From: Bacteroidota bacterium | GTDB lineage: Bacteria > Bacteroidota > Bacteroidia > Chitinophagales > LD1 | Assembly (NCBI GenBank): GCA_018267385.1 | Contig: JAFDYN010000015.1 | Location: forward strand, 1-64,000 | DNA length: 64,000 nucleotides | Direction: 5' to 3' | Part shown: positions 1 to 64,000 of the stretch, one piece after another | Layout of the letters: each line of letters begins with the position of its first letter | How positions within the stretch are numbered: position 1 is the first letter of the stretch | Made by a program: the position numbers and the translations under genes | Notes under the pieces: model-generated | The model's input: the letters and a program-made list of their open reading frames with translations, nothing else | The model's database searches: none | What the model was told of the DNA's origin: nothing

Positions 1-192
1 GTTTAGCTGCCTCAGTTTCTCCTCCTGCGCCTTCCAGGTTTCCAGGGGGTAGATCACGAGACAGTCATCCAGGTCTCTGGCGATCATAAACCTCCCCTTG
101 TCACCTTCGGCAAACTGACGGCTAAACGACACGGGCATTTTGACACGCCCCTTGTCGTCTACACTGCAGTTTATTTCGCCTAAAAAGCGCAT
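1..192 (-). CDS. mraZ: MraZ, transcriptional regulator of the division/cell-wall cluster (5' part only)
   Basis: The first 64 codons of a leftward gene that runs out of the window. The translation begins MRFLGEINCSVDDKGRVKMP and contains the MraZ/AbrB-like core with the DxKGRVxMP motif (about residues 12-20), followed by FMIARDLDDCLVIYP. MraZ is a ring-forming DNA-binding protein that usually sits first in the dcw cluster (mraZ-mraW-ftsL-ftsI-mur genes) and controls its own promoter by binding short GTGG/TGGG repeats spaced 10 bp apart. Such repeats lie 39 bp upstream of this start (231-260), which supports both the call and the start. The rest of the dcw cluster is expected to the left, outside the window. 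Confidence 0.93.
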   Translation of the reverse strand, partial: MRFLGEINCSVDDKGRVKMPVSFSRQFAEGDKGRFMIARDLDDCLVIYPLETWKAQEEKLRQLN

Positions 193-218
193 TTGGGTCT
201 TTTACTGATTTATGCCAC

Positions 219-292
219 CAAAATTATGAGTATTTCCCACTACTCACCACTTCTTACCACAAAACTATACAAATTCTTTTCAACACATCAAA
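219..292 (-). promoter_or_regulatory. Predicted mraZ promoter(s), Bacteroidota type
   Basis: On the minus strand TTTG (292-289) is followed after 21 nt by TAGTTTTG (267-260), an exact match to the Bacteroidota -33/-7 consensus TTTG...TAnnTTTG. A second perfect -7 box, TAATTTTG, lies at 226-219, closer to mraZ, without a clear -33 box. The GTGG repeats lie between the two boxes, so MraZ bound there could block either start site. Confidence 0.6.
231..260 (-). promoter_or_regulatory. MraZ box upstream of mraZ: three GTGG repeats at exact 10-bp spacing
   Basis: On the minus strand the sequence reads GTGGTAAGAA, GTGGTGAGTA, GTGGGAAATA, three decamers in a row, each starting with GTGG (the CCAC tetramers on the plus strand end at 240, 250 and 260). 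MraZ operators in other bacteria are three or four TGG-containing repeats one helical turn apart, so this is very probably the autoregulatory operator. It sits at or just downstream of one predicted -7 box (260-267) and upstream of another (219-226). Confidence 0.8.
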
Positions 293-330
293 AAATCTCA
301 GATAACTGAGTAAAATCAACGGTTTCAGAG

Positions 331-356
331 GTGGTAAAAAGTGGTAGATATAGTGG
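331..356 (+). promoter_or_regulatory. Second, oppositely oriented GTGG repeat set
   Basis: GTGGTAAAAA (331) and GTGGTAGATA (341) are consecutive decamers, followed by a third GTGG at 353 (spacing 12). They match the MraZ-box repeats at 231-260 but read on the plus strand, about 70 bp away, so the two sets face away from each other. This may be a second MraZ site or part of a DnaA-box cluster, because the last repeat overlaps AGTGGATAA at 352-360. Confidence 0.5.
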
Positions 357-418
357 ATAAACGATTTGCTGTGGATTATTGTTGCTTTCTCCATATGGTT
401 TTTAACAGTTTATCCACA
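352..418. promoter_or_regulatory. Cluster of DnaA-box-like 9-mers
   Basis: TTATCCACA at 410-418 is a perfect match to the classical DnaA box. TGTGGATTA (370-378) and AGTGGATAA (352-360) are each one mismatch from the same box on the opposite strand. Three such sites within 67 bp, next to an AT-rich stretch (200-310) in a non-coding region, could mark DnaA control of mraZ or its neighbour, or a replication origin. Sequence alone does not separate these. Confidence 0.45.
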
Positions 419-587
419 GAAAGGGGCCGGTTTTAAACTTTTCAGCCTTTGGGGAACTGGAGAAATCGGCTAAAAAGGGGTTAAAGACGGGGTAGGAAGT
501 GGGAGGAACGACGTCCATGGGGTAGGAAGTTGTAAATCGGGGCTGGTCAGAGCCAGATGACGGCTTTTGCATACTTTTATGCTAACT

Positions 588-1466
588 ATGAGAAAGGTAT
601 ACAAGCATAGCAGCGTGCCAGTGATCCTGCTGCTCTCCCTCACAGCTATGGCAGGGGGTCCCAAGCGCGGCTATTGGCAAAAGCCTCCTCCGGGCGTGAT
701 ACGTATCTCGGAGAACTACTACTACGACCAGACAGAAGTGGCCAATGTACACTGGCGCGAATACCTCTACTGGACCAGGAAGGTATTTAGTGAAGGTTCA
801 GCAGAGTACCAGGCCGCACTACCCGATCAGTCGGTTTGGTCAGAGGCTGATAGCTGTCTGAGCGTATACGCGGACCTTTATCTGGGCCATCCTGCGTATG
901 AATACTTTCCCTTGCTCGGCCTCACCAAGAAACAGGCAGAGGCCTTTGCAAAGTGGCGCTCGGACAGAGTCATGGAGCGGGAGCTAGTCCTACACCATGT
1001 GATAGAAGAAGATACCTCACAAAATAGGAATAAGTATTTCACCATCGAAAAATACTTTACCGGGCAGTATAAGGGTATAAAACCCGATACGGCATTCATG
1101 TATTACCCCTTTTATCGTTTGCCTACCGTGGCCGAGTGGCGCGAAGCGGCGCGTCTGGATTCTCTCACGTACAAGTCGGCCAGCTCTGGTGGGCAGGTCT
1201 TTGATATAAACCCTTGCACCAGAGCTGATAAAAAAACTCCTCCCACACGTGCAGTCGAGTACATAGAGAATGCAAAAAGCCCAGATGACCTCTACGGCAA
1301 TGTACGGGAGTGAGTAGCGGAAAACAATATGGCAGCCGGAGGTAGCTGGAAGGATAGCGGTAGGACTATCTTGCAGCAGCCAGTAGTGGAGACCAATGGT
1401 GTTAATGCGTGGACCGGATTCCGCTGCGTATGTGAGTGGAGGCGATGGGATGCCGCCCGCTATTGA
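588..1466 (+). pseudogene. Secreted formylglycine-enzyme-like (SUMF1/FGE-sulfatase) protein interrupted by in-frame TGA
   Basis: The frame starts MRKVYKHSSVPVILLLSLTA, a signal peptide, and continues in the FGE-sulfatase/GldJ-GldK style: YYYDQTEVANVHWREYL (about 45-61), a PFYRLPTVAEWREAARL motif (about 177-193), then DLYGNVRE. There a TGA (1311-1313) replaces the tryptophan of the family motif GNVxEW. Reading on in the same frame gives VAENNMAAGGSWKDSGRT and the family ending WTGFRCVCEW before TGA at 1464-1466. Everything but one codon is intact, so this is a recent nonsense change (TGG to TGA), a sequencing error or a recoded stop. ATG 588 is preferred over 567 and 579 because it starts the signal peptide and a -7-like box, TACTTTTA, lies at 572-579. 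If terminated at 1313 the product would be 241 residues without its C-terminal fold. Confidence 0.75.
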
Positions 1467-1509
1467 TGCTCACAAATTCTTTTTTACATTTATCTAAAAT
1501 GCTACGATC

Positions 1510-2793
1510 ATGAAAACTATCTTCTTCACCGTTTATGCACTCCTTGCACTCTCTATAAGTGCCACTGCCGCCAAAGATCCCGAAGCCGAGGTGGCTGACC
1601 GTATGAGCAAGGTCACTAAGCTACAAGAGAAAGAGAAATATGACGAGGCTGTCACAGAGCTCCAGGACCTGCTCGCTAAATATCCCCGCTATGGCAAGGG
1701 CTGGGACAAACTGCTGGATGTGCGGATCATACAGTACAATCAGGCACGCCAGCTGGATAAACTGCTGGGAGGCAATATGACCGTGACCTCAAAAAGCAAA
1801 GACGGTTCTGAAGCAGCAGGTGCCAATGACTCACTGGCCAATAGCCTGGCCGGCCTGCTGAGCGACCTCAAGCCTTCCAAAATAGCACTGGATAAAATGC
1901 TGCTGGACTGCCGCCTGGCATGTATAAACAGCGGATCTGCCTGGAACTGCTCTATCAGGCTGCGCAATTACTACGTAGATGCTCCGACAGATACTAATAT
2001 AAACAGAGAGGCGCGTCAGTTTTTTTCTGATGGCGAAGAAGAGTTTATGAGCCGCAACTACAATAAGGCGGCAGAGGACTACCGCAAAGCCATAGCAGCC
2101 GATCCCAATATCTACAGGGCACGCCTCTACCTGGGCGACGTGTACTATTTTACCAAGCGCTATAGCGAGGCTATAGAAGCCTTTCGTGAGGCGGTCGCAG
2201 CGCACCCTGAGCAGCAGGAGCCGCTCAAATACCTCAGCGATGCCTACTATGGCGCCGGCGTCTATGACAAGGCGTATAAGACGGCAGAGGATGCCGTGAT
2301 CATGTATCCCGACCTCTCTATGCTGGCCAAACTGGCTGATGCTGCAGAGTCAGACAAACATGCCTTTGCCATACACAGGATAGCACGAGGGGTGCTGCCG
2401 GTCAGCCCTTTTGCCGCACTGGAGTCAGTCAATACAGATGAAATGCCATACCGCCGCGCGGCAAAGGGCGGCCCATGGGAATACTATAGCGAGGCACGCA
2501 GTAAAATAGTGGGCCACTATGATGAGCACGGACTTCTGTCAGGCATAGGAGATATCACCCGCCAGCGCTACCTGGAGGTGTACTGCTGGGAGTATATGCT
2601 GAGCAAGTCTCAGGACCCGGATCTCAATTTTGCCCGTAAGATGCAGGAGAAAGGATTTCTGGATTGCTACGTGATGGTCAGCTGCTTTCATCAGGATTTT
2701 TATGACCAGTACCGGCAATTTGCCGAGGGCAATAAGCAGCGTATCCGAGACTACTTTGCACTACTGGCAAAGGAGCAGGAGGATAGCAAATAA
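1510..2793 (+). CDS. Secreted TPR-repeat protein
   Basis: 427 residues with an N-terminal signal peptide (MKTIFFTVYALLALSISATA). A first helical repeat lies at about 30-75 (KYDEAVTELQDLLAKYPRYG), and a clear TPR array at about 170-265 (NYNKAAEDYRKAIAADPNIY, RYSEAIEAFREAVAAHPEQ, VYDKAYKTAEDAVIMYPDLS). The C-terminal 150 residues are not recognised. TPR arrays are protein-docking scaffolds; the partner is unknown. It lies 43 bp after the broken FGE-like gene and in the same direction, but a -7-like TACATTTA at 1485-1492 suggests its own promoter. The product should act in the periplasm or at the outer membrane. Confidence 0.8.
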   Translation: MKTIFFTVYALLALSISATAAKDPEAEVADRMSKVTKLQEKEKYDEAVTELQDLLAKYPRYGKGWDKLLDVRIIQYNQARQLDKLLGGNMTVTSKSKDGSEAAGANDSLANSLAGLLSDLKPSKIALDKMLLDCRLACINSGSAWNCSIRLRNYYVDAPTDTNINREARQFFSDGEEEFMSRNYNKAAEDYRKAIAADPNIYRARLYLGDVYYFTKRYSEAIEAFREAVAAHPEQQEPLKYLSDAYYGAGVYDKAYKTAEDAVIMYPDLSMLAKLADAAESDKHAFAIHRIARGVLPVSPFAALESVNTDEMPYRRAAKGGPWEYYSEARSKIVGHYDEHGLLSGIGDITRQRYLEVYCWEYMLSKSQDPDLNFARKMQEKGFLDCYVMVSCFHQDFYDQYRQFAEGNKQRIRDYFALLAKEQEDSK

Positions 2794-2982
2794 AAATATG
2801 GCTTGAAATGATGCAGTTTTTGGCCGGCGATTATATCGTCAGCGTGCAAATAGGCGAAGAATCTTTATCGCCGTGCAAGTCAATGTAAGTCAGCAAGTAA
2901 ATCGTCTCCTTTTTACTGACATCCCTCATTTACGGCATCATCCATTTCTTTATACCTTTACCCTACAAAAATCAGACAAGAA

Positions 2983-4113
2983 ATGAGCACACAGACATTA
3001 GATAAACCAGCCGCTACGGCTACCGAGGATTTCCTCCCGCTGCTCGGTACGGATCACGTAGAGTTTTATGTAGGCAATGCGAAACAATCTGCCTACTACT
3101 ATCAGTCTGCCTGGGGCTATGAGTTGGTAGCCTACGCGGGTCCGGAGACCGGCGTGCGTGATCGCGCCAGCTACGTACTCCAGCAGGGCAAGATCCGCAT
3201 CGTGCTCACCACAGCCATGCAGCCGGACCATGAGATAGCTGCCCATCAGGTACAGCATGGGGATGGCGTGAAAGTACTCGCCCTCTGGGTAGACGATGCT
3301 ACGAAGTCTTTTGAAGAAACAACAAAGCGCGGCGCTAAGGTCGTGATGAACCCTGTCAAGATCAGCGATGAGTTTGGCGAGGTAGTGATCTCTGCCATCC
3401 AGACCTATGGTGAGACGATACATAAGTTTGTAGAGAGAAAGAATTATAAGGGTGCCTTCCTACCGGGCTATCAGGCGTGGAAGTCAAGCGTACCGGTCAA
3501 ATCTGTAGGCCTCAAGCATGTAGACCATTGCGTGGGCAATGTAGAGCTGGGCCAGATGAATGAGTGGGTAAAGTTCTACGAAGATGTGATGGGCTTCAAG
3601 CTGCTCCTCACCTTTGATGATAAGGATATCTCAACTGAATACTCGGCCCTGATGAGCAAGGTGGTGAGCAATGGCAATGGCTATGTCAAGTTTCCTATCA
3701 ATGAGCCGGCAGAGGGACGCAGGAAATCGCAGATAGAAGAGTACATAGACTTCTACCATGGCTCAGGTGTGCAGCACATGGCCATCGCTACGGATGATAT
3801 CATCGCTACTGTGGCCGAGCTACGGTCACGCGGCGTAGAGTTTCTGAAAGTACCTGATGCCTACTATGACGAGGTGTGGGACCGTGTAGGCGTGATCAAA
3901 GAGGACCGGGACAAGATCAAGCACCTCAATATCCTGGTAGACCGTGATGATGAGGGCTATCTGCTTCAGCTTTTCTCAAAGCCGATACAGGACCGTCCGA
4001 CCTTCTTCTTTGAGATCATTCAGCGTGCAGGTGCCAAATCATTTGGCAAGGGCAACTTCAAAGCCCTCTTTGAATCCATAGAGAGAGAACAGGAGCTGCG
4101 CGGCAATCTGTAA
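2983..4113 (+). CDS. hpd: 4-hydroxyphenylpyruvate dioxygenase
   Basis: 376 residues, the normal length of bacterial HPPD. It converts 4-hydroxyphenylpyruvate and O2 to homogentisate and CO2 in tyrosine degradation, in the cytoplasm. Two vicinal-oxygen-chelate domains are visible: about 20-155 (GTDHVEFYVGNAKQSAYYY) and about 175-350. The Fe(II) ligands of the family are present: the second His of LKHVDHCVG (about 181), the His of GSGVQHMAI (about 264) and the Glu of FFFEIIQRAG (about 343). The C-terminal gating helix GKGNFKALFESIEREQE is also there. The other homogentisate-pathway genes are not adjacent. A degenerate promoter (TTTA, 20 nt, TACCTTTA at 2953-2960) precedes it and a hairpin terminator follows it. 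Confidence 0.97.
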   Translation: MSTQTLDKPAATATEDFLPLLGTDHVEFYVGNAKQSAYYYQSAWGYELVAYAGPETGVRDRASYVLQQGKIRIVLTTAMQPDHEIAAHQVQHGDGVKVLALWVDDATKSFEETTKRGAKVVMNPVKISDEFGEVVISAIQTYGETIHKFVERKNYKGAFLPGYQAWKSSVPVKSVGLKHVDHCVGNVELGQMNEWVKFYEDVMGFKLLLTFDDKDISTEYSALMSKVVSNGNGYVKFPINEPAEGRRKSQIEEYIDFYHGSGVQHMAIATDDIIATVAELRSRGVEFLKVPDAYYDEVWDRVGVIKEDRDKIKHLNILVDRDDEGYLLQLFSKPIQDRPTFFFEIIQRAGAKSFGKGNFKALFESIEREQELRGNL

Positions 4114-4138
4114 CTATTTTTAATTAAATAATCCAATG

Positions 4139-4171
4139 AATGCCCTTCAATTTTCCGAAGGGCATTTTTAT
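4139..4171 (+). terminator. Rho-independent terminator after hpd
   Basis: TGCCCTT (4141-4147) pairs with AAGGGCA (4158-4164) across a short loop and is followed by TTTTTATTT. It ends the hpd transcript. Confidence 0.8.
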
Positions 4172-4254
4172 TTCTGCTGTCGTTGCAACCGTGTTACCTC
4201 ACTACGCACTACTCATTACTCAATACTCGCTCCGGATTTCCTATTATTGCACCC

Positions 4255-4806
4255 GTGAGCATACTGCGCCAACTGAAAGTAGACAAGACCTGGACGCTAT
4301 TTCTGGATAGGGATGGTGTGATCAACCTGCACTATCCCAAAGACTATGTCAAGACCTGGGATGAGTTCTTCTTTCTGGAGGGAGCTATAGACGCGATCGT
4401 GCGGCTGTCTCAGGTATTTGGCAAGATCATCGTAGTGACCAATCAGCAGGGCGTGGCCAAAGGCAAAATGACAGAAGATACGCTACGCAATATCCATCTC
4501 AATATGCTCAGTGAGATAGAGGCCGCAGGTGGCCGCATAGACTCTATCTATGCCGCCACGGTCATGGCAGACAATGATCCGGAGGGTATCCGCAAGCCAC
4601 GCATCGGCATGGCGCTACAGGCGCAGCAGGATTTCCCGGAGATAGATTTTGCCAAGTCACTGATAGTAGGGGACTCGATCTCTGATATGCAGTTTGGCAG
4701 AAATGCCGGCATGTACACCGCTATGGTGACGGACAAAGAGCATAGCGATGCTGTAGAGAGCCTGCTGGTAGACTACAAGCTGACCCGGCTGAGTGAGCTG
4801 ACCTGA
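4255..4806 (+). CDS. HAD-IIIA phosphatase related to GmhB/HisB-N, without the zinc loop
   Basis: About 183 residues from GTG 4255. The HAD motifs are FLDRDGVIN (nucleophile Asp and general acid Asp), VVTNQQGV (motif II), a Lys in IRKPRIGMA, and LIVGDSISDMQFG (motif IV). This is the layout of D-glycero-D-manno-heptose 1,7-bisphosphate phosphatase (GmhB) and the HisB phosphatase domain. GmhB has a Cys/His zinc loop just before RKP; here that stretch is YAATVMADNDPEGIRKP with no cysteine, so the substrate is open. The longer frame from ATG 4183 reads through low-quality intergenic sequence, while GTG 4255 directly precedes the domain and has TATTATTG five bases upstream. The gene stands alone. 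Confidence 0.75.
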   Translation: MSILRQLKVDKTWTLFLDRDGVINLHYPKDYVKTWDEFFFLEGAIDAIVRLSQVFGKIIVVTNQQGVAKGKMTEDTLRNIHLNMLSEIEAAGGRIDSIYAATVMADNDPEGIRKPRIGMALQAQQDFPEIDFAKSLIVGDSISDMQFGRNAGMYTAMVTDKEHSDAVESLLVDYKLTRLSELT

Positions 4807-4853
4807 TTTGACTATAGCAATAAATGTGTTTGAGTTCTAATTTATCTATTACT

Positions 4854-5369
4854 ATGAAAAATACGATTCTATCATTCCTATTTTGCTTGCTAACTGTATG
4901 GACATCCTTTGGCCAGAAATGCAATTTCAAACTGGATAAAGTAGATCCTATTACGGGCAAGAAAGCACAAGCCATTGCTGTAAAATTGGGACATCCCATC
5001 TCAGTCAATTTCCTTAGGCAAGGAGATAGCCTTTATGTAGAGGGTTTGGCAAATCTGATTGGGGAGCAGAATTTTACAATAGCTACAGGAAGCCTAATTG
5101 ATATAAAATTGGGTAATGACTCTATACTTTTTCTTTCATCTCTTGCAGACGTCAGTCCAAGTACTTCAGTGATTAATTTAGGTAATAGAGCTACTATTTA
5201 TTCACTGTATATAATGCAATATCTACTTTCCCAAAATCAGGCTGATTTAATAAAGCAGTATGGCATTAAGTTTCTAAGATTGCATACTCAAGGCAACCAG
5301 GCCGGGGATTTGCCATTTGATAAAAGGGATACCGAAAAAAGTATTACAGCCGCTAAATGTATTTACTAA
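4854..5369 (+). CDS. Secreted protein of unknown function
   Basis: About 171 residues. The N-terminus MKNTILSFLFCLLTVWTSFG is a clear signal peptide followed by QKCNFKLDKVDPITGKK, a form common in Bacteroidota secreted orphans. The mature part looks mostly beta-stranded, with no catalytic motif I recognise. Cysteines remain only near the two ends. The gene is visibly more AT-rich than its neighbours. ATG 4854 is chosen over 4824 because the signal peptide starts there; TAATTTAT at 4838-4845 may be its -7 box. Confidence 0.65.
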   Translation: MKNTILSFLFCLLTVWTSFGQKCNFKLDKVDPITGKKAQAIAVKLGHPISVNFLRQGDSLYVEGLANLIGEQNFTIATGSLIDIKLGNDSILFLSSLADVSPSTSVINLGNRATIYSLYIMQYLLSQNQADLIKQYGIKFLRLHTQGNQAGDLPFDKRDTEKSITAAKCIY

Positions 5370-5379
5370 CAACTATACT

Positions 5380-5425
5380 CTCGCTCGCCTCCAGCGAGTG
5401 TGAGAAGCGCTCAGCCTGTGGCTGA
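5380..5425. terminator. Two small hairpins between convergent genes
   Basis: CTCGCT (5380-5385) pairs with AGCGAG (5393-5398), and TCAGCC (5411-5416) pairs with GGCTGA (5420-5425). They lie between the 3' ends of the secreted orphan and of sprE. There is no strong T-run, so these may be extragenic palindromes, not classical terminators. Confidence 0.4.
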
Positions 5426-5507
5426 AGCTATAGATGTATATCAATAAACGCGCTATTGCCGGGTAAAGATGCTTCTCTGACTGAGCAGATCGGCAATAAA
5501 CGAGCGG

Positions 5508-8500
5508 CTACTTATAATTCTCACTGTAGAAGTGGCGATAGTTATTGATCGCCTTGCTACCTACGAGTGTGGAGTAGTTTAGCGTAGAGATAGCGCCGAT
5601 GAAGTACTGGTCATCACTCAGGGCAGGTAGCACTTCTTTCATCTTCGCACGCAGTGCAGCCACGTATGCCATGGCCGCATCCTTATCCTTAAATGATTTG
5701 ATATTGATCAGCTTGCTGTCCTTGTCTATGTCTACACCGCGTGTAGTAGTGGTGGTATAGCCGTTCTCCGCATCAAACTTGTCTATCGCGCTGCTCACGG
5801 AGCTATTGTACGCTGTCGGATCGAGGAACCAGATCACCACACCATGCGGCGCATTATCCATTTTGCCGTACATGGCCGCCGTCGTATCACTATCAAAGGC
5901 TGGTCTCTGCGCCACCGGAGTAGCCGGTGCCTTAGGCGCGGCAGGTTTGACAGTATCCTTTGGAGTAGTCTTAGGCGCAGTGGCAGGTGTAGTCTTCGGA
6001 GCTTCCTTCACCACTGGTTGGGTCTCAGGCTTGGCAGCAGGTTTAGTAGCCGGCTTCTTCGCAGCAGCGTCTATAGAGTCTTTCAGGTGTGCAGCATGTG
6101 CAGCCAGCATAGAATCCCGGCGTTCCTGCAGCGTCTTAGGATGACCAGTCGCATTTTTGCGCTCGAGTGAGTCTTTGGCGCGTGCTGCGAGCATAGAGTC
6201 CCTGCGCTCTTGCAGGGTCTTGGGCCTGCCGGCGGTATTTTTGTGCTCTATGGAGTCCTTGGCCCTGGCAGCCAGCATTGAGTCCCTGCGCTCCTGTAGT
6301 GTCTTAGGCCTATTGGCTGCAGGGGTCTCTGCAGGTGTAGCTGCAGGCTTGATACCCTTCTTTGCATTGATAGAGTCCTGCTTTGCTTTATCTATACCCG
6401 CTTTAGCTGCGGCGATAGAGTCTTGCGTAGCTTTCTTTGCAGCGAGTTTTGCATTGATAGAATCCTGCCGGGCCTTGATAGCCGCATTCTTGGCCGCATT
6501 GAGCGAATCCTGCAGCGCCTTGCGGGCGGCTATGTGGCGGTCTATAGAGTCCTGTGCAGCCTTCTTCAGCGCAGCGGTATGCGCTATAATACTATCCTGT
6601 TTCGCCTTGCGCGCAGCGATGAGTGCATTCAGCGAATCCTGTGCAGCAGTATTGCCGGTCTTGGCTCCGGTCTTGCTACCCGCAGCGCCTGATTTGGCAG
6701 CCTGTGCTGCAGCGATAGAGTCTTGCCGTGCTTTCTTGTCTGCTATATTCTTTGCGATCGCTTCTTCACGCGCTTTTTGCTTGGCCGCATTGGCGGCGGC
6801 TATGGAGTCCTGGCGTGCCTGGCGCACAGCTATATTGTGCGCTATGATAGAGTCCTGTGCGGCCTTCTTTGCGGCAGCCAAAGCAGCCAGTGAGTCCTGC
6901 CTGGCCTTGCGGTCAGCTATGTTCTTTGCTATGATAGAGTCCTGTATCGCTTTGCGGGCTTTGATAGCGCTGTCCATAGCCTCTGCTTTGGTAAGCGGTA
7001 CATATGGTTTGGCAGGTGTGGTGTCCTTTGCCGCTGCTGCCGGTTTAGTATCAGGCTTGCCGGCAGTTTTGCCCGGCTTGGTCGCAGCATCTGCGGTCAC
7101 GGCATCGGTCTTTGGCCGCTGAGACTGCACCTTGCTGAGGAAGTCTGCATTGCCCGTAGTATCTGTGAATACCGGCGCACTGGCCATTTCCGCTGCTTCA
7201 TCCAGCGAGTCCTTTGGCAGCTTGCTGATATCCACTTGTGGCAGCTTGGAGCTGTTGAGTTTATTCAGCCAGGTCTGTGCTACATCCTTCTCAGGCGTGC
7301 CGGGATACTTTGTGATCACTTTATTCAGCGCCTGCACGTAGTCTCCCAGGCGGTTTTCCTTGGCCAGTACCTGTGCATTGAGCAGGTCAAACTTGGCCCT
7401 GATCTGATTCTCTTTGAACTGTGCATCTACCTCTGCTATCTTCTGCTCGGCAGAGGCATACATGCCGGTAGCATAGTCATTGTACGCCGCATCGTAGTAG
7501 TCACTCAGCGAGTTCTGCTTTTTCTGCTCCTGCGCCAGGTACTCAGGGTTCTTGAGGTACTGGGCTATCTTGCTGTCTGGGTATTTCTCCAGTATCTTAT
7601 TCTTATAGAGTTCGGCCTTGTTGTTATTCTTTGTCTTGCCCTCCAGCAGGTATAGCTGGTACCAGCTCTCCAGCTCCAGCTTATTGCCCGGGAATCGCCT
7701 GTTGAGCTCATCAAAGGCATTGATCGCCTTGCGGTAGGCCTGCAGGTCATCTTTATACACCGTACCTACCTGATAGTAGGCATCTACCAGTTTGTCGTTA
7801 GACTTCTGCAGTTTCTCCGGTGTGAGGGGCAGGCCGGCCAGCATTTTGTCATCTTCAGAACCCGGTGTGATGGTAGCTGCCAGTGAGTCAGATTTCGCCT
7901 TGGCAGAGTCTGTGGCGTCTGTGGTCTCGCTGGAGATGCTCTTGTCCTTGCGGCGCCAGTTGTCTTCCAGCTTGCGGCGTCCCCACTTTCTCACAAACTC
8001 GCTATAGCCATTGCCTTTGGCTGTCACGTTGTAAAAGTAAAACTGATTGGCCGGGTCATCTGTAGGCGGCGGGGCCTGACCGGCACCCGGCTTGATAAAA
8101 TCAGAGTTGACACCCTTGATGCCTTTGCCGGCTTCTTTGGCGTCAGCCTCCTTCTGTTTCTGATCGAGCAGCTTATGTATGAACTTCAGCCGCTCCGCAT
8201 CAGACATGCCGGCTATGCGCTGCAGGCTATCCTCGGTGGTGATGATGTCTATCTGCTTTACCAGCTTGGCCAGGGTCTTGTCACGGCTCTCTACGGCAGC
8301 GTAGGAGGTATCCTCCTTGGCCATATTCTGCATGGTCGTATCGTAGTAGTACTTTGAGGTCACGTAGGCCTCGTCCTCATAGTCCATCTGTGCCAGCTTG
8401 AGATAGGAGAGGGCCTTCTGGTCTGCATTCTTGGTAGAGAGGGCCACTGATTTCTGGAAATCCTTGCGTGCCAGTGTACGGTCATTGCCCGTCAGGGCTA

Positions 8501-9608
8501 TCATACCCAGCTCATACCAGATCTGGTCGTAGTAGTCTTTGTACTTGCCATCGCGGCTCATCTGTGTGAGCAGCTTTCGGATATCGTCGGAGTTGCCACC
8601 CTTGCTGCCCAGCTTGGCGCGGTTGATCTTGGCGTAGAACTCCATGTCGTAGTTAGGCCTGTTCTTCAGCACGAGCCGGTAGTAGTCTGAGGCCTTCTTG
8701 TAGTCGCCACTGCGCTCATAGAGCTGCGCGAGGATGAAGAGCGGCCTTACCTTCTTCAGCTTCTTTTTCTCCATGCCTACGTAGGTCTCCAGCGGCTTGA
8801 TGGCGTCGTGGTAGTTCTTCTGACGGAGAAAGATCTCGGCCTCGGTAGCCTCCAGCTCCTTGTCGAGGTTCTTGTAAAACTTATCATCCGACCGGGCAAA
8901 CTGTATCACCGATGCCGCCTCTACAAACTTCTTCTGCGCAGCATAGCTCTTGGCCAGCCAGAGCAGCGCCTCGGCACGGGCGGGCTCGTGTATCATCAGG
9001 GTGTATGATGGACGCTCGTCCACTTTCACCAGTATCATGTTGCCCTTCTCGTCCAGCTTCTGTACAAATTTCGGCTTCTTGACCGGTTTCCTCTTCAGCG
9101 TAGGCTTGGCGTTCTTGCCTTCTTTCTTGCGCTCCTTTACGTAGTCTACACCGTTTTTGTACTCCGTGGTAGTATACTTGAAAAAGCTCTGAGCGCGCTC
9201 ATAGTTGCCCTTGATATAGACAGCCTTACCCATCATCAGAAAGTCATCATCAGCCCAGTTTGACACCTTGTGTATTTGCACGGAGTTGGTCAGGTGCTTC
9301 TCTATCTCATCTAGCTCACCTGATACGGCGCTGGCCTCCTTGGGGTCGGAGTAGGTGTAGAGGGGGAGTATCTCTTTGTAGTTGTCTTTGTGGGTCTTGT
9401 CCATAGTGACGTAGACCGCCTTCAGCCGCTCATTGGCGTTGAAGTAGGCATTGTAGTGCCCCGTGATATCGTGATACACCATCGATGGGAGCGGAGCATG
9501 GTTGGTCGTAGAGCACCCGGCCAGCAAAAGCAACCCCCAAAATGCTGCAAATATTACTACTTTCGTGAAGCGCAAAGTTTTAAGTCTTTTATAAGCCAAA
9601 CGGCACAT
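5508..9608 (-). CDS. sprE: T9SS periplasmic lipoprotein PorW/SprE with expanded Ala/QDS repeat region
   Basis: About 1366 residues. The start at 9608 gives MCRLAYKRLKTLRF and a lipoprotein signal ending LLLLAGCS; the longer frame from 9719 runs through intergenic repeats. After the lipidated Cys comes the family opening (YHDITGHYNAYFNANERLK), then many TPR-like helical repeats (roughly 90-800). PorW/SprE is an outer-membrane lipoprotein needed for type IX secretion and gliding, thought to link the PorKLMN motor complex to the translocon. Roughly 900-1190 is a low-complexity segment with twelve QDS-containing units of 14-15 residues (nt about 6355-6985) and three copies of PKTLQERRDSMLAA (nt about 6060-6312). 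A Pro/Ala/Thr linker and a conserved C-terminal domain (PHGVVIWFLDP to NNYRHFYSENYK) follow. The repeat segment is the unusual part. The minus-strand TAAATTTG at 9656-9663 is a candidate -7 box. Confidence 0.82.
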   Translation of the reverse strand: MCRLAYKRLKTLRFTKVVIFAAFWGLLLLAGCSTTNHAPLPSMVYHDITGHYNAYFNANERLKAVYVTMDKTHKDNYKEILPLYTYSDPKEASAVSGELDEIEKHLTNSVQIHKVSNWADDDFLMMGKAVYIKGNYERAQSFFKYTTTEYKNGVDYVKERKKEGKNAKPTLKRKPVKKPKFVQKLDEKGNMILVKVDERPSYTLMIHEPARAEALLWLAKSYAAQKKFVEAASVIQFARSDDKFYKNLDKELEATEAEIFLRQKNYHDAIKPLETYVGMEKKKLKKVRPLFILAQLYERSGDYKKASDYYRLVLKNRPNYDMEFYAKINRAKLGSKGGNSDDIRKLLTQMSRDGKYKDYYDQIWYELGMIALTGNDRTLARKDFQKSVALSTKNADQKALSYLKLAQMDYEDEAYVTSKYYYDTTMQNMAKEDTSYAAVESRDKTLAKLVKQIDIITTEDSLQRIAGMSDAERLKFIHKLLDQKQKEADAKEAGKGIKGVNSDFIKPGAGQAPPPTDDPANQFYFYNVTAKGNGYSEFVRKWGRRKLEDNWRRKDKSISSETTDATDSAKAKSDSLAATITPGSEDDKMLAGLPLTPEKLQKSNDKLVDAYYQVGTVYKDDLQAYRKAINAFDELNRRFPGNKLELESWYQLYLLEGKTKNNNKAELYKNKILEKYPDSKIAQYLKNPEYLAQEQKKQNSLSDYYDAAYNDYATGMYASAEQKIAEVDAQFKENQIRAKFDLLNAQVLAKENRLGDYVQALNKVITKYPGTPEKDVAQTWLNKLNSSKLPQVDISKLPKDSLDEAAEMASAPVFTDTTGNADFLSKVQSQRPKTDAVTADAATKPGKTAGKPDTKPAAAAKDTTPAKPYVPLTKAEAMDSAIKARKAIQDSIIAKNIADRKARQDSLAALAAAKKAAQDSIIAHNIAVRQARQDSIAAANAAKQKAREEAIAKNIADKKARQDSIAAAQAAKSGAAGSKTGAKTGNTAAQDSLNALIAARKAKQDSIIAHTAALKKAAQDSIDRHIAARKALQDSLNAAKNAAIKARQDSINAKLAAKKATQDSIAAAKAGIDKAKQDSINAKKGIKPAATPAETPAANRPKTLQERRDSMLAARAKDSIEHKNTAGRPKTLQERRDSMLAARAKDSLERKNATGHPKTLQERRDSMLAAHAAHLKDSIDAAAKKPATKPAAKPETQPVVKEAPKTTPATAPKTTPKDTVKPAAPKAPATPVAQRPAFDSDTTAAMYGKMDNAPHGVVIWFLDPTAYNSSVSSAIDKFDAENGYTTTTTRGVDIDKDSKLINIKSFKDKDAAMAYVAALRAKMKEVLPALSDDQYFIGAISTLNYSTLVGSKAINNYRHFYSENYK

Positions 9609-9704
9609 AGGGACATACCTATAGCCTGCAGGTTCAGTGAATAACTGTAAAAGAACAAATTTATTACATTTTGACCGAAAAATAAGCCGAATTCGGCCCC
9701 TTCG

Positions 9705-9773
9705 GCCCCCAACCCCCAAAGGGGGCTTAATACAAAGGGGCTGGCTGTTAAGCCCCCTTTGGGGGTTGGGGGC
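9705..9773. repeat. Perfect 26-bp inverted repeat between sprE and the M23 peptidase gene
   Basis: The left arm (9705-9730, starting GCCCCCAACCCCCAAAGGGG) and the right arm (9748-9773) are exact reverse complements separated by 17 nt. It lies between two divergent genes and would form a very stable hairpin in either transcript. C/G-rich palindromes of this kind (CCCCAACCCCC...GGGGG) are a common extragenic repeat class in Bacteroidota genomes. The right arm ends 15 bp before the M23 start codon, so it may affect that gene's leader. Confidence 0.85.
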
Positions 9774-9788
9774 TGTGGTATTATAAAC

Positions 9789-10667
9789 ATGGCCGACCGC
9801 ATCAAAACACGCCGCGACAGTACCCTGAAGAACAAGTTCAGGTTCGTAGTGCTGAATGACGAGACCTTTGAGGAGAAGTTCTCCCTCACGCTCACCCGTA
9901 TGAATGTCTGGGTATTCATCAGTACCATAGCGGTGGTGCTGGTCATGCTCACCGCCAGCGCCATCATCTACACCCCGCTCAAGTACTTCATCCCCGGCTT
10001 TGGCGACTACAACTACCGCTCTCAGATCGTGGCCCTCACCTTTCGCACCGACTCACTGGAGCAGCAGCTGGAGCAGCGCGCCCTCTATCTGGACGATATA
10101 GCCAAAGTCGTCAGCGGCAGCCCCGACACCTCCGGCCACGTGCCTCCGGTCAAAAGGCTCAACTCTACCGACACCAGCCGCACCATCGGCGCCCCGAGCG
10201 AGGACGAGATGCAGCTGCGCAAGGACGTAGACGAGGAGGAGAGCTACGCGCTGAACTATAAGGACAAGAAGTCCGGTGCCGGCGCCCAGCTGGGGCAGTT
10301 TCACTTCTTCAGCCCCGTGGAAGGGTATGTCACAGAGGAGTATGACCCGCAGGCCGAGCACTACGGCATAGATGTGGCCGCCAAGGCCGACGCCCCCGTC
10401 AAGGCCACACTGGACGGCACCATCATCAGCAGCGGCTGGTCTGCCGAGTACGGATATGTGGTAGCTATACAGCATAAAGACAACATTGTCAGCATCTACA
10501 AGCATAATTCTAAAATATTCAAGAATGTTGGTAACTTCGTCCATGCGGGCGATGTCATCGCGGCCGTCGGCTCTACCGGCGAGCTCAGCTCCGGCCCCCA
10601 TCTCCACTTTGAGATATGGCACGGCGGCACCAGCCTGAACCCACGTGACTACGTGATCTTTAACTAA
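9789..10667 (+). CDS. Membrane-anchored M23 peptidoglycan endopeptidase, bactofilin partner
   Basis: About 292 residues from ATG 9789 (MADRIKTRRDSTLKNKF). A charged cytoplasmic N-terminus (about 1-45) is followed by one transmembrane helix (VWVFISTIAVVLVMLTASAI, about 46-65), a short coiled-coil-like stretch (RTDSLEQQLEQRALYLDD), a linker and a C-terminal M23/LytM domain (about 175-290). The zinc-site motifs are intact: HYGIDVAA (HxxxD) and SGPHLHFE (HxH). It should cut peptidoglycan cross-links in the periplasm. It lies 17 bp before a bactofilin gene; this pairing occurs widely, and in several species bactofilins position such peptidases to set cell shape. The upstream ATG 9759 falls inside the inverted repeat and is unlikely. 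Confidence 0.88.
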   Translation: MADRIKTRRDSTLKNKFRFVVLNDETFEEKFSLTLTRMNVWVFISTIAVVLVMLTASAIIYTPLKYFIPGFGDYNYRSQIVALTFRTDSLEQQLEQRALYLDDIAKVVSGSPDTSGHVPPVKRLNSTDTSRTIGAPSEDEMQLRKDVDEEESYALNYKDKKSGAGAQLGQFHFFSPVEGYVTEEYDPQAEHYGIDVAAKADAPVKATLDGTIISSGWSAEYGYVVAIQHKDNIVSIYKHNSKIFKNVGNFVHAGDVIAAVGSTGELSSGPHLHFEIWHGGTSLNPRDYVIFN

Positions 10668-10684
10668 CCGAAAACAGGCACCAT

Positions 10685-11122
10685 ATGTCAGTATTCAGCA
10701 AGAAGGAAGGAACCACAGCCCTCAACCCCAAGGCCATGAACCAGCTCGGCCAGGGCACCGTGATAGAAGGAGAGATCAACTCAGACGCAGATATCCGTAT
10801 AGATGGCCGCGTACGCGGCAATGTGATCAGCAAGGGCAAGATCGTGCTCGGCGCTACCGGCCAGATAGATGGCGACATACGCAGCGAGAACGCCTACGTA
10901 GAGGGCCGCATCAATGGCAAGGTAGAAGTGGCAGACCTGCTCATCCTCAGCAAGACCTCCTTCGTCAATGGCGATATCGTGATCAAGAAGCTGGTAGTAG
11001 AGGAGGGTGCCAAGTTTAACGGCAAGTGTACCATGGGCATCCAGGTATCCCGCCAGGACGAGAGCGGCAACACCAAGACCTCCACCACCAACGACGTCCG
11101 CCCGATGAGCAAGGCGATCTAG
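10685..11122 (+). CDS. Bactofilin (polymer-forming cytoskeletal protein)
   Basis: 145 residues with the single bactofilin (DUF583) domain. It is a right-handed beta-helix built of short repeats such as GTVIEGEINSDADIRIDGRV and GATGQIDGDIRSENAYVEGR, at about residues 20-115, flanked by short disordered ends rich in Lys, Ser and Thr. Bactofilins polymerise without nucleotide into membrane-associated filaments that recruit cell-wall enzymes. The gene follows the M23 peptidase by 17 bp on the same strand, so the two are almost certainly one operon acting together on cell-wall shape. Confidence 0.93.
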   Translation: MSVFSKKEGTTALNPKAMNQLGQGTVIEGEINSDADIRIDGRVRGNVISKGKIVLGATGQIDGDIRSENAYVEGRINGKVEVADLLILSKTSFVNGDIVIKKLVVEEGAKFNGKCTMGIQVSRQDESGNTKTSTTNDVRPMSKAI

Positions 11123-11611
11123 GGCCTCAGGACCACAGACGACTGACCACGGACCACGGACAATCCATGACCTTTAGGGGCAAGTTTTCCGACTATATGG
11201 GCTTGGGCTCATATGGGTGATATGGCTATGTGTATGGGTGGCTGTGGGGGCTGAGATGGGCCGGTGAGGGGAGTCGTTTTTCGACTGAGGGAGATTCTTA
11301 TTGTTTTGATTGTAAGTATAATATATATTGTAAATATATTAACTGTGTTGCTTCTTGTCATGTCGCAGCGGAGCGAAGACATCTTGTACCGGCACGTGAG
11401 CCCGACGATACAAGATTCCTCTGGCAAGCTACGCAAGCCGACGGAATGACAATGCCCCGCGTCATTCATACCGGCTGAGCCGGGATCATCTTTTCTGAAT
11501 AATAGACGCGGTAAGGCGGGCCTGTCCCGCACCTCGGGTCGGGAAGGAATCCGGAGCCTCAAATGGGGCTGATGAGCATGAAGTCTGCCAAGGTTTTATT
11601 ACTTTCACCGT
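11123..11611. other. Gene-free stretch with extragenic repeats
   Basis: No credible gene seen. It holds a GACCAC-rich run (11131-11166: GACCACAGAC..GACCACGGACCACGGAC), a G-rich purine stretch (11225-11280), an AT-rich stretch (11295-11350), and a repeat of the type often seen between Bacteroidota genes (GTCGCAGCGGAGCGAAGACAT near 11360, ACGGAATGACA near 11440). CCGGCTGAGCCGG at 11471-11483 is a perfect small hairpin. The last bases carry the -7-like box for the toxin-antitoxin pair. Confidence 0.5.
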
Positions 11612-11842
11612 ATGCTTCGTACGGGCAAAACATCTAGTGATCATGAACCGCAGCCGCTGGCACCTGCCGATGTGCCGCGCCGGCTCACTGCGCGGGATAT
11701 CGCGCTCGGTATAGGCCGCAAGGCGACCGAGGAGGAGATAGAGGACTACCTCTCCCGCCCGTATGGTAAATCTGTACCACTCAAAGAGGCTATCGCCAAT
11801 CTCAAAGCAAAACTCAGCAAGAAGCACGACAAAAAGGGCTGA
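11612..11842 (+). CDS. Putative antitoxin of a ParE/RelE-type module
   Basis: 76 residues, small and highly charged. The N-terminal half (about 1-30) has no clear fold; the C-terminal half (EEEIEDYLSRPYGKSVPLKE, then AIANLKAKLSK) is helical and resembles the C-terminal toxin-binding tail of Bacteroidota antitoxins paired with ParE/RelE toxins. Its TGA overlaps the next gene's ATG by one base (ATGATG context at 11840-11844), the usual arrangement for antitoxin-toxin operons. The antitoxin should neutralise the toxin and repress the operon. A -7-like TACTTTCA at 11600-11607 lies only four bases before the ATG. The call rests mainly on the downstream gene. Confidence 0.6.
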   Translation: MLRTGKTSSDHEPQPLAPADVPRRLTARDIALGIGRKATEEEIEDYLSRPYGKSVPLKEAIANLKAKLSKKHDKKG

Positions 11843-12126
11843 TGGAGATAGAGATCAAAACAAAGGCGCTCAAGAGCCTGTCTGAGATCGCCGACTATCT
11901 TGATACCATCAATACTCCCGGCTCTGGTAGCCGCTGGCTCGATAGGTTTCTCTCTCGCATAGAGAGCTATGCACGGCCATCCGTCACCTATCCCCTCTGT
12001 CATCATCAGTGCCTGGCGCGCAGGGGTATGAGCTGCATCACTTTCCGCCGATGGGTGGTGGCTTTCAAAATTTTAAGAGGCAAGTTTGTGATCTACGAAG
12101 TGATCTTTGGGGCTGTTTTGCAATAA
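11842..12126 (+). CDS. ParE/RelE-superfamily toxin
   Basis: 94 residues with the compact ParE/RelE layout: an N-terminal strand (MEIEIKTKALKSLSEIADYL), two helices with WLDRFLSRIESYARPS (about 32-47), and a C-terminal beta-sheet (WVVAFKILRGKFVIYEVIFG, about 70-89). Members either cut mRNA on the ribosome or poison DNA gyrase; the residues that would tell these apart cannot be judged by eye. Start and stop codons overlap with the antitoxin, so the genes are translationally coupled. The pair sits next to the Shango-like operon, a common setting for such modules in defence islands. Confidence 0.72.
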   Translation: MEIEIKTKALKSLSEIADYLDTINTPGSGSRWLDRFLSRIESYARPSVTYPLCHHQCLARRGMSCITFRRWVVAFKILRGKFVIYEVIFGAVLQ

Positions 12127-12331
12127 CTGATTTTATCATGCTTTTGTCATCCTGAACCGCCGAGGCGGAGAAGGATCTTTGTGTGCCCATGGGGTACGTG
12201 TGTAAATAGGATGGCTCGCAAAAGCGCGAAAACGCAAAAGGTAGGGTTAAGCTGAAAGCTTGATTGATGGGTAGGTCTAAGCTGGAAGCTTAGGCCAGAG
12301 GAGTACCACAGTAATCTCAGAAGTTAAAGCA
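12127..12331. repeat. Extragenic repeats at the edge of the defence operon
   Basis: A TCATCCTGA..GAAGGATCTT element (about 12149-12180) of the widespread Bacteroidota intergenic type, and two small hairpins of the form AAGCT-3 nt-AGCTT (12249-12261 and 12279-12291). It lies between the convergent toxin and helicase genes and may include the operon's transcription end. Confidence 0.5.
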
Positions 12332-14464
12332 CTAAGAGGCTGACGGCTCTATAAAATTCACTTTATCAATGAATGCCTTTGTTTGGTCAAAATCGAAATA
12401 GCGCTCTTTAAGAAGAAGTATTTGGTATTGTATTGGAAGGAATACCCCCCATTTAGAGAACTCCATTATTGAAGGATTCAATCTTATAATATTTTCTAGG
12501 TGAAAATCTATTTCATCTAGGACTTTATATAGTCCGTCCTTTAAGATTGATAACCTTGGACAATCTAAAGGGAGTTCCAAGCAGCTAGAGTGATCATCAA
12601 GGACACAATTGATCCCAGCCTTATCTAATAGAAAATGTAAAGAACGATTGACCTTTGTGCTCTGAAACGTGAACCATAATGTCTCTCCAGCCTTATGTAA
12701 AAGAGGCCTATCATCGTCAATAATCTCAATTGGATAAATCGAAAACTCTTTACGAATAGTATTTAAAGCTGTTGTCGATAGTTCGTCTAACTCACAATAT
12801 TCTACGGAGTTTAACAACACCTCAAGCATTTTCTGTCTTATCCTAGAGTGAACCATGCCAGCTCGACCAAAGAATAATGGCTTTTTACCATCTCTGGCAG
12901 GGGCAACTTCAATTCTTTTTGATTTGGGGTCAACGTCAATTATCTTCCAAATTCTAGCTGCCAAAAGTATGTTTTCGTTGATCTTTACTTGAGGAGAAAA
13001 TGGGATCTCGCCAATAGTTTTGCCAGCGTTAACAACCTTCAGATTTGGCTCAGTTTTAAAAACAGTATAAAAGTCTCTTGAGTTTACGATTTTCTCTCCT
13101 TCTATTCCAATTATATATTCGTCCTGCAGCAATTCAAGAAAGTCGAGCCTTACCAGTTCGGCTAAAATTATTTCAACATCATCTGCCGAAATATTGCGGA
13201 AGGCAAAGTTTAAATGTATTTTCTCTCTAAGATCTTTATGCTTGCAGCCGGAATTCTGTTTGACTATTGACAGTATCTGATGCAATAAAATGTCATAGGG
13301 CTTCTCAGAAGTTATGGAAGGTTCAATAAATCCCTCTTGGTAGAGAATCCAACAGGAAAGTGACTGCAATAAACTCCATTCATCAGTGGCATACAGTAAT
13401 AAAGAGCTCTTTTCTCCCTCCCTTCTCCCACTTCTTCCAACTCTTTGGATTAATGACGAAATGGAACTTGTAGCATCAATCTGAACAACTTGATCAACGG
13501 TTCCTATGTCGATTCCTAGTTCTAAAGTTGATGTACATGCTATACAGAAATTATTTCTTTGATTGTTTTTCGCAAAATACTCTATGTACTCTCTGAGCTC
13601 TCTATCCACGGACGAATGATGAGAGAAATAAAAGGCATGCCCCTTTTCCCTTTTGGATATCTTCTGAAGTTTAACTGCTATTTCCTCCGCTCTACCTCTG
13701 CTATTTGGGAAGATTAGGACTTTAGCGTTTTTTGTCTTGCCATATAAATCGTCTAATAACGTATCAGGCAGTTCCATTTTATCAGACTCAAAAAAGTAGA
13801 AGTTTGCTGTGATTTCCTTAGCAGTCTTGTCTAGTAGAACCTTAGTATTTGCTTCATCACCAGTCATTCTTTTTGCTTCATTAAAATCACCTATTGTAGC
13901 AGATAGACCGATGATATTAAATGAAGCGGAGTTGATTTGCTGAAGTCTGGAAATAAGTGACTTTAGCTGAATGCCTCTATCTGTCCCAATGAATGAGTGA
14001 ATCTCATCCACTACTAAGTATTTCAGATTGCCAAAGAGCTCTTTGACATTGTAAGGAGCATTGACAAACATCGCTTCCAGTGACTCTGGTGTTATTAAAA
14101 CAATGCCTCTGGGGTTGGCCACTAGTTTATTCTTTTCCGATTTGCTAGCCTCGCCATGCCATTTCGTTACTTCTACATCAAGGTTTTTACAGAGATTTTC
14201 TACTCTAGTAAACTGATCATTAATTAGTGCGATAAGCGGTGAGATATATAAGACCTGCGCACCCTTTTCATTGAAATTTACCTTTGATAAAATCGGAAGG
14301 AAAGCTGCCTCTGTCTTTCCAGATGCAGTCCGGGATGCAAGAATATAGTTGCTATCAGTTCCAATAATTCTGCTTATGGCAGCGACTTGAATAGGACGTA
14401 GAGAATCCCAACGTTTTTCACGAATGTATTTCCTAATCGGTTCTGATAATAATTCAAATGACAT
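12332..14464 (-). CDS. sngC: SF2 DEAD/DEAH helicase of the Shango-like system (SngC-like)
   Basis: 710 residues, the last gene of the operon. Helicase motifs in order: RPIQVAAISR (Q-like region, about 22-31), SRTASGKTEAAF (Walker A, about 44-55), VVDEIHSFIG (Walker B, DEIH), GLSATIGD (motif III), STLELGIDIGTVDQV (motif V) and LIQRVGRSGRRE (motif VI). The C-terminal 300 residues look like the winged-helix and beta region of Lhr-type helicases. It should use ATP to move on DNA or RNA. Its ATG overlaps the stop of the preceding ATPase gene by one base (TAATG). TerB-like protein, BrxD-like ATPase and helicase together form the architecture of Shango anti-phage systems. The coding sequence is much more AT-rich than the neighbourhood, a sign of transfer. 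Confidence 0.8.
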   Translation of the reverse strand: MSFELLSEPIRKYIREKRWDSLRPIQVAAISRIIGTDSNYILASRTASGKTEAAFLPILSKVNFNEKGAQVLYISPLIALINDQFTRVENLCKNLDVEVTKWHGEASKSEKNKLVANPRGIVLITPESLEAMFVNAPYNVKELFGNLKYLVVDEIHSFIGTDRGIQLKSLISRLQQINSASFNIIGLSATIGDFNEAKRMTGDEANTKVLLDKTAKEITANFYFFESDKMELPDTLLDDLYGKTKNAKVLIFPNSRGRAEEIAVKLQKISKREKGHAFYFSHHSSVDRELREYIEYFAKNNQRNNFCIACTSTLELGIDIGTVDQVVQIDATSSISSLIQRVGRSGRREGEKSSLLLYATDEWSLLQSLSCWILYQEGFIEPSITSEKPYDILLHQILSIVKQNSGCKHKDLREKIHLNFAFRNISADDVEIILAELVRLDFLELLQDEYIIGIEGEKIVNSRDFYTVFKTEPNLKVVNAGKTIGEIPFSPQVKINENILLAARIWKIIDVDPKSKRIEVAPARDGKKPLFFGRAGMVHSRIRQKMLEVLLNSVEYCELDELSTTALNTIRKEFSIYPIEIIDDDRPLLHKAGETLWFTFQSTKVNRSLHFLLDKAGINCVLDDHSSCLELPLDCPRLSILKDGLYKVLDEIDFHLENIIRLNPSIMEFSKWGVFLPIQYQILLLKERYFDFDQTKAFIDKVNFIEPSAS

Positions 14465-15777
14465 TACAACTCCTCAATAGTATCTAAGGCCAGCTCTACA
14501 GGTCTTTCGTCTTTGATTTCAATATTTTGGAACAAGGAACGCTTATCAATATTCGGATTTTGGCGGATTATGCTTAGGATGTTCAAGAAATCTCTAATTA
14601 CCTCTCGTGGTGTTAGAAACTCACTTGCACCTGGCTTATTGAATATCTCTTCCATAAATGCCTGGATATCGTTATCAGAGATGTCAATATTCACTTTATA
14701 GTTAAAGTCGAAAACAAATTTTAGTTTATTTAAAAGGACGAAGATCTCATTATGGTCTAACGGTAAGAGCTTTATTACCGGCTGCGCAAAATCACGAATT
14801 TCAGCAGTTTCAAATTTATTGCTTTCCAACCTTGATTTTAAAGCCTGATAGCTAAATAAACCTCTTCGTTCATTTTCCAGAAAATCCTTCGTGCCTGCAA
14901 AGTTTATGAAGAGGTTGTTAATTTTTCCTTGGAAGCAGTCATTGTAAATTGTCAAGATCTTTTCATAATTCTTTTCTCTCATTACGGCGGTTGATATCTT
15001 ATAGAGATTGATTGCTTCATCAAGATTTATCATAAAACCACTGTACCCCATACTCACAAAAAGGCGACAAAAGTTTTTGAGCATATCATAATAGTTCAGA
15101 TCGTTGATTATCTCACGAACACCTAAATCTTGTCTGGCCTCGGTTTTAGTTTTATACTCACCCTTTAGCCATTTTAGTGCGTTCCTTCTTAATATTTCAT
15201 CATCATTGATATATCCCTCGTAATACTTCACAACTACTAGTCCAAAGTCAAAGCCTCCAACATCTGTAAGCTCATTTATGGTCTTCATTATGTTGTCTTG
15301 AATAAGACGAACGTATTGAGCATTCCGTATGTCAGAAATCGCTATGTGATTTTCATCCGCAGTTTTGGCGATAATTTGGTCAATCCACTTTTCCAGAAGT
15401 GTTGAAAGTGCTCCACCTTCTGGTTTTGTTTGAATAGCAATGTTATCCATGATAGATGAATAAAGTACTGTTGCTTTTCCATCATTCGAGTATAAACGAT
15501 TCTCCGGAGTGAAATCGGCAGTTGCAACGACAAATTTTTGCTTTAGCGCTACTGTGTTCAAAAGATGTAGCATAAATGACTTGCCAGAACCGAAATCACC
15601 TATCCAAAATTTGGCCATGCTGTGCCCATTTTTCACATCGTCCAGTGCTCTTATAAACGCTTCTACTTCTTCAGATCTACCTACTGTAATGTGCTGAACG
15701 CCTATGCGAGGCACTACTCCACCTAGTAAGGAATTTACAATAGCTGTAGCTTCTTTGGGTTTTAAATTTTCTATCAT
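14464..15777 (-). CDS. sngB: BrxD-like (DUF2791) P-loop ATPase of the Shango-like system (SngB-like)
   Basis: 437 residues. Walker A is FWIGDFGSGKSFMLHLL (about 57-73) and Walker B is SGFMINLDEAINL (about 248-260). The opening (AIVNSLLGGVVPRIGVQHIT) and the acidic Walker B ending DEA match the BREX BrxD/DUF2791 ATPase family, AAA+-like ATPases found in BREX and related defence operons. Its ATG overlaps the stop of the TerB-like gene by four bases (ATGA), so the three genes are translationally coupled. It probably works with the helicase on phage DNA. I see no missing motif. Confidence 0.82.
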   Translation of the reverse strand: MIENLKPKEATAIVNSLLGGVVPRIGVQHITVGRSEEVEAFIRALDDVKNGHSMAKFWIGDFGSGKSFMLHLLNTVALKQKFVVATADFTPENRLYSNDGKATVLYSSIMDNIAIQTKPEGGALSTLLEKWIDQIIAKTADENHIAISDIRNAQYVRLIQDNIMKTINELTDVGGFDFGLVVVKYYEGYINDDEILRRNALKWLKGEYKTKTEARQDLGVREIINDLNYYDMLKNFCRLFVSMGYSGFMINLDEAINLYKISTAVMREKNYEKILTIYNDCFQGKINNLFINFAGTKDFLENERRGLFSYQALKSRLESNKFETAEIRDFAQPVIKLLPLDHNEIFVLLNKLKFVFDFNYKVNIDISDNDIQAFMEEIFNKPGASEFLTPREVIRDFLNILSIIRQNPNIDKRSLFQNIEIKDERPVELALDTIEEL

Positions 15778-17324
15778 TGGTCTAGTATTTTAGTAAAATA
15801 TATTTCGCTTATCTCATAATGGCCATCACCTTCCTCAATTAGAACATCGTCAAGTTTGTCATAGCAAACTTCATTTATACTTTCAATTAATTGATTTTTA
15901 AAAATGCTTTTTGATTTACAGAAAGTATCCATCTCTGAGAAGGGTAAATTAAGATCATTCTCATTAAATAAATTCAACAGGCCTATTTGATTGTCATTTA
16001 GTTTGAAGTCTTTAAAATATCGGTGTGTTTGTGGTTGATGCTCAACTTCTATTCTTAATGCGATTTCCTCCTGATTTGCTGGCTCGTCTTCAAGGTATTC
16101 ACTTAAAAGATCAACAGTATTTTTGTCTTGTGCTTGAACAATCTTAATTGCTGAGACATCTAAATTGATCTTCTTTCGCTTAGGCTCATAAATCTGCTTG
16201 AGACTATCTAATGCTAATGGTAGATTTTTGGTTTTGATTAAGTCGGAAATGATTTTTTCGAAACCTATTAGTTCCTCTGGATTTTTAAATAAACTCTTTT
16301 GAATGGTTTTTGTCAATTGCTTGTTATCAAAAGTCGTAGACTTTAAATCGTAATGTATATAGTAGATGTAAAATTTTAAAGCTTCCTTTTTATCGAATTT
16401 TGAAATGAATTTTGATGATTCAAAAAAGATGTTTTCTATGTTGGGATTCTTCTGGTTCCTTTTCTCTAATTCAAAAATGCCGTCAATAAAGTCTTGCTTT
16501 TTACTGTCTACAAATGATTTAGTTAACTGATCAAATTTTATTTTCCAGCGACTCGTATTTTGTATATTGAGTTGTTCTTCTGTTTTTAAATCTGGATTAG
16601 AAATTGAACCGGTAATTTCTTTAAGTATGGCATCGACAGGATTGCCGATTTTAGTATTAAAAGCTATTAATACCGATGAGTTGGAATTGGAAAAATCTGT
16701 TGCAATCTTCCTTTTATGGCCCCATGCTTCCCTGACTTGACTTTCACATCTTTTGAAAATTACTGAAAACATTTCGGCCTCATAGTTTTCTTTGTCATAG
16801 GACCAATATGTGGTGCTTCCAGTATATGTACCTTTTATTAAGCTAAGCAGAGTCTCAACTTCTTTAGCTATTGTGCTTTCGCTCTTTTTTAGGTGTTTGT
16901 TCAACTCTTTGAGGGTAGCTAGGTACAGTTTTATTGTCTCTATGCAGCAACCCTCTATTGAAAGAAAAACGTTGTTAGGATTCCAAAATTTGTTTAACCA
17001 ACTAACCTCCTGTGCGGATAGGAGAAGTTTTGACTTGTAAACGTTGCCAAGGCGATAATCATTTTGATTATATCCTTGATATTGAGGTTGGTAATACTGA
17101 GTATTGGAATTGGTACTATTTGATTGATAGCTTGAAGTATCTAGCTTTTGCGATTGACCTGAAACATCTATTATGGATTCATCTTTTTTGGTTATGGTAA
17201 CCCGAATATTGGGTTCAGGTGTCGGTTTGGGCTTGGCTAGAGTTTTAGTGACGGTCTGAGGCTTTTTTTGATTGCTAGCAGCAATAATGATAATTACGAT
17301 AATGGCTAAGACAAAAAGTACCAT
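15774..17324 (-). CDS. sngA: Membrane-anchored TerB-like protein of the Shango-like system (SngA-like)
   Basis: 516 residues. The first 18 residues, MVLFVLAIIVIIIIAAS, form a transmembrane anchor followed by a basic, Pro/Lys-rich stretch (about 19-95). Then comes a TerB-N-like domain (SAQEVSWLNKFWNPNNVFLS and the AYLATLKELNKHL-type helices, about 105-260), a helical middle part, and a TerB-C-like domain at the end (VSAIKIVQAQDKNTVDLLSE, then NEVCYDKLDDVLIEEGDGHY, about 400-516). TerB-family domains are tied to tellurite and phage stress responses and often found with membrane-linked ATPases. It is first in the operon. A perfect -7 box, TAAGTTTG, lies on the minus strand at 17348-17355, 24 bp before the ATG. 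The family call is by architecture and neighbours. Confidence 0.7.
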   Translation of the reverse strand: MVLFVLAIIVIIIIAASNQKKPQTVTKTLAKPKPTPEPNIRVTITKKDESIIDVSGQSQKLDTSSYQSNSTNSNTQYYQPQYQGYNQNDYRLGNVYKSKLLLSAQEVSWLNKFWNPNNVFLSIEGCCIETIKLYLATLKELNKHLKKSESTIAKEVETLLSLIKGTYTGSTTYWSYDKENYEAEMFSVIFKRCESQVREAWGHKRKIATDFSNSNSSVLIAFNTKIGNPVDAILKEITGSISNPDLKTEEQLNIQNTSRWKIKFDQLTKSFVDSKKQDFIDGIFELEKRNQKNPNIENIFFESSKFISKFDKKEALKFYIYYIHYDLKSTTFDNKQLTKTIQKSLFKNPEELIGFEKIISDLIKTKNLPLALDSLKQIYEPKRKKINLDVSAIKIVQAQDKNTVDLLSEYLEDEPANQEEIALRIEVEHQPQTHRYFKDFKLNDNQIGLLNLFNENDLNLPFSEMDTFCKSKSIFKNQLIESINEVCYDKLDDVLIEEGDGHYEISEIYFTKILDQ

Positions 17325-17828
17325 CGGTGTATATTTAGGTTACTGTTCAAACTTATAAATTTCCTTCAAAATTTATTTAAGGCATCATACTTATTTGTAA
17401 ATGAAAGTAAGATTTAGCTGGGTAAACACATCGGTTATAACTTTAGATTTTCCCATACGTCCTCTTCCGGCGCCAGCGCGGCAGGGATAGTAGCGGATAG
17501 CCCGCAGCGGCTCCACCCCCTGCCCCCGCCAGCGGGGGATATGCTGCCGCGAGGACTAGGAGCGGATAGCCCGGCTGCCGCCATCGTTTCAGAGATTTTT
17601 AGAGGCAAGAGTCAAGAGCCAAGATGGTTTGGCACTGTTGGGATTTTTGGGTGGTGATGGGGGCTTTTGTCTTGGGTATAGATCCCTCGCTGTCGCTCGG
17701 GATGACAAAAGAGAGGGCGGCTGTACGTCGTGTTGTGGTTGGGGATTCCTTCCGCCTTGTAGCGTTTATTTTTTGTATGGATGTAAGGCGTCGGAACGAC
17801 GTGCTTTTTGAGGGATGACAAAAGTGTT
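17325..17828. other. Gene-free stretch with GC-rich extragenic repeats
   Basis: The left part (to about 17455) is AT-rich and holds the operon promoter. 17456-17600 is a GC-rich block with two copies of GCGGATAGCCCG (near 17494 and 17562) and a hairpin, CCCCCGC (17523-17529) with GCGGGGG (17532-17538). 17680-17825 holds another intergenic repeat (ATCCCTCGCTGTCGCTCGGG, and two GGGATGACAAAA-like ends). No gene is supported. The sharp change in base composition near 17456 marks one edge of the AT-rich island. Confidence 0.55.
17348..17355 (-). promoter_or_regulatory. Candidate -7 box for the Shango-like operon
   Basis: TAAGTTTG on the minus strand matches TAnnTTTG exactly and ends 24 bp before the start of the TerB-like gene. 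No TTTG -33 box is seen at the usual 19-21 nt spacing (one lies too close, at 17367-17370). Confidence 0.45.
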
Positions 17829-18545
17829 TTACGCGCTTTTGACAGCCGGCATCGGACCCCGGTGCAGGAGCCAGATGTAGTAGATATCAAACGCTGCGCA
17901 GGAGAGGTAGAGGGTGGTGAGGAAGGTGTTGCCGGGGTAGCGCATCTGAAACATGATGCTGATGAGGCCGGTGCCGAGGGCCTTGGTCCAGGCGGTGAGT
18001 TTGCGGTTGCCCTCGTAGCCGGGGATGAAGTACATGTAGATGAAGCAGACGCTCATGACGAGGTTGATGATATAGCTATCTAGCGGGGCCATGGGTAGGT
18101 CGTAGGCGATGATGAAGGTGCACTGTGTGGCGAAGCACACCACGAGCCCTACCGCAAGGAAGACGGACAGGTGTGAGCGGAAGAAGTCTACGCGCATCTG
18201 CTTGTATCCATACCGGAAGAGCGAGATGACGATGAAGGTGTCCAGCACCATCCACGCCCAGTAGGCGATGACGAGTACGAGGCCCATATTGGGGAGGAAG
18301 AAGAAGCCGGTGGTGACCTCGCAGGTATAGTTCAGGATGATGGCGATGGCGGGGATGTCGAGTACCTGCCGCTTGCGGATCCAGATGAGTGTATTGATGT
18401 AGGCGATGACCCAGAGCACGGCGCCGGTGGTGAAGAGCACGATCTGCGGGATGGTGTAGTACTCGGTATTGAACCAGGGCTGCGGCGTCCGGAAGTACTG
18501 GAAGATATTGACGGTGTAGGGGGAGACTTCGATGAGTGGTATCAT
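17829..18545 (-). CDS. Probable Pyr4/PaxB-family membrane terpene cyclase
   Basis: 238 residues with about seven transmembrane helices, the size and topology of the Pyr4/PaxB membrane terpene cyclases known mainly from fungal meroterpenoid and indole-diterpene pathways. Conserved features as I recall them from that family are present: a Trp/Tyr-containing helix (GAVLWVIAYINTLIWIRKRQ, 41-60), an N-x3-E motif (NYTCEV, Glu76) aligning with the NxAWE motif that carries the essential Glu of Pyr4, a W-x3-LD helix (WAWMVLDTFIV, 96-106), and a C-terminal Asp before Tyr (AAFDIYYIWLLH, Asp220) where Pyr4 has its second essential acid. These enzymes cyclise prenyl chains, often epoxidised, by protonation inside the membrane. 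An FAD oxidoreductase lies upstream on the same strand. No lipid substrate can be read from sequence, and another polytopic enzyme family remains possible. Confidence 0.6.
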   Translation of the reverse strand: MIPLIEVSPYTVNIFQYFRTPQPWFNTEYYTIPQIVLFTTGAVLWVIAYINTLIWIRKRQVLDIPAIAIILNYTCEVTTGFFFLPNMGLVLVIAYWAWMVLDTFIVISLFRYGYKQMRVDFFRSHLSVFLAVGLVVCFATQCTFIIAYDLPMAPLDSYIINLVMSVCFIYMYFIPGYEGNRKLTAWTKALGTGLISIMFQMRYPGNTFLTTLYLSCAAFDIYYIWLLHRGPMPAVKSA

Positions 18546-18572
18546 GACTTTAAGTTTTAGAGTTTAGGTTTT

Positions 18573-18819
18573 ACTACGCAGAGGACACGGAGGTTTCGCA
18601 GAGGTCACAGAGGATATGGTTTAATGCATGAGAGAAATTGAGTATTGTAATCACTCTGTGTAAACTCTGTGCTCTCTGTGTAGTGGTTTTCATTTGTTTT
18701 GTTTTTTACTACGCAGAGGACACGGAGGTTTCGCAGAGGTCACAGAGGATATGGTTTAATGCACGAGAGACATTGAGTATTGTAATCACTCTGTGTAAAC
18801 TCTGTGCTCTCTGTGTAGT
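18573..18819. repeat. Tandem pair of 112-bp palindromic elements (135-bp direct repeat)
   Basis: Element 1 (18573-18684) and element 2 (18708-18819) are nearly identical and offset by exactly 135 bp, with the repeat continuing past element 2 into the 3' end of the FAD gene (CATTTGTTTTG in both). Each starts ACTACGCAGAGGACACGGAG and ends in an imperfect reverse complement (CTCTGTGCTCTCTGTGTAGT), so each can form a long hairpin. The duplication separates the FAD gene from the cyclase gene. Confidence 0.85.
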
Positions 18820-18824
18820 GTTAT

Positions 18825-20639
18825 TCATTTGTTTTGAGGTTTGAAAAAGAGGACGCTCCAGATGGCGGTGAGGAGCCACTGGATGCCGTAGCCGATGATG
18901 AAAGGGACGCTGGCGAGCCAGATGTACCATGGGGGCTTGGTGGCGTGTGGCAGGCCCATGCGGTAGCGGTAGGCATCGTACCACTGGAAGGCGAGGAGCG
19001 CCCAAGGCTCCTTATAGTCCCAGATGCGGCAATAGGAGGCGCTGCTGCCGGAGGCGTCTATGATACAGTTGACCGCGCGGCGGGCGGCCTCGTTGGCGCC
19101 CTCCATGGTGGCGAGGTCGGTATTGGTACGCACATAGTCGGCAGCGAGGAAGAGGTTCGACACATTGGTGCGTGCCTCGGGGCGGAGGGTCCATGAGTGG
19201 ACGGTATTGACCAGCAGCGGCTCGAGGTTAAAGTACTTGTCGGGGATGTCGTCGTCGCCTTTGGCTACCATGTCTTGTGGTGTCTCGGAGGGCGGTACAT
19301 CATGTATATCACTATCGATGTAGTAGAACTCTATCATATCATCGCGCAGGATGGTCTGGCCACCGGTATTGAGGCTGCGCTTCATCTGTTCCCAGACGTA
19401 GGCTTTGATCTCCTCGCGCGTGCAGTCCTTGGCCAGCTTGCCATCAAAGGTGGTCGTGAGCCAGTCAGAGACATCTACGGAGAGGATACCTTTTACTTTG
19501 CCGTTGTAGCACCGGCTGAGATCGTAGCCTTTCCAAAATTGCTTTTGAGAAATACTCGTCACGGCCCACTCGCTATCGCTGTAGATCACGTGCCCTTGGC
19601 TGACTACTACGTCTTCATTGAGGTAGTATTGGATGCCATTCATCCAGCTCACATTCACGGCGAGGTCGGGCAGGTAGGCCAGGGTATCGTCTGCCTCCCA
19701 GAGGCCCCGGCTACGCTCGGTGATCTTGGCGGCTACCTCTACCGGTGTGGCGAGGAGGTAGTAGTCTGCGGTGAGGTTGAGGATCGTGCCATCGGGTGTC
19801 TGTACGTTGGCGCACTTGATGGCATACTTCTCCATCTCAAAGCTGAGCGTCTCGTGACCGAGGTGGTATTTGACACCCCTTGAGATCAGGTACTCGTACC
19901 AGGGGTGTAGCCAGCGCTCGTTGGTAGGGCCATTGAGCACGCGGTCGGTGTCTATGCCGGGTGTCATCATGTTGAAGACCAGCTGTAGGAAGACATTGCC
20001 GCCGGTCTTGGTGCTGGCGGTCTTAGCCTGTGCAGCTACCAAAGTCCTTACCATACCGCCAACTAGTAGATGCTGATACAGCGTGCTGAACATGCCGCCC
20101 TCCATATACTCCCACCAGCCTACTTTCTCGTACTGGTCTTTGCGGCGGTCACGGCAGCTGGTCATCAGCTCGAGGACGCGGGTCTTGAAGAAGGACAGCT
20201 CCTCCGGCGTGAGGCCGCAGTGGGTAAAGTCGTGGATGAATTGCCTTAGTATCTTGACCTCGGCCCAGGTGCGGGGGAAGTTGGCCAATGTGATCAGCGG
20301 CGCCTCGCCGTAGCGGGCCAGCAGGATGCGGTGGGTAGGAGTGAGATTGTCATAACAGGAGTGGAGGCTGCCATCCGCTGCGCGGAAAGGGATGCGCTTC
20401 ATCGTATCCGTGACATGCTTGTAAAAACCCGGGAAGAAGCGGAAGCCATGCTCACCGGGGAGGAACTGTCTGGTCTCAGGATTCTCTGTGCCCTCTACAT
20501 CTACAGAGCGGGCCTTGCCGCCGGGGTAGACGGGGTTTTTCTCATAGACCTCTACCTCATAGCCCCGCTCTATCAGCTCGTGTGCGGCGCTCATGCCGGC
20601 TACGCCACCGCCGAGGATCAGTACTTTCTTCTTTGCCAT
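18825..20639 (-). CDS. FAD-dependent phytoene-desaturase-like oxidoreductase with C-terminal membrane anchor
   Basis: 604 residues. The dinucleotide-binding fold is at the very start: KVLILGGGVAGMSAAHELIE (GxGxxG, 5-24), with an acidic strand end VEVYEKNP and the GGKARS motif typical of the amine oxidase/phytoene desaturase superfamily. A conserved PGEHGFRFFPGFYKHV (about 61-76) and a C-terminal FAD motif (NLFLAADYVRTNTDLATMEG, about 507-526) support it. The last 80 residues add aromatic and hydrophobic segments (PPWYIWLASVPFIIGYGIQW), suggesting membrane association. It probably dehydrogenates an isoprenoid or similar lipid. It is upstream of the Pyr4-like cyclase on the same strand, 279 bp away across the tandem palindromes, so co-expression is likely but not assured. 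Carotenoid genes are not nearby. Confidence 0.78.
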   Translation of the reverse strand: MAKKKVLILGGGVAGMSAAHELIERGYEVEVYEKNPVYPGGKARSVDVEGTENPETRQFLPGEHGFRFFPGFYKHVTDTMKRIPFRAADGSLHSCYDNLTPTHRILLARYGEAPLITLANFPRTWAEVKILRQFIHDFTHCGLTPEELSFFKTRVLELMTSCRDRRKDQYEKVGWWEYMEGGMFSTLYQHLLVGGMVRTLVAAQAKTASTKTGGNVFLQLVFNMMTPGIDTDRVLNGPTNERWLHPWYEYLISRGVKYHLGHETLSFEMEKYAIKCANVQTPDGTILNLTADYYLLATPVEVAAKITERSRGLWEADDTLAYLPDLAVNVSWMNGIQYYLNEDVVVSQGHVIYSDSEWAVTSISQKQFWKGYDLSRCYNGKVKGILSVDVSDWLTTTFDGKLAKDCTREEIKAYVWEQMKRSLNTGGQTILRDDMIEFYYIDSDIHDVPPSETPQDMVAKGDDDIPDKYFNLEPLLVNTVHSWTLRPEARTNVSNLFLAADYVRTNTDLATMEGANEAARRAVNCIIDASGSSASYCRIWDYKEPWALLAFQWYDAYRYRMGLPHATKPPWYIWLASVPFIIGYGIQWLLTAIWSVLFFKPQNK

Positions 20640-20744
20640 AGGCTGTCAGCTTTGTGACTGAAAGTAGGATTTTAAATATGGGATGTGCTATAATAGATAG
20701 TACGACTGCCGAGTAGATACAAGTTGTTTGTTGTGAAGGGGTGC

Positions 20745-20855
20745 TACTACACAGAGGGCACGGAGGAAGCACGGAGGGATATTATGCTGTGTCTCTCTTG
20801 TATTATCCTATATTCTCTGTGCCTTTTGCGAAAGCTCCGTGCCCTCTGTGTAGTA
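20745..20855. repeat. Third copy of the palindromic element, with perfect 21-bp arms
   Basis: The left arm 20745-20765 (TACTACACAGAGGGCACGGA...) and right arm 20835-20855 are perfect reverse complements of 21 bp around a 69-nt centre. It is related to the pair at 18573-18819 (same ACTACxCAGAGG...CTCTGTGTAGT ends) but has a different middle. It has no coding capacity. The three copies flank the FAD gene on both sides. A mobile MITE-like or BIME-like nature is possible. Confidence 0.8.
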
Positions 20856-20867
20856 AAGACTGAAAAC

Positions 20868-20895
20868 AGAAAACCCCGGACAATGCCGGGGCTTC
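20868..20895 (-). terminator. Terminator of the 97-residue orphan gene
   Basis: CCCCGG (20874-20879) pairs with CCGGGG (20886-20891). On the minus strand the stem is followed by TTTTCTGTTTT, giving a rho-independent terminator 60-70 bp after the stop codon of the gene ending at 20958. Confidence 0.7.
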
Positions 20896-20957
20896 TATGA
20901 TGGCTGCGTGGTCAGAGGCCACGGTGCCATTTTGATATATATGGAGGTAGAGTTTTT

Positions 20958-21251
20958 TTATGCTGCCATGCCGAGCTGATCGTCATAGTCTGCCGTGCGG
21001 CTGAGTTTGAAGAAAATATCTTCCAGTGAGTCGTACATGGCGTTTATCATGATACCACTGCGCAGGACCTTGTCTGCCACTACTGCGGCAAACTTGTAGG
21101 CTGCTACCGGTACATTAGGAAAGTATTTCTCGGGGTCGATGATCACCTCACCATCGAAATCTATGACCACATTGTGTTCTTCGATCGTAGTATCTGCTGT
21201 AGCGACGAGGGCCTTTAGGGCGTCCTTGTCATATCCATAGTTGAGATTCAT
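20958..21251 (-). CDS. Small acidic protein of unknown function
   Basis: 97 residues (MNLNYGYDKDALKALVATAD...). It is soluble and acidic, with alternating helical and strand-like segments (EEHNVVIDFDGEVIIDPEKY at about 24-43), no cysteine, no signal peptide and no motif I recognise. The reading frame is well formed, has its own terminator and sits as a single gene between the palindromic element and murQ. Codon use is like its neighbours, so it is probably a real gene. Function unknown. Confidence 0.6.
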   Translation of the reverse strand: MNLNYGYDKDALKALVATADTTIEEHNVVIDFDGEVIIDPEKYFPNVPVAAYKFAAVVADKVLRSGIMINAMYDSLEDIFFKLSRTADYDDQLGMAA

Positions 21252-21409
21252 AGCACTTGGTTTTTTTGATTAAACAATCACAATCACGATGAGGGTATTG
21301 TAAAATCTATGCCAAGTAAAAAGTGGGGAAATTTGGGGACAGTCTTAACTGTGATTTGCAGGATTGATATGATAGATACAATGATCAATACAAGATCAGA
21401 GAATATACT

Positions 21410-22222
21410 CTACCACTCACTGTTATTGTAGAAATCAGCGGCGGCTTTTACGGAGCCTTTCTCTAGCAGGAGTTCTTTGGCTCTCTCCTCATCGAGGCCG
21501 GTGAGCTGGGCTACCATCTTGGTGCCGCGGTCTATGAGTTTGTCGTTGGTGAGCTGCATATTGACCATGCGGTTGCCCTGTACGCGGCCTATTTTGATCA
21601 TGACTGAGGTGGAGATCATGTTGAGGACTAGTTTCTGTGCGGTGCCGGCCTTCATGCGTGTACTGCCTGTGACAAACTCCGGCCCTACGATCACCTCTAC
21701 GGGATAGTCTGCCTCAGCGGCCACTTTAGACTGGCCATTACACACGATACAGCCGGTAGTGATGTGGTGCTCTCTGCACTTTTGCAAAGCTCCTATCACA
21801 TACGGTGTGCTGCCAGATGCGGCTATGCCGATGACTACGTCTTGTGCATTTACATTGTATGCTTCGAGGTCTTTCCAGCCCTGCTGTATATCATCTTCTG
21901 CAAATTCTACAGCTTTGCGTATGGCACCATCTCCACCTGCTATGAGACCTATGACCAGGTCAAAGGGTACACCATAGGTAGGCGGGCACTCAGAGGCATC
22001 TACTATACCAAGGCGGCCACTGGTACCGGCGCCCATGTAGAAGAGCCTGCCGCCTGCCATCATTCTATCTGCTATCACGTCTACGAGTGCCTCGATTTGT
22101 GGCAAAGCATCTGCGATAGCTAGTGGTACCTTGCGGTCCTCCTGATTGATGCTGGTCAGCAGCTCGCGGGTTGGCATCTTGTCCAGGTCGTGGTAGAGTG
22201 ATTCGGATTCGGTGATCTTCAT
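21410..22222 (-). CDS. murQ: N-acetylmuramic acid 6-phosphate etherase
   Basis: 270 residues, close to the usual MurQ length. It splits the lactyl ether of MurNAc-6-phosphate to give GlcNAc-6-phosphate and D-lactate, in cytoplasmic recycling of cell-wall sugars. The SIS-domain signature is present: FYMGAGTSGRLGIVDASECP (about 60-79), the following PTYGVP, a second sugar-phosphate loop (VIGIAASGSTPYVIGALQ, about 130-147), and GSTRMKAGTAQKLVLNMIST (about 191-210) with the helical tail. The N-terminus (SLYHDLDKMPTRELLTSINQ) is also typical. No other recycling genes (anmK, nagA) are adjacent. Confidence 0.95.
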   Translation of the reverse strand: MKITESESLYHDLDKMPTRELLTSINQEDRKVPLAIADALPQIEALVDVIADRMMAGGRLFYMGAGTSGRLGIVDASECPPTYGVPFDLVIGLIAGGDGAIRKAVEFAEDDIQQGWKDLEAYNVNAQDVVIGIAASGSTPYVIGALQKCREHHITTGCIVCNGQSKVAAEADYPVEVIVGPEFVTGSTRMKAGTAQKLVLNMISTSVMIKIGRVQGNRMVNMQLTNDKLIDRGTKMVAQLTGLDEERAKELLLEKGSVKAAADFYNNSEW

Positions 22223-22250
22223 GCCTGCAAAATACGATAAGCAAGGGCAT

Positions 22251-22279
22251 AAAAAAAGACGCAGGTTTTAGCTGCGCCT
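22251..22279 (-). terminator. Terminator of the large adhesin gene
   Basis: On the minus strand a stem formed by 22272-22278 and 22258-22264 (GGCGCAG with CTGCGTC, one mismatch) is followed by seven T residues. It lies about 32 bp after the adhesin stop codon and before murQ. Confidence 0.75.
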
Positions 22280-22310
22280 TTCAGGGTTGGTGGTTTTTCA
22301 GGGTGAAGGG

Positions 22311-25300
22311 TTATCGGTTTATCACGAGCTTGCGCGTGAAGTATGAATTTTGTGAGCGGACCACAATGGTATAGGTGCCCGCTGCATACGGTGTGAGGTC
22401 GAGATCTATGCCGTTGAAGCCTTCATAGATCTCCCACTCGCGTGTCTGCAGCTCACGGCCGAGGGCGTCCGCAAGGCTCACAGTAGCAGACTGACCGGCA
22501 GAGGAAGCGACCTGTACAGTTACCTTGCTGGACGCCGGATTAGGGCGCAGGGACTCTACTACAAAACCATTCTTGCCGATGATCGTACCGGATACAATGT
22601 TGGAGTAGTCATCCTTGCCATCGAAGTCGAGCTGCCTCATGCGGTAGTAGTAGATGCTGTTTGGTATCACTGTCTTGTCATCATAGCTGTAGTCTATTTT
22701 CGTGTTGCTATTGCCGTGGCCATCTACCCAGCCGATGGTCTCATAGCTGATACCATCCGTGCTGCGCTGTATTTCAAAACCACTGTTATTGATCTCAGAT
22801 GCCGTAGCCCAGTCGAGGCGCAGGTAGCTATTGTCTACGGCAGTGGCGGTCAGGTATAAGAGGGTAACGGGTAGCGGTGTATTGCTGGCTCCGATACCTA
22901 TGGCAAAATCCGAAAAAGCACCTACACCAGTTCGTTCTGCTGTGGCTACACCACCGGATATACTCTGTGTGCCGTATGTATGGGTACCCAGGGTAGACGA
23001 TTGGGGGTTTCCGTTCAGGTCATTGCCACAGCCGAGCCACGGTGAGGAGGCATTGGCTCGTTTGATCACACCTATACGGCCTGCATCAGTCGGGCCATTA
23101 GTATAGCCGGTGGCGTTCAGCGTCACATCATAGTTGCCACTGCTGATCGGTGCGTCCGGTGTGAAGGTCCAGAAGCCATTGTTGAGGTAATCATTGATAG
23201 AGCTATGATTGATCACACAGGTAGTAGATACAGGTGCGGTGCCAGACTGGCCGGTAGTATAGTAGCCTAGTACACTGCCGATGCCTGCCTGGCTGTGAAA
23301 GTTGAGGTTGCCCAGCTCATAGTGAGATGCATCGCCCACAGGATAGTCATAGGCTCCACTGCTATTGATATAGCGGCGCAGATTTCCTATCACATATTTG
23401 CTGCTGCCGTATCCTGTCAGAGATGCGCTAGTGCCGATTGCCATAGTATTACTGCCGGTAGTGAGTTTGCCATTGGAGAAAGTCAATGCACCTGTGCCCG
23501 ATACCGTCGTGCTCTGCGTCAATGTGACACCATTGCTATTATTGATACCCAGCGAACCAGTTCCGGTGAGGTTAGCGGGAAGGCCATTTCCTGTAGTCTG
23601 AGTTGCAAACCCGGTGTAGTTATAAGTAGCACCTGGACTAAAACTACGCGTTCCCGAGTTTTGCACGTTGCCATCATAAGTACCTACAGATGTGATACCA
23701 TCAGGGTCGGTGATATTCAGTGTGCAGCCCGCATTGACAGTCAGGTTGCCCCCGCCGAGGTCTGTGTAGTATGATGGTGTAGTACCGATATAAAAATTGA
23801 TAGTTGCATTATTGGATACAATGAAATCTTCATCAAGGGCCAGATTATTGTAGATAGACATCACAGTGCCTACACCATCTGCTGTAAAATTGTAGTCAAT
23901 AAATTGATAACCCGTAGCACCGGATGTAGTGGAGGTATAGATGGCTGTGCCATCCAGTGTCGTAAATACCTTGCCAGGCACAGTAGATTGTGCCAGCACT
24001 GTGATATTGTCCCAGCGGGTATTGGCATTTGATCCAGTGCCTAGTGCATAGTATCCGTAGATACGGAAATAGAGGTTTGCCTGATTGTTACACCCGGCTG
24101 GAAGGTTGATGTATGCATAATTCCATGCACCGGAGTTCCATGGCACATCATCGTTTGTACCAGGGTTATCTACGGAAGAGACAAAGTTCCAGTTAGTACC
24201 ATCGGTGCTATAGAGCACGCCGTAGTATGGAGAGTTGACATTGTTTGGATATACATCAAAGGTCAGCTGTAGATTTTTGAATCCGGCGGTGCTGACTTTA
24301 AACTGGAAATACCTGGTAGCAGCTGTACCCGGGTCTGTAGTAGTGGTAGCACCCGGATACCACGCGAATGCTTTGCCATTGGCTACACCGTAGGTACTGA
24401 AGAGCCCGGCACCGTTAGCATTAGTAGAGGTGACACCAGATGATACAGACATGGCACTGCCACCTCCTGTGTTTATTTCCTGCTCTACCTGATTTTCAAA
24501 GGTGGTGCGTGTGGTGTTGTTTTCAAAGTCATAATAAGCGATAGGAATGCCTATGATGGCACTCTTGGCCAGAGTCGTGAAACTAGGCAATGCTGTCCAG
24601 TCGCTGAGTGAGCCGCTACCACAGTTACTACGTACCCATACATAATAAGTAGTAGTAGTGGACAGCCCGAGGATAGTTTTATAATTGGTAGCTACCCCGC
24701 TATAGCTAGGGGTGGTACCGGTACCGGGCGCCGTAGCAGAGGTGCTATAGTACAGATCATAGCTGCTGGCAGCACAGGATGCAGTCCATGATACGGTAGC
24801 TGAAGTAGTACCAGGATTGGCAGCGAGGCCTGTAGGAGCTGGGCAGGTAGTCTGGTCTGCTATGGATACCTGATCGAGACCGATGTTGCAGTATCCACTT
24901 CCATAATTGGAGTTAGCCTTATAGCGTATCTGTATACTTTGGCCAGCATAGCAGGAGAGATCTATCACATTTTGATACCATCCTGAGCTACCGGTAGAGA
25001 AGGTAGAATTGGCAGCACTGTGGCTGTACAAATCGTTCCAGCCGGTACCATTTACATTGATCTGCACGATCAAGGGATATGGGTCCGTGGATGTAGGCGC
25101 AGTGCCCTGATATCCCGCGCTGCCCAGATGGTAATAGTAGGTCAGGTTTTTTGGGGTGGCATCCAGTACGAAAAGAGGAGAGTTCAGGTAATAAGAGTTA
25201 TATAGATCCGAAGCATCATAGACATCCAGAAACGCAAATCTCGTACTGGCCTGTGGCCCGGCAGCACCGTGGGTGGCATCTGCTGTGGCAGTACTCCAAT

Positions 25301-27749
25301 GGTAGCTGGCGCCTGATACATCTTCGGTGATAGTCCAGCAGTTGACAGTGGTGCTGGTAGCATCAAATGTCTCCAGGAAAGCCGGATTGACAGCGATCGC
25401 GCTGCAGAGGGTAAAGAATAGCGAGTTGGTACTCACCGCTGTACCTGAGCAGCTGGCGTTAGTAGCAAAGATCTGTACATCATAGGTAGTATTAGCAGTC
25501 AGGCCGCTTAGCGTGTAGGGAGATGCTGCATTGGTACTGGCCGTGATCCAGGTGCCGCTGCCATTTACTCGGTATTGTACTGTATAGGTGATAGGCAGGC
25601 TACCACCAGAAGGCGCGGTCCAGCTCACTGTAGCTGACGAAGCTGTGATACTACTGTTATTCACACTCAGCGCAGTAGGGGCAGCTGGACAGGTATTGTT
25701 GCTGCCTGTCAGCTGGCTGCCTGTAGCTGCATAGCCTTCGCTACAGGTTCCTGATTGCTTGTTGTAGGGGATGACAAATACGTAGTACTGCGTATTGGCC
25801 GATATGCCGGTGCTATAGGAGAATGTATTGGTACCTACAGGATTGACACCTATCACTGTAGCTCCACCTATAGTATTGCCTATGGTATAGGAGGTGCCAG
25901 CTACTGGCTGCGCAGACATGGTAGATGCCGTACTATAGAGCACCAGATAGCCGCCGGTAGGTAGGGTGGATGGTGGAGTGAATGAGCCTGAAAGGGTAGT
26001 GGCGGAGCTGGTGGCAGTCAGGGCCGTAGGTGCCACAGTAGGCGAGGTGCACGGCGTTAGCGGTGCAGCTATCACTACTGTATAGTCTTCAAACTCACCA
26101 TCTATGCCAGTAGCACAGGAGGTAGTATAGCCACTATATTTAGACGATATACGCATACGTACAGATCCCGTAGTAGCACCTGTAGGTACAGTGATGCTCA
26201 GTGGACAGAGGCTGCTGAGTCCGTTAGTGACATTGGTGGCTGTACCTAGGGTGTACTCCTCTCCGAGGCCGCCAGCAGATCCGGCAGTAGTATTGAAGGT
26301 GCCATCGCCATTCCAGTCTATCCATGCCTTCTGAGAGTTGGTATAGTTGCCACCGGTATTGACATATACGCTTAGGTTGTATGCGCTGCCTACAGTGACA
26401 GTAGTGGATTGAGTCGCTGTGTAATTGGTATAGCCATTCAGCCCCGTACCTGTGTTGCTGATCGTATTAAATATGACGCCCGATATACCATCAGAGGTGC
26501 CCCCAGATGGCGTGCAGTAGCATGGAGCAGATGCTGTGGTAAATGTCCAGGTGACTGGTGAGCCGGATGTATTGCCACAGACAGTGTTTCCAGGTACCAC
26601 CTTCCAGTAATATGTCGTATTAGGTAGCAATGTACCACAGGTGTATGAAGTGGTAGTCACATTGGCGGTCACTGTGCCAGGCAGGCTACCGGCGCCAAAA
26701 TATACATCGTACGAACTGACGGTGCCTGAGGGGGCTGTCCAGCTGACGGATGTGACAGCACCTGTACCGCTATAGCACGTACCTGTGGCACCGGTAGACG
26801 GTGATGGAGCTGATGCTACTCCCGTCAGAGCAGCCGTGACCGTGATGGCACCGGATACAGATGAGGTGGTCGTGCATGAGGAAGCTGTGACCTTGCAGTA
26901 ATAGTAGGTAGTACCCGCTGCAGTAGTAGGCGGAGTATAGGAAGCAGAGGTAGCGCTGGTGATGCTGGCGCCACCTGTATTGGATGAGGTCGTATTGCTA
27001 TACCACTGATAGGCAGGAGATGAGGCTGACGTAGCTACTGTGAGCGCAGTGGCTGTAGCACCCGTACACAGTGACTGTGAGCCACTGGAAGGCTGCGTAG
27101 TGATAGTCGGGGCAGTGCAGGGATAAGTGACCCAGGAGAAATCATCCACAAAGATGTTGTATCCATTCTTTGAGGTAAACTTCAGCATGAAGTAATTCGT
27201 GGCTGTATTGAAACCAGAAGGGACGGTGACGCTATACTGGTACCATCCTGCAGAGGAGGGCGAACTGGTGCCCGTCAATGTAATACCTGTACCGGCCACT
27301 GTGGCCTGATCTATCCGGCGCGGAATCTTGCCCAGAAAGGTGGCAGCAGTGAGAGAGGCGCTGGTGTTCACATATACGCCGAGGCTGTCTGCGCCGGTAT
27401 AGGTAGAGGAGGCATTGCCATATCTGTAGACCCAAAAGGATATGGTGGGTGTACTGGCACCCCGTCCGCTCCAGTCTACTACCGGACTGAAAAGTGTAGC
27501 GGTATTGCCACTGGCAGCGCTGTAGCTATTGTACTCTACCTGTGTACTGCCGCCATGCGCAGTTTCTGTAGGGTTAGATCCTGCTCCGGTAGTAAAGAGA
27601 TAAGTAGCACTGGATACAGTAAACGAAGTAGTAGCCTCAAAACCATCAGTCACAGTCACTTGTGCTTTGGTAAAGGAGGGCCATACTATAAACAGGATGG
27701 ACAATGAAAAAAGAAGGCGTCCCAAGTCCACTTTTGTAAAATTCTTCAT
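22311..27749 (-). CDS. 1812-residue secreted multidomain adhesin with T9SS type A tail
   Basis: The signal peptide (FSLSILFIVWPSFTKAQ) ends near residue 30. The rest is a chain of beta-sandwich domains rich in Thr, Ser, Tyr and Gly: a jelly-roll-like domain (about 32-212), an Ig-like domain (about 215-303), fibronectin type III domains (VSWTAPSGTVSSYDVYF, YTVQYRVNGSGTW, SYDLYYSTS), a GEVED domain (DWNGDGTFN to GIDGEFEDYTVVI, about 410-565), a second carbohydrate-binding-like module near 810-960, and long beta-repeat regions. The C-terminal 80 residues (SLRPNPASSKVTVQV to TYTIVVRSQNSYFTRKLVIN) are a type A sorting tail recognised by the type IX secretion system. It should be exported to the cell surface and may bind glycans or other cells. 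No catalytic motif was seen. It stands alone with its own terminator. Confidence 0.85.
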   Translation of the reverse strand: MKNFTKVDLGRLLFSLSILFIVWPSFTKAQVTVTDGFEATTSFTVSSATYLFTTGAGSNPTETAHGGSTQVEYNSYSAASGNTATLFSPVVDWSGRGASTPTISFWVYRYGNASSTYTGADSLGVYVNTSASLTAATFLGKIPRRIDQATVAGTGITLTGTSSPSSAGWYQYSVTVPSGFNTATNYFMLKFTSKNGYNIFVDDFSWVTYPCTAPTITTQPSSGSQSLCTGATATALTVATSASSPAYQWYSNTTSSNTGGASITSATSASYTPPTTAAGTTYYYCKVTASSCTTTSSVSGAITVTAALTGVASAPSPSTGATGTCYSGTGAVTSVSWTAPSGTVSSYDVYFGAGSLPGTVTANVTTTSYTCGTLLPNTTYYWKVVPGNTVCGNTSGSPVTWTFTTASAPCYCTPSGGTSDGISGVIFNTISNTGTGLNGYTNYTATQSTTVTVGSAYNLSVYVNTGGNYTNSQKAWIDWNGDGTFNTTAGSAGGLGEEYTLGTATNVTNGLSSLCPLSITVPTGATTGSVRMRISSKYSGYTTSCATGIDGEFEDYTVVIAAPLTPCTSPTVAPTALTATSSATTLSGSFTPPSTLPTGGYLVLYSTASTMSAQPVAGTSYTIGNTIGGATVIGVNPVGTNTFSYSTGISANTQYYVFVIPYNKQSGTCSEGYAATGSQLTGSNNTCPAAPTALSVNNSSITASSATVSWTAPSGGSLPITYTVQYRVNGSGTWITASTNAASPYTLSGLTANTTYDVQIFATNASCSGTAVSTNSLFFTLCSAIAVNPAFLETFDATSTTVNCWTITEDVSGASYHWSTATADATHGAAGPQASTRFAFLDVYDASDLYNSYYLNSPLFVLDATPKNLTYYYHLGSAGYQGTAPTSTDPYPLIVQINVNGTGWNDLYSHSAANSTFSTGSSGWYQNVIDLSCYAGQSIQIRYKANSNYGSGYCNIGLDQVSIADQTTCPAPTGLAANPGTTSATVSWTASCAASSYDLYYSTSATAPGTGTTPSYSGVATNYKTILGLSTTTTYYVWVRSNCGSGSLSDWTALPSFTTLAKSAIIGIPIAYYDFENNTTRTTFENQVEQEINTGGGSAMSVSSGVTSTNANGAGLFSTYGVANGKAFAWYPGATTTTDPGTAATRYFQFKVSTAGFKNLQLTFDVYPNNVNSPYYGVLYSTDGTNWNFVSSVDNPGTNDDVPWNSGAWNYAYINLPAGCNNQANLYFRIYGYYALGTGSNANTRWDNITVLAQSTVPGKVFTTLDGTAIYTSTTSGATGYQFIDYNFTADGVGTVMSIYNNLALDEDFIVSNNATINFYIGTTPSYYTDLGGGNLTVNAGCTLNITDPDGITSVGTYDGNVQNSGTRSFSPGATYNYTGFATQTTGNGLPANLTGTGSLGINNSNGVTLTQSTTVSGTGALTFSNGKLTTGSNTMAIGTSASLTGYGSSKYVIGNLRRYINSSGAYDYPVGDASHYELGNLNFHSQAGIGSVLGYYTTGQSGTAPVSTTCVINHSSINDYLNNGFWTFTPDAPISSGNYDVTLNATGYTNGPTDAGRIGVIKRANASSPWLGCGNDLNGNPQSSTLGTHTYGTQSISGGVATAERTGVGAFSDFAIGIGASNTPLPVTLLYLTATAVDNSYLRLDWATASEINNSGFEIQRSTDGISYETIGWVDGHGNSNTKIDYSYDDKTVIPNSIYYYRMRQLDFDGKDDYSNIVSGTIIGKNGFVVESLRPNPASSKVTVQVASSAGQSATVSLADALGRELQTREWEIYEGFNGIDLDLTPYAAGTYTIVVRSQNSYFTRKLVINR

Positions 27750-28238
27750 GAGGGGGGATGGTTCGTAGTAGTTGTAAATTATATGAGTGAAGATAAATCC
27801 GATTGTACTATTATGCCAATGTTACGTGTATGTTATTTGAACGTTTGTTGAATTATATTTAAATCAAATATTATTATTTAGTAAATAAATAGATTTTTCA
27901 TGACCATAATTCGATAAGGTCATGAAATTATATGCATGATTAAAAGGGGATTAGCTTTTTTATGGAGGTTTTACGTTTTCTATTATGGCTTTTGGGTTCT
28001 GATAAGATAATAGCCATCCTGGCGGAAATCAAGCCATTAGTGACAATAAAGACATTGTGAAGTGCTGCTGGGGTTGCAAGACAAAGAAATTTTGCTCCAC
28101 CTGAGACCATAAATAAATACAGTCGTAGTATCTAGTAGGCGCTATATACCCATTTATAGGTATATGATCGACATCATTAGGTTGTTTTACGAAACAACAA
28201 ATCAGAAGAATGGTGGGATAAGTACGTAAAGCTGTATG
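27750..28238. other. Gene-free AT-rich stretch with small palindromes
   Basis: No gene is supported. Small inverted repeats: TCATGACC (27899-27906) with GGTCATGA (27919-27926); TATACC with GGTATA (near 28144-28163); TGTTT-tacg-AAACA (near 28184-28197). The first 150 bp should hold the promoter of the adhesin; no exact TAnnTTTG is seen on the minus strand. The remainder lies after the stop of the ABC exporter gene and could be its trailer or an unrecognised RNA. Confidence 0.4.
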
Positions 28239-30116
28239 CTATTCCGTCTCGTATTGCAGCTTGAGAAGGTTGGCATAGAGACCATCTGGCAGATGCAGCA
28301 GCGTATTGTGATCGCCCTGCTCCACTATCTTGCCTTTATTGATCACGAGGATCGTATCTGCCTCGCGGATAGTAGAGAGCCGGTGTGCTATGATAAAGGT
28401 AGTACGGCCCGCCATCAGCTTGTCCAGTGCATCTTTGACCAGGCGCTCTGACTCTGAGTCGAGTGCAGAGGTGGCCTCATCCAGTATCAGGATCTTAGGG
28501 TCACGCAGGATAGCACGCGCTATCGCTACCCGCTGCTTCTGGCCCCCGGAGAGTTTCAGGCCGCGCTCGCCCACCATCGTATCGAGCCCCTCCGGAAAGG
28601 CGCTGATAAAATCCCAGGCGTTTGCCTTCTTGGCAGCAGCTATGATCTCTTCGTCTGTGGCACTGGTCTTGCCGTAGGCTATATTTTCACGGATAGAGCC
28701 GCCAAAGAGTATGACCTCTTGTGGCACCAGGCCTATGTTCTTGCGTAGCGCAGTCAGGTTGTAGTCCTGGATGCTCTTGCCATCTATCAGTATATCGCCA
28801 TGCTGAAACGGATAAAAACCTGAGAGCAGCTTGATGATGGTAGACTTGCCCGAGCCGCTGGGGCCTACAAGTGCTATCTTTTCACCACTGCGCACAGAGA
28901 AGGTCAGGTCTGTAAAGATCGGTATGTCACTACGTGTAGGATAGCTGAAGCCTACCCCACGAAACTCTACACGGCCGGATACAGGTGAAGAAAGTTTTTC
29001 ATCTGCAATGGAGACTTCAGATTTCTCATCCAGTATTTCATTGATGCGCTCCGATGCGCCTATGGTCTTTTGTATCACTGTATAGCTCTCACTGAGTCCC
29101 GCCAGCGAGCTGCCTATGAAGATGGTGAGCAGGAAAAACTTGATGAGGTCGCCTATCTCGATTTGATGATTGGCCACTTCATTCAGGCCACTATATACTA
29201 TGAAGACGATAGCCCCAAACATGGAGAGGATGATAAAGAATACAAAGCCAGCCCTGTACTTGGCAGCATACATGCCTATATCTGCCACTGCATGGTTGAT
29301 CACCGAGTAGCGGCGGGTCTCATAGCCTTCATTAGTATAGGCCTTGACAATATCTGTGCTGTGAAAGGTTTCTTCTACTACTGTCACAGACTCTGCCAGC
29401 TTGTCCTGGGCCTGGCGGCTGATCTTGCGTATGAACCTACCGAAGACCACAGCCGCAGCTACGAGCACGGGCAGCAATCCGAGGATGATCAGGGTCAGCT
29501 TGATAGAGACGGCCAGTAATAATGGCACACACACGATAGGCAGCACGAGTTGACGTACAAAGAATGCAAGCTGATTGGTCAGGGCGTCCTGCAGCTGTGA
29601 CACGTCTGCGGAGATGCGCGAGGTGAGATTTCCCACGCGGTTCTCCTCAAAAAATTGGATAGGCAGGGTGATGATGCGCTCGTAGAGCGCATTGCGTATA
29701 GCAGCCATGGACCGCTGACCCACATACTCGAAGAGGTAAATGCGGAAGAACGATAAAACAGCGGTGACCAGTAGTACGATACCCAGCAGCAGGCCTATGT
29801 GCTTGAGCTTCTCTGGGCTATCAGCAGGATTGATCTGGTCTATCAGCTGTGTGATCTGTGTTACTTTCTCATGGTCGGCGTGATCGGTGCGGATCTCTTT
29901 GGTCACCTTGTCTATAGCAGCCTTGGATGGGAGGGCGGCATTGACCAGGTCTCCGAAGCCACCCGGTATCACTGCTACGATGCCGGACGATACTACCAGG
30001 CAGAGCATCCCTACTATAAAGTGCCACTTGTAGGGGAGAACGAATCTATAGATGCGCAGCGAATGCCATATCTGTGAAAAGGACAATCTGCTCTTTTTTT
30101 CTTCTTGCTCGGCCAT
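28239..30116 (-). CDS. ABC exporter half-transporter (MsbA/LmrA type)
   Basis: 625 residues, a fused membrane domain and ATPase. About six transmembrane helices lie in residues 25-350, with an unusually long polar loop between TM1 and TM2 (about 68-115). The ATPase domain has Walker A GPSGSGKSTIIKLL (about 410-423), a Q-loop (LVPQEVILFG), the signature LSGGQKQRVAIARAI (about 514-528), Walker B ILILDEATSALD and the switch His in IIAHRLST. It should form a homodimer that exports lipid, drug or peptide across the inner membrane; MsbA-like lipid flipping is the commonest role in Bacteroidota but substrate cannot be read. It is a single gene, divergent from the metal efflux operon. Confidence 0.9.
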   Translation of the reverse strand: MAEQEEKKSRLSFSQIWHSLRIYRFVLPYKWHFIVGMLCLVVSSGIVAVIPGGFGDLVNAALPSKAAIDKVTKEIRTDHADHEKVTQITQLIDQINPADSPEKLKHIGLLLGIVLLVTAVLSFFRIYLFEYVGQRSMAAIRNALYERIITLPIQFFEENRVGNLTSRISADVSQLQDALTNQLAFFVRQLVLPIVCVPLLLAVSIKLTLIILGLLPVLVAAAVVFGRFIRKISRQAQDKLAESVTVVEETFHSTDIVKAYTNEGYETRRYSVINHAVADIGMYAAKYRAGFVFFIILSMFGAIVFIVYSGLNEVANHQIEIGDLIKFFLLTIFIGSSLAGLSESYTVIQKTIGASERINEILDEKSEVSIADEKLSSPVSGRVEFRGVGFSYPTRSDIPIFTDLTFSVRSGEKIALVGPSGSGKSTIIKLLSGFYPFQHGDILIDGKSIQDYNLTALRKNIGLVPQEVILFGGSIRENIAYGKTSATDEEIIAAAKKANAWDFISAFPEGLDTMVGERGLKLSGGQKQRVAIARAILRDPKILILDEATSALDSESERLVKDALDKLMAGRTTFIIAHRLSTIREADTILVINKGKIVEQGDHNTLLHLPDGLYANLLKLQYETE

Positions 30117-30224
30117 GGAGAGGTATGTTCAGTTTAGCAGGTAGTAAAAGTATATTAAAGTTTATGACGAAAAGGTGAGGTTTAGATTTTCTCTGATGAA
30201 TATGTGATATGGTTATATATGTAT

Positions 30225-30232
30225 TATTTTTG
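30225..30232 (+). promoter_or_regulatory. Candidate -7 box upstream of the efflux operon
   Basis: TATTTTTG matches TAnnTTTG exactly. It lies about 120 bp before the chosen start of the TolC-like gene; no TTTG is present at the usual -33 spacing. The long leader would hold no obvious metal-responsive structure. Confidence 0.4.
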
Positions 30233-30353
30233 CGCCGCCCGATCCTGTGGGCCAGCACTAAAGTCTAAATGAATGTTAATATTCCCTGCTGTTTTAAGCC
30301 GGCCCCTCTATTCAGGGTCTGAGATAGTTAATTTGCCTAAAATGCACTCCCCC

Positions 30354-31634
30354 ATGCTAAGGAAAGGGTTTTACCTTTTTATATCCCTGTTTCTCATATC
30401 TGTACGAGCCCAGGCTGTCTACAGCGTCGATACCCTACATATCACTATAGAGCAGGCTGAGAAGCGCTTTCTGGATAGCAACCTGACCCTGCTCATCGGC
30501 AAGACCAATATAGATGTACAAAAGGCGCTGGAGCTACAGGCCCGGCTTTTTGACAATCCGAATATCAGCTACACCCACAATTTTTATAATGCTAATACGA
30601 AGAAGTGGTTTTCCGTATCTCCTAATAATGGCGAAGGCGAGCTGAGCGCCCAGCTCACGCAGCTGATCCGCATAGGCGGCAAGCGCAAAAACCAGATCAA
30701 ACTGGCGCAGTACAATACCCAGCTCACAGAGTATCAGTATTACGACCTGCTGCGCGCGCTGAAATACCAGCTGCTCACAGACCTGAGCAATATAGATCTC
30801 TATCTGCAGAATGATAATATCTACCGCCAGCAGATAGGTATAGTGAAGCAGCTGGTGGATGCCACAGCCTACCAGGTACAGAGCGGCAATGTAAGTGAAA
30901 AGGAGTCCGTGCGCCTGCAGAATGTATTGCTATCACTGGAGAGTGCGCAGCGCAGCAACTATGAGAGCCTGCTGGATGCCGAGAGCGATGTGAAGCAGAT
31001 GCTGAAGTTCAGCAAAAATGAGTTTATAGTGCCGGACCTGCCGCAGGCCAGAGATGTATCTACCCAGATCAGAAGCATAGGAATAGACTCTCTGAATAGC
31101 ATAGCACTGACCGAGCGCTATGATGTCAAGGCCGCGAAACTGGGTGTAGACATAGCTAATACCCAGCTGCGACTGCAGCGTGCGCAGGGCGTGCCTGACC
31201 CGTCGCTATTCTTCGAGTATGACCGCTTTGGTAGCTCGTATACCAACTATACCGGCCTCGGTGTCAGTATAGACCTGCCTGTGTTTAATCATAATCAGGG
31301 TAATATCCGCTCTGCCAAGGCCGGCATCAAGGCAGCGCAGTACAGCTCTGACAATGCATACCTGGGCCTGACCACAGACGTGGCCAGCGCGCTCATGAAG
31401 ATGCTCAACATCACTGATATGCAGAAGACCTTTGACCAGAACTACAATAAGTCATTCAATAAGGTATCTCAGGGCATGGTAGACCTCTACAAAGAGCGGA
31501 AGATAGGCCTCGTAGAGTTTCTTGACTTCTTTGACAGCTATGGCGAGTCTAAAAGAAACCTGAACCAGCTCACCTCTGACTACCGCCAGGGCGTCTATGA
31601 GCTGAACTATACCCTGGGCAAGGATGTATTCTGA
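30354..31634 (+). CDS. Outer-membrane efflux channel (TolC/CzcC family)
   Basis: About 426 residues from ATG 30354, which starts the signal peptide MLRKGFYLFISLFLISVRAQ; the upstream ATG codons (30273, 30342) would put 27 or 4 extra residues before it. Two long helical outer-membrane-efflux repeats are visible, with TIEQAEKRFLDSNLTLL (about 29-45) and LTERYDVKAAKLGVDIANTQ (about 255-274) at the starts of the two halves, and a QVPDPSLFFEYDR-like strand region. It forms the trimeric channel of an RND efflux pump. It is the first gene of a three-gene operon with a periplasmic adaptor and a CzcA-type pump, 37 bp before the adaptor. Confidence 0.9.
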   Translation: MLRKGFYLFISLFLISVRAQAVYSVDTLHITIEQAEKRFLDSNLTLLIGKTNIDVQKALELQARLFDNPNISYTHNFYNANTKKWFSVSPNNGEGELSAQLTQLIRIGGKRKNQIKLAQYNTQLTEYQYYDLLRALKYQLLTDLSNIDLYLQNDNIYRQQIGIVKQLVDATAYQVQSGNVSEKESVRLQNVLLSLESAQRSNYESLLDAESDVKQMLKFSKNEFIVPDLPQARDVSTQIRSIGIDSLNSIALTERYDVKAAKLGVDIANTQLRLQRAQGVPDPSLFFEYDRFGSSYTNYTGLGVSIDLPVFNHNQGNIRSAKAGIKAAQYSSDNAYLGLTTDVASALMKMLNITDMQKTFDQNYNKSFNKVSQGMVDLYKERKIGLVEFLDFFDSYGESKRNLNQLTSDYRQGVYELNYTLGKDVF

Positions 31635-31671
31635 TAAATCAACCCATCAATAAGCATATCGCTAAATATAT

Positions 31672-32778
31672 ATGATAAGAAAAACAGTTTTTGTAGCAGC
31701 GCTCTCTCTGGCTCTGGGCGGCCTGACATCCTGCCACCACGAGGATAAAAAACAAGAGACCAAGATCGAGAACTTCGTCCTCAGTGATACCATGCAGAAG
31801 ATCATCAAAGTAGATGAGGTGACGCTGGATAAAGTGGATGGAGTAGTGAACCTCAATGGCGATATCAGCTACGATCAGAATAATGTGATCAGGGTGATGC
31901 CTATGGTGAGCGGCATAGCCCAGGATGTGAAGGTAAATCTGGGAGACCGCGTGACGCAAGGCCAGACACTAGCTACGATCAAAAGCGCAGAGGCCATGGG
32001 CCTGCAAAACGACCTGGTCAATGCCCGCGCCGCAGAAACCCTGGCTAAGAAAAACCTGGAGGTGACCCAGTCTATGATGGATAAAGGGGTAGCCAGCCAG
32101 CGCGACCTGCTGCAGGCGCAGCAGGACCTGGCCAAGGCCGAGGCCGATCTGAACCGCGTGAGCAGCCAGCTCTCTCTGATAGGTACCAGCGCGGCAGGCA
32201 ATGGGGCTGTCGTGGCGATCACCTCTCCGGACAATGGGTTCATAGTAGAGCGGAAGCTCAATCCTAATCAGCCCATCCGCTCTGACGATGCTACGCCGCT
32301 TTTCACAGTATCAGACCTGAAGCGCGTGTGGGTACTGGCCAATGTATATGAGGTGGATGTAGAGAAGGTGAAAGTGGGCGACTCTGTAGAGGTGCACACA
32401 CTCGCGCATCCTGACAATGTGTACTACGGCAGGATAGACCTCGTATCCAATGCGCTGGACCCGGTAGCCCGCACCCTGCAGGTGCGCGTAGTGCTGGATA
32501 ATCCTAACTATGAACTGAAACCGGAAATGTATGCCCGCGTGTCTGTACGATTCAAAGAGCAGGACAAGGAAATGCCCAATGTGCCTAGTGCGGCGATCGT
32601 CTTTGACAAGAGCCGCAACTATGTAGTGGTCTATCATGACAAAGATAACCTGGAGATACGTGAGGTAGAGATACTCGATGCACAGGGACCGCGCACCTAT
32701 ATCTCTGCTGGGCTCAAGCCGGGAGAGAAGGTGATCTCAAAGGCAGCGCTGCTGATCTATCAGGCTATTCGTCAGTAA
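31672..32778 (+). CDS. RND periplasmic adaptor lipoprotein (CzcB/CusB family)
   Basis: 368 residues with a lipoprotein signal (LSLALGGLTSC, Cys about 21) followed by HHEDKKQE, a His-rich start that may bind metal. Barrel-sandwich halves flank a helical hairpin: VMPMVSGIAQDVKVNLGDRV (about 80-99), a coiled coil of about 100-170 (QNDLVNARAAETLAKKNLEV, DLLQAQQDLAKAEADLNRVS) and TSPDNGFIVERKLNPNQPI. A beta-barrel domain (WVLANVYEVDVEKVKVGDSV) and a membrane-proximal part follow. It should link the CzcA-type inner-membrane pump to the outer-membrane channel. It sits between those two genes, 31 bp before the pump gene. Confidence 0.92.
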   Translation: MIRKTVFVAALSLALGGLTSCHHEDKKQETKIENFVLSDTMQKIIKVDEVTLDKVDGVVNLNGDISYDQNNVIRVMPMVSGIAQDVKVNLGDRVTQGQTLATIKSAEAMGLQNDLVNARAAETLAKKNLEVTQSMMDKGVASQRDLLQAQQDLAKAEADLNRVSSQLSLIGTSAAGNGAVVAITSPDNGFIVERKLNPNQPIRSDDATPLFTVSDLKRVWVLANVYEVDVEKVKVGDSVEVHTLAHPDNVYYGRIDLVSNALDPVARTLQVRVVLDNPNYELKPEMYARVSVRFKEQDKEMPNVPSAAIVFDKSRNYVVVYHDKDNLEIREVEILDAQGPRTYISAGLKPGEKVISKAALLIYQAIRQ

Positions 32779-32809
32779 CCGATTGGACAAAGTTTAAATA
32801 AACTCATTC

Positions 32810-35800
32810 ATGAATAAGTTCTTCAGGAACGTCGTAGGCTTTGCCCTCAAGAATAAAGTATTCGTATTCTTCATCACCGTAGTGGCGATCATAGCGGGTG
32901 CCTTCTCTTATATCAATACACCCATAGAGGCCTTCCCGGATGTGATGAGCACGCGTGTCATCATCATCACCCAGTGGTCCGGCCGTAGCGCAGAGGAGGT
33001 GGAGAAATTTGTGACCATCCCGATAGAGATCGAGATGAACTCCGTACCTAAAAAAACATCCCTGCGGTCCATCTCCCTTTTTGGCCTTAGTGTCATCACC
33101 ATCATGTTTGAAGATGACATGGAGGACTTTCGCGCACGGCAGGAAGTGGCCAACAGGCTACAGGGCATCAACCTGCCCGATGGTGCAGACCCTGAGATAG
33201 AGCCACCATATGGCCCTACGGGTGAGATCTTCCGGTATACACTCAAGAGCAAAACGCGATCGGTACGTGAGCTGAAGACAATACAGGACTGGGTCATAGA
33301 GCGGCAGATCAAGGCCGTGCCGGGTATAGCAGATGTGGTATCATTTGGTGGCCAGGTCAAGACCTATGAGGTGAGCGTAGACCCGGGCCAGCTGGCCAAG
33401 TATAACATGACAGCGCTCGATGTTTATACCGCCATCAGCAAAAGCAACGTGAACGTAGGTGGTGATGTGATCACTAAAAATAACCAGGCCTATGTAGTGC
33501 GTGGTATAGGCCTGCTGAATGATATACATGAGATAGAAAATGTGATCATAGACAGCCGCAACAATACCCCTATCCTGGTGAAAAATGTAGCGCGCGTAGT
33601 AGAGTCCAGCCTGCCAAAGCTGGGCTATATAGGGCGCGACTCTACAGACGACCTGGTGGAGGGCATCATAGTGATGCGCAAGGGTGAGAACCCGAGTGAG
33701 GTGCTGGCGGCACTGCGCGACAAGGTAAGCGAGCTCAACGATGTGATACTACCGGCAGATGTCAAAATAGATACCTTCTACGACCGCGGTACACTGATCA
33801 ACTATACTACCCATACCGTACTGCACAACCTGCTGGAAGGTATCTTCCTCGTGACGGTGATCGTTTTTGTCTTTATGCTGGACTGGCGCACCACGGTGAT
33901 CGTATCCATCATCATACCGCTGGCCCTGCTTTTTGCTTTCTTCTGTATGAAGATGAAAGGCATGACGGCCAACCTCCTCTCGCTGGGTGCCGTAGACTTT
34001 GGTATCATCATAGACGGTGCGGTGGTGATGGTAGAGGGGCTCTTTGTGGCGCTGGATGAGCTGGCGCATAAATACGGACCGGAGCGATTCAATAAACTGT
34101 CCAAGCTCGGAATGATCAAGCGCATAGGTGGCGAAAAGGCAAAGGCTGTCTTCTTCTCCAAGATGATCATCATCACGGCGCTGCTGCCTATCTTCTCCTT
34201 CCAGAAGGTAGAAGGCAAGATGTTCTCTCCACTTGCATGGACACTGGGTTTTGCACTGCTGGGTGCGTTGATCTTTACCCTCACACTGGTGCCGGTACTG
34301 ATCAGCATCCTGCTCAATACGAATGTAAAAGAGAAACACAATGTCTTCGTAGAATTTATCCAGAATAAGATCTTCGCGGGCTTCAGCTTTACCTTTAAGA
34401 ACGGTAAAACAAGCCTGGCTGTAGCTACAGCCATCATGATATTCGGGCTCGTGAGCTTCAATTTCCTAGGTACGGAGTTTCTGCCGCACCTCAATGAAGG
34501 TGCGATATACATCCGCGCCAATATGCCGCTCAGCACCTCTCTGGATCAGTCTGTAGAGATGACCAAAAAGCTCAGGAAGATAATGGTGTCATATCCTGAG
34601 ATCAGGGGAGTGATGTCGCAGACAGGTCGTCCTAATGACGGTACTGACCCGACCAGCTTCTTCAATATAGAGTTTCACGTAGATCTGAAGCCTAAGGAAG
34701 AGTGGACCAGGAATATCACCAAGGATCAGCTCATAGACTCGATGCAGGCACGCTTTGCAGAGTTTCAGGGTATCTCGTTCAATTTCTCCCAGCCTATCAT
34801 GGATAATGTGGAAGAGGCAGTGAGCGGCGTGAAGGGGTCTCTGGCTGTGAAGATATATGGTACAGATCTCTTCCAGCTGGAGGAGCTGGCAGACTCTGCG
34901 CAGCACATACTGGAGCATGTACAGGGGGTAGAGGATCTCGGCGTGGTCAAACTCATAGGCCAGCCGGAGCTGCGTGTAGAGCTCAATCAGGAGAAGATGG
35001 GCGTCTATGGCGTAGCTACTGCAGATGCTCAGGCTGTGATAGAGATGGCCATAGGTGGCAAGGGTGCTACACAGATCTATGAGGGCGAGCGCAAGTTTGA
35101 TATACGTGTGCGCTACAGCCCCGAGTATCGTGAAGACGAGAGTGCTATAGGTATGCTGATGGTGCCTACACTGACAGGTACCAAGGTGCCGCTCAAAGAG
35201 ATAGCACGCATCCATACTGTGACGGGACCAGCATTCGTCTATCGCGAGGGCAATAAGCGCTTCTGTGCCGTGAAGTTCTCTGTGCGTGGTCGTGACCTGG
35301 GTAGCACGATAGCTGAGGCACAGAAGAAAGTAGGAGACAAGATCAAGCTCGGCAAAGGTATGAGCATGGAGTGGAAGGGAGAATTTGAAAACCAGGTCCG
35401 CGCCCAGAAGCGCCTGGGCCAGGTGGTACCTATCAGCCTCACTGTGATCTTCATCCTGCTGTTCATTACGTTTGGCAGCTTCCAGGATGCAGGCCTCGTG
35501 ATACTCAAGGTGCCATTTGCCCTCATAGGCGGCATATGGATGCTGCTACTCACGAGTACTAACTTCAGTATCTCTGCCGGTGTGGGCTTTATCGCCCTCT
35601 TCGGAGTCTGCGTGCAGAATGGGGTCTTGCTCATATCGGGCTTCCACGAGTATATGCTGATGGGATACTCTCTGGTAGATAGTATAGAGAGCACGGTCCG
35701 CACGCGTATCCGCCCCGTAGTGATGACAGCCATGATGGCAGCCATAGGCCTGCTGCCTGCTGCTATCAGCACCGGTATCGGCTCTGAGACGCAGCGCCCG

Positions 35801-35953
35801 CTGGCACGCGTCATGATCGGTGGCCTGGTCACAGATACTATCTTTACACTGCTTATTTTCCCTATCATACTGGAGCTGGTATATGCACGCAAACTACACA
35901 AGGAGCAGCAAGGGCATCAGGCTCGTCTGAATGCCAAGAGTGCGCAGCAGTAA
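32810..35953 (+). CDS. czcA: Heavy-metal RND efflux pump (CzcA/CusA family)
   Basis: 1047 residues, the normal length. Twelve transmembrane helices in the 1+5+1+5 RND layout, with two large periplasmic loops. TM4 carries the heavy-metal-efflux proton-relay motif AVDFGIIIDGAVVMVEG (about 391-407) with two Asp and one Glu, which separates HME-RND pumps from drug pumps. Other family landmarks are NTPIEAFPDVMSTRV (about 32-45) and GFIALFGVCVQNGVLLISGF in TM10. It expels divalent (Co/Zn/Cd) or monovalent (Cu/Ag) cations from the periplasm by proton antiport; the ion cannot be fixed by eye. The last gene of the operon; it converges on a TPR gene 15 bp away. Confidence 0.93.
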   Translation: MNKFFRNVVGFALKNKVFVFFITVVAIIAGAFSYINTPIEAFPDVMSTRVIIITQWSGRSAEEVEKFVTIPIEIEMNSVPKKTSLRSISLFGLSVITIMFEDDMEDFRARQEVANRLQGINLPDGADPEIEPPYGPTGEIFRYTLKSKTRSVRELKTIQDWVIERQIKAVPGIADVVSFGGQVKTYEVSVDPGQLAKYNMTALDVYTAISKSNVNVGGDVITKNNQAYVVRGIGLLNDIHEIENVIIDSRNNTPILVKNVARVVESSLPKLGYIGRDSTDDLVEGIIVMRKGENPSEVLAALRDKVSELNDVILPADVKIDTFYDRGTLINYTTHTVLHNLLEGIFLVTVIVFVFMLDWRTTVIVSIIIPLALLFAFFCMKMKGMTANLLSLGAVDFGIIIDGAVVMVEGLFVALDELAHKYGPERFNKLSKLGMIKRIGGEKAKAVFFSKMIIITALLPIFSFQKVEGKMFSPLAWTLGFALLGALIFTLTLVPVLISILLNTNVKEKHNVFVEFIQNKIFAGFSFTFKNGKTSLAVATAIMIFGLVSFNFLGTEFLPHLNEGAIYIRANMPLSTSLDQSVEMTKKLRKIMVSYPEIRGVMSQTGRPNDGTDPTSFFNIEFHVDLKPKEEWTRNITKDQLIDSMQARFAEFQGISFNFSQPIMDNVEEAVSGVKGSLAVKIYGTDLFQLEELADSAQHILEHVQGVEDLGVVKLIGQPELRVELNQEKMGVYGVATADAQAVIEMAIGGKGATQIYEGERKFDIRVRYSPEYREDESAIGMLMVPTLTGTKVPLKEIARIHTVTGPAFVYREGNKRFCAVKFSVRGRDLGSTIAEAQKKVGDKIKLGKGMSMEWKGEFENQVRAQKRLGQVVPISLTVIFILLFITFGSFQDAGLVILKVPFALIGGIWMLLLTSTNFSISAGVGFIALFGVCVQNGVLLISGFHEYMLMGYSLVDSIESTVRTRIRPVVMTAMMAAIGLLPAAISTGIGSETQRPLARVMIGGLVTDTIFTLLIFPIILELVYARKLHKEQQGHQARLNAKSAQQ

Positions 35954-35968
35954 GTAACGGAGAGAAAG

Positions 35969-37162
35969 CTACCGGCGCAGCATGCGGATCACCGCTATGA
36001 TGAGCGCGATAGCTATGATGCCGCCCAGCAGGATATAGTACCAGTTTCTGGAAAAGTACAGTGCATAGCGGATATGCTGTATCTCATCTGTGAGATCGGT
36101 CTTGTATTGCTCTTTCTGCAGAAAATCAAATTGCTGCTGCGCTTCGGTTAGTTTGCCCGTTTTCTTGTAGCACATGCCTAGGTAGTAGATGGCATCGAGG
36201 TAGCGTGCGTGGCAGCTGTCTGTCTGGCAGGAGTCCCACACGATGCCTGCTGTACGCAGGCTGGCCGATGCCGAGTCAAACTGATGCAGCTTATAGTTGG
36301 TGATGCCTTTGTTATAGTTGCCCTCCGGCTGGCGGCTGTTTATCTGTATTGCTTTCTGAAAGAAACCTATGGCCTGGCTATAGCTGCCAGACTGGTAGTA
36401 GCAGATGCCTATGTTATTGATCACGTCGGCATTTTCGCTCAGGTCGGCGCGTGCAGCGGAGTAGTCCCTCAGGGCGCTGTCATAGTTTTTTGCTAGTACA
36501 AATATCTCTGCCCGGTGTATGAGCGCATCCGTATTAGACGGGTCTGCCTCCAGGCAGTGGCTGAACTGTATGAGCGCGTCCTCGTAGCGATGCTGGTCAC
36601 GCAGGCAGAGGCCGGAGATCAGCAGTCCATTGATATTGCGCGGGTCTATGGCCAGTGCCTGCCTGCTGCAGACCAGTGCAGAATCTGTCTGATGCAGCCG
36701 ATAGGCCGTGATAGCCGCCAGCGTGAGGTAGTCCAGATTGTCTCCGCGGAGAGAGAGGCTCCTTCTGACAGCAGCATATGCACTGTCATAGCGTTTGTCG
36801 TCATATAGCAGGAGTGCCTGCCGGTAGGGTAGAGTGTCATTGGCAGGCTGCAGGAGAGCCAGGCGCTGCCAGTAGATGAGTGCAGAGTCTGTCTCAGATG
36901 TGGCGGTATAGAGGTCTGCGAGCTGGCGGATCAGCGTGGCGCTGGCAGGATACCGCGCATAGCGGGCCCTGGTACTCTGGATAGCGGAGTCCAGACGGGT
37001 GTAGTCGTATCCCGTGTATGGGTTGTCATCGCCATACGTTTCCAATGAAAAGGCATATCCTGATGATAGCAGGATCAGGAAGCACAACAGAAAGTTTATG
37101 GCATCTTTTTTTTGCAGCACGCAGCAGCCTTTGCAGCAAAGTAAGGAAAAATACACAAACAC
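35969..37162 (-). CDS. Membrane-anchored periplasmic TPR protein
   Basis: 397 residues as drawn from 37162. The N-terminus (FLLCFLILLSSGYAFSLE, about 24-41) is a signal peptide or anchor preceded by an odd Cys-rich stretch (LLCCKGCCVLQ), so the true start may be an internal non-ATG codon. About eight TPR units fill residues 60-350 (SDSALIYWQRLALLQPANDT, HRYEDALIQFSHCLEADPSN, GSYSQAIGFFQKAIQINSRQ). The end is one transmembrane helix (WYYILLGGIIAIALIIAVIR) with a basic tail, so the repeats should face the periplasm. Function unknown. It is convergent with czcA and divergent from the AI-2E-type permease. Confidence 0.75.
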   Translation of the reverse strand: MFVYFSLLCCKGCCVLQKKDAINFLLCFLILLSSGYAFSLETYGDDNPYTGYDYTRLDSAIQSTRARYARYPASATLIRQLADLYTATSETDSALIYWQRLALLQPANDTLPYRQALLLYDDKRYDSAYAAVRRSLSLRGDNLDYLTLAAITAYRLHQTDSALVCSRQALAIDPRNINGLLISGLCLRDQHRYEDALIQFSHCLEADPSNTDALIHRAEIFVLAKNYDSALRDYSAARADLSENADVINNIGICYYQSGSYSQAIGFFQKAIQINSRQPEGNYNKGITNYKLHQFDSASASLRTAGIVWDSCQTDSCHARYLDAIYYLGMCYKKTGKLTEAQQQFDFLQKEQYKTDLTDEIQHIRYALYFSRNWYYILLGGIIAIALIIAVIRMLRR

Positions 37163-37206
37163 CTATCCACAGCAGGCTGGCGCAAACTGATGTATATTAG
37201 CTGAAA

Positions 37207-38313
37207 ATGCGCATGAAAGGATTCTCAAACGACAGCGTAAAGCAGTTTTACTTCCTCGCGGTGCTCACCATATTGGCTGGCATACTGGGGTATATGCTGA
37301 GGGATTACATCAGCTCTTTTCTCGGAGCAGCTACGTTGTACATCGTATTCCGGCAGCCGCTGCACTACCTCACGGAGCAGCGCCGCTGGCACAAAGCACT
37401 GGCAGTGTCAGCCCTGATAGTAGTGTCTATGATCGTCGTACTGATACCTGTGGGGCTGCTATCTTTTATGCTATCGTCCAAGGCGCAGTACCTCGTGGAG
37501 CACTATGCCGAGTTTCTCGATATAGTGAAGGGGTGGAATGAGCGCCTCTCAGCAGGCTATGGCGTCAACCTCATCTCCCAGGAGTCTATCAGCAAGGTGA
37601 CTGCTGCGGGCGCTGAATTCATACCGGTATTGCTCTCTGCCACACTGAGTTCCTTTACACAGATAGCAGTGCTCTACTTTCTGCTGTACTTTATGATGAT
37701 GGAGGGACGCAGTATGGAGCGGCTGGTGCTGCAGTATTCCCCTTTCAATAATGATAATACACTCATACTACTGAAAGAACTGCGGATACAGACCATGTCC
37801 AATGTGATAGGTATACCGGTGCTGATCGTGATACAGGCGGGTATAGCATGGATCGGTTTCTGGATATTTGGTATGGACCAGCCCTTCTTCTGGGGAGTGA
37901 TCACCGGTTTTGCCTCTATGATCCCCATCATAGGTGCGGCCGTGGTATGGATACCTGTCTGTATCTATATGTATATCAGCGGCAAGCCGGGCGGTAGTAT
38001 CGGCGCGGCTATCTACAACGGGCTATTGCTGGTGAATGTAGAGCACCTCGTACGCTTCTCCATGCTAAAGAAATTTGGCAATACGCATCCGCTGGTCACT
38101 TTCTTTGGGCTCGTGATCGGGATAGAACTTTTCGGCTTCCTCGGGCTTATCTTCGGACCGCTGCTGATATCGTACTTTATGATACTGCTGCAGATATATC
38201 GCCGCGAGTATATAGATGATACGCCGGAGATCATCCTGCAGCCGCTGGCTGAGCCTGCGCCGGAAGTGGTGATACAAGCACCTCCCGCACCGGACAAAGA
38301 AGGAAATGTTTAA
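37207..38313 (+). CDS. AI-2E/TqsA-family permease
   Basis: 368 residues with seven to eight transmembrane helices in the AI-2E transporter pattern: paired N-terminal helices (FLAVLTILAGILGYMLRDYI), a long amphipathic loop (about 95-140), then the conserved LYFLLYFMMMEG and PFFWGVITGFASMIPIIGAA segments near 155 and 230-245. The last 40 residues are a Pro/Ala/Glu-rich cytoplasmic tail. Family members export signalling molecules, peptides or ions (TqsA, sodium-proton antiporters), so the substrate is open. A second Met at 37213 could also be the start. It is followed by the PTPS-like gene, 16 bp away on the same strand. Confidence 0.85.
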   Translation: MRMKGFSNDSVKQFYFLAVLTILAGILGYMLRDYISSFLGAATLYIVFRQPLHYLTEQRRWHKALAVSALIVVSMIVVLIPVGLLSFMLSSKAQYLVEHYAEFLDIVKGWNERLSAGYGVNLISQESISKVTAAGAEFIPVLLSATLSSFTQIAVLYFLLYFMMMEGRSMERLVLQYSPFNNDNTLILLKELRIQTMSNVIGIPVLIVIQAGIAWIGFWIFGMDQPFFWGVITGFASMIPIIGAAVVWIPVCIYMYISGKPGGSIGAAIYNGLLLVNVEHLVRFSMLKKFGNTHPLVTFFGLVIGIELFGFLGLIFGPLLISYFMILLQIYRREYIDDTPEIILQPLAEPAPEVVIQAPPAPDKEGNV

Positions 38314-38329
38314 TTGCTATTTTTGAGGC

Positions 38330-38746
38330 ATGAGAGTATCCGTCTATCGCAAAATGCACTTCAATGCGGCTCACCGCCTAGCGCGCCCGGACTGGAGTGA
38401 TGAGAAGAATAAAGAGGTCTTTGGCCTGTGCAGTAATCCTAACTATCATGGCCACAACTACTATGTAGAGGCAAAGGTGACCGGAGAGATAGACCAGGAG
38501 ACAGGATTTGTGATAGATATTGCCGTTCTCAATGAGATACTGCGCACTGAGGTGCTGGAGCCACTGGACCACTCTAACCTCAATGAAGATATAGCAGAGT
38601 TTAAAGCCCTCAACCCGACCGGGGAGAATATAGTAGTAGTAGTCTATGACCGTATACGCGCCAAACTGGATAGCAAGTACGACCTGAAAGTTAAACTCTG
38701 GGAGACAGAGCGCAACTACTTTGAATATCCAGCAGGTAATGATTAA
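38330..38746 (+). CDS. 6-pyruvoyl-tetrahydropterin-synthase-like enzyme (PTPS/QueD family)
   Basis: 138 residues, one T-fold domain. Zinc ligands are His15 (FNAAHRL) and His40/His42 (NYHGHNY). The catalytic Cys34 is in LCSNPNYHGH, a C-x5-HGH motif as in animal and bacterial PTPS-I, not the C-x3-HGH of QueD. The catalytic Asp80-His81 (LDHSNL) and the substrate-binding Glu of WETERNY (about 126) are present. The sequence around it (GEIDQETGFVIDIAVLNEI) is also PTPS-like. It therefore probably makes 6-pyruvoyl-tetrahydropterin for tetrahydrobiopterin rather than preQ0, but QueD activity is not excluded. A perfect -7 box, TATTTTTG at 38318-38325, ends four bases before the ATG, so the message may be leaderless. 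Confidence 0.85.
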   Translation: MRVSVYRKMHFNAAHRLARPDWSDEKNKEVFGLCSNPNYHGHNYYVEAKVTGEIDQETGFVIDIAVLNEILRTEVLEPLDHSNLNEDIAEFKALNPTGENIVVVVYDRIRAKLDSKYDLKVKLWETERNYFEYPAGND

Positions 38747-38754
38747 TTTTAATC

Positions 38755-40689
38755 ATGCCTCGTACCGGTGCTTTTTCTCTGGTCTTTCTGGTAGTATCGC
38801 TGCTCACGGCCGCCGGCCTCAGTGCACAGATATGCCATTCTTTTGAGCCCGGCACTTATACGCACCGCTCCTTCAAAACCGAAAGTGCTGACTCGATCGG
38901 ACTGGCACCTACCGGCAACTATGACCTGGTGTATCACCGCATTGGTGTAAAGGTAGACCCCACCATCAGATATATAGCAGGAAGTGTCACCTCTTATTTC
39001 CGGCCGCTGGTATCACTGACAGAGATGGCCTTTGACCTCACAGATAGCCTGGCAGTGGATTCTATCTACTACCACGGAGCACGGCTGGCCACATTCATGC
39101 ATACCGGCAATGCGATCACGATCGATCTTCCGGCGGCTGTATCATCATTGGATTCTGTGGTCGTCTTTTATAGCGGAGTGCCTCCTGAGAATGGTTTTGG
39201 ATCTTTCATGACGAGTACCCATGACGATACGGTGCCGCTGCTGTGGACACTCTCTGAGCCCTATGGCGCGCGTGACTGGCTGCCCAGCAAAATGACCCTG
39301 ACAGACAAGATAGACTCTCTGGATTTTTATATCAATGTGCCCGAGGGATTTCACGCCGGATCTAATGGCCTCATGACTGATAGTGAGATAGTAGGCCATA
39401 CAGTCACCTATCACTGGCGGCACAGGTACCCCATAGCTACCTATCTCATAGGTATGGCTGTGAGCAACTATGAGGAGCACACGTTTCAGGTAGCCTCTCC
39501 CTATGGTAATATCACATTGCTGAATTATTTCTTCCCGGAAGAGGAGGCTGACTGGCTGGCTACGGATAGCAATGTGGCGCATGCTATCCAGCTCTACTCA
39601 GCGTTGTTTGGCCCGTATCCTTTTATCAGGGAGAAATATGGTCATGCCCAGTTTGGATGGGGTGGTGGCATGGAGCACCAGACCATGAGTTTCATAGTGA
39701 AACCCGAATTCGAATTGATCAATCATGAGATGGCTCATCAGTGGTTTGGAGACAAGCTGACCTGTGAGAGCTGGTCAGAGATCTGGCTCAATGAGGGCTT
39801 TGCCACCTACCTGTCAGGTATCTGCTACGAGCGGCTGGCGCCGGAGTGGTGGTATGCGTGGCGCGCTACTACACTCAGAAGGACCATCAGCGGCGAAAAC
39901 GGGACTGTAATATGCGATGACACCAACTCGGTAGCGCGGATATTTAATAACTCTCTGAGCTACTCCCGGGGTGCCTATCTGCTACATATGATGAGATGGC
40001 AGGTAGGAGACAGCGCTTTCTTTGCTGCACTGAAAAGCTATGCGGCCGATACCTCACTGGTATACTCTTTTTCAAGTACTGAAGCCCTGAAGTCGCATTT
40101 TGAAGCGCAGAGCGCACAGGACCTCACCTGGTTTTTTGACCAGTGGTATCACACCGGCGGCTATCCCTCATATGCGCTGGACTGGTCGCAGCAGGGGAGC
40201 AGCCTGAGCATGAAACTCTCTGAGGCATCCAGTAATCCGGCATTCCCGTTTTTCAAAATGAAAGTGCCGGTCAAAGTGTACGGCAAGGAACAGGATACTA
40301 CCATCGTACTGGACCACACCAGCTCGGGTCAGGAGTTTACGGCGGCTGTGGGTTTTGCTATAGACTCTATACAGATAGATCCTGAGCTGTGGCTGATCTC
40401 TGCAGGCAACACTGTGAGAAAGCTACCTGCTGCAGATGCTGAAAATTTCATGCAGGTGCTGAGCAATCCTGTCAGGGATCAGATGACCATCTGGTATGAC
40501 TCCAGAAACCTGAATCATGTGTCCATCAGCCTGTATGATATGGGTGGCAAAAAAGTCCTGTCAGAAGATGTGCCGCAGGGCAGCGGAGATTACTTCACCA
40601 CATCGGTCGGCTACCTGCCGGCTGCAGTGTATGTGGTAAAAGTAACCTCGGAGCATAAAACACTGACACAGCGCATCGTGAAATTGTGA
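38755..40689 (+). CDS. Secreted M1-family aminopeptidase with T9SS tail
   Basis: 644 residues. A signal peptide (FSLVFLVVSLLTAAGLSAQ) is followed by an M1 N-terminal beta domain (about 50-250) and the catalytic gluzincin domain. The zinc site is intact: INHEMAHQWFG (HExxH, about 324-328) and, 18 residues on, WLNEGFATY with the third ligand Glu. The usual GAMEN exopeptidase motif reads GGGMEHQTM, keeping the Glu that holds the substrate N-terminus. It lacks the ERAP1-like C-terminal domain of long M1 enzymes. The last 80 residues (QVLSNPVRDQMTIWYDSRN to LTQRIVKL) are a type A sorting tail, so it is exported by T9SS and should act on peptides outside the cell. It lies 8 bp after the PTPS-like gene. 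Confidence 0.9.
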   Translation: MPRTGAFSLVFLVVSLLTAAGLSAQICHSFEPGTYTHRSFKTESADSIGLAPTGNYDLVYHRIGVKVDPTIRYIAGSVTSYFRPLVSLTEMAFDLTDSLAVDSIYYHGARLATFMHTGNAITIDLPAAVSSLDSVVVFYSGVPPENGFGSFMTSTHDDTVPLLWTLSEPYGARDWLPSKMTLTDKIDSLDFYINVPEGFHAGSNGLMTDSEIVGHTVTYHWRHRYPIATYLIGMAVSNYEEHTFQVASPYGNITLLNYFFPEEEADWLATDSNVAHAIQLYSALFGPYPFIREKYGHAQFGWGGGMEHQTMSFIVKPEFELINHEMAHQWFGDKLTCESWSEIWLNEGFATYLSGICYERLAPEWWYAWRATTLRRTISGENGTVICDDTNSVARIFNNSLSYSRGAYLLHMMRWQVGDSAFFAALKSYAADTSLVYSFSSTEALKSHFEAQSAQDLTWFFDQWYHTGGYPSYALDWSQQGSSLSMKLSEASSNPAFPFFKMKVPVKVYGKEQDTTIVLDHTSSGQEFTAAVGFAIDSIQIDPELWLISAGNTVRKLPAADAENFMQVLSNPVRDQMTIWYDSRNLNHVSISLYDMGGKKVLSEDVPQGSGDYFTTSVGYLPAAVYVVKVTSEHKTLTQRIVKL

Positions 40690-40837
40690 CGCAACATTCC
40701 TAAAAAGCCGTTAAAAACCAGACATTTAGTAGAGTCAAGAAATTTTCAAGGGCATCTTTCGTCTGAATAGTATGACAAATGAGCAGGAAATATGCCCTAG
40801 CACAGGTTTTGTCAGTTAGATCAAAAACAATAAAACA

Positions 40838-41527
40838 ATGGGTTCTTTCGGTATAATCTTGCTGCTGATACTGGGTGTAAGCTGGTTGGTGCAGTCGAGG
40901 CTGAAATCTAAAATGGAAGAGTATTCGCGTGTTCCTTTTGCTGGCAATATGACCGGTGCAGACGTGGCTACGAAGATGCTCCGTGACAATGGTATCTATG
41001 ATGTGACGGTACAGTCTGTAGAAGGCAAACTGACCGACCACTACAACCCTGCTGATAAGACGGTAAATCTCTCGCCGGAGGTATATAGCGGCAATAGTGT
41101 AGCGGCTGCTGCGGTAGCTGCTCATGAGTGCGGTCACGCCGTGCAGCACGCCCGTGCTTACTTCTGGCTCGGCCTGCGTACCTCTACTGTGCCGCTGGTC
41201 ACCTTTGCCAGCAACTGGGTGCAATGGATACTTCTGGCTGGTGCAGTGTTGCTGGGTTTTGCCGGTGCATTTGGCGTGGCAGTATTGCTTATAGGCATCG
41301 GCCTCTTTGCGCTTACTACGCTGTTTGCCTTTATCACACTGCCTGTAGAGTTTGATGCTTCTAACAGGGCCCTGGCATGGCTGGATAGCAGTCGTACTAC
41401 CTCGCCTGCTGAGCACGCCCAGGCCAAAGATGCCCTGACATGGGCTGCTATGACTTACGTGGTAGCTGCGCTGGGTTCGCTGGTCACACTGCTCTACTAC
41501 ATCTCGATCTTTACACGTAGGAGGTAA
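40838..41527 (+). CDS. YugP-like membrane zinc metalloprotease
   Basis: 229 residues of the neutral zinc metallopeptidase family (YugP, Zn_peptidase_2). An N-terminal membrane helix (FGIILLLILGVSWLVQSRL), then the soluble catalytic part with AAVAAHECGHAVQHARAY (HExxH, about 95-99), then two or three transmembrane helices (WILLAGAVLLGFAGAFGVAV and after) and a C-terminal one. It also shows the conserved TGADVATKMLRDNGI and LPVEFDASNRALAWL. The family is an integral-membrane protease of unclear substrate. It is a single gene; a hairpin terminator lies just beyond it inside the convergent gene. Confidence 0.9.
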   Translation: MGSFGIILLLILGVSWLVQSRLKSKMEEYSRVPFAGNMTGADVATKMLRDNGIYDVTVQSVEGKLTDHYNPADKTVNLSPEVYSGNSVAAAAVAAHECGHAVQHARAYFWLGLRTSTVPLVTFASNWVQWILLAGAVLLGFAGAFGVAVLLIGIGLFALTTLFAFITLPVEFDASNRALAWLDSSRTTSPAEHAQAKDALTWAAMTYVVAALGSLVTLLYYISIFTRRR

Positions 41528-41554
41528 GCTGAAAAAAATAGAATTTACAAGCTA

Positions 41555-41592
41555 AGGCTCGTTTACCGGATCACGGTCAGCGAGCCTTTTTC
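41555..41592 (+). terminator. Terminator of the YugP-like gene, inside the 3' end of the convergent adhesin gene
   Basis: AGGCTCG (41555-41561) pairs with CGAGCCT (41581-41587) and is followed by TTTTT (the last stem T included in the run). On the plus strand this ends the protease transcript. It overlaps the last codons and stop codon (41563-41565) of the leftward adhesin gene. Confidence 0.65.
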
Positions 41593-44500
41593 TACTGCAG
41601 TGCTATGGCCATCTATGAAGGTGATATTCATCTGCCAGACGAAACTGCCTGGCTCTACCTTCGCACCCCGGAATGTACCATCCCAGCGGAAGTTGATATC
41701 ATTGCTGCGGAAAACTGTCTCACCCCAGCGGTCAAACACCTCGACGTCCACAAACTTGATAGACTTTTTATTGGCATAAAACTCAAAGTAATCATTGGTG
41801 CCATCATCATTTGGTGTGAAAGCATTTGGGATGAATACTGAGTAGTTGGCTACGACTATCACAGTCGTAGTATCACTGGCAGTGCAGCCCGCATCATTAG
41901 AAACTTTGACCTGATATAGCGTGGTCTGCCCCGGTGCCGCTACAGGAGCTGCACAGTCTGAGCAGCTCAGGCCATAGTCCGGTGTCCACCGGCTGCTCAG
42001 TGTACCCGAGTGCCCTGTCACAGCATAGGATAGGGTAGCATTATCTCCCAGGTCTATGCGGATAGCCGGTGTGGCCTGAATGGTAAAGTCATACACGTAG
42101 GCCAGGGTAGCAGACGCAGCTACCGAGCAGCCCTGTGCATCCGTCACGGTGACATCATAGGTGCCGGGGCCGAGGTTTTGCTGGGCAGCAGCTACAGAGC
42201 CATCTGTCCATAGATAGGTATAGGAAGGCGTACCGCCTGCCGCCGTCAGGGCTATGCTGCCCTGATCTCCCAGGCTCGCACACAGCGGATCAGTCGTGAC
42301 AGGTGTGACCGTGACTGCGGTCGGCTCAGCTACAGTAGTACCTGTAGTAGCGGTGCAGCCGGCATTGTCAGTGACAGAGACCGCGTAGCTACCTGCGGTC
42401 AGGTTACTGATATTCTGAGAGGTGGCAGTATTGCTCCAGATGTATGTATACGGTGCTTGTCCGCCTGATATGGTCAGGGTGATGCTGCCATCTGAGCCCG
42501 CATTGCAGGTCACCATAGCGGGAGTAGCGAGCGGGTTCATGGCCGGTATGACTATAATAAGCTGCGAGGCCGCCGCCGAGCAATTATTGGCGTCTGTCGC
42601 GGTCACCACATAGGTGGTCGTAGTAGCGGGAGACTCGGAAACGGATGCTGTCGTGCTGCCATCGCTCCAGACGTAGTTCGTGCCGCCCGTCGCATCCAGC
42701 GTGGTAGTACCTCCCACGCATAGCTGAGAGACGGCAGTAGTGATAGCCGGCACGGGGAGCGGATTGACAGTGACAGTTGCGGAGGTGGTACCCGTACAGG
42801 AGTTAGCATCCGTGACGGTCACATCGTAGGTAGTCGTGCCCGCCGGTGCAGGTCTGATAGATACACTGCTGCTGCCGGTACTCCATATATAGCTCGTGCC
42901 GCCGCCTGCAGTCAGTGTCGTGCCTGATCCTGCACAGACAGATACGGCAGCCGGATTGATCGTTGCGGTAGGGAGAGGATTGACTGCTACAGTAGTCGAG
43001 GCTACAGCACTGCAGTTATTGGCATCGGTGACCGTCACTGAGTACGCGGTCGCCGCTGATGGCGATACGGCGATAGCAGCGGTCATATCTGTGGTGCTCC
43101 AGGCATATGCTGTGCCACCGGATGCAGTCAGGGTGATGCTGCTACCTGTGCATACCGCCGGTGAGGCGGGACTGATGCCCGGTACGGGCAGCGGATTCAC
43201 GGAGACGGTAGCCGTAGCGCTGGCGGTACAGTTGTTGGCGTCGGTCACAGTAGCACTATAGGTAGCAGTGCCGGATGGAGATACGGATGTAGCAGCAGTG
43301 ATGTCACCATTGCTCCAGCTGTAGCTATTACCCCCGCCAGCTGTGAGTGTCGCTGCATCTCCGGCGCAGATGGCGGTGGCGGTTGGTGTGATAGATGCCA
43401 CAGGTGCCGGATTGATGGTCACGGATGCTGAGGCAGCAGCAGAGCAGTTATTAGCATCTGTCACCGTCACATCATACGTGCCCGCCGAAGATGGAGAGAC
43501 GCTCATAGCTGCTGTAGCATCTCCGGTGCTCCATAGATAGCTCACACCTCCGCTCGCGGTGAAGCCGGCGCTGGTGCCGGGGCATATAGCTGCAGAGGCC
43601 GGCGTGATGGATGGTGTGGGCAGGGAGTTGACCGTGACGCTCCGTGAGGTAGATGCCGTACAGTTATTGGCATCTGTCACCGTTACTGTGTAGGAGGTCG
43701 TCCCGGCTGGCGAAACTGTGATAGCAGCCGTAGTAGCTGTGGTGCTCCATGCATAGCCAGTACCACCACCGGCAGTGAGTGTAGTGCTGCTGCCGGCACA
43801 TATCGCTACTGAGGCCGGCGTGATGGATGGTGTGGGCAGGGAGTTGACCGTGACGCTCCGTGAGGTAGATGCCGTACAGTTATTGGCGTCTGTCACCGTT
43901 ACTGTGTAGGAGGTCGTCCCGGCTGGCGAAACTGTGATAGCAGCCGTAGTAGCTGTGGTGCTCCATGCATAGCTAGTACCACCACCGGCAGTGAGTGTAG
44001 TGCTGCTGCCGGCACATATCGCTACTGAGGCAGGCGTGATGGATGGCGTAGGCAGTGAGTTGACCGTGACACTGCGTGAGGTAGATGCAGTGCAGTTATT
44101 GGCATCTGTCACAGTCACTGTGTAGGACGTCGTCCCTGCGGGTGATACTGTGATGGCCGCTGTCGTCGCAGAGGTATTCCAGGCATAGCCTGTACCGCCA
44201 CCGGCAGTGAGCGTGGTACTGCTGCCGGCACATATCGCTACCGAGGCAGGCGTGATGGATGGTGTAGGCAGGGAGTGGACCGTGACGCTACGCGAGGTAG
44301 ATGCTGTACAGTTATTGGCATCTGTCACCGTCACCGTGTATGAGGTCGTCCCCGCGGGTGATACTGTGATGGCCGCTGTAGTAGCAGCAGTATTCCAGGT
44401 ATAGCCTGTGCCTCCGCTGGCAGTGAGTGTAGTACTGCCGCCTGCACATATCGCTACTGAGGCAGGCGTGATGGATGGTGTAGGCAGGGAGTTGACCGTG

Positions 44501-46050
44501 ACACTGCGCGAGGTAGAAGCCGTGCAGTTATTGGCGTCTGTCACCGTTATCGTGTAGGATGTTGTCCCCGCCGGTGATACTGTGATGGCCGCTGTAGTAG
44601 CCGTGGTATTCCATGCATAGCTAGTACCACCACCGGCAGTGAGTGTAGTGCTGCTGCCGGCACATATCGCTACCGAGGCCGGCGTAATGGATGGCGTAGG
44701 AAGTGAGTTGACCGTCACGCTACGCGAGGTGGATGCTGTGCAGCTATTGGCATCTGTCACCGTCACTGTATAGGTGGTCGTCCCCGCGGGTGATACTGTG
44801 ATGGCCGCTGTTGTAGCCGTGGTATTCCAGGCATAGACTGTGCCTCCGCTAGCAGTGAGTGTAGTGCTGCTGCCTGCACATATCGCTACCGATGCCGGCG
44901 TGATGGATGGCGTAGGCAGGGAGTTGACCGTAACGGTACGCGAGATAGAAGCGGTGCAGTTATTGGCGTCTGTCACCGTCACTGTGTAGGACGTCGTCCC
45001 GGCGGGTGATACTGTGATCGCCGCTGTAGTAGCTGTGGTGCTCCATGCATAGCCTGTGCCTCCACCCGCTGTGAGTGTAGTACTGCTGCCTGCACATATC
45101 GCTACCGAGGCAGGAGTGATGGATTGTGTAGGCAGGGAGTTGACCGTGACATTGACAGCGGCAGAGCTGGTAAAGCCACTGCTCTGGGTAGTAGTGACGC
45201 TGTATGGAGTACTATTGCCCGGCGTGACAGTGATAGCAGCAGTCGTGGCGCCCGTACTCCAGGTATAGGTGCCGCCACCGCTGGCCGTGAGGGTGGTGCT
45301 CTCGCCGGCGCATAGTGTCGTATTGCCTGAGATAGATGCAGGCGGGCAGCCACTCGGCGCCTGGCCCGGTGTACATGGACACTGATCATTGATGTCTGGT
45401 ATACCGTCCCCATCGCCGTCAGCTGTACTACTGGCTTGTGTATTGGCTACCAGCAGCAGGCCATAGGGGTTATTATTGCCACCGTTAGGATAGTTATACA
45501 CCTGCACATCTATATAATTGGTTCCTTGTATCCAGGGGCCGGGTAGCGTGATATTGAGCTGTGAGCCGGCAGAAAATCCACCCCCGCTGATACCGGTACT
45601 GGCGCCATTGACAAATATGTCCGTGATCTGATTGTCTACATAGCCGGATAGGTATAGTACGTAGTTTCCCGCAGTGGTCACGCTGTTACCATTGCAGTCG
45701 GTAGGTAGGTTCAGCGTGAGGCGAAAGTAGAGGTAGCCGTCGTTATAGTTGTTAGAGCAGGAGGTAGTAGTACCTGTTATCCAGTTGCCATTGTTGGCCG
45801 GAGGTGTCAGGCTGGCCGGATCTACCCATGATCCCGGCGCACAGTTGTTATTGATCAGCGCGGGCGTATAGGTCAGGCCCATAGGGTTGGGCGGATTGGT
45901 AGAGTACCACTGAGACACGGTCCATATAGGATCATAGCCGCCCGGTGTGCCCTGTCCTGTAGATAGCGTGCTCGGGTTAGGAAAGGTCTGCGCCTGAACC
46001 TTTGCAGAAAATGAACTTACAATGACAAGCAGGTATAGAAGATACTTCAT
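41563..46050 (-). CDS. 1495-residue repeat adhesin with CHU_C-type (type B) T9SS tail
   Basis: Signal peptide (YLLYLLVIVSSFSAKVQA), a unique lectin-like N-terminal domain (about 22-205), a thrombospondin-3-like calcium loop (DGDGDGIPDINDQCPC, about 211-226), and thirteen Ig/PKD-like repeats: one divergent unit (about 236-303) and twelve units of exactly 72 residues (304-1167; nt 42550-45141). Units 1-7 (nt 43630-45141) are nearly identical in protein and DNA, while units 8-12 diverge. Two SprB-type repeats follow (SGGQAPYTYIWSN, AAGGTPSYTYLWTDG), then a linker and the gliding-motility-associated C-terminal domain (FIPNAFTPNDDGTNDYFEF to GSLTVIR), a type B sorting signal used by SprB-like adhesins. 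It should be a long surface adhesin secreted by T9SS and perhaps moved by the gliding machinery. Confidence 0.9.
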   Translation of the reverse strand: MKYLLYLLVIVSSFSAKVQAQTFPNPSTLSTGQGTPGGYDPIWTVSQWYSTNPPNPMGLTYTPALINNNCAPGSWVDPASLTPPANNGNWITGTTTSCSNNYNDGYLYFRLTLNLPTDCNGNSVTTAGNYVLYLSGYVDNQITDIFVNGASTGISGGGFSAGSQLNITLPGPWIQGTNYIDVQVYNYPNGGNNNPYGLLLVANTQASSTADGDGDGIPDINDQCPCTPGQAPSGCPPASISGNTTLCAGESTTLTASGGGTYTWSTGATTAAITVTPGNSTPYSVTTTQSSGFTSSAAVNVTVNSLPTQSITPASVAICAGSSTTLTAGGGTGYAWSTTATTAAITVSPAGTTSYTVTVTDANNCTASISRTVTVNSLPTPSITPASVAICAGSSTTLTASGGTVYAWNTTATTAAITVSPAGTTTYTVTVTDANSCTASTSRSVTVNSLPTPSITPASVAICAGSSTTLTAGGGTSYAWNTTATTAAITVSPAGTTSYTITVTDANNCTASTSRSVTVNSLPTPSITPASVAICAGGSTTLTASGGTGYTWNTAATTAAITVSPAGTTSYTVTVTDANNCTASTSRSVTVHSLPTPSITPASVAICAGSSTTLTAGGGTGYAWNTSATTAAITVSPAGTTSYTVTVTDANNCTASTSRSVTVNSLPTPSITPASVAICAGSSTTLTAGGGTSYAWSTTATTAAITVSPAGTTSYTVTVTDANNCTASTSRSVTVNSLPTPSITPASVAICAGSSTTLTAGGGTGYAWSTTATTAAITVSPAGTTSYTVTVTDANNCTASTSRSVTVNSLPTPSITPASAAICPGTSAGFTASGGVSYLWSTGDATAAMSVSPSSAGTYDVTVTDANNCSAAASASVTINPAPVASITPTATAICAGDAATLTAGGGNSYSWSNGDITAATSVSPSGTATYSATVTDANNCTASATATVSVNPLPVPGISPASPAVCTGSSITLTASGGTAYAWSTTDMTAAIAVSPSAATAYSVTVTDANNCSAVASTTVAVNPLPTATINPAAVSVCAGSGTTLTAGGGTSYIWSTGSSSVSIRPAPAGTTTYDVTVTDANSCTGTTSATVTVNPLPVPAITTAVSQLCVGGTTTLDATGGTNYVWSDGSTTASVSESPATTTTYVVTATDANNCSAAASQLIIVIPAMNPLATPAMVTCNAGSDGSITLTISGGQAPYTYIWSNTATSQNISNLTAGSYAVSVTDNAGCTATTGTTVAEPTAVTVTPVTTDPLCASLGDQGSIALTAAGGTPSYTYLWTDGSVAAAQQNLGPGTYDVTVTDAQGCSVAASATLAYVYDFTIQATPAIRIDLGDNATLSYAVTGHSGTLSSRWTPDYGLSCSDCAAPVAAPGQTTLYQVKVSNDAGCTASDTTTVIVVANYSVFIPNAFTPNDDGTNDYFEFYANKKSIKFVDVEVFDRWGETVFRSNDINFRWDGTFRGAKVEPGSFVWQMNITFIDGHSTAVEKGSLTVIR
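42550..45141 (-). repeat. Twelve tandem 216-bp repeats within the adhesin gene
   Basis: Each unit encodes 72 residues starting with NSLPTPSITPASVAICAGSS or a variant and containing CAG.STTLTA, AITVSPAGTT, TVTVTDANNCTAS. The first seven encoded units (43630-45141) differ by only a few bases, suggesting recent duplication or gene conversion; the last five are older. This block is prone to collapse in assembly and to length variation between strains. Confidence 0.92.
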
Positions 46051-46424
46051 AAATGGTGGTTATCGGGATGTCGGGTTTTAACAAAGACGTAAGCCCTCCT
46101 GGACACGATGCTCTCCGGTAAAATTTATTTGCTCTAAAAATACATTACGTATGCCTGACTTTATCCCTCAAAAAATACATGAACGCCCTGATTTTCTGTA
46201 TTAAGCGCGAGGTCAACGCATCAGGATCAGGTAGATAAGTGCCCCTTGGCTCCACTAGTATTTAATATTCAACCCTTTCCATATATATGATCTTTGATAG
46301 TCACTCCCAGGCTCATTCACCCATGAAATGACCCATTTGGTCGGTGATTAACGTTGTTTCAGTCAACGGTATTATTTTTCAAGCGAAATAATGGCCAACT
46401 TTATGCTTTAAACTCCCAAAAGCT
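46051..46424. other. Gene-free region between the adhesin and spt
   Basis: 374 bp between divergent genes, AT-rich towards the right. CGTTG (46352-46356) and CAACG (46364-46368) form a short palindrome 57 bp before spt, next to a -7-like TATTTTTC (46373-46380); this could be an operator. No perfect TTTG/TAnnTTTG pair was found in either direction, and no small gene is supported. Confidence 0.4.
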
Positions 46425-47642
46425 ATGCTTGTGACTAAGATCAGGAAACCGTTATTCGATAAGTGCGCTGAATATACCCGCAACTATGAGGTCCAGCAGG
46501 CGGGACTCTACCCTTACTTCCGCCCTATCCAGGAGAGCGAGGGGCCGGTGGTCATGATGGAGGGCCGCCAGGTCGTGATGGCCGGGTCAAACAACTATCT
46601 CGGCCTGACCGCCCACCCTAAGGTGAAGGAGGCAGCCCGCCAGGCACTGGAGAAGTATGGTACCAGTTGCTCAGGTTCCCGCTTTCTCACGGGCACGATA
46701 GACCTGCACATCAATCTGGAAAACAAGCTGGCAAAATTTATGGGCAAGGAATCTGCCCTGCTATTCAGCACCGGCTTCCAGGCGGGTCAGGGAGTGATCT
46801 TCCCACTGGTAGGCCGCAAGGATTACATTCTTTCTGACCGTGACAATCATGCCTCTATACAGGCCGGCAATATGCTCGCCGCCAGCCTCGGTACACAGAT
46901 CATCCGCTACAAGCACAACGACGTAGCCGATCTGGAGAAGCAGCTCGCAAAACTGCCGGAGGACGCCGGCAAGTTTGTAGTAACCGACGGCGTGTTCTCT
47001 ACTTTCGGTACCGTAGCCAGCCTGGATGGCATCAGCGAGATGGCTAAGAAATATGGTGCAGCGCTGCTCGTGGATGATGCCCACGGCTTTGGCGTGATGG
47101 GCCCCCAGGGTAAGGGTTCTCCGTTCCACTTTGGTGTGGAAGAAGATACCGACCTGATCGTTTGTACTTTCAGCAAGACACTCGCCTCGCTCGGCGGTTT
47201 CGTAGCCGGAGATGAGCAGGTGATCAACTATCTCAAGCATAAATCACCCGCGCTGATCTTCAGCGCCTCGCCTACACCGGCCTCTGTAGCAGCGGCTGAT
47301 GCGGCACTAGATATCCTGATAGAGCAGCCGGAGCTGGCGCAGAAGGTTTCCGCCAATGCTCAGTTTATCCGTGAGGGCCTGCGCAGTATCGGATTTAATG
47401 TACCGGAGGGACAGACCGCTATCGTGCCTGTATTCATAGGTAGCGATGAGGAGACCTTCCTCTTCTGGCGCAAACTGTATGACGAGGGCGTTTTTGTCAA
47501 TGCATTTATCTCGCCTGCCACACCTCCGGGCATGCAGATGCTGCGCACCAGCTACATGGCTACCCACGAGCAGAGCCACCTCGAGTTTATCCTGGATAAG
47601 TTTGAGAAAGTGGGCAAGCAGATAGGCTACCTGAAGGGGTAA
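46425..47642 (+). CDS. spt: Serine palmitoyltransferase (alpha-oxoamine synthase)
   Basis: 405 residues. A PLP enzyme that condenses serine with palmitoyl-CoA (or a branched acyl-CoA) to 3-ketosphinganine, the first step of sphingolipid synthesis. Landmarks: SNNYLGLTAHPKVKEAARQ (about 54-72), GTSCSGSRFLTGTIDLH (about 84-100), the His of DNHASIQAG, the Asp of VDDAHGFGVMG (about 215-225), and the PLP lysine in CTFSKTLASLGGFVAG (about 251). Other alpha-oxoamine synthases (Kbl, BioF, HemA) share these, but the N-terminal RKPLFDKCAEYTRNYEVQQA matches Bacteroidota SPT, and two KDSR-like reductases lie just downstream. The product acts at the cytoplasmic face of the membrane. Confidence 0.9.
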   Translation: MLVTKIRKPLFDKCAEYTRNYEVQQAGLYPYFRPIQESEGPVVMMEGRQVVMAGSNNYLGLTAHPKVKEAARQALEKYGTSCSGSRFLTGTIDLHINLENKLAKFMGKESALLFSTGFQAGQGVIFPLVGRKDYILSDRDNHASIQAGNMLAASLGTQIIRYKHNDVADLEKQLAKLPEDAGKFVVTDGVFSTFGTVASLDGISEMAKKYGAALLVDDAHGFGVMGPQGKGSPFHFGVEEDTDLIVCTFSKTLASLGGFVAGDEQVINYLKHKSPALIFSASPTPASVAAADAALDILIEQPELAQKVSANAQFIREGLRSIGFNVPEGQTAIVPVFIGSDEETFLFWRKLYDEGVFVNAFISPATPPGMQMLRTSYMATHEQSHLEFILDKFEKVGKQIGYLKG

Positions 47643-47652
47643 GCCTCAACTA

Positions 47653-48453
47653 CTAACTTTTCTGCACCTTCCTGATCGCGCTATCCATCACCATATTCAC
47701 GATGAATGGGAAGTGCCTTTTCATCCAGTAGGTCAGCTTGCCATCGCCACCCGGTATGATCATAAAGGTATTGCCTTCGAGTGCTTTTACGGTTTCTTTA
47801 GCCAGCGCCTCAGAGGTCATCAGTTTGGCGGTCTTTGAGATCTCTTTGGTCTCCTCCGGTTTGGTTTTATTCTCCTCTGCGAAGCCCGGTGTATCTGTGT
47901 CGGGCGGGCAGAGTACCTGCACCTTGATATTGTATTTAGCCAGCTCCTGTTTCAATACTTCTGAGAAGCCAATGATGGCAAACTTTGACGCCGAGTAATC
48001 AGCATAGCCGAATACCCCTACAAAACCACCGATAGAGGATGTATTGACGATCTTGCCACCCTTCGCCTTCATGTGTGGCAGCGTAGCCTGCACGGCATTC
48101 CATACACTGCTGAAGTTGGTCCGCATAGTGTCCTCCATCATCGCCGCGGTGATATTCTCAAAGTGCTCCGGATAGGCGCGTCCCACACAGTTGATGAGCA
48201 GGTCTGGTGCGCCGGTCTCTGCTACTGCTTTATCTATAGCCGCTTTGGTGCTGTTGTAGTCTTTCGCGTCTACAGAGTAGGTGCGGCATTGCGCGCCTGC
48301 TGCGGCGACCTGTGTTTTAGCTTTCTCCAGATTGGCCACATTGCGTGCGAAGAGGCAGAATGTATTGCCGTTCTTCGCTAGCTCCAGCGCGATAGACAGG
48401 CCGATGCCTGTAGAGCCACCGGTGATAAAAATGATCTTGTTTGAAATAGCCAT
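47653..48453 (-). CDS. 3-ketodihydrosphingosine-reductase-like SDR (copy 1)
   Basis: About 266 residues from ATG 48453 (MAISNKIIFITGG). Short-chain dehydrogenase with TGGSTGIGLSIALELA (NADPH site), NCVGRAYPEHF, an active-site Ser in NTSSIGGFVGV, and YxxxK as YSASKFAIIG. The strand after it reads VQVLCPPDTDTPGFAEENKT-KPEET, matching the PPDTDTPGFAEEN..KP.ET signature I recall from eukaryotic 3-ketodihydrosphingosine reductase (KDSR/FVT1/TSC10). The reaction would be NADPH reduction of 3-ketosphinganine to sphinganine, the step after SPT. It is convergent with spt (10 bp between stops) and 59 bp downstream of its paralogue, so the two SDRs form an operon. Which one acts on sphinganine is not known. 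Confidence 0.82.
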   Translation of the reverse strand: MAISNKIIFITGGSTGIGLSIALELAKNGNTFCLFARNVANLEKAKTQVAAAGAQCRTYSVDAKDYNSTKAAIDKAVAETGAPDLLINCVGRAYPEHFENITAAMMEDTMRTNFSSVWNAVQATLPHMKAKGGKIVNTSSIGGFVGVFGYADYSASKFAIIGFSEVLKQELAKYNIKVQVLCPPDTDTPGFAEENKTKPEETKEISKTAKLMTSEALAKETVKALEGNTFMIIPGGDGKLTYWMKRHFPFIVNMVMDSAIRKVQKS

Positions 48454-48511
48454 ATACCACGATTTTATCGCAGGCAATTTAGGCCAATTTGAGTGGTATT
48501 AGCAAGTAGAT

Positions 48512-49366
48512 TTATGCCCGTGCCAGATGGCGGGGGTATTCGTGCACAGCCGGGCCCGAGATGTTCTGCTTTTGTACCCTGCTCACCATGCGGTCCATGA
48601 GCATATGGGTGATCTGTGGCCATATCCGTTTGAGTATCCAGGTCAGCTTGCTATCCATGCCGGGTATGATCATAAAGTTATCCTTATGCATACGGCGCAC
48701 GGCATACGCTGCTACCTCGTCTGCGGTCATCAGGCCGGCAGCATTGCATATCTCACGCGTCTCATCCGGCTTGGTGCGGTTTTCCAGTGCCAGGCCGGGC
48801 GTATCGGTATCCGGTGGACATAGCACTTGTACAGTGATATTGTGAGGCTTCAGCTCCTGGCGCAGTGACTCAGAGAAACCTATCAGGGCAAATTTTGAAG
48901 CTGCGTAATCAGTATACCCATATACTCCCAGCAGACCGCCCATAGAGGAGGTATTGATGATACGGCCACCTCCGTTAGCCTTCATATATGGCAGCAAGGC
49001 CTGGGTCACATGCCAGGTACTGCCTACATTGGCCTGCAGGGTATCCATCAGCATACCTGAGCTGATATTTTCAAATCGATGGGGGATGGCGCGACCTACA
49101 CAGTTGAAGAGGATATCAGGCACACCGGCCTCCTGTATGGCATAGGCCATGGTTTGCGCCACGGCACCGGCATCAGTAGCATCTACAGAGTATGAGTAGC
49201 ATTTGCCACCTGCACGTTGTATCGTGGTTTGAGCGTGGTGGAGTTTAGATGGGTCACGGGCAAAAATGCACACAGCATAATCCTGCTGTGCCAGTTTCAT
49301 AGCTATAGATAGCCCTATACCGGTAGATCCTCCGGCTATATAAGCGATCTTGGGTGAGAGATTCAT
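48512..49366 (-). CDS. 3-ketodihydrosphingosine-reductase-like SDR (copy 2)
   Basis: 284 residues. Same family as the next gene: AGGSTGIGLSIAMKLAQQ (NADPH site), NCVGRAIPHRF, NTSSMGGLLGVYGY, YAASKFALIG (YxxxK), and CPPDTDTPGLALENRT-KPDET, the KDSR-type signature with FAEE changed to LALE. The C-terminal part after the signature (IIPGMDSKLTWILKRIWPQ) resembles copy 1 (IIPGGDGKLTYWMKRHFPF) and may lie on the membrane. A 15-residue extra tail follows (SGPAVHEYPRHLARA). The two copies are clear paralogues by tandem duplication, but diverged in several places. It is divergent from rsmE. A role in sphingolipid or related 3-keto lipid reduction is inferred from the signature and location. Confidence 0.8.
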   Translation of the reverse strand: MNLSPKIAYIAGGSTGIGLSIAMKLAQQDYAVCIFARDPSKLHHAQTTIQRAGGKCYSYSVDATDAGAVAQTMAYAIQEAGVPDILFNCVGRAIPHRFENISSGMLMDTLQANVGSTWHVTQALLPYMKANGGGRIINTSSMGGLLGVYGYTDYAASKFALIGFSESLRQELKPHNITVQVLCPPDTDTPGLALENRTKPDETREICNAAGLMTADEVAAYAVRRMHKDNFMIIPGMDSKLTWILKRIWPQITHMLMDRMVSRVQKQNISGPAVHEYPRHLARA

Positions 49367-49499
49367 TTGATACTTAGAGTTTTAGAATAAAATAAGTCCA
49401 ACACTCACTTATACGGCTAAACAGCGATTGAGATACAAAAAATTTGTTTTTTTCTTTCACACTTATACAAATGCAGTGGCTGACATTTACTTTCACATA

Positions 49500-50207
49500 A
49501 TGAATTTGGTATATACCCCCCATGCCAGCCCGGGTGCTATCACAGAGCTGGATGACAATGAATCACATCACCTGCAGGTGCTCCGTATGAAAGTGGGGGA
49601 GGACCTGCACGCCTTTGATGGAGTAGGAGGGCTGTATACGGCTACGGTGCATAGCATGACTAAAAAGGGCGCCATCATAGCCATAGGCGACCTGCTACGG
49701 CGCGATCCGGCACCTGCCGCCCGCCTGCATATAGCTATAGCACCTACCAAGAATATGGACCGGCTGGAGTGGTTTGTAGAGAAAGCGACGGAGATAGGTG
49801 TACACCAGATCACGCCCATCATCTGCCGTAGGTCTGAGCGCAGGGAGCTGCGCGTAGACCGGCTGGAGAAAGTAGCCCTCAGCGCAGCCAAGCAGTCCCT
49901 GCACCTCCACTTGCCCGTCATCCACGAGCCGGTGGCGCTGGATCGGTTTGTCAAAGAAGTGCCGTCAGATATTTCTCTGAAGTTCATAGGCTACTGCGAG
50001 GAGCATACCCACCACCTGCGGGACCGCTTCCCGGCCGGAGAGAGTATCATAGTGCTGATAGGCCCTGAGGGAGATTTCACCGGAGAGGAGATAGCCGCAG
50101 CCCGGCTCGCAGGGTTCATGCCCGTATCACTCGGCACCAGCAGACTGCGCACGGAGACAGCCGGCGTGATGAGCGCAGCTATATTTGACCTGAAAAATGT
50201 AAAGTAA
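49500..50207 (+). CDS. rsmE: 16S rRNA (uracil-1498-N3) methyltransferase
   Basis: About 235 residues from ATG 49500 (MNLVYTPHASPG), the usual RsmE length; the longer frame from 49428 adds an intergenic leader. It uses S-adenosylmethionine to methylate U1498 of 16S rRNA. The N-terminal PUA-like domain has ESHHLQVLRMKVGEDLHAFD (about 20-39); the SPOUT knot has KNMDRLEWFVEKATEIGV (about 83-100), SERRELRVDRLEKVALSAAK, VLIGPEGDFTGEEIAAA (about 183-199) and LGTSRLRTETAGVMSA (about 210-225). TACTTTCA (49488-49495) ends four bases before the ATG, another start that may be leaderless. Confidence 0.95.
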   Translation: MNLVYTPHASPGAITELDDNESHHLQVLRMKVGEDLHAFDGVGGLYTATVHSMTKKGAIIAIGDLLRRDPAPAARLHIAIAPTKNMDRLEWFVEKATEIGVHQITPIICRRSERRELRVDRLEKVALSAAKQSLHLHLPVIHEPVALDRFVKEVPSDISLKFIGYCEEHTHHLRDRFPAGESIIVLIGPEGDFTGEEIAAARLAGFMPVSLGTSRLRTETAGVMSAAIFDLKNVK

Positions 50208-50280
50208 AAAATTAGAATTACGGATATTCTACACTACGATTGATCTTCCTCTTGTACGACTAATAATAGTAAATCTTGGA

Positions 50281-50337
50281 CTGTAGGTTCTTTCCTCTCC
50301 TTCGGAGAGGAAAGATGCCGAAGGCAGATAGGTGAGG
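50281..50337 (+). repeat. 57-bp dispersed repeat, copy 1
   Basis: CTGTAGGTTCTTTCCTCTCC...GCAGATAGGTGAGG, with an internal CCTCTCCTTCGGAGAGG hairpin. A second copy with three mismatches lies at 60391-60447 in the same orientation. It sits between genes, and the hairpin could also end transcription. Confidence 0.85.
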
Positions 50338-50341
50338 TGAT

Positions 50342-50617
50342 TTAGAGGAGTGTAGCCTCTGTATGCGTCAGCTCACCCAGGAGCTTCTTAGACGCGTCAG
50401 ACATCTCGCTGAGATCCAGGTCCACGATGCTGAGGATCTCTACCAGGCTATTGATCTTGGCCTCCAGTGAGTGAAATTTATTGATCACTACCACGCGCTT
50501 TTTCTCCAGCACACAAAAGCCTGAGTTAAAGTTGCCCTTCTCATAGCGTACCACATAGCCACCCTCGCCGAGGATGTCCTCTACCTTTTTCTGAAATGCT
50601 GCGTTGTGCTTTATCAT
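50342..50617 (-). CDS. Small conserved-looking protein of unknown function
   Basis: 91 residues (MIKHNAAFQKKVEDILGEGG...). It has an N-terminal helix, a beta hairpin (YVVRYEKGNFNSGFCVLEKK-RVVVINKFH), and a long helical C-terminus (SLEAKINSLVEILSIVDLDL). The shape, small and cytoplasmic with no motif, is typical of Bacteroidota proteins of unknown function. The frame is clean and codon use matches neighbours. The dispersed repeat abuts its 3' end, and it is divergent from the beta-barrel gene. Confidence 0.7.
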   Translation of the reverse strand: MIKHNAAFQKKVEDILGEGGYVVRYEKGNFNSGFCVLEKKRVVVINKFHSLEAKINSLVEILSIVDLDLSEMSDASKKLLGELTHTEATLL

Positions 50618-50642
50618 ATTCCTGTCAGAATCGCGTCATTGA

Positions 50643-50673
50643 TCTGTCTACGAAATTAGTTTGTTTACATTTG
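50643..50673 (+). promoter_or_regulatory. Predicted promoter of the beta-barrel gene, almost touching its ATG
   Basis: TCTG (50643-50646), 19 nt, then TACATTTG (50666-50673). The -7 box is perfect and the -33 has one mismatch to TTTG. The start codon at 50678 follows after four bases, so transcription should start at or near the A of ATG. Confidence 0.55.
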
Positions 50674-50677
50674 CCGG

Positions 50678-51445
50678 ATGAAGAAGAAACTCACACTGTG
50701 GATAATAATCCTGCTCCCGGCGCTTGCCTGGGCCCAGCAGGGCACAGTGGTGCAAGACAAACCAAAGCCCAAAAAAACGGTAAAAGCAAGGGCTACAAAC
50801 CCTAATCAGCAAAATCAACCTATACCTGATGAGACGAAGCCAAACTTTAATAATGAGTCTCTTTTTAAGGCGCTTTTTGTAGGTGGGCTGAATCTATCTC
50901 AGGTAGATGGAGATGCAGAGGTGGGTTACCGCAAGGTAGGTGCACACGTAGGCGTAGGCACGGTGATCAAATTTAGCAAGCGCTTCTCTACCAGCATCGA
51001 GCTGATCTACTCCATGCAGGGTGCCAAGCCGCACTATGCCACCTACTCAGACGGTACTAAGAACAAATATGATATTACTATGGACTATATCAATGTGCCG
51101 GTGAGTATCAATATACACGATAAAAAGATAGTCATGTTTGGCCTCGGCCTGCAGCTCGGCGTGCTGGCCCGCTACAGCCAGACCGACTCTGCGGGCAATA
51201 ACATCACCAAAAATCCCGAGCCCAATGGCGAGCAGCCGCGTAAAATAGACCTGAGTGGCCAGGCCTGCGCTACCTTTTTTATCAAGAGGAGGATAGGCAT
51301 AGGCGTGCGTTTTGCGTATTCATTCCTCAAGCTGCGGGATGCCGTACAGGGCTCGCGCGTCAAAGGAGAGTACAATAATATAGTCTCCATCCGCTTCAGC
51401 TACCTGCTCGATCCCAAGCATCCTAAATGGAACGATAAGTTCTAG
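50678..51445 (+). CDS. Outer-membrane beta-barrel protein (OMP_b-brl-like)
   Basis: 255 residues: a signal peptide (LWIIILLPALAWAQQ), a basic/polar linker (about 22-58), then alternating amphipathic strands (AHVGVGTVIKFSKRFSTSIE, YINVPVSINIHDKKIVMFGL, IGIGVRFAYSFLKLRD, VSIRFSYLLD) characteristic of small eight-stranded porin-family barrels. The protein ends HPKWNDKF, not the usual aromatic C-terminal barrel residue. Its role is unknown. A perfect -7 box, TACATTTG (50666-50673), with TCTG 19 nt upstream, ends four bases before the ATG. Confidence 0.75.
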   Translation: MKKKLTLWIIILLPALAWAQQGTVVQDKPKPKKTVKARATNPNQQNQPIPDETKPNFNNESLFKALFVGGLNLSQVDGDAEVGYRKVGAHVGVGTVIKFSKRFSTSIELIYSMQGAKPHYATYSDGTKNKYDITMDYINVPVSINIHDKKIVMFGLGLQLGVLARYSQTDSAGNNITKNPEPNGEQPRKIDLSGQACATFFIKRRIGIGVRFAYSFLKLRDAVQGSRVKGEYNNIVSIRFSYLLDPKHPKWNDKF

Positions 51446-51529
51446 TCGCTGAATTTTCAGCCCGATTCAATACATCTCGTATATATTCGTCAGGTATAGT
51501 GCCGTATTTTTGACAAAGTGAAAGAAACC

Positions 51530-52432
51530 ATGTCCCGACAGAGAATCCTTTTTATCATCAATCCCATATCGGGGGTCTTCAAGAAAGAAGGCATCCCGGA
51601 GAAAATAGCCAAGTACCTGGACTACGTGAAGTATGATTTTACCATCCAGTATACACAGTATGCCGGCCATGCCACCGAGCTGGCGGCTGCGGCTGTGCTG
51701 GACGGCTACAGTGTAGTAGTGGCTGTAGGCGGCGATGGTTCTATCAACGAGGTAGCACGCGGTATCAGGGGTAGCGATGTGGCACTCGGGGTGATACCCT
51801 ACGGCTCCGGCAACGGTATGGCCGGCCACCTCAAAATGCCTGTACGCAACGCCAAGAAAGCCCTTGAGGTACTCAATAGCGGCAAAATAGTCAAGCTCGA
51901 TCTGATCAGGACCAATGCCGGCCACTTCGTCAGTACGGGTGGCTTTGGCTTTGATGCGCATGCGGCCCGCCGCTTCAAATCTCAGGTCATGAGGGGATTC
52001 TTCTCTTACTTCCTGGCTAGTGCGCGCGAGGTTTTTTACCACTACAGGCCCTCCTACGCCAAAATACAGATAGACGATATAGAGGTGGAGCGCGAGACCT
52101 ATCTTTTTACGGCTTTCAACTCCAGTCAGTTCGGATACAAGCTCGGCGTATTCCCGGCTACCTCTATGCATGATGGTATCATGGATGTGATATTGGTGCG
52201 CAGCTTCCCGCTGAAAAGGCTCGTGAAAATATTCCTCGCTATGCTATTCAAGCGGCCGGACCTGGTGCCGGAGGCGGAGTCATTTCGCGCTAAGAAGATC
52301 AAGATATACGGCAGCCCCAAGCGCGTATACCACTTCGACGGCGATCACTTCATCTGGCATGACGATCTGGAGATGGAGGTAGAGCCCAATGCACTCAATA
52401 TTATCGTTCCAAAGGAACTCGACGCGTATTAA
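51530..52432 (+). CDS. Diacylglycerol/lipid kinase (DagK/YegS family)
   Basis: About 300 residues from ATG 51530 (MSRQRILFIINPISG); a GTG at 51518 is the alternative. The nucleotide-binding signature is VVAVGGDGSINEVARGI (GGDGT-type, about 60-76) with VALGVIPYGSGNGMAGHL (about 85-102), then STGGFGFDAHAARRF. The C-terminal beta-sandwich ends with VYHFDGDHFIWHDDLEMEVE. It phosphorylates a lipid such as diacylglycerol or a sphingoid base. Given the sphingolipid locus nearby, a sphingosine-kinase-like substrate is possible, but the family cannot be split by eye. A -7 box, TATTTTTG, is at 51505-51512. Confidence 0.88.
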   Translation: MSRQRILFIINPISGVFKKEGIPEKIAKYLDYVKYDFTIQYTQYAGHATELAAAAVLDGYSVVVAVGGDGSINEVARGIRGSDVALGVIPYGSGNGMAGHLKMPVRNAKKALEVLNSGKIVKLDLIRTNAGHFVSTGGFGFDAHAARRFKSQVMRGFFSYFLASAREVFYHYRPSYAKIQIDDIEVERETYLFTAFNSSQFGYKLGVFPATSMHDGIMDVILVRSFPLKRLVKIFLAMLFKRPDLVPEAESFRAKKIKIYGSPKRVYHFDGDHFIWHDDLEMEVEPNALNIIVPKELDAY

Positions 52433-52470
52433 TTTGTATTATCTCATATCTTACATCTCACGTCTCGAAT

Positions 52471-52806
52471 ATGTCAAAGAAAGATAACAACCGCCCGATA
52501 ATATATAGTACCGATCCCGACTTTCGCCAGGAAGAGGAGCATGAGCTACAGGCCACACTACCGCCTGCGCAGCAAAACCTCTACCTCGTGCTGGAGAGGC
52601 ACGGCGGCGGCAAGATGGCTACCGTAGTGGAGAATTTCATAGGCACAGGCGACGATCTGGGGCTACTCGGCAAGATGCTCAAAACAAAGTGCGGTGTAGG
52701 CGGCTCTGTGAAAGATGGCGTCATCATCATACAGGGTGACAATCGCGATAAGATACTCACCATCCTGCAGGCGGCCGGCTACAAAGCCAGGAAGAAGGGA
52801 GGCTAG
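52471..52806 (+). CDS. yciH: SUI1/eIF1-family translation initiation factor
   Basis: 111 residues. An acidic N-terminal extension (about 1-33) is followed by the SUI1 fold: YLVLERHGGGKMATVVENFI (about 38-57), LGLLGKMLKTKCGVGGSVKD (about 63-82) and VIIIQGDNRDKILTILQAAG. The K-GGK-x-V motif is recognisable in LERHGGGKMATVV. Bacterial homologues (YciH) bind the 30S subunit and resemble eukaryotic eIF1; they raise start-codon accuracy. It overlaps the convergent TauE/SafE gene by four bases. Confidence 0.92.
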   Translation: MSKKDNNRPIIYSTDPDFRQEEEHELQATLPPAQQNLYLVLERHGGGKMATVVENFIGTGDDLGLLGKMLKTKCGVGGSVKDGVIIIQGDNRDKILTILQAAGYKARKKGG

Positions 52807-53606
52807 CGAAATGGCACTGCAAACTCCCTGATCAGGATATACAGGGCTATGGTCATCATCGTGTACCCAAATATCCTGCGCAGCTTTACATTATCTACTT
52901 TATTGGCTATGGCTATGCCGCCCAGTACGCCCGCTACCGAGAGCACTGCAAAGGTGCCGAGAAAGCTCCAGTCTATGTGCTGATGTGACTGCAGGTCTCC
53001 TATGAATCCTATACCTGAGTTCAGCGTGACCAGGGCCAGAGAGGTGGCAGTAGCATAGCGAAACTCCATCGGCTCTACTGACAGGATGAGCGGTATGAGC
53101 AGGAAGCCACCACCGGCACCCACCAGGCCAGTGAATAAGCCAATGACGATAGACTGTACCAATATCCACCAGTAGGGCGTAGGCTTTACGGCTGTATCTG
53201 CCTGCCTGGGCCAGATCATATTCCGCGCCACGATGATCATAAAGGCGGAGAGGATAAAAAGGATGAAGGAGTTTTTGGTCAGTGTGAAGCCGCCTGCAGA
53301 TAAGAATACGGTGGGTATAGAGTGGATGAGGAAACGCCGCATCACATAAATAGCGACCAGGGCCGGCAGCCCGCACTTGACCAGAGCACCGTAGCGCACA
53401 TGGCCCAGGCGGATATTCTGTACTGTGCCCAGCAGTGCTGTGAAGGCCACTATCAGCAGCGAGTACCCGGTAGCGACAGACGCCTCCACACCAAAGGCAT
53501 ATACCAATATCGGAATAGAGACTGCCGCGCCGCCACCGCCCAGCAGGCCCAGCACGAGGCCGGTGAGCAGTGCGCCTATATAGCCGAATATGTGTACTAC
53601 CTCCAT
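52803..53606 (-). CDS. TauE/SafE-family membrane permease
   Basis: 267 residues with about eight transmembrane helices in the internally repeated TauE/SafE pattern. Both Gly-rich loops are present: LTGLVLGLLGGGGAAVSIPI (about 14-33) and IGLFTGLVGAGGGFLLIPLI (about 159-178). Family members move sulfite, sulfonates or other anions across the inner membrane. No sulfur genes lie beside it, so the substrate is open. It ends inside the yciH stop region and starts 112 bp from the divergent acyltransferase gene. Confidence 0.88.
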   Translation of the reverse strand: MEVVHIFGYIGALLTGLVLGLLGGGGAAVSIPILVYAFGVEASVATGYSLLIVAFTALLGTVQNIRLGHVRYGALVKCGLPALVAIYVMRRFLIHSIPTVFLSAGGFTLTKNSFILFILSAFMIIVARNMIWPRQADTAVKPTPYWWILVQSIVIGLFTGLVGAGGGFLLIPLILSVEPMEFRYATATSLALVTLNSGIGFIGDLQSHQHIDWSFLGTFAVLSVAGVLGGIAIANKVDNVKLRRIFGYTMMTIALYILIREFAVPFR

Positions 53607-53718
53607 CAGTGCGTGTGCAAACTACAAAACATTATACAACCGGAGCCTCCACGCCGCAGATGCTGGTATTGTTTTTTTTCTAACTTTATACAGGCAGGTG
53701 CTAGACCCCTGTGCAGAT

Positions 53719-55416
53719 ATGAGTTATAGAGTATTCACCCCGCAGGACTACCCCCTGCCATACATCATAGAGGATACCACCCAGTGGCCTATAGCGCGCC
53801 TCACTACAGACTCTGAGGCTTTTACCGCTGCAGTGCAGCAGGCCGTACTGGACAAGCTGATCCACAGGTATCACGGCAAAGAGGGCCTGAAGAATGAGCT
53901 GGAGCGTGTGCTCTATCAGGAGCGCATACGCCTGACCCAGACGCCGTGGAAGGCCGACCCTAAGGACGAGCGCCAGTTTTGGAATAACATCAAGAGCCGA
54001 ATCGTAAAGCTCGATGCCAATGCCGGACAGGCAGATGCCATGACCACTGAGGAGGATATCCTGCGCGAGATCGTGCACCGCTATGTACATGAGATAGTAG
54101 GCCAGTTCAATCCCGCTGCATTTAAATTTGCCAGGGGCATCCTCCCTATATTCTTTGGTCGTGTGCTGAATGCTGCACCGGGCAAATGGTTTAAGACGCT
54201 GAGTGCAAATGCAAAGACCATCCATGAGAAAATACCTATCACCGGAGATATAGAGCACATCCGATCGCTGGCGCGCAAAGGCACGGTGATCGTAGTGCCT
54301 ACACACTTCAGCAATATGGACTCGATCATGGTGGGTTGGGTGCTGAATGAGATCGGCCTGCCGGCTTTCACCTATGGTGCGGGGTTAAATCTCTTTTCCA
54401 TCAAGCTGCTCTCTTACTTCATGAGCAATCTCGGCGCCTACAAGGTAGACCGCCGCAAGAAAAACGGCGTCTATCTCGAGACGCTCAAAACCTACTCCCG
54501 TGAGGCGATAGAGCGCGGGGCGCATTCTATCTTCTTCCCGGGTGGTACGCGCTCGCGCTCCGGCTCTCTGGAGAAGCGGCTAAAGCTCGGCCTGCTCGGT
54601 ACTGCAGTAGAGGCGCAGAAAAATAACTTCAAGAAATTTCCTGATGACCTCGCACCGCGAGTCTACGTGGTGCCGCTCATCATCAATTATCACTTTGTGC
54701 TGGAGGCAGAGTCGCTGATCAATGACTACCTGAAAGAGACCGGCAAGGAAAAGTTTATCCGTGAGAATGACGACTACTCCACCTCCTTTGCGATGGTGAA
54801 GTTCATCTTCAAATTCCTTTCTGCCAGCTCGTCTCTCGCAATGTCCTTTGGTACGCCGATGGATGTGCTGGGCAATAGTGTGGATGAAAACGGAGATAGT
54901 TACAACCATCTCTCTCAAAAGATCAGCGTGCGGCATTACTTTATGAACCACGGCGAGCTGACAGACAATCAGCAGCGCGAGGAGGAATACACCAAGATGC
55001 TGGGCGAGAAGATCGTGTCGCAGTACTTCAAGCACAATGTGGTGCTGACCTCGCACCTCGTCTGCTTCTGTGCCTTTGAGCTGATACGCAAGAAGTATAA
55101 CTACGTAGATATATTCACTCTGCTGCGTACCCCTGCAGAGGATATACACATCAACGAGAATGACCTCATAGCCGCCATAGGCCGTGTGAAAGACCAGCTG
55201 AAGGAGATGAATAAGAATAATGAAGTGCTGCTCTCACTTGAGCTGCGCTTCACAGATGAGAAGGTGATAGAGCATGGTATGAATAATATCAACCTCTACC
55301 ACTCCCGCTCACCGCTGCTGCGCTCTTCTGATGGCTACTACTATACGGAGGATCTGAAGCTGCTCTACTATTACCACAACAGGCTGGACGGCTATAAACT
55401 GGAGAAATATGTCTGA
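53719..55416 (+). CDS. Glycerol-3-phosphate/1-acylglycerol-3-phosphate acyltransferase, PlsB-like
   Basis: About 565 residues from ATG 53719 (MSYRVFTPQDYPLPYI); the frame from 53590 runs upstream into intergenic sequence. The acyltransferase motif HX4D is VVPTHFSNMDSIMVGW, and the glycerol-phosphate-binding motif is IFFPGGTRSRSGSLEKRL. A further conserved motif is VYVVPLIINYHFVLEAESLI. The N-terminal about 170 residues and the large C-terminal part are like PlsB-type acyltransferases of Bacteroidota. It transfers an acyl chain to glycerol-3-phosphate, the first step of phospholipid synthesis, at the inner membrane. Its stop overlaps gpsA by eight bases, so supply of the substrate and its acylation are coupled. 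Confidence 0.85.
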   Translation: MSYRVFTPQDYPLPYIIEDTTQWPIARLTTDSEAFTAAVQQAVLDKLIHRYHGKEGLKNELERVLYQERIRLTQTPWKADPKDERQFWNNIKSRIVKLDANAGQADAMTTEEDILREIVHRYVHEIVGQFNPAAFKFARGILPIFFGRVLNAAPGKWFKTLSANAKTIHEKIPITGDIEHIRSLARKGTVIVVPTHFSNMDSIMVGWVLNEIGLPAFTYGAGLNLFSIKLLSYFMSNLGAYKVDRRKKNGVYLETLKTYSREAIERGAHSIFFPGGTRSRSGSLEKRLKLGLLGTAVEAQKNNFKKFPDDLAPRVYVVPLIINYHFVLEAESLINDYLKETGKEKFIRENDDYSTSFAMVKFIFKFLSASSSLAMSFGTPMDVLGNSVDENGDSYNHLSQKISVRHYFMNHGELTDNQQREEEYTKMLGEKIVSQYFKHNVVLTSHLVCFCAFELIRKKYNYVDIFTLLRTPAEDIHINENDLIAAIGRVKDQLKEMNKNNEVLLSLELRFTDEKVIEHGMNNINLYHSRSPLLRSSDGYYYTEDLKLLYYYHNRLDGYKLEKYV

Positions 55417-56452
55417 GAAGAGAACGATAGGCGTGATAGGTGCCGGGAGCTTTGGCTCTGCCATAGCCAACCTGCTCGCAGAGAATAACAAAGTGCTGCT
55501 CTATGAGCGCAGTGAGTCAGTGCGCGAGGCTATCCTGCGTGACGGCAAGAACCGCAACCATGTCATGCACGGCGATATAGAGGTGACGGGATCACTCGAG
55601 GAGGTGGCATCACGCTGCTACCTGATATTTCCCGTGGTGCCCTCTCAGTATTTCAAGAGTATGATCATGGAGTTCTCTCCCTGGCTGCGTCCTGATCATA
55701 TCCTGATACATGCTACCAAGGGTTTCCACTGCGAGTTTGATATAGACACGATGAAGCCGGAAGACCTGAAGCTGAAGCAGATCAAGACCATGAGTGAGCT
55801 GATCCGCGAGGAGACCTGTGTGGTACGAGTAGGCTGCCTGGCCGGGCCCAACCTGGCCGCAGAGCTGGCCGAGCACCAACCCGCCGCTACGGTCATAGCC
55901 AGCCGCTTTGATGAGGTGATACACGAGGGTCAGCATGCCATGCGTAGTGACCGCTTTCAGGTCTATGGCAATCGTGACCTGCTGGGCATAGAGCTGGCAG
56001 GAGTGCTAAAGAACTACGTCGCGCTCGCATCGGGTGCACTCAGCGGCCTGGGGTATGGCGAGAATGCGCGTGCCCTGCTCATCACCCGTGGCATGGGAGA
56101 GATGATCTATATAGGCAAGGCGCTCGGTGCTGACAAGCGCTCCTTCCTCGGTATGGCCGGCATCGGCGACCTGATCGCTACCTGCTCCTCACCCAAGTCG
56201 CGCAACTACTCCGTAGGCTACCGCGTGGCAAAAGGGGAGAAGCTGGAAGAGGTGCTGGCCTCTATGACGGAAGTAGCCGAAGGTATCCGCACGCTGAAGA
56301 TCGGCAAGCTGATCGTAGACCATACCCATGCCAATGCACCGCTGCTACAGATCATGAACAAAGTCTTTTTTGACGGCTTCGACTTTGATAAGGCTATCAA
56401 GATGCTGATGCGCGTGCATGTAGCAGCTGATGCCGAGTACCTGGATATCTGA
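55409..56452 (+). CDS. gpsA: NAD(P)H-dependent glycerol-3-phosphate dehydrogenase
   Basis: 347 residues, usual length. It reduces dihydroxyacetone phosphate to sn-glycerol-3-phosphate for phospholipid synthesis. The Rossmann motif is IGVIGAGSFGSAIANLLAEN (about 6-25). The domain join has CLAGPNLAAELAEHQPAATV, and the catalytic Lys region is LAGVLKNYVALASGALSGLG (about 195-214), with GENARALLITRGMGEM and FLGMAGIGDLIATCSS following. Translation starts eight bases inside the upstream acyltransferase gene. A 22-bp-stem terminator follows it. Confidence 0.95.
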   Translation: MSEKRTIGVIGAGSFGSAIANLLAENNKVLLYERSESVREAILRDGKNRNHVMHGDIEVTGSLEEVASRCYLIFPVVPSQYFKSMIMEFSPWLRPDHILIHATKGFHCEFDIDTMKPEDLKLKQIKTMSELIREETCVVRVGCLAGPNLAAELAEHQPAATVIASRFDEVIHEGQHAMRSDRFQVYGNRDLLGIELAGVLKNYVALASGALSGLGYGENARALLITRGMGEMIYIGKALGADKRSFLGMAGIGDLIATCSSPKSRNYSVGYRVAKGEKLEEVLASMTEVAEGIRTLKIGKLIVDHTHANAPLLQIMNKVFFDGFDFDKAIKMLMRVHVAADAEYLDI

Positions 56453-56462
56453 TCATGAGATG

Positions 56463-56515
56463 TATATAAGACAAAAGCGGCCCCACACTAGGCGGGGCCG
56501 CTTTTGTCTTATATA
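56463..56515. terminator. Bidirectional terminator with a perfect 22-bp stem
   Basis: The left arm (56463-56484) starts TATATAAGACAAAAGCGGCC and pairs without mismatch with 56494-56515 across a 9-nt loop. It is GC-rich near the loop with T/A-rich flanks on both strands. It lies between convergent gpsA and the DUF4139 gene and can end both transcripts. Confidence 0.9.
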
Positions 56516-56524
56516 AGTGATCGC

Positions 56525-58078
56525 TTACTGCTGCGGCAGGAAAAATACTTCGTACTCGTAGCTCACCGTCTTTTTCTGATTAGCAGCGAGCTTTACATCC
56601 CACTTGATCTGAGTGAGCGGGTTGATATTTGAGTAGGTCTTCTGGCGTGTTATTTTGCCACCATCTGAGGCGGTGCTTACTTCGCCATTGGTGTTCTTTG
56701 TCACTGCGACAGTCACTTCTTTATTCTGGAAGTTTTCCAGCGTCACAGTACCTTTGATCTTTACCGAGTTATAGGTTTGCTTACCCACCTTCTTGGCATT
56801 ATCCGTACGGTTTGTTTCCTCCTCCGGGTTCTTCATGATGATATCGATAGCCTTGGAGAGACGTACAGTAGAGGTAGAGCCTGCGGGCGTATAGGTGATC
56901 TCATTCTGCGCTACGAACTGATCCTTCTCATTGATGATCGTGACCGGAGCAGTGGTCAGTGGTACACTAGCTGTATTCTTGATCTCCAGCGAGTGGAAGA
57001 CATCTATCGGTGTCTCATCATTATTAGCGGCACGTGACTCAGCATAGTTGCTGCGGTCTTCTATTACTCCTTCGTACTTGTCCTTGTGCTCTATGCTTCC
57101 GGCAAAGATCGGATAGACGCCCTTTGTGTTCTTACCCAGAGATACTTTGCCGATCTTGTAGATGTATTGATCATCATTCTTTTCTCCGGCAGTAGCAAAG
57201 TCTGAACTCCACATATATGTCAACGGCGCTGCGCCGCCAAAATTCACACTTTTAGCTTGCATCGCATTGGAGTATAGGCCGGCTCCTGAGCCGCTACCGT
57301 AACCTATGGAGCCCTCAACTGTCTGGTAGTCGTAGGTCATCGGATCTGGTTTGTCACTATTTGTCATCTGCGGCGCACCTACTATCAATTCCGTTTCAGC
57401 ATCAGCTAATGGATCAGCAAAGTTCTCTATCGTCGCCTTCATCTCCAGGCGAGCCGTCTTTTCATCTTTCAGTATCATAAAGTATGACGGCATCCAGTTC
57501 ATACCCGTTTGCAGGTAGACCTCCTGCACGTTCAGGTTGCCGGAGGTATTCGCCGGTGTGATCACCAGGCTGCGCTGGATGCTATCCGCCAGATAGGTCT
57601 GCTTCTCCTCCTCTGCAAATTCTGCCATGTATACATCAGTAGCATTGAGCACCTGCGTCTTACCATTGTCGCCGAGTATTCTTATGAGGCCCGACTGCTG
57701 GTTATAGCTCAGTATTTTGCCCGATACCAGGTGATCTATTTTGCCTGCCGGAGAGAAATTGAGCGCTACCTTTTTGCCTACATTGCCGGCTATTAGCTGC
57801 CAGATGGCGGTTGCTTTTTCCTGCTTCTTGAGCGTATCATTTTTGATCGCGATATTCTTTACGGTATTGTCTTTACCAGTTCCGAGAAAGTAGCTCCCAT
57901 AGATCGCACGCGATGGCACAGGTAGCGTGGCCTTGCCACCGGTGATCGGCGTACTCCCCTCGTGCACGATCATCGCCGTACCATTTTTGAAAATGCTGAT
58001 CTTTTTGACGGGCAATGATTGCGCGATAGCAGAAGTGCAGGCTATGGCAAACAGGCCTGAGAGGATGTATCTGGTCAT
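56525..58078 (-). CDS. DUF4139-domain secreted protein
   Basis: About 517 residues from ATG 58078 (MTRYILSGLFAIACTSAIAQ, a signal peptide). It has an N-terminal beta domain (about 22-130) and a long C-terminal DUF4139 region (about 190-517), with sequences such as YLQTGMNWMPSYFMILKDEK, EMKATIENFADPLADAETEL and FHSLEIKNTASVPLTTAPVT. Homologues are periplasmic or surface proteins of unknown role (MuiA-like). A glycine-rich insert (IGYGSGSGAG) lies in the middle. The minus-strand -7 box TATCTTTG is at 58103-58110, 24 bp before the ATG. Confidence 0.8.
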   Translation of the reverse strand: MTRYILSGLFAIACTSAIAQSLPVKKISIFKNGTAMIVHEGSTPITGGKATLPVPSRAIYGSYFLGTGKDNTVKNIAIKNDTLKKQEKATAIWQLIAGNVGKKVALNFSPAGKIDHLVSGKILSYNQQSGLIRILGDNGKTQVLNATDVYMAEFAEEEKQTYLADSIQRSLVITPANTSGNLNVQEVYLQTGMNWMPSYFMILKDEKTARLEMKATIENFADPLADAETELIVGAPQMTNSDKPDPMTYDYQTVEGSIGYGSGSGAGLYSNAMQAKSVNFGGAAPLTYMWSSDFATAGEKNDDQYIYKIGKVSLGKNTKGVYPIFAGSIEHKDKYEGVIEDRSNYAESRAANNDETPIDVFHSLEIKNTASVPLTTAPVTIINEKDQFVAQNEITYTPAGSTSTVRLSKAIDIIMKNPEEETNRTDNAKKVGKQTYNSVKIKGTVTLENFQNKEVTVAVTKNTNGEVSTASDGGKITRQKTYSNINPLTQIKWDVKLAANQKKTVSYEYEVFFLPQQ

Positions 58079-58102
58079 GAGCTTGTGGTTTATATGTGCG
58101 GG

Positions 58103-58110
58103 CAAAGATA
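58103..58110 (-). promoter_or_regulatory. Candidate -7 box of the DUF4139 gene
   Basis: TATCTTTG on the minus strand is an exact TAnnTTTG match 24 bp upstream of the start at 58078, in the short gap after the upstream membrane-protein gene. No clear -33 TTTG at 19-21 nt. Confidence 0.45.
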
Positions 58111-58120
58111 GCGATTGGCG

Positions 58121-58666
58121 CTACTTCTTCAGGCCCCAGCTGGTCATATAGGCGTTGAATGCCGTGAGCGCAGCGCTGAAAGTCAGGCTGAGGATGCCTG
58201 AGATGCTGGCCAGTGAAAACTCACCCTGCCAGAGCTGGTGCATTTTCTTGAAGTGGAAGAATGTATCCTCCAGAAAGAAATCATCTATCACCGCAAAGGA
58301 CGCGTATACCCCAAACGTAAGCAGGTAAAGTACCCAGGTGACCTTCTTGGATGCCATGGAGTGCAGATTGGAGAAGATGATCATGAGGATAAAGCCCAGG
58401 TTGAGGAAGTAGATGAGCATGCTCTGGTAGTCCTCAAAGATGTGTGCCTTATCCTCGGCCATGCCGCGCTCAGAGAAGGCGTGGATACATTTATAGCTCA
58501 GGAAGAGGCATATGCTCACCCCTATCACAGTAGTGATGGCATATACGCGCGCTATACGCGAGGGGCGGAAGCGCAGTATCTCCAGATTGGAGAAGGAGCG
58601 CTTGTACACCGTACCCATCATCAGCCCTATCAGGCCGACGATGATATATGTGAGAAAGGATAGCAA
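58121..58666 (-). CDS. Four-helix membrane protein of unknown function
   Basis: 181 residues, with a TTG start at 58666 in the drawn frame (LLSFLTYIIVGLIGLMMGTV). Four or five hydrophobic segments are visible (residues about 2-18, 43-63, 83-103, 110-130 and 155-175). No motif I recognise. The loops carry charged stretches (YKRSFSNLEILRFRPSRIAR). It lies upstream of the DUF4139 gene on the same strand, with only 42 bp between. The AT-rich sequence before it gives no confident promoter, and the start is uncertain. Confidence 0.65.
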   Translation of the reverse strand: MLSFLTYIIVGLIGLMMGTVYKRSFSNLEILRFRPSRIARVYAITTVIGVSICLFLSYKCIHAFSERGMAEDKAHIFEDYQSMLIYFLNLGFILMIIFSNLHSMASKKVTWVLYLLTFGVYASFAVIDDFFLEDTFFHFKKMHQLWQGEFSLASISGILSLTFSAALTAFNAYMTSWGLKK

Positions 58667-58787
58667 CTTTTTTAAATATAAAGCCTGCTAAAATAGAAAA
58701 ATACATCAATTACCATGACTAATGCCCACTTATCTAACATAGAATAACACTAGACTGCAGAGAAATTTATCGAATAAACGAAATGAT

Positions 58788-59711
58788 TTATGCTCTCCCC
58801 GCCAGCAGATACAGCGCAGCCATGCGCACAGCTACGCCATTCTCTACCTGTTGTAGAATGATGGCTTGCTTAGAGTCTGCCACGTCTGAGTTCAGCTCCA
58901 CGCCGCGGTTGATAGGACCCGGGTGCATGATAGTGATATCTTTATTGATAGAGTCGAGCAGTTCGCGGTTCACACCATAGAAGAGGGAGTATTCGCGCAG
59001 CGATGGTACAAACTTGATGTCCATCCGCTCCAGCTGTATGCGCAGCACATTGGCCACGTCGCACCATTCGAGCGCCTTCTTCAGATCCGGCTCATAGGTG
59101 GCGCCCATTTCTTCTATATATTTTGGTATCAGGGTAGGAGGGCCGCACACTTTGACCTTAGCGCCCATTTTGGTCATGAGTGGTATGTCAGAGCCGGCCA
59201 CGCGCGAGTGCTTGATGTCACCTATGATCAGGTAGTTCAGTCCTTTCAGCTCGCCGTATTTCTCCCTGACAGAGTAGCCATCCAGCAGGCCCTGTGTAGG
59301 GTGCTCATGAGTGCCGTCACCGGCGTTGATGATATTGGCCTTGATGTGCCGGGAGAGAAATGCCTGTGCACCGCTGCTGGAGTGGCGCATCACGATCATG
59401 TCCACCTTCATGGCCAGGATATTATTTACGGTATCGAGCAGCGTCTCGCCCTTCTTGACCGAGGAGCCGGATGCGGAGAAATTGATCGTATCAGCCGAGA
59501 GGCGCTTCTCTGCCAGCTCAAAGGAAATGCGGGTACGCGTAGAGTCTTCAAAAAAGAGATTGGCTATCGTGATATCGCGCAGTGATGGCACCTTCTTGAT
59601 AGGCCGCTGGAGCACTTCCTTAAAGGTATCGGCGGTTTGAAAAATAAGCTCAATGTCAGATTTCTGAAGATCCTTGATGGCGATAAGGTGTTTCTGACTG
59701 AGTGCGCTCAT
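58788..59711 (-). CDS. pyrB: Aspartate carbamoyltransferase catalytic subunit
   Basis: 307 residues, usual length. It joins carbamoyl phosphate and L-aspartate to N-carbamoyl-aspartate, the committed step of UMP synthesis. The carbamoyl-phosphate site is FFEDSTRTRISFELAEKRL (STRTR, about 54-60), with GETLLDTVNNILAMKVDMIV and HRPTQ-type motif EHPTQGLLDGYS (about 136-147). The aspartate loop and HPGPINRGVELNSD (about 269-282) complete the active site. It follows pyrR, 9 bp away, in a two-gene operon. No pyrI is beside it. Confidence 0.96.
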   Translation of the reverse strand: MSALSQKHLIAIKDLQKSDIELIFQTADTFKEVLQRPIKKVPSLRDITIANLFFEDSTRTRISFELAEKRLSADTINFSASGSSVKKGETLLDTVNNILAMKVDMIVMRHSSSGAQAFLSRHIKANIINAGDGTHEHPTQGLLDGYSVREKYGELKGLNYLIIGDIKHSRVAGSDIPLMTKMGAKVKVCGPPTLIPKYIEEMGATYEPDLKKALEWCDVANVLRIQLERMDIKFVPSLREYSLFYGVNRELLDSINKDITIMHPGPINRGVELNSDVADSKQAIILQQVENGVAVRMAALYLLAGRA

Positions 59712-59720
59712 TTATTATGG

Positions 59721-60269
59721 TTATTCGTTGTTATCTGAGGTGATCCAAACTTTATCTGCGCCGTCCAGGTCCTTCCATTCTACTTTTACTTTCTCTGTGG
59801 TGATGGAGTCTATCACTTTGCCTACGTACTTGGCCTGTATAGGCAGGTGGCGCTGCAGGCGGCGGTCTATCAGTACCAGCAGCTCCACATCATTAGGCCG
59901 GCCATAGTCCAGCAGCGCGTCCAGCGCGGAGCGGATAGTACGGCCGGTGAATAACACATCGTCTACCAGCACCACATTTTTGCCCTCCAGGGAGAATGAG
60001 ATATCCGTTTCGTTAGTGGTCATCGGTTTGCCCTTCTGGCGGAAGTCATCGCGGTACAGGGTGATATCCAGCTTGCCGTATTGAATGTCTTTCTTTTTCA
60101 GGATAGCCTGCAGCCTGCTGTGGATACGCTCGGCCAGGTAGATGCCGCGCGGCTGTACGCCTATGATGCAGGATTGGGAAAAGTCGCGATGCTGCTCTAT
60201 GAGCTGATGACAAAGCCGCTCTACGGTGAGTGCAAATTTGCTGCTGTCGAGTATGATACGTGGCTTCAT
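59721..60269 (-). CDS. pyrR: PyrR, uracil phosphoribosyltransferase/pyrimidine regulator
   Basis: About 182 residues from ATG 60269 (MKPRIILDSSKFALTVERLC), the family length; the frame from 60335 runs into upstream sequence. The PRPP-binding motif is KNVVLVDDVLFTGRTIRSAL (about 95-114), with CIIGVQPRGIYLAERI near 33-48. In Bacillus PyrR binds pyr mRNA to cause attenuation; in many Gram-negative species it is mostly an uracil phosphoribosyltransferase. No clear attenuator is visible upstream. It is the first gene of the pyrR-pyrB pair. Confidence 0.92.
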   Translation of the reverse strand: MKPRIILDSSKFALTVERLCHQLIEQHRDFSQSCIIGVQPRGIYLAERIHSRLQAILKKKDIQYGKLDITLYRDDFRQKGKPMTTNETDISFSLEGKNVVLVDDVLFTGRTIRSALDALLDYGRPNDVELLVLIDRRLQRHLPIQAKYVGKVIDSITTEKVKVEWKDLDGADKVWITSDNNE

Positions 60270-60390
60270 CGTATGATGGGCGCGAATATAGTCAAAATGC
60301 TTAAAATGGAGATGCAAGGAATATCCGGCATTCAATCATTTTGGGCTCGTTTTAAGTTTTATCTGGTAGGCATATAATACCGCTTTAATG

Positions 60391-60447
60391 CTGTAGGTTC
60401 TTTCCTCTCCTTGGGAGAGGAATGATGCCGGAGGCAGATAGGTGAGG
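60391..60447 (+). repeat. 57-bp dispersed repeat, copy 2
   Basis: Matches 50281-50337 with three mismatches (positions 23, 33 and 41). Same orientation, with internal CCTCTCCTTGGGAGAGG. It lies in the 262-bp gap between divergent pyrR and der. Confidence 0.85.
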
Positions 60448-60531
60448 CCCAGTTGGCCCTAATTTGTTACTTTCGCGCCGAGCTGCCGTGGGTATTTCTG
60501 CGCAGCAGCCAAATAAAAGATCAGTAATCAA

Positions 60532-61842
60532 ATGGGTTTCACAGTAGCGATAGTGGGCAGGCCAAATGTGGGCAAGAGTACGCTCTTCAACCGTCTCGTA
60601 GGGATGAAGAAGGCTATTGTAGATGACTTTAGCGGCGTGACCCGCGACCGCATCTATGGTGAGTCTGACTGGGGCGGCAAGGAATTTAACGTCATAGATA
60701 CGGGTGGTTTTGTGGCCCATTCCAAGGATGTATTTGAGGCCAATATCCGCGAGCAGGTGATGATCGCACTGGATGAGGCCTCCTTGGTCCTCTTCATGGT
60801 AGATGCTTCTACCGGCATCACAGATCTGGATTCTGACTTCGTCAATATCCTGCGCAAGCACCAGAAGAACGTCTTTGTGGTAGTCAATAAGGTGGACAAT
60901 CAGGAGCGGATGTACATGGCCAATGAGTTTTATAGCCTGGGCATGGAGCATATCTTCTTCATAGCTGCTGTGAGTGGCAGCGGTACCGGTGAGCTGCTCG
61001 ATGCCGTGGTAGAGCGCATACCTGATGATATGGAGGAGAACCCCGACGAGGCCCATATCCCTAAGGTCTGTATCATAGGCCAGCCCAATGTAGGCAAATC
61101 ATCTATCGTCAATGCGCTGCTCGGTGAGGACCGCAATATCGTGACCAATATAGCCGGTACCACGCGCGATAGCATCCATACACGGTACACCAAGTTTGGC
61201 AAGGAGCTGATCCTGATAGATACAGCCGGCCTCAGGCGCAAGACCAAAGTGCATGAGAACCTGGAGTTCTACTCTGTGATACGCGCCATCAATGCGCTGG
61301 ACGAGTCAGATATAGCTGTGATCGTGCTCGATGCCACCCAGGGGGTAGGGCAGCAGGACCTGGCCATCTATCGCCTAGCTGTCAAAAAGAAGCGCGGCAT
61401 CATGGTAGTTGTTAATAAATGGGACCTGATCGAGAAAAGCACCAATACGGCCAAGGAGTACGAAGATGGCATCAAAGCAAAGCTGGCACCCTTTAACGAT
61501 GTGCCTATCATCTTCACCTCGGCGCTGGAAAACCAGCGGATCTTCAAGATAATAGAGACCATAGAGCAGGTTTACAAAAACCTAACCACTAAGATTGCCA
61601 CGTCAGAGCTTAATGAGGTGATGCTCAAGGAGATAGAACGGTATCATCCGCCTGCCGTTTCCGGCAAACTTGTGAGTATCAAGTATGTGACCCAGCTCCC
61701 TACCAAGACGCCGGCCTTTGCATTCTTCTCCAATCATCCCAAATATATCCGCGAGCCGTACCGCCTGTTTCTGGAGAAACAACTACGTAAACATTTTAGC
61801 TTCAAGGGGGTGCCTATCAATATATTTTTCAGAGAAAAATAA
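60532..61842 (+). CDS. der: Ribosome-assembly GTPase Der (EngA)
   Basis: 436 residues with two tandem GTPase domains and a KH-like C-terminus. Domain 1: AIVGRPNVGKSTLFNRLVGM (G1, about 5-24), VIDTGGF (G3), VVVNKVDNQE (G4). Domain 2: CIIGQPNVGKSSIVNALLGE (G1, about 178-197), LIDTAGLRRKTK (G3), VVVNKWDLIEK (G4). The C-terminal KH-like domain (about 355-436) follows. Der helps mature the 50S ribosomal subunit. The sequence TTACTTTCG at about 60466 may be its -7 box, about 58 bp before the ATG. Confidence 0.97.
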   Translation: MGFTVAIVGRPNVGKSTLFNRLVGMKKAIVDDFSGVTRDRIYGESDWGGKEFNVIDTGGFVAHSKDVFEANIREQVMIALDEASLVLFMVDASTGITDLDSDFVNILRKHQKNVFVVVNKVDNQERMYMANEFYSLGMEHIFFIAAVSGSGTGELLDAVVERIPDDMEENPDEAHIPKVCIIGQPNVGKSSIVNALLGEDRNIVTNIAGTTRDSIHTRYTKFGKELILIDTAGLRRKTKVHENLEFYSVIRAINALDESDIAVIVLDATQGVGQQDLAIYRLAVKKKRGIMVVVNKWDLIEKSTNTAKEYEDGIKAKLAPFNDVPIIFTSALENQRIFKIIETIEQVYKNLTTKIATSELNEVMLKEIERYHPPAVSGKLVSIKYVTQLPTKTPAFAFFSNHPKYIREPYRLFLEKQLRKHFSFKGVPINIFFREK

Positions 61843-61858
61843 AAAACCGCTCAAAAAA

Positions 61859-61891
61859 TTTGGTAAAATCATATAAAAATTAATAGTTTTG
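61859..61891 (+). promoter_or_regulatory. Strong consensus Bacteroidota promoter of the small lipoprotein gene
   Basis: TTTG (61859-61862), 21 nt, then TAGTTTTG (61884-61891). Both boxes are perfect, and box and spacing equal those of the mraZ promoter. The transcription start should be near 61896, with a leader of about 36 nt that is AT-rich and has no Shine-Dalgarno sequence (ACAAGAAAAAAATG). Confidence 0.85.
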
Positions 61892-61931
61892 CACGTCAAT
61901 TAATTAACCAAAAACTATAAACAAGAAAAAA

Positions 61932-62162
61932 ATGAAGAAGGTATTTTTCGCGTTCGCAGTTGTAGCTGGTCTCGCAATGACTGCTTGCAACAACAAGCCA
62001 GCTGAAGGTGATGCTCCTAAGGCAGACACTACAGTGACTACTACAACTACAACTGAAACTACAGCTCCAGTAGACACTACAGCTAAGCCAGCTGACTCTA
62101 CAGCTACAGCTCCAGCCGCTGCTACTGAGACTAAGACTGAAAAGAAAGAAGAGAAGAAGTAA
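61932..62162 (+). CDS. Small Thr/Lys-rich lipoprotein, probably highly expressed
   Basis: 76 residues. A lipoprotein signal (VVAGLAMTAC, Cys20) is followed by a low-complexity tail rich in Thr, Ala, Pro, Asp and Glu (TTVTTTTTTETTAP), ending in EKKEEKK. There is no folded domain; the tail could be a flexible surface or periplasmic segment. Its codons (GCT, ACT, ACA, CCA) differ sharply from the GCC/CTG-rich style of neighbours, a sign of high expression. It has a perfect promoter and its own terminator (62181-62215), so it is a single-gene, well-transcribed unit. Function unknown. Confidence 0.8.
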   Translation: MKKVFFAFAVVAGLAMTACNNKPAEGDAPKADTTVTTTTTTETTAPVDTTAKPADSTATAPAAATETKTEKKEEKK

Positions 62163-62180
62163 TTCTACCCTTCTGCAAAA

Positions 62181-62215
62181 TAAAAAGCCCTCCCCTCAAC
62201 GGAGGGTTTTTTATT
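62181..62215 (+). terminator. Terminator of the small lipoprotein gene
   Basis: CCCTCC (62188-62193) pairs with GGAGGG (62201-62206), followed by TTTTTTATTTTT. A classical rho-independent terminator. Confidence 0.9.
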
Positions 62216-62228
62216 TTTATACCCCGCC

Positions 62229-62585
62229 ATGAGCGATAAAACTGATATAACTGTATATGGTGATGTAGACCGGCTGATCCGTACCTTTTACGGCAAGCTG
62301 CTGGCTGATCCGTTGATGGCCCCGCATTTCCACGGGCTGGATCTGGAGGCTCACCTGCCACGCATCACTGCCTTTTGGGCATTTATCCTGCTGGATATGG
62401 AGGGATACAAAGGAAATGTGATGGACCGGCATCGCCATCTGGCCATCGGCCCGGAGCATTTTGACCGTTGGGTGCAGACCTTCTCAGAAACTGTAGATGA
62501 GCTCTATGCCGGCCCCAAGGCCGATCTGGCCAAGCAGCGCGCTAAGCTGCTCGGATTGACTTTTCAAACGAAATTTAAAGCATAG
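62229..62585 (+). CDS. Group III truncated haemoglobin
   Basis: 118 residues with the truncated 2/2 globin fold. It opens DVDRLIRTFYGKLLADPLMA (helix A/B region) with HFHGLDLEAHLPRITAFWAF, and has the HRHLAIGPEHFDRWVQTFSE stretch where the proximal His (EHFDRW) binds haem. Group III members lack the Gly motifs of groups I and II, as here. Such globins bind O2 or NO and are linked to oxygen or nitrosative stress. It follows the lipoprotein terminator and converges on a TPR gene one base away. Confidence 0.88.
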   Translation: MSDKTDITVYGDVDRLIRTFYGKLLADPLMAPHFHGLDLEAHLPRITAFWAFILLDMEGYKGNVMDRHRHLAIGPEHFDRWVQTFSETVDELYAGPKADLAKQRAKLLGLTFQTKFKA

Positions 62586-62586
62586 C

Positions 62587-63987
62587 CTACGGACGAAACT
62601 GCTCGATGATAGCCAGCACCGTTTCGTCATTAGCCAGGCGCTCATCCATTTCAAAGATCAGGTTATGCTCCTCAAAAGAGGTCAGCAGGCCCTTCTGCAG
62701 GCTCACCAGCGCTTCATTCTTATTGCCTATCTGATTGTAGAATACGAATTTGATGTACCAGATATCCGCCGGATTGTCAAATTTCTCTGATGCCTCAGTG
62801 AGGATATCAAAGCACTGGCGGAAGTTCTCCATGCCGTAGTGTGCCGTAGCCAGGTTGATATAGTGCTGCTTGATATTGGGGCTGAGGGTCAGTACCCGCT
62901 CAAATACCAGGATGGCGCCATCCACCTCATCATTCATGATACAGGCATCGCCCAGGGCATTCAGGTAGTCTACGTTCTCCGGGCTGATCTTGGCCGCACG
63001 CTCGTAGGCTTCTACCGCCTTGGCATAGTTGCCCTCGGCGCGGTAGGTCTCACCCACCAGAAAAAATGCCTCATCATAGTTAGGGTCTATGGCCAGCGCC
63101 TTGCGGAAATAGCCGCGCGCTTTGTGGTAGTCCTTGAGCTGCGAGTAGCTCTCTGCTACTTTGCACAGCGTCTCTTTATTAGGCTTGCCGGAGCGGATGG
63201 AGTCATGATAGCACTCCAGCGCCTTGGCGAAGTTCTTCTGATCAAAATATACATCGCCCATCATCTCATAGGCCAGGTCGTAGCTATCATCTATCGCTAC
63301 CGCAAACTCCAGCGCCTCTATAGACTCATCATACTGCTTCAGCCCCGCATACGCATGGCCCAGGTTAAACCAGGCCCGATGGTTGTACGGATTCTCATCC
63401 ACTATCATCTTGTGAAAGGCGCGGCTATCCTCATACTGCTCTGTGAGCTCCGTGCAAAACCACAGCCTGTTCAGCCCTTCCTCATTTTCGGTGTTGCTCT
63501 TCAGGCAGTCGCGCAGGGACTCCAGCACCTCTGCATACAGGCCCATATCCTCATAGATGTCTGCCTGCTCCAGATAGAGGTCGCAGAGATCATCCGGGTC
63601 GTCTGCCAGCGGCAGGCCCTGTGCTATCACATCCAGCGCCTCGTCATGCCTGCCCTGAGACAGGTAGATATCGGAGCGCAGCAGGTAGATGGCTATTTCT
63701 GTTTTATCCAGGTTCTCGGCGCTCTCCAGTGCTGCCAGAGAGGCATCATATTTATTCTGCTCGGCCAGGAGCTCTGCTTTCTTCACCCAGAGCTCGCAGG
63801 AGTATTGGTATTGCTCCAGTGCGTTTTCCACTACCCCGTTAGCGCGTTTGAATTCCCTATTGTCCATATAGAACTCTATAATGCGCAGGTATGTCTCCTC
63901 ATCCAGAAATAGCGTCTGCTGGGAGTTCTCAGCATCCTCGTACTTCCTGATCACATCCATCAGCTCACCAAAAGACGGGTCGTTCAT
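62587..63987 (-). CDS. Cytoplasmic TPR-repeat protein
   Basis: 466 residues with no signal peptide (MNDPSFGELMDVIRKYEDAE). About eleven TPR units run from residue 35 to 440, for instance RHDEALDVIAQGLPLADDPD, KQYDESIEALEFAVAIDDSY, DYHKARGYFRKALAIDPNYD, GNYAKAVEAYERAAKISPEN. It is very acidic. TPR scaffolds of this type are common in Bacteroidota next to many kinds of genes; the partner is unknown. The start codon lies 14 bp from the right edge of the window, so upstream genes are not visible. Confidence 0.85.
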   Translation of the reverse strand: MNDPSFGELMDVIRKYEDAENSQQTLFLDEETYLRIIEFYMDNREFKRANGVVENALEQYQYSCELWVKKAELLAEQNKYDASLAALESAENLDKTEIAIYLLRSDIYLSQGRHDEALDVIAQGLPLADDPDDLCDLYLEQADIYEDMGLYAEVLESLRDCLKSNTENEEGLNRLWFCTELTEQYEDSRAFHKMIVDENPYNHRAWFNLGHAYAGLKQYDESIEALEFAVAIDDSYDLAYEMMGDVYFDQKNFAKALECYHDSIRSGKPNKETLCKVAESYSQLKDYHKARGYFRKALAIDPNYDEAFFLVGETYRAEGNYAKAVEAYERAAKISPENVDYLNALGDACIMNDEVDGAILVFERVLTLSPNIKQHYINLATAHYGMENFRQCFDILTEASEKFDNPADIWYIKFVFYNQIGNKNEALVSLQKGLLTSFEEHNLIFEMDERLANDETVLAIIEQFRP

Positions 63988-64000
63988 TTCATTTTCCGAC

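Follow-up and report, generated by a model that had tools for sequence, protein, structure and literature searches.

The window, i.e. the whole 64,000-nucleotide stretch of Bacteroidota DNA analysed, carries two GTGG arrays upstream of mraZ: a three-unit array overlapping the likely mraZ promoter and, on the far side of that promoter, a two-unit array in inverted orientation that is conserved at near-constant distance across family f1. We propose that the distal array is an auxiliary MraZ operator. Together with the operator at the promoter it would serve autorepression of the dcw operon, probably through a bridge or loop between the two, and we hold this reading to be moderately likely. It is the best explanation of the sites themselves, their conservation and constant spacing, their match to a shared weight matrix and the absence of any conserved divergent gene or promoter, and it would entail binding, repression and bridging by MraZ, with a possible input from DnaA. 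The features concerned are:

1-192, minus strand: first 64 codons of mraZ (match to Pfam MraZ, PF02381); the gene is truncated by the contig start
219-226, minus strand: possible second -7 box, TAATTTTG
237-260, minus strand: predicted proximal MraZ operator, three GTGG units
260-267, minus strand: putative Bacteroidota -7 box, TAGTTTTG
289-291, minus strand: putative -33 TTG of the mraZ promoter
331-344, plus strand: predicted distal MraZ operator, inverted and with two units, GTGGTAAAAAGTGG; the extended match covers 329-348
352-360, minus strand: DnaA-box-like site, TTATCCACT
370-378, minus strand: DnaA-box-like site, TAATCCACA
387-395, plus strand: degenerate, facing DnaA-like box, TTCTCCATA
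410-418, plus strand: perfect DnaA box, TTATCCACA
588-1313, plus strand: FGE-sulfatase-like gene (PF03781), outside the system

The minus-strand array agrees with what the sequence-only reading had taken it for, the expected MraZ operator. Its three GTGG cores (257-260, 247-250 and 237-240) lie at exact 10-bp spacing, and it overlaps the probable -7 box and start site of mraZ. The unit agrees with the known MraZ site, (AAAGTGKN3)3, in which GTG is directly repeated at 10-bp steps (PMC5282649), and 237-260 has the layout of at least three GTG[G/T] units at 10 bp overlapping a promoter, the promoter being placed by consensus only. No other perfect three-unit array in the 4.5-Mb assembly has MraZ-like flanks; a single further exact match, at C19, looks like chance. 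The putative -7 box shares its final base with the first GTGG of the operator, and the -33 TTG, which is based on the consensus only, lies 21 bp from that box. The arrangement TTG-N21-TANNTTTG was present at the mraZ promoter position in five g1 genomes, the window included. The possible second -7 box lies downstream of the proximal operator, and a related box is visible in many relatives. The remainder of mraZ forms the end of contig C10 (G000:C10:117846-118127), and in relatives an rsmH-like methyltransferase ORF follows mraZ, as expected for the dcw operon.

On the plus strand, a second GTGG set had been read at 331-356. Its first two units, at 331 and 341, form a 10-bp pair and stand, but the GTGG at 353 was rejected as a third array unit. 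It lies 12 bp past 341 and is off register, it is part of the DnaA-box-like TTATCCACT, and three of the six relatives in the genus (L006, L007 and L008) lack it; the distal array therefore consists of two units, not three. GTGG-N6-GTGG occurs four times in the 64 kb (1.6 expected), and three of the four lie inside one 110-bp region holding both arrays.

We scanned the window on either strand with a weight matrix of 20 columns, trained only on the proximal arrays of family members from other genera. The site 329-348 on the plus strand ranked first (20.3 bits), followed by two overlapping proximal pairs (20.1 and 17.3 bits); the next unrelated site reached 13.9 bits. By this independently trained matrix, 331-344 has the same unit and spacing as the proximal operators, with two units in place of three, and it appears to be a target of the same protein as the proximal array. 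In approximately 400 kb of G001, which belongs to the same genus, 8 of 799,042 positions scored 12 bits or more, with a maximum of 20.1. Since unrelated sites can score this high, the matrix score alone is no proof, and the argument is carried by conservation. Elsewhere in the window's own genome, GTGG-N6-GTGG-N6-GTGG with one mismatch occurred in control-level numbers only, and so we claim no wider MraZ regulon.

The f1 sample comprised 30 genomes from four genera, and the matching public records are metagenome assemblies. An inverted distal pair with at most one mismatch was found in 28 of the 30, and the motif TACCACTTTTTACCAC occurs once per genome in all seven genomes of the genus, always upstream of mraZ, demonstrating that the linkage of 331-344 to mraZ is conserved. 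Exact inverted pairs were present in a fraction of 0.90 of the f1 upstream regions compared with 0.01 of shuffled ones (27 observed vs 0.9). The GTGG columns are near-invariant in both arrays throughout f1, and the DNA from the distal array to the promoter is largely weakly conserved. The sequence-only reading had named as its refutation that the plus-strand repeats would be unconserved where 231-260 is conserved; on making this comparison, we found 331-344 conserved, bar two losses in one genus. The genomes concerned, G021 and G023 (both g4), keep the proximal array and lack the distal one, which the third g4 member, G022, has. This indicates that the distal array is dispensable.

The gap between the arrays was 69-74 bp in 27 of the 28 f1 genomes with both, a constant spacing as for a looping auxiliary operator, from which constraint on the promoter between the arrays is incompletely separated and which could partly reflect that constraint. 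In the one exception, L075, the gap becomes 72 bp if the proximal array is read one unit further in. The near-constant gap and the shared conservation are compatible with one assembly holding both arrays. In G008 (locus L077) an unusual core change appears in parallel, the proximal array reading GTGG, GCGG, GCGG and the distal one GTGG, GCGG; this single genome fits one protein reading both arrays. Against this argument counts L058, where a GCG-type change is found in the proximal array only.

In the proposed mechanism, MraZ, the autoregulator encoded by the first dcw gene, would bind the three 10-bp-phased boxes overlapping the mraZ -7 region and also the two inverted boxes ~70 bp further upstream, on the opposite side of the promoter. 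That the spacing is fixed suggests cooperation between two MraZ complexes. Either a single ring or a stack of two might connect the sites and so repress the promoter, which would be caught in a short loop, about 90 bp long between the centres of the sites. MraZ forms rings. Solved MraZ structures are 1n0e, 9qlr, 9qlg and 9sx6. Because the ring is polar, a simple wrap around one ring would call for two arrays pointing the same way, and the inverted arrays do not fit it. On geometry only, they favour a pair of rings facing each other, or else a loop that returns with its ends crossed. The loop idea is reasonable but unproved. DnaA at the adjoining boxes could compete with the MraZ clamp or modulate it.

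The main rival to bridging is a distal pair that is bound by MraZ and acts without any bridge, a second ring raising the local concentration, blocking upstream activator contacts or excluding DnaA. The position of the pair (329-348) next to the DnaA-like boxes at 352-418 would suit such a role, as does the precedent of the E. coli mioC promoter, whose DnaA box overlaps with a site bound by MraZ (PMC4446571). Family f9 also speaks for it, the second pair occurring there in either orientation and at varied distance. Of the 14 f9 genomes that could be used, about 9 carry a remote second GTGG pair, which is in the same orientation in five genomes and inverted in five, L154 having one of each kind; most of these pairs lie about 200-315 bp upstream of mraZ. 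In f1, however, the gap of 69-74 bp is near-constant and the orientation strictly inverted across genera, suggesting that the geometry between the arrays matters, and we give a non-bridging role a modest chance. The eight genomes of other families yielded one remote second GTGG pair. Taken with the f9 counts, this shows that a remote second MraZ-like array is recurrent and that its fixed inverted form is characteristic of f1. The f9 count excludes L100 and L150, in which the called mraZ start evidently lies too far downstream. Their GTGG arrays are 60-150 bp farther upstream from that start than those of relatives, which suggests either such misplaced starts or a longer leader.

The distal array is flanked by mraZ on one side and on the other by a divergent gene, whose strand it shares. 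The plus-strand set had been suggested to control this rightward gene at 588. As an independent operator of a divergent promoter it should be accompanied by a conserved divergent gene and an outward promoter. The gene next upstream comes from many different, unrelated families, and its orientation varies among the genomes that keep the distal array; in many of them, e.g. L055, L061, L068, L069, L072-L074, L076 and L084, it is co-directional with mraZ. An outward TAnnTTTG box, pointing away from mraZ, was found in none of the 30 f1 genomes within 270 bp upstream (6.2 expected); a TAnnTTTG box towards mraZ was found in 21 of the 30. Since the neighbour changes both identity and orientation, and no outward box occurs in 30 genomes, we conclude that the distal array is not an operator of the gene at 588, and we rejected a divergent-gene operator as highly improbable. 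The gene at 588 has an in-frame TGA at 1311-1313, within the frame 588-1466, where relatives have a Trp codon (GNVREW). The frame is intact beyond this codon, which is either a nonsense change or a sequencing error.

Inverted arrays might also form an RNA or DNA hairpin, i.e. an attenuator or a cruciform, and the window 14-mers GTGGTAAAAAGTGG and GTGGTAAGAAGTGG indeed share 13 of 14 positions when aligned in inverted orientation. However, the spacers between the GTGG cores match at 4.0 of 6 positions within a genome and at 3.8 of 6 between genomes, indicating that pairing is not maintained, and no compensatory spacer changes were seen across the genomes. The distal arm, moreover, lies upstream of the likely promoter. 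With spacers no more alike within than between genomes and no match in an Rfam search, the hairpin was rejected, and we consider it hardly credible.

Immediately upstream of the distal array, at 352-418, lies a cluster of DnaA-box-like sites that the sequence-only reading had overlooked. Sites with at most one mismatch to TTATCCACA number twelve in the 64 kb, and three of them fall within 352-418. Both the box-like site at 370-378 and the perfect box at 410-418 show no change across the seven genomes of the genus. The degenerate box at 387-395 reads TTCTCCACA in several relatives, forming an inverted pair with 370-378. Because the DnaA and MraZ motifs both contain GTGG, DnaA might read part of the distal array. 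In the related family f12, each mraZ upstream region of the 34 genomes sampled contains at least one TTWTNCACA (mean 2.2 vs 0.09 expected). Most of these genomes (e.g. L155-L174 and L098-L113) carry a run of inverted DnaA-box-like repeats (such as TTATTCACAGnTTATCCACAGn) that recur every 10-11 bp, at about 150-200 bp upstream of mraZ, and a TGTGGAWAA box is found about 100 bp upstream. The distal MraZ-like array is absent from f12 at its f1 position, and this family has DnaA-like boxes in its stead.

By its DnaA-box cluster, the mraZ upstream region could pass for the chromosomal replication origin, with the distal GTGG pair as a part of it. Perfect and near boxes are clustered at 352-418 and conserved, DnaA-like boxes lie upstream of mraZ in 34 of 34 f12 genomes, and in Bacteroidetes oriC is commonly far from dnaA (PMC4755523). 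A GC-skew minimum at mraZ was nevertheless not seen in either of two single-contig f12 genomes. In G162 the skew changes sign at 160-280 kb (origin) and at 1.56-1.76 Mb, with mraZ at 882 kb; in G130 it does so at 0.89-1.05 Mb (origin) and at about 2.9-3.2 Mb, with mraZ at 545 kb. In G001, of the window's genus, the skew along C7 was weak, with no clear flip at mraZ, and another DnaA-box-like cluster exists at G000:C4:11205-11440. We rejected an origin at mraZ on the GC skew of the two complete f12 genomes and regard it as very unlikely. As mraZ lies away from the origin in these two genomes, DnaA is here probably a regulator, or is titrated.

The C4 cluster (locus L195, about 1700-1940; e.g. 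CTGTGGATAGTAGTGGATAACTGTGA and ATGTGGATAGCTAGTTATCC) is intergenic and flanked by glycine-cleavage-H-like and phosphatidylserine-decarboxylase-like ORFs, named from their translations. Alignment with L201 showed it to be partly conserved there, and it is a candidate for the true oriC of the genus. The dnaA gene lies at G000:C10:51118-51603, about 67 kb from the remainder of mraZ on C10; in G001 the two genes are about 75 kb apart on C7, and in several f12 genomes their linkage is lost.

DnaA is a transcription regulator of division genes at the B. subtilis ftsL promoter and for C. crescentus ftsZ, and according to a 2021 review no major impact of DnaA on the timing of cytokinesis has been shown in any species (PMC8203912). 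For the mraZ promoter, we tentatively raise the possibility of a combined replication-division switch, in which DnaA on the phased boxes would oppose the MraZ clamp and the replication cycle would set dcw expression. The DnaA-like boxes beside the distal operator offer a concrete place to test DnaA timing of division gene expression, and the conserved inverted second operator at fixed spacing provides a natural test of MraZ bridging DNA.

Operators with a remote auxiliary site include lac O1-O3 and gal OE-OI. As in these systems, the region studied here has two predicted sites for one oligomeric repressor, ~90 bp apart at near-constant spacing. The lac and gal repressors, however, are helix-turn-helix proteins reading palindromes, whereas MraZ has an AbrB fold, is ring-shaped and reads tandem boxes, and the present arrangement is predicted from sequence. 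The ftsL, ftsZ and mioC systems resemble it in having DnaA boxes at a division-gene promoter or MraZ and DnaA sites side by side; in contrast to them, the putative DnaA boxes here are at the mraZ promoter itself, beside an extra MraZ operator, and recur across Chitinophagales families. In the MraZ literature, searched largely outside subscription journals, we found no inverted second array. The closest known system is the autoregulatory MraZ operator of E. coli, Mycoplasma gallisepticum and M. genitalium, which likewise has GTG[G/T] direct repeats every 10 bp at the mraZ promoter (PMC5282649, PMC8475190). The accessible parts of these sources describe one direct-repeat array, whereas here the family has conserved an additional array of two units, inverted and 69-74 bp further upstream. 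We rate this predicted second array as a variant form of the known autoregulatory MraZ operator.
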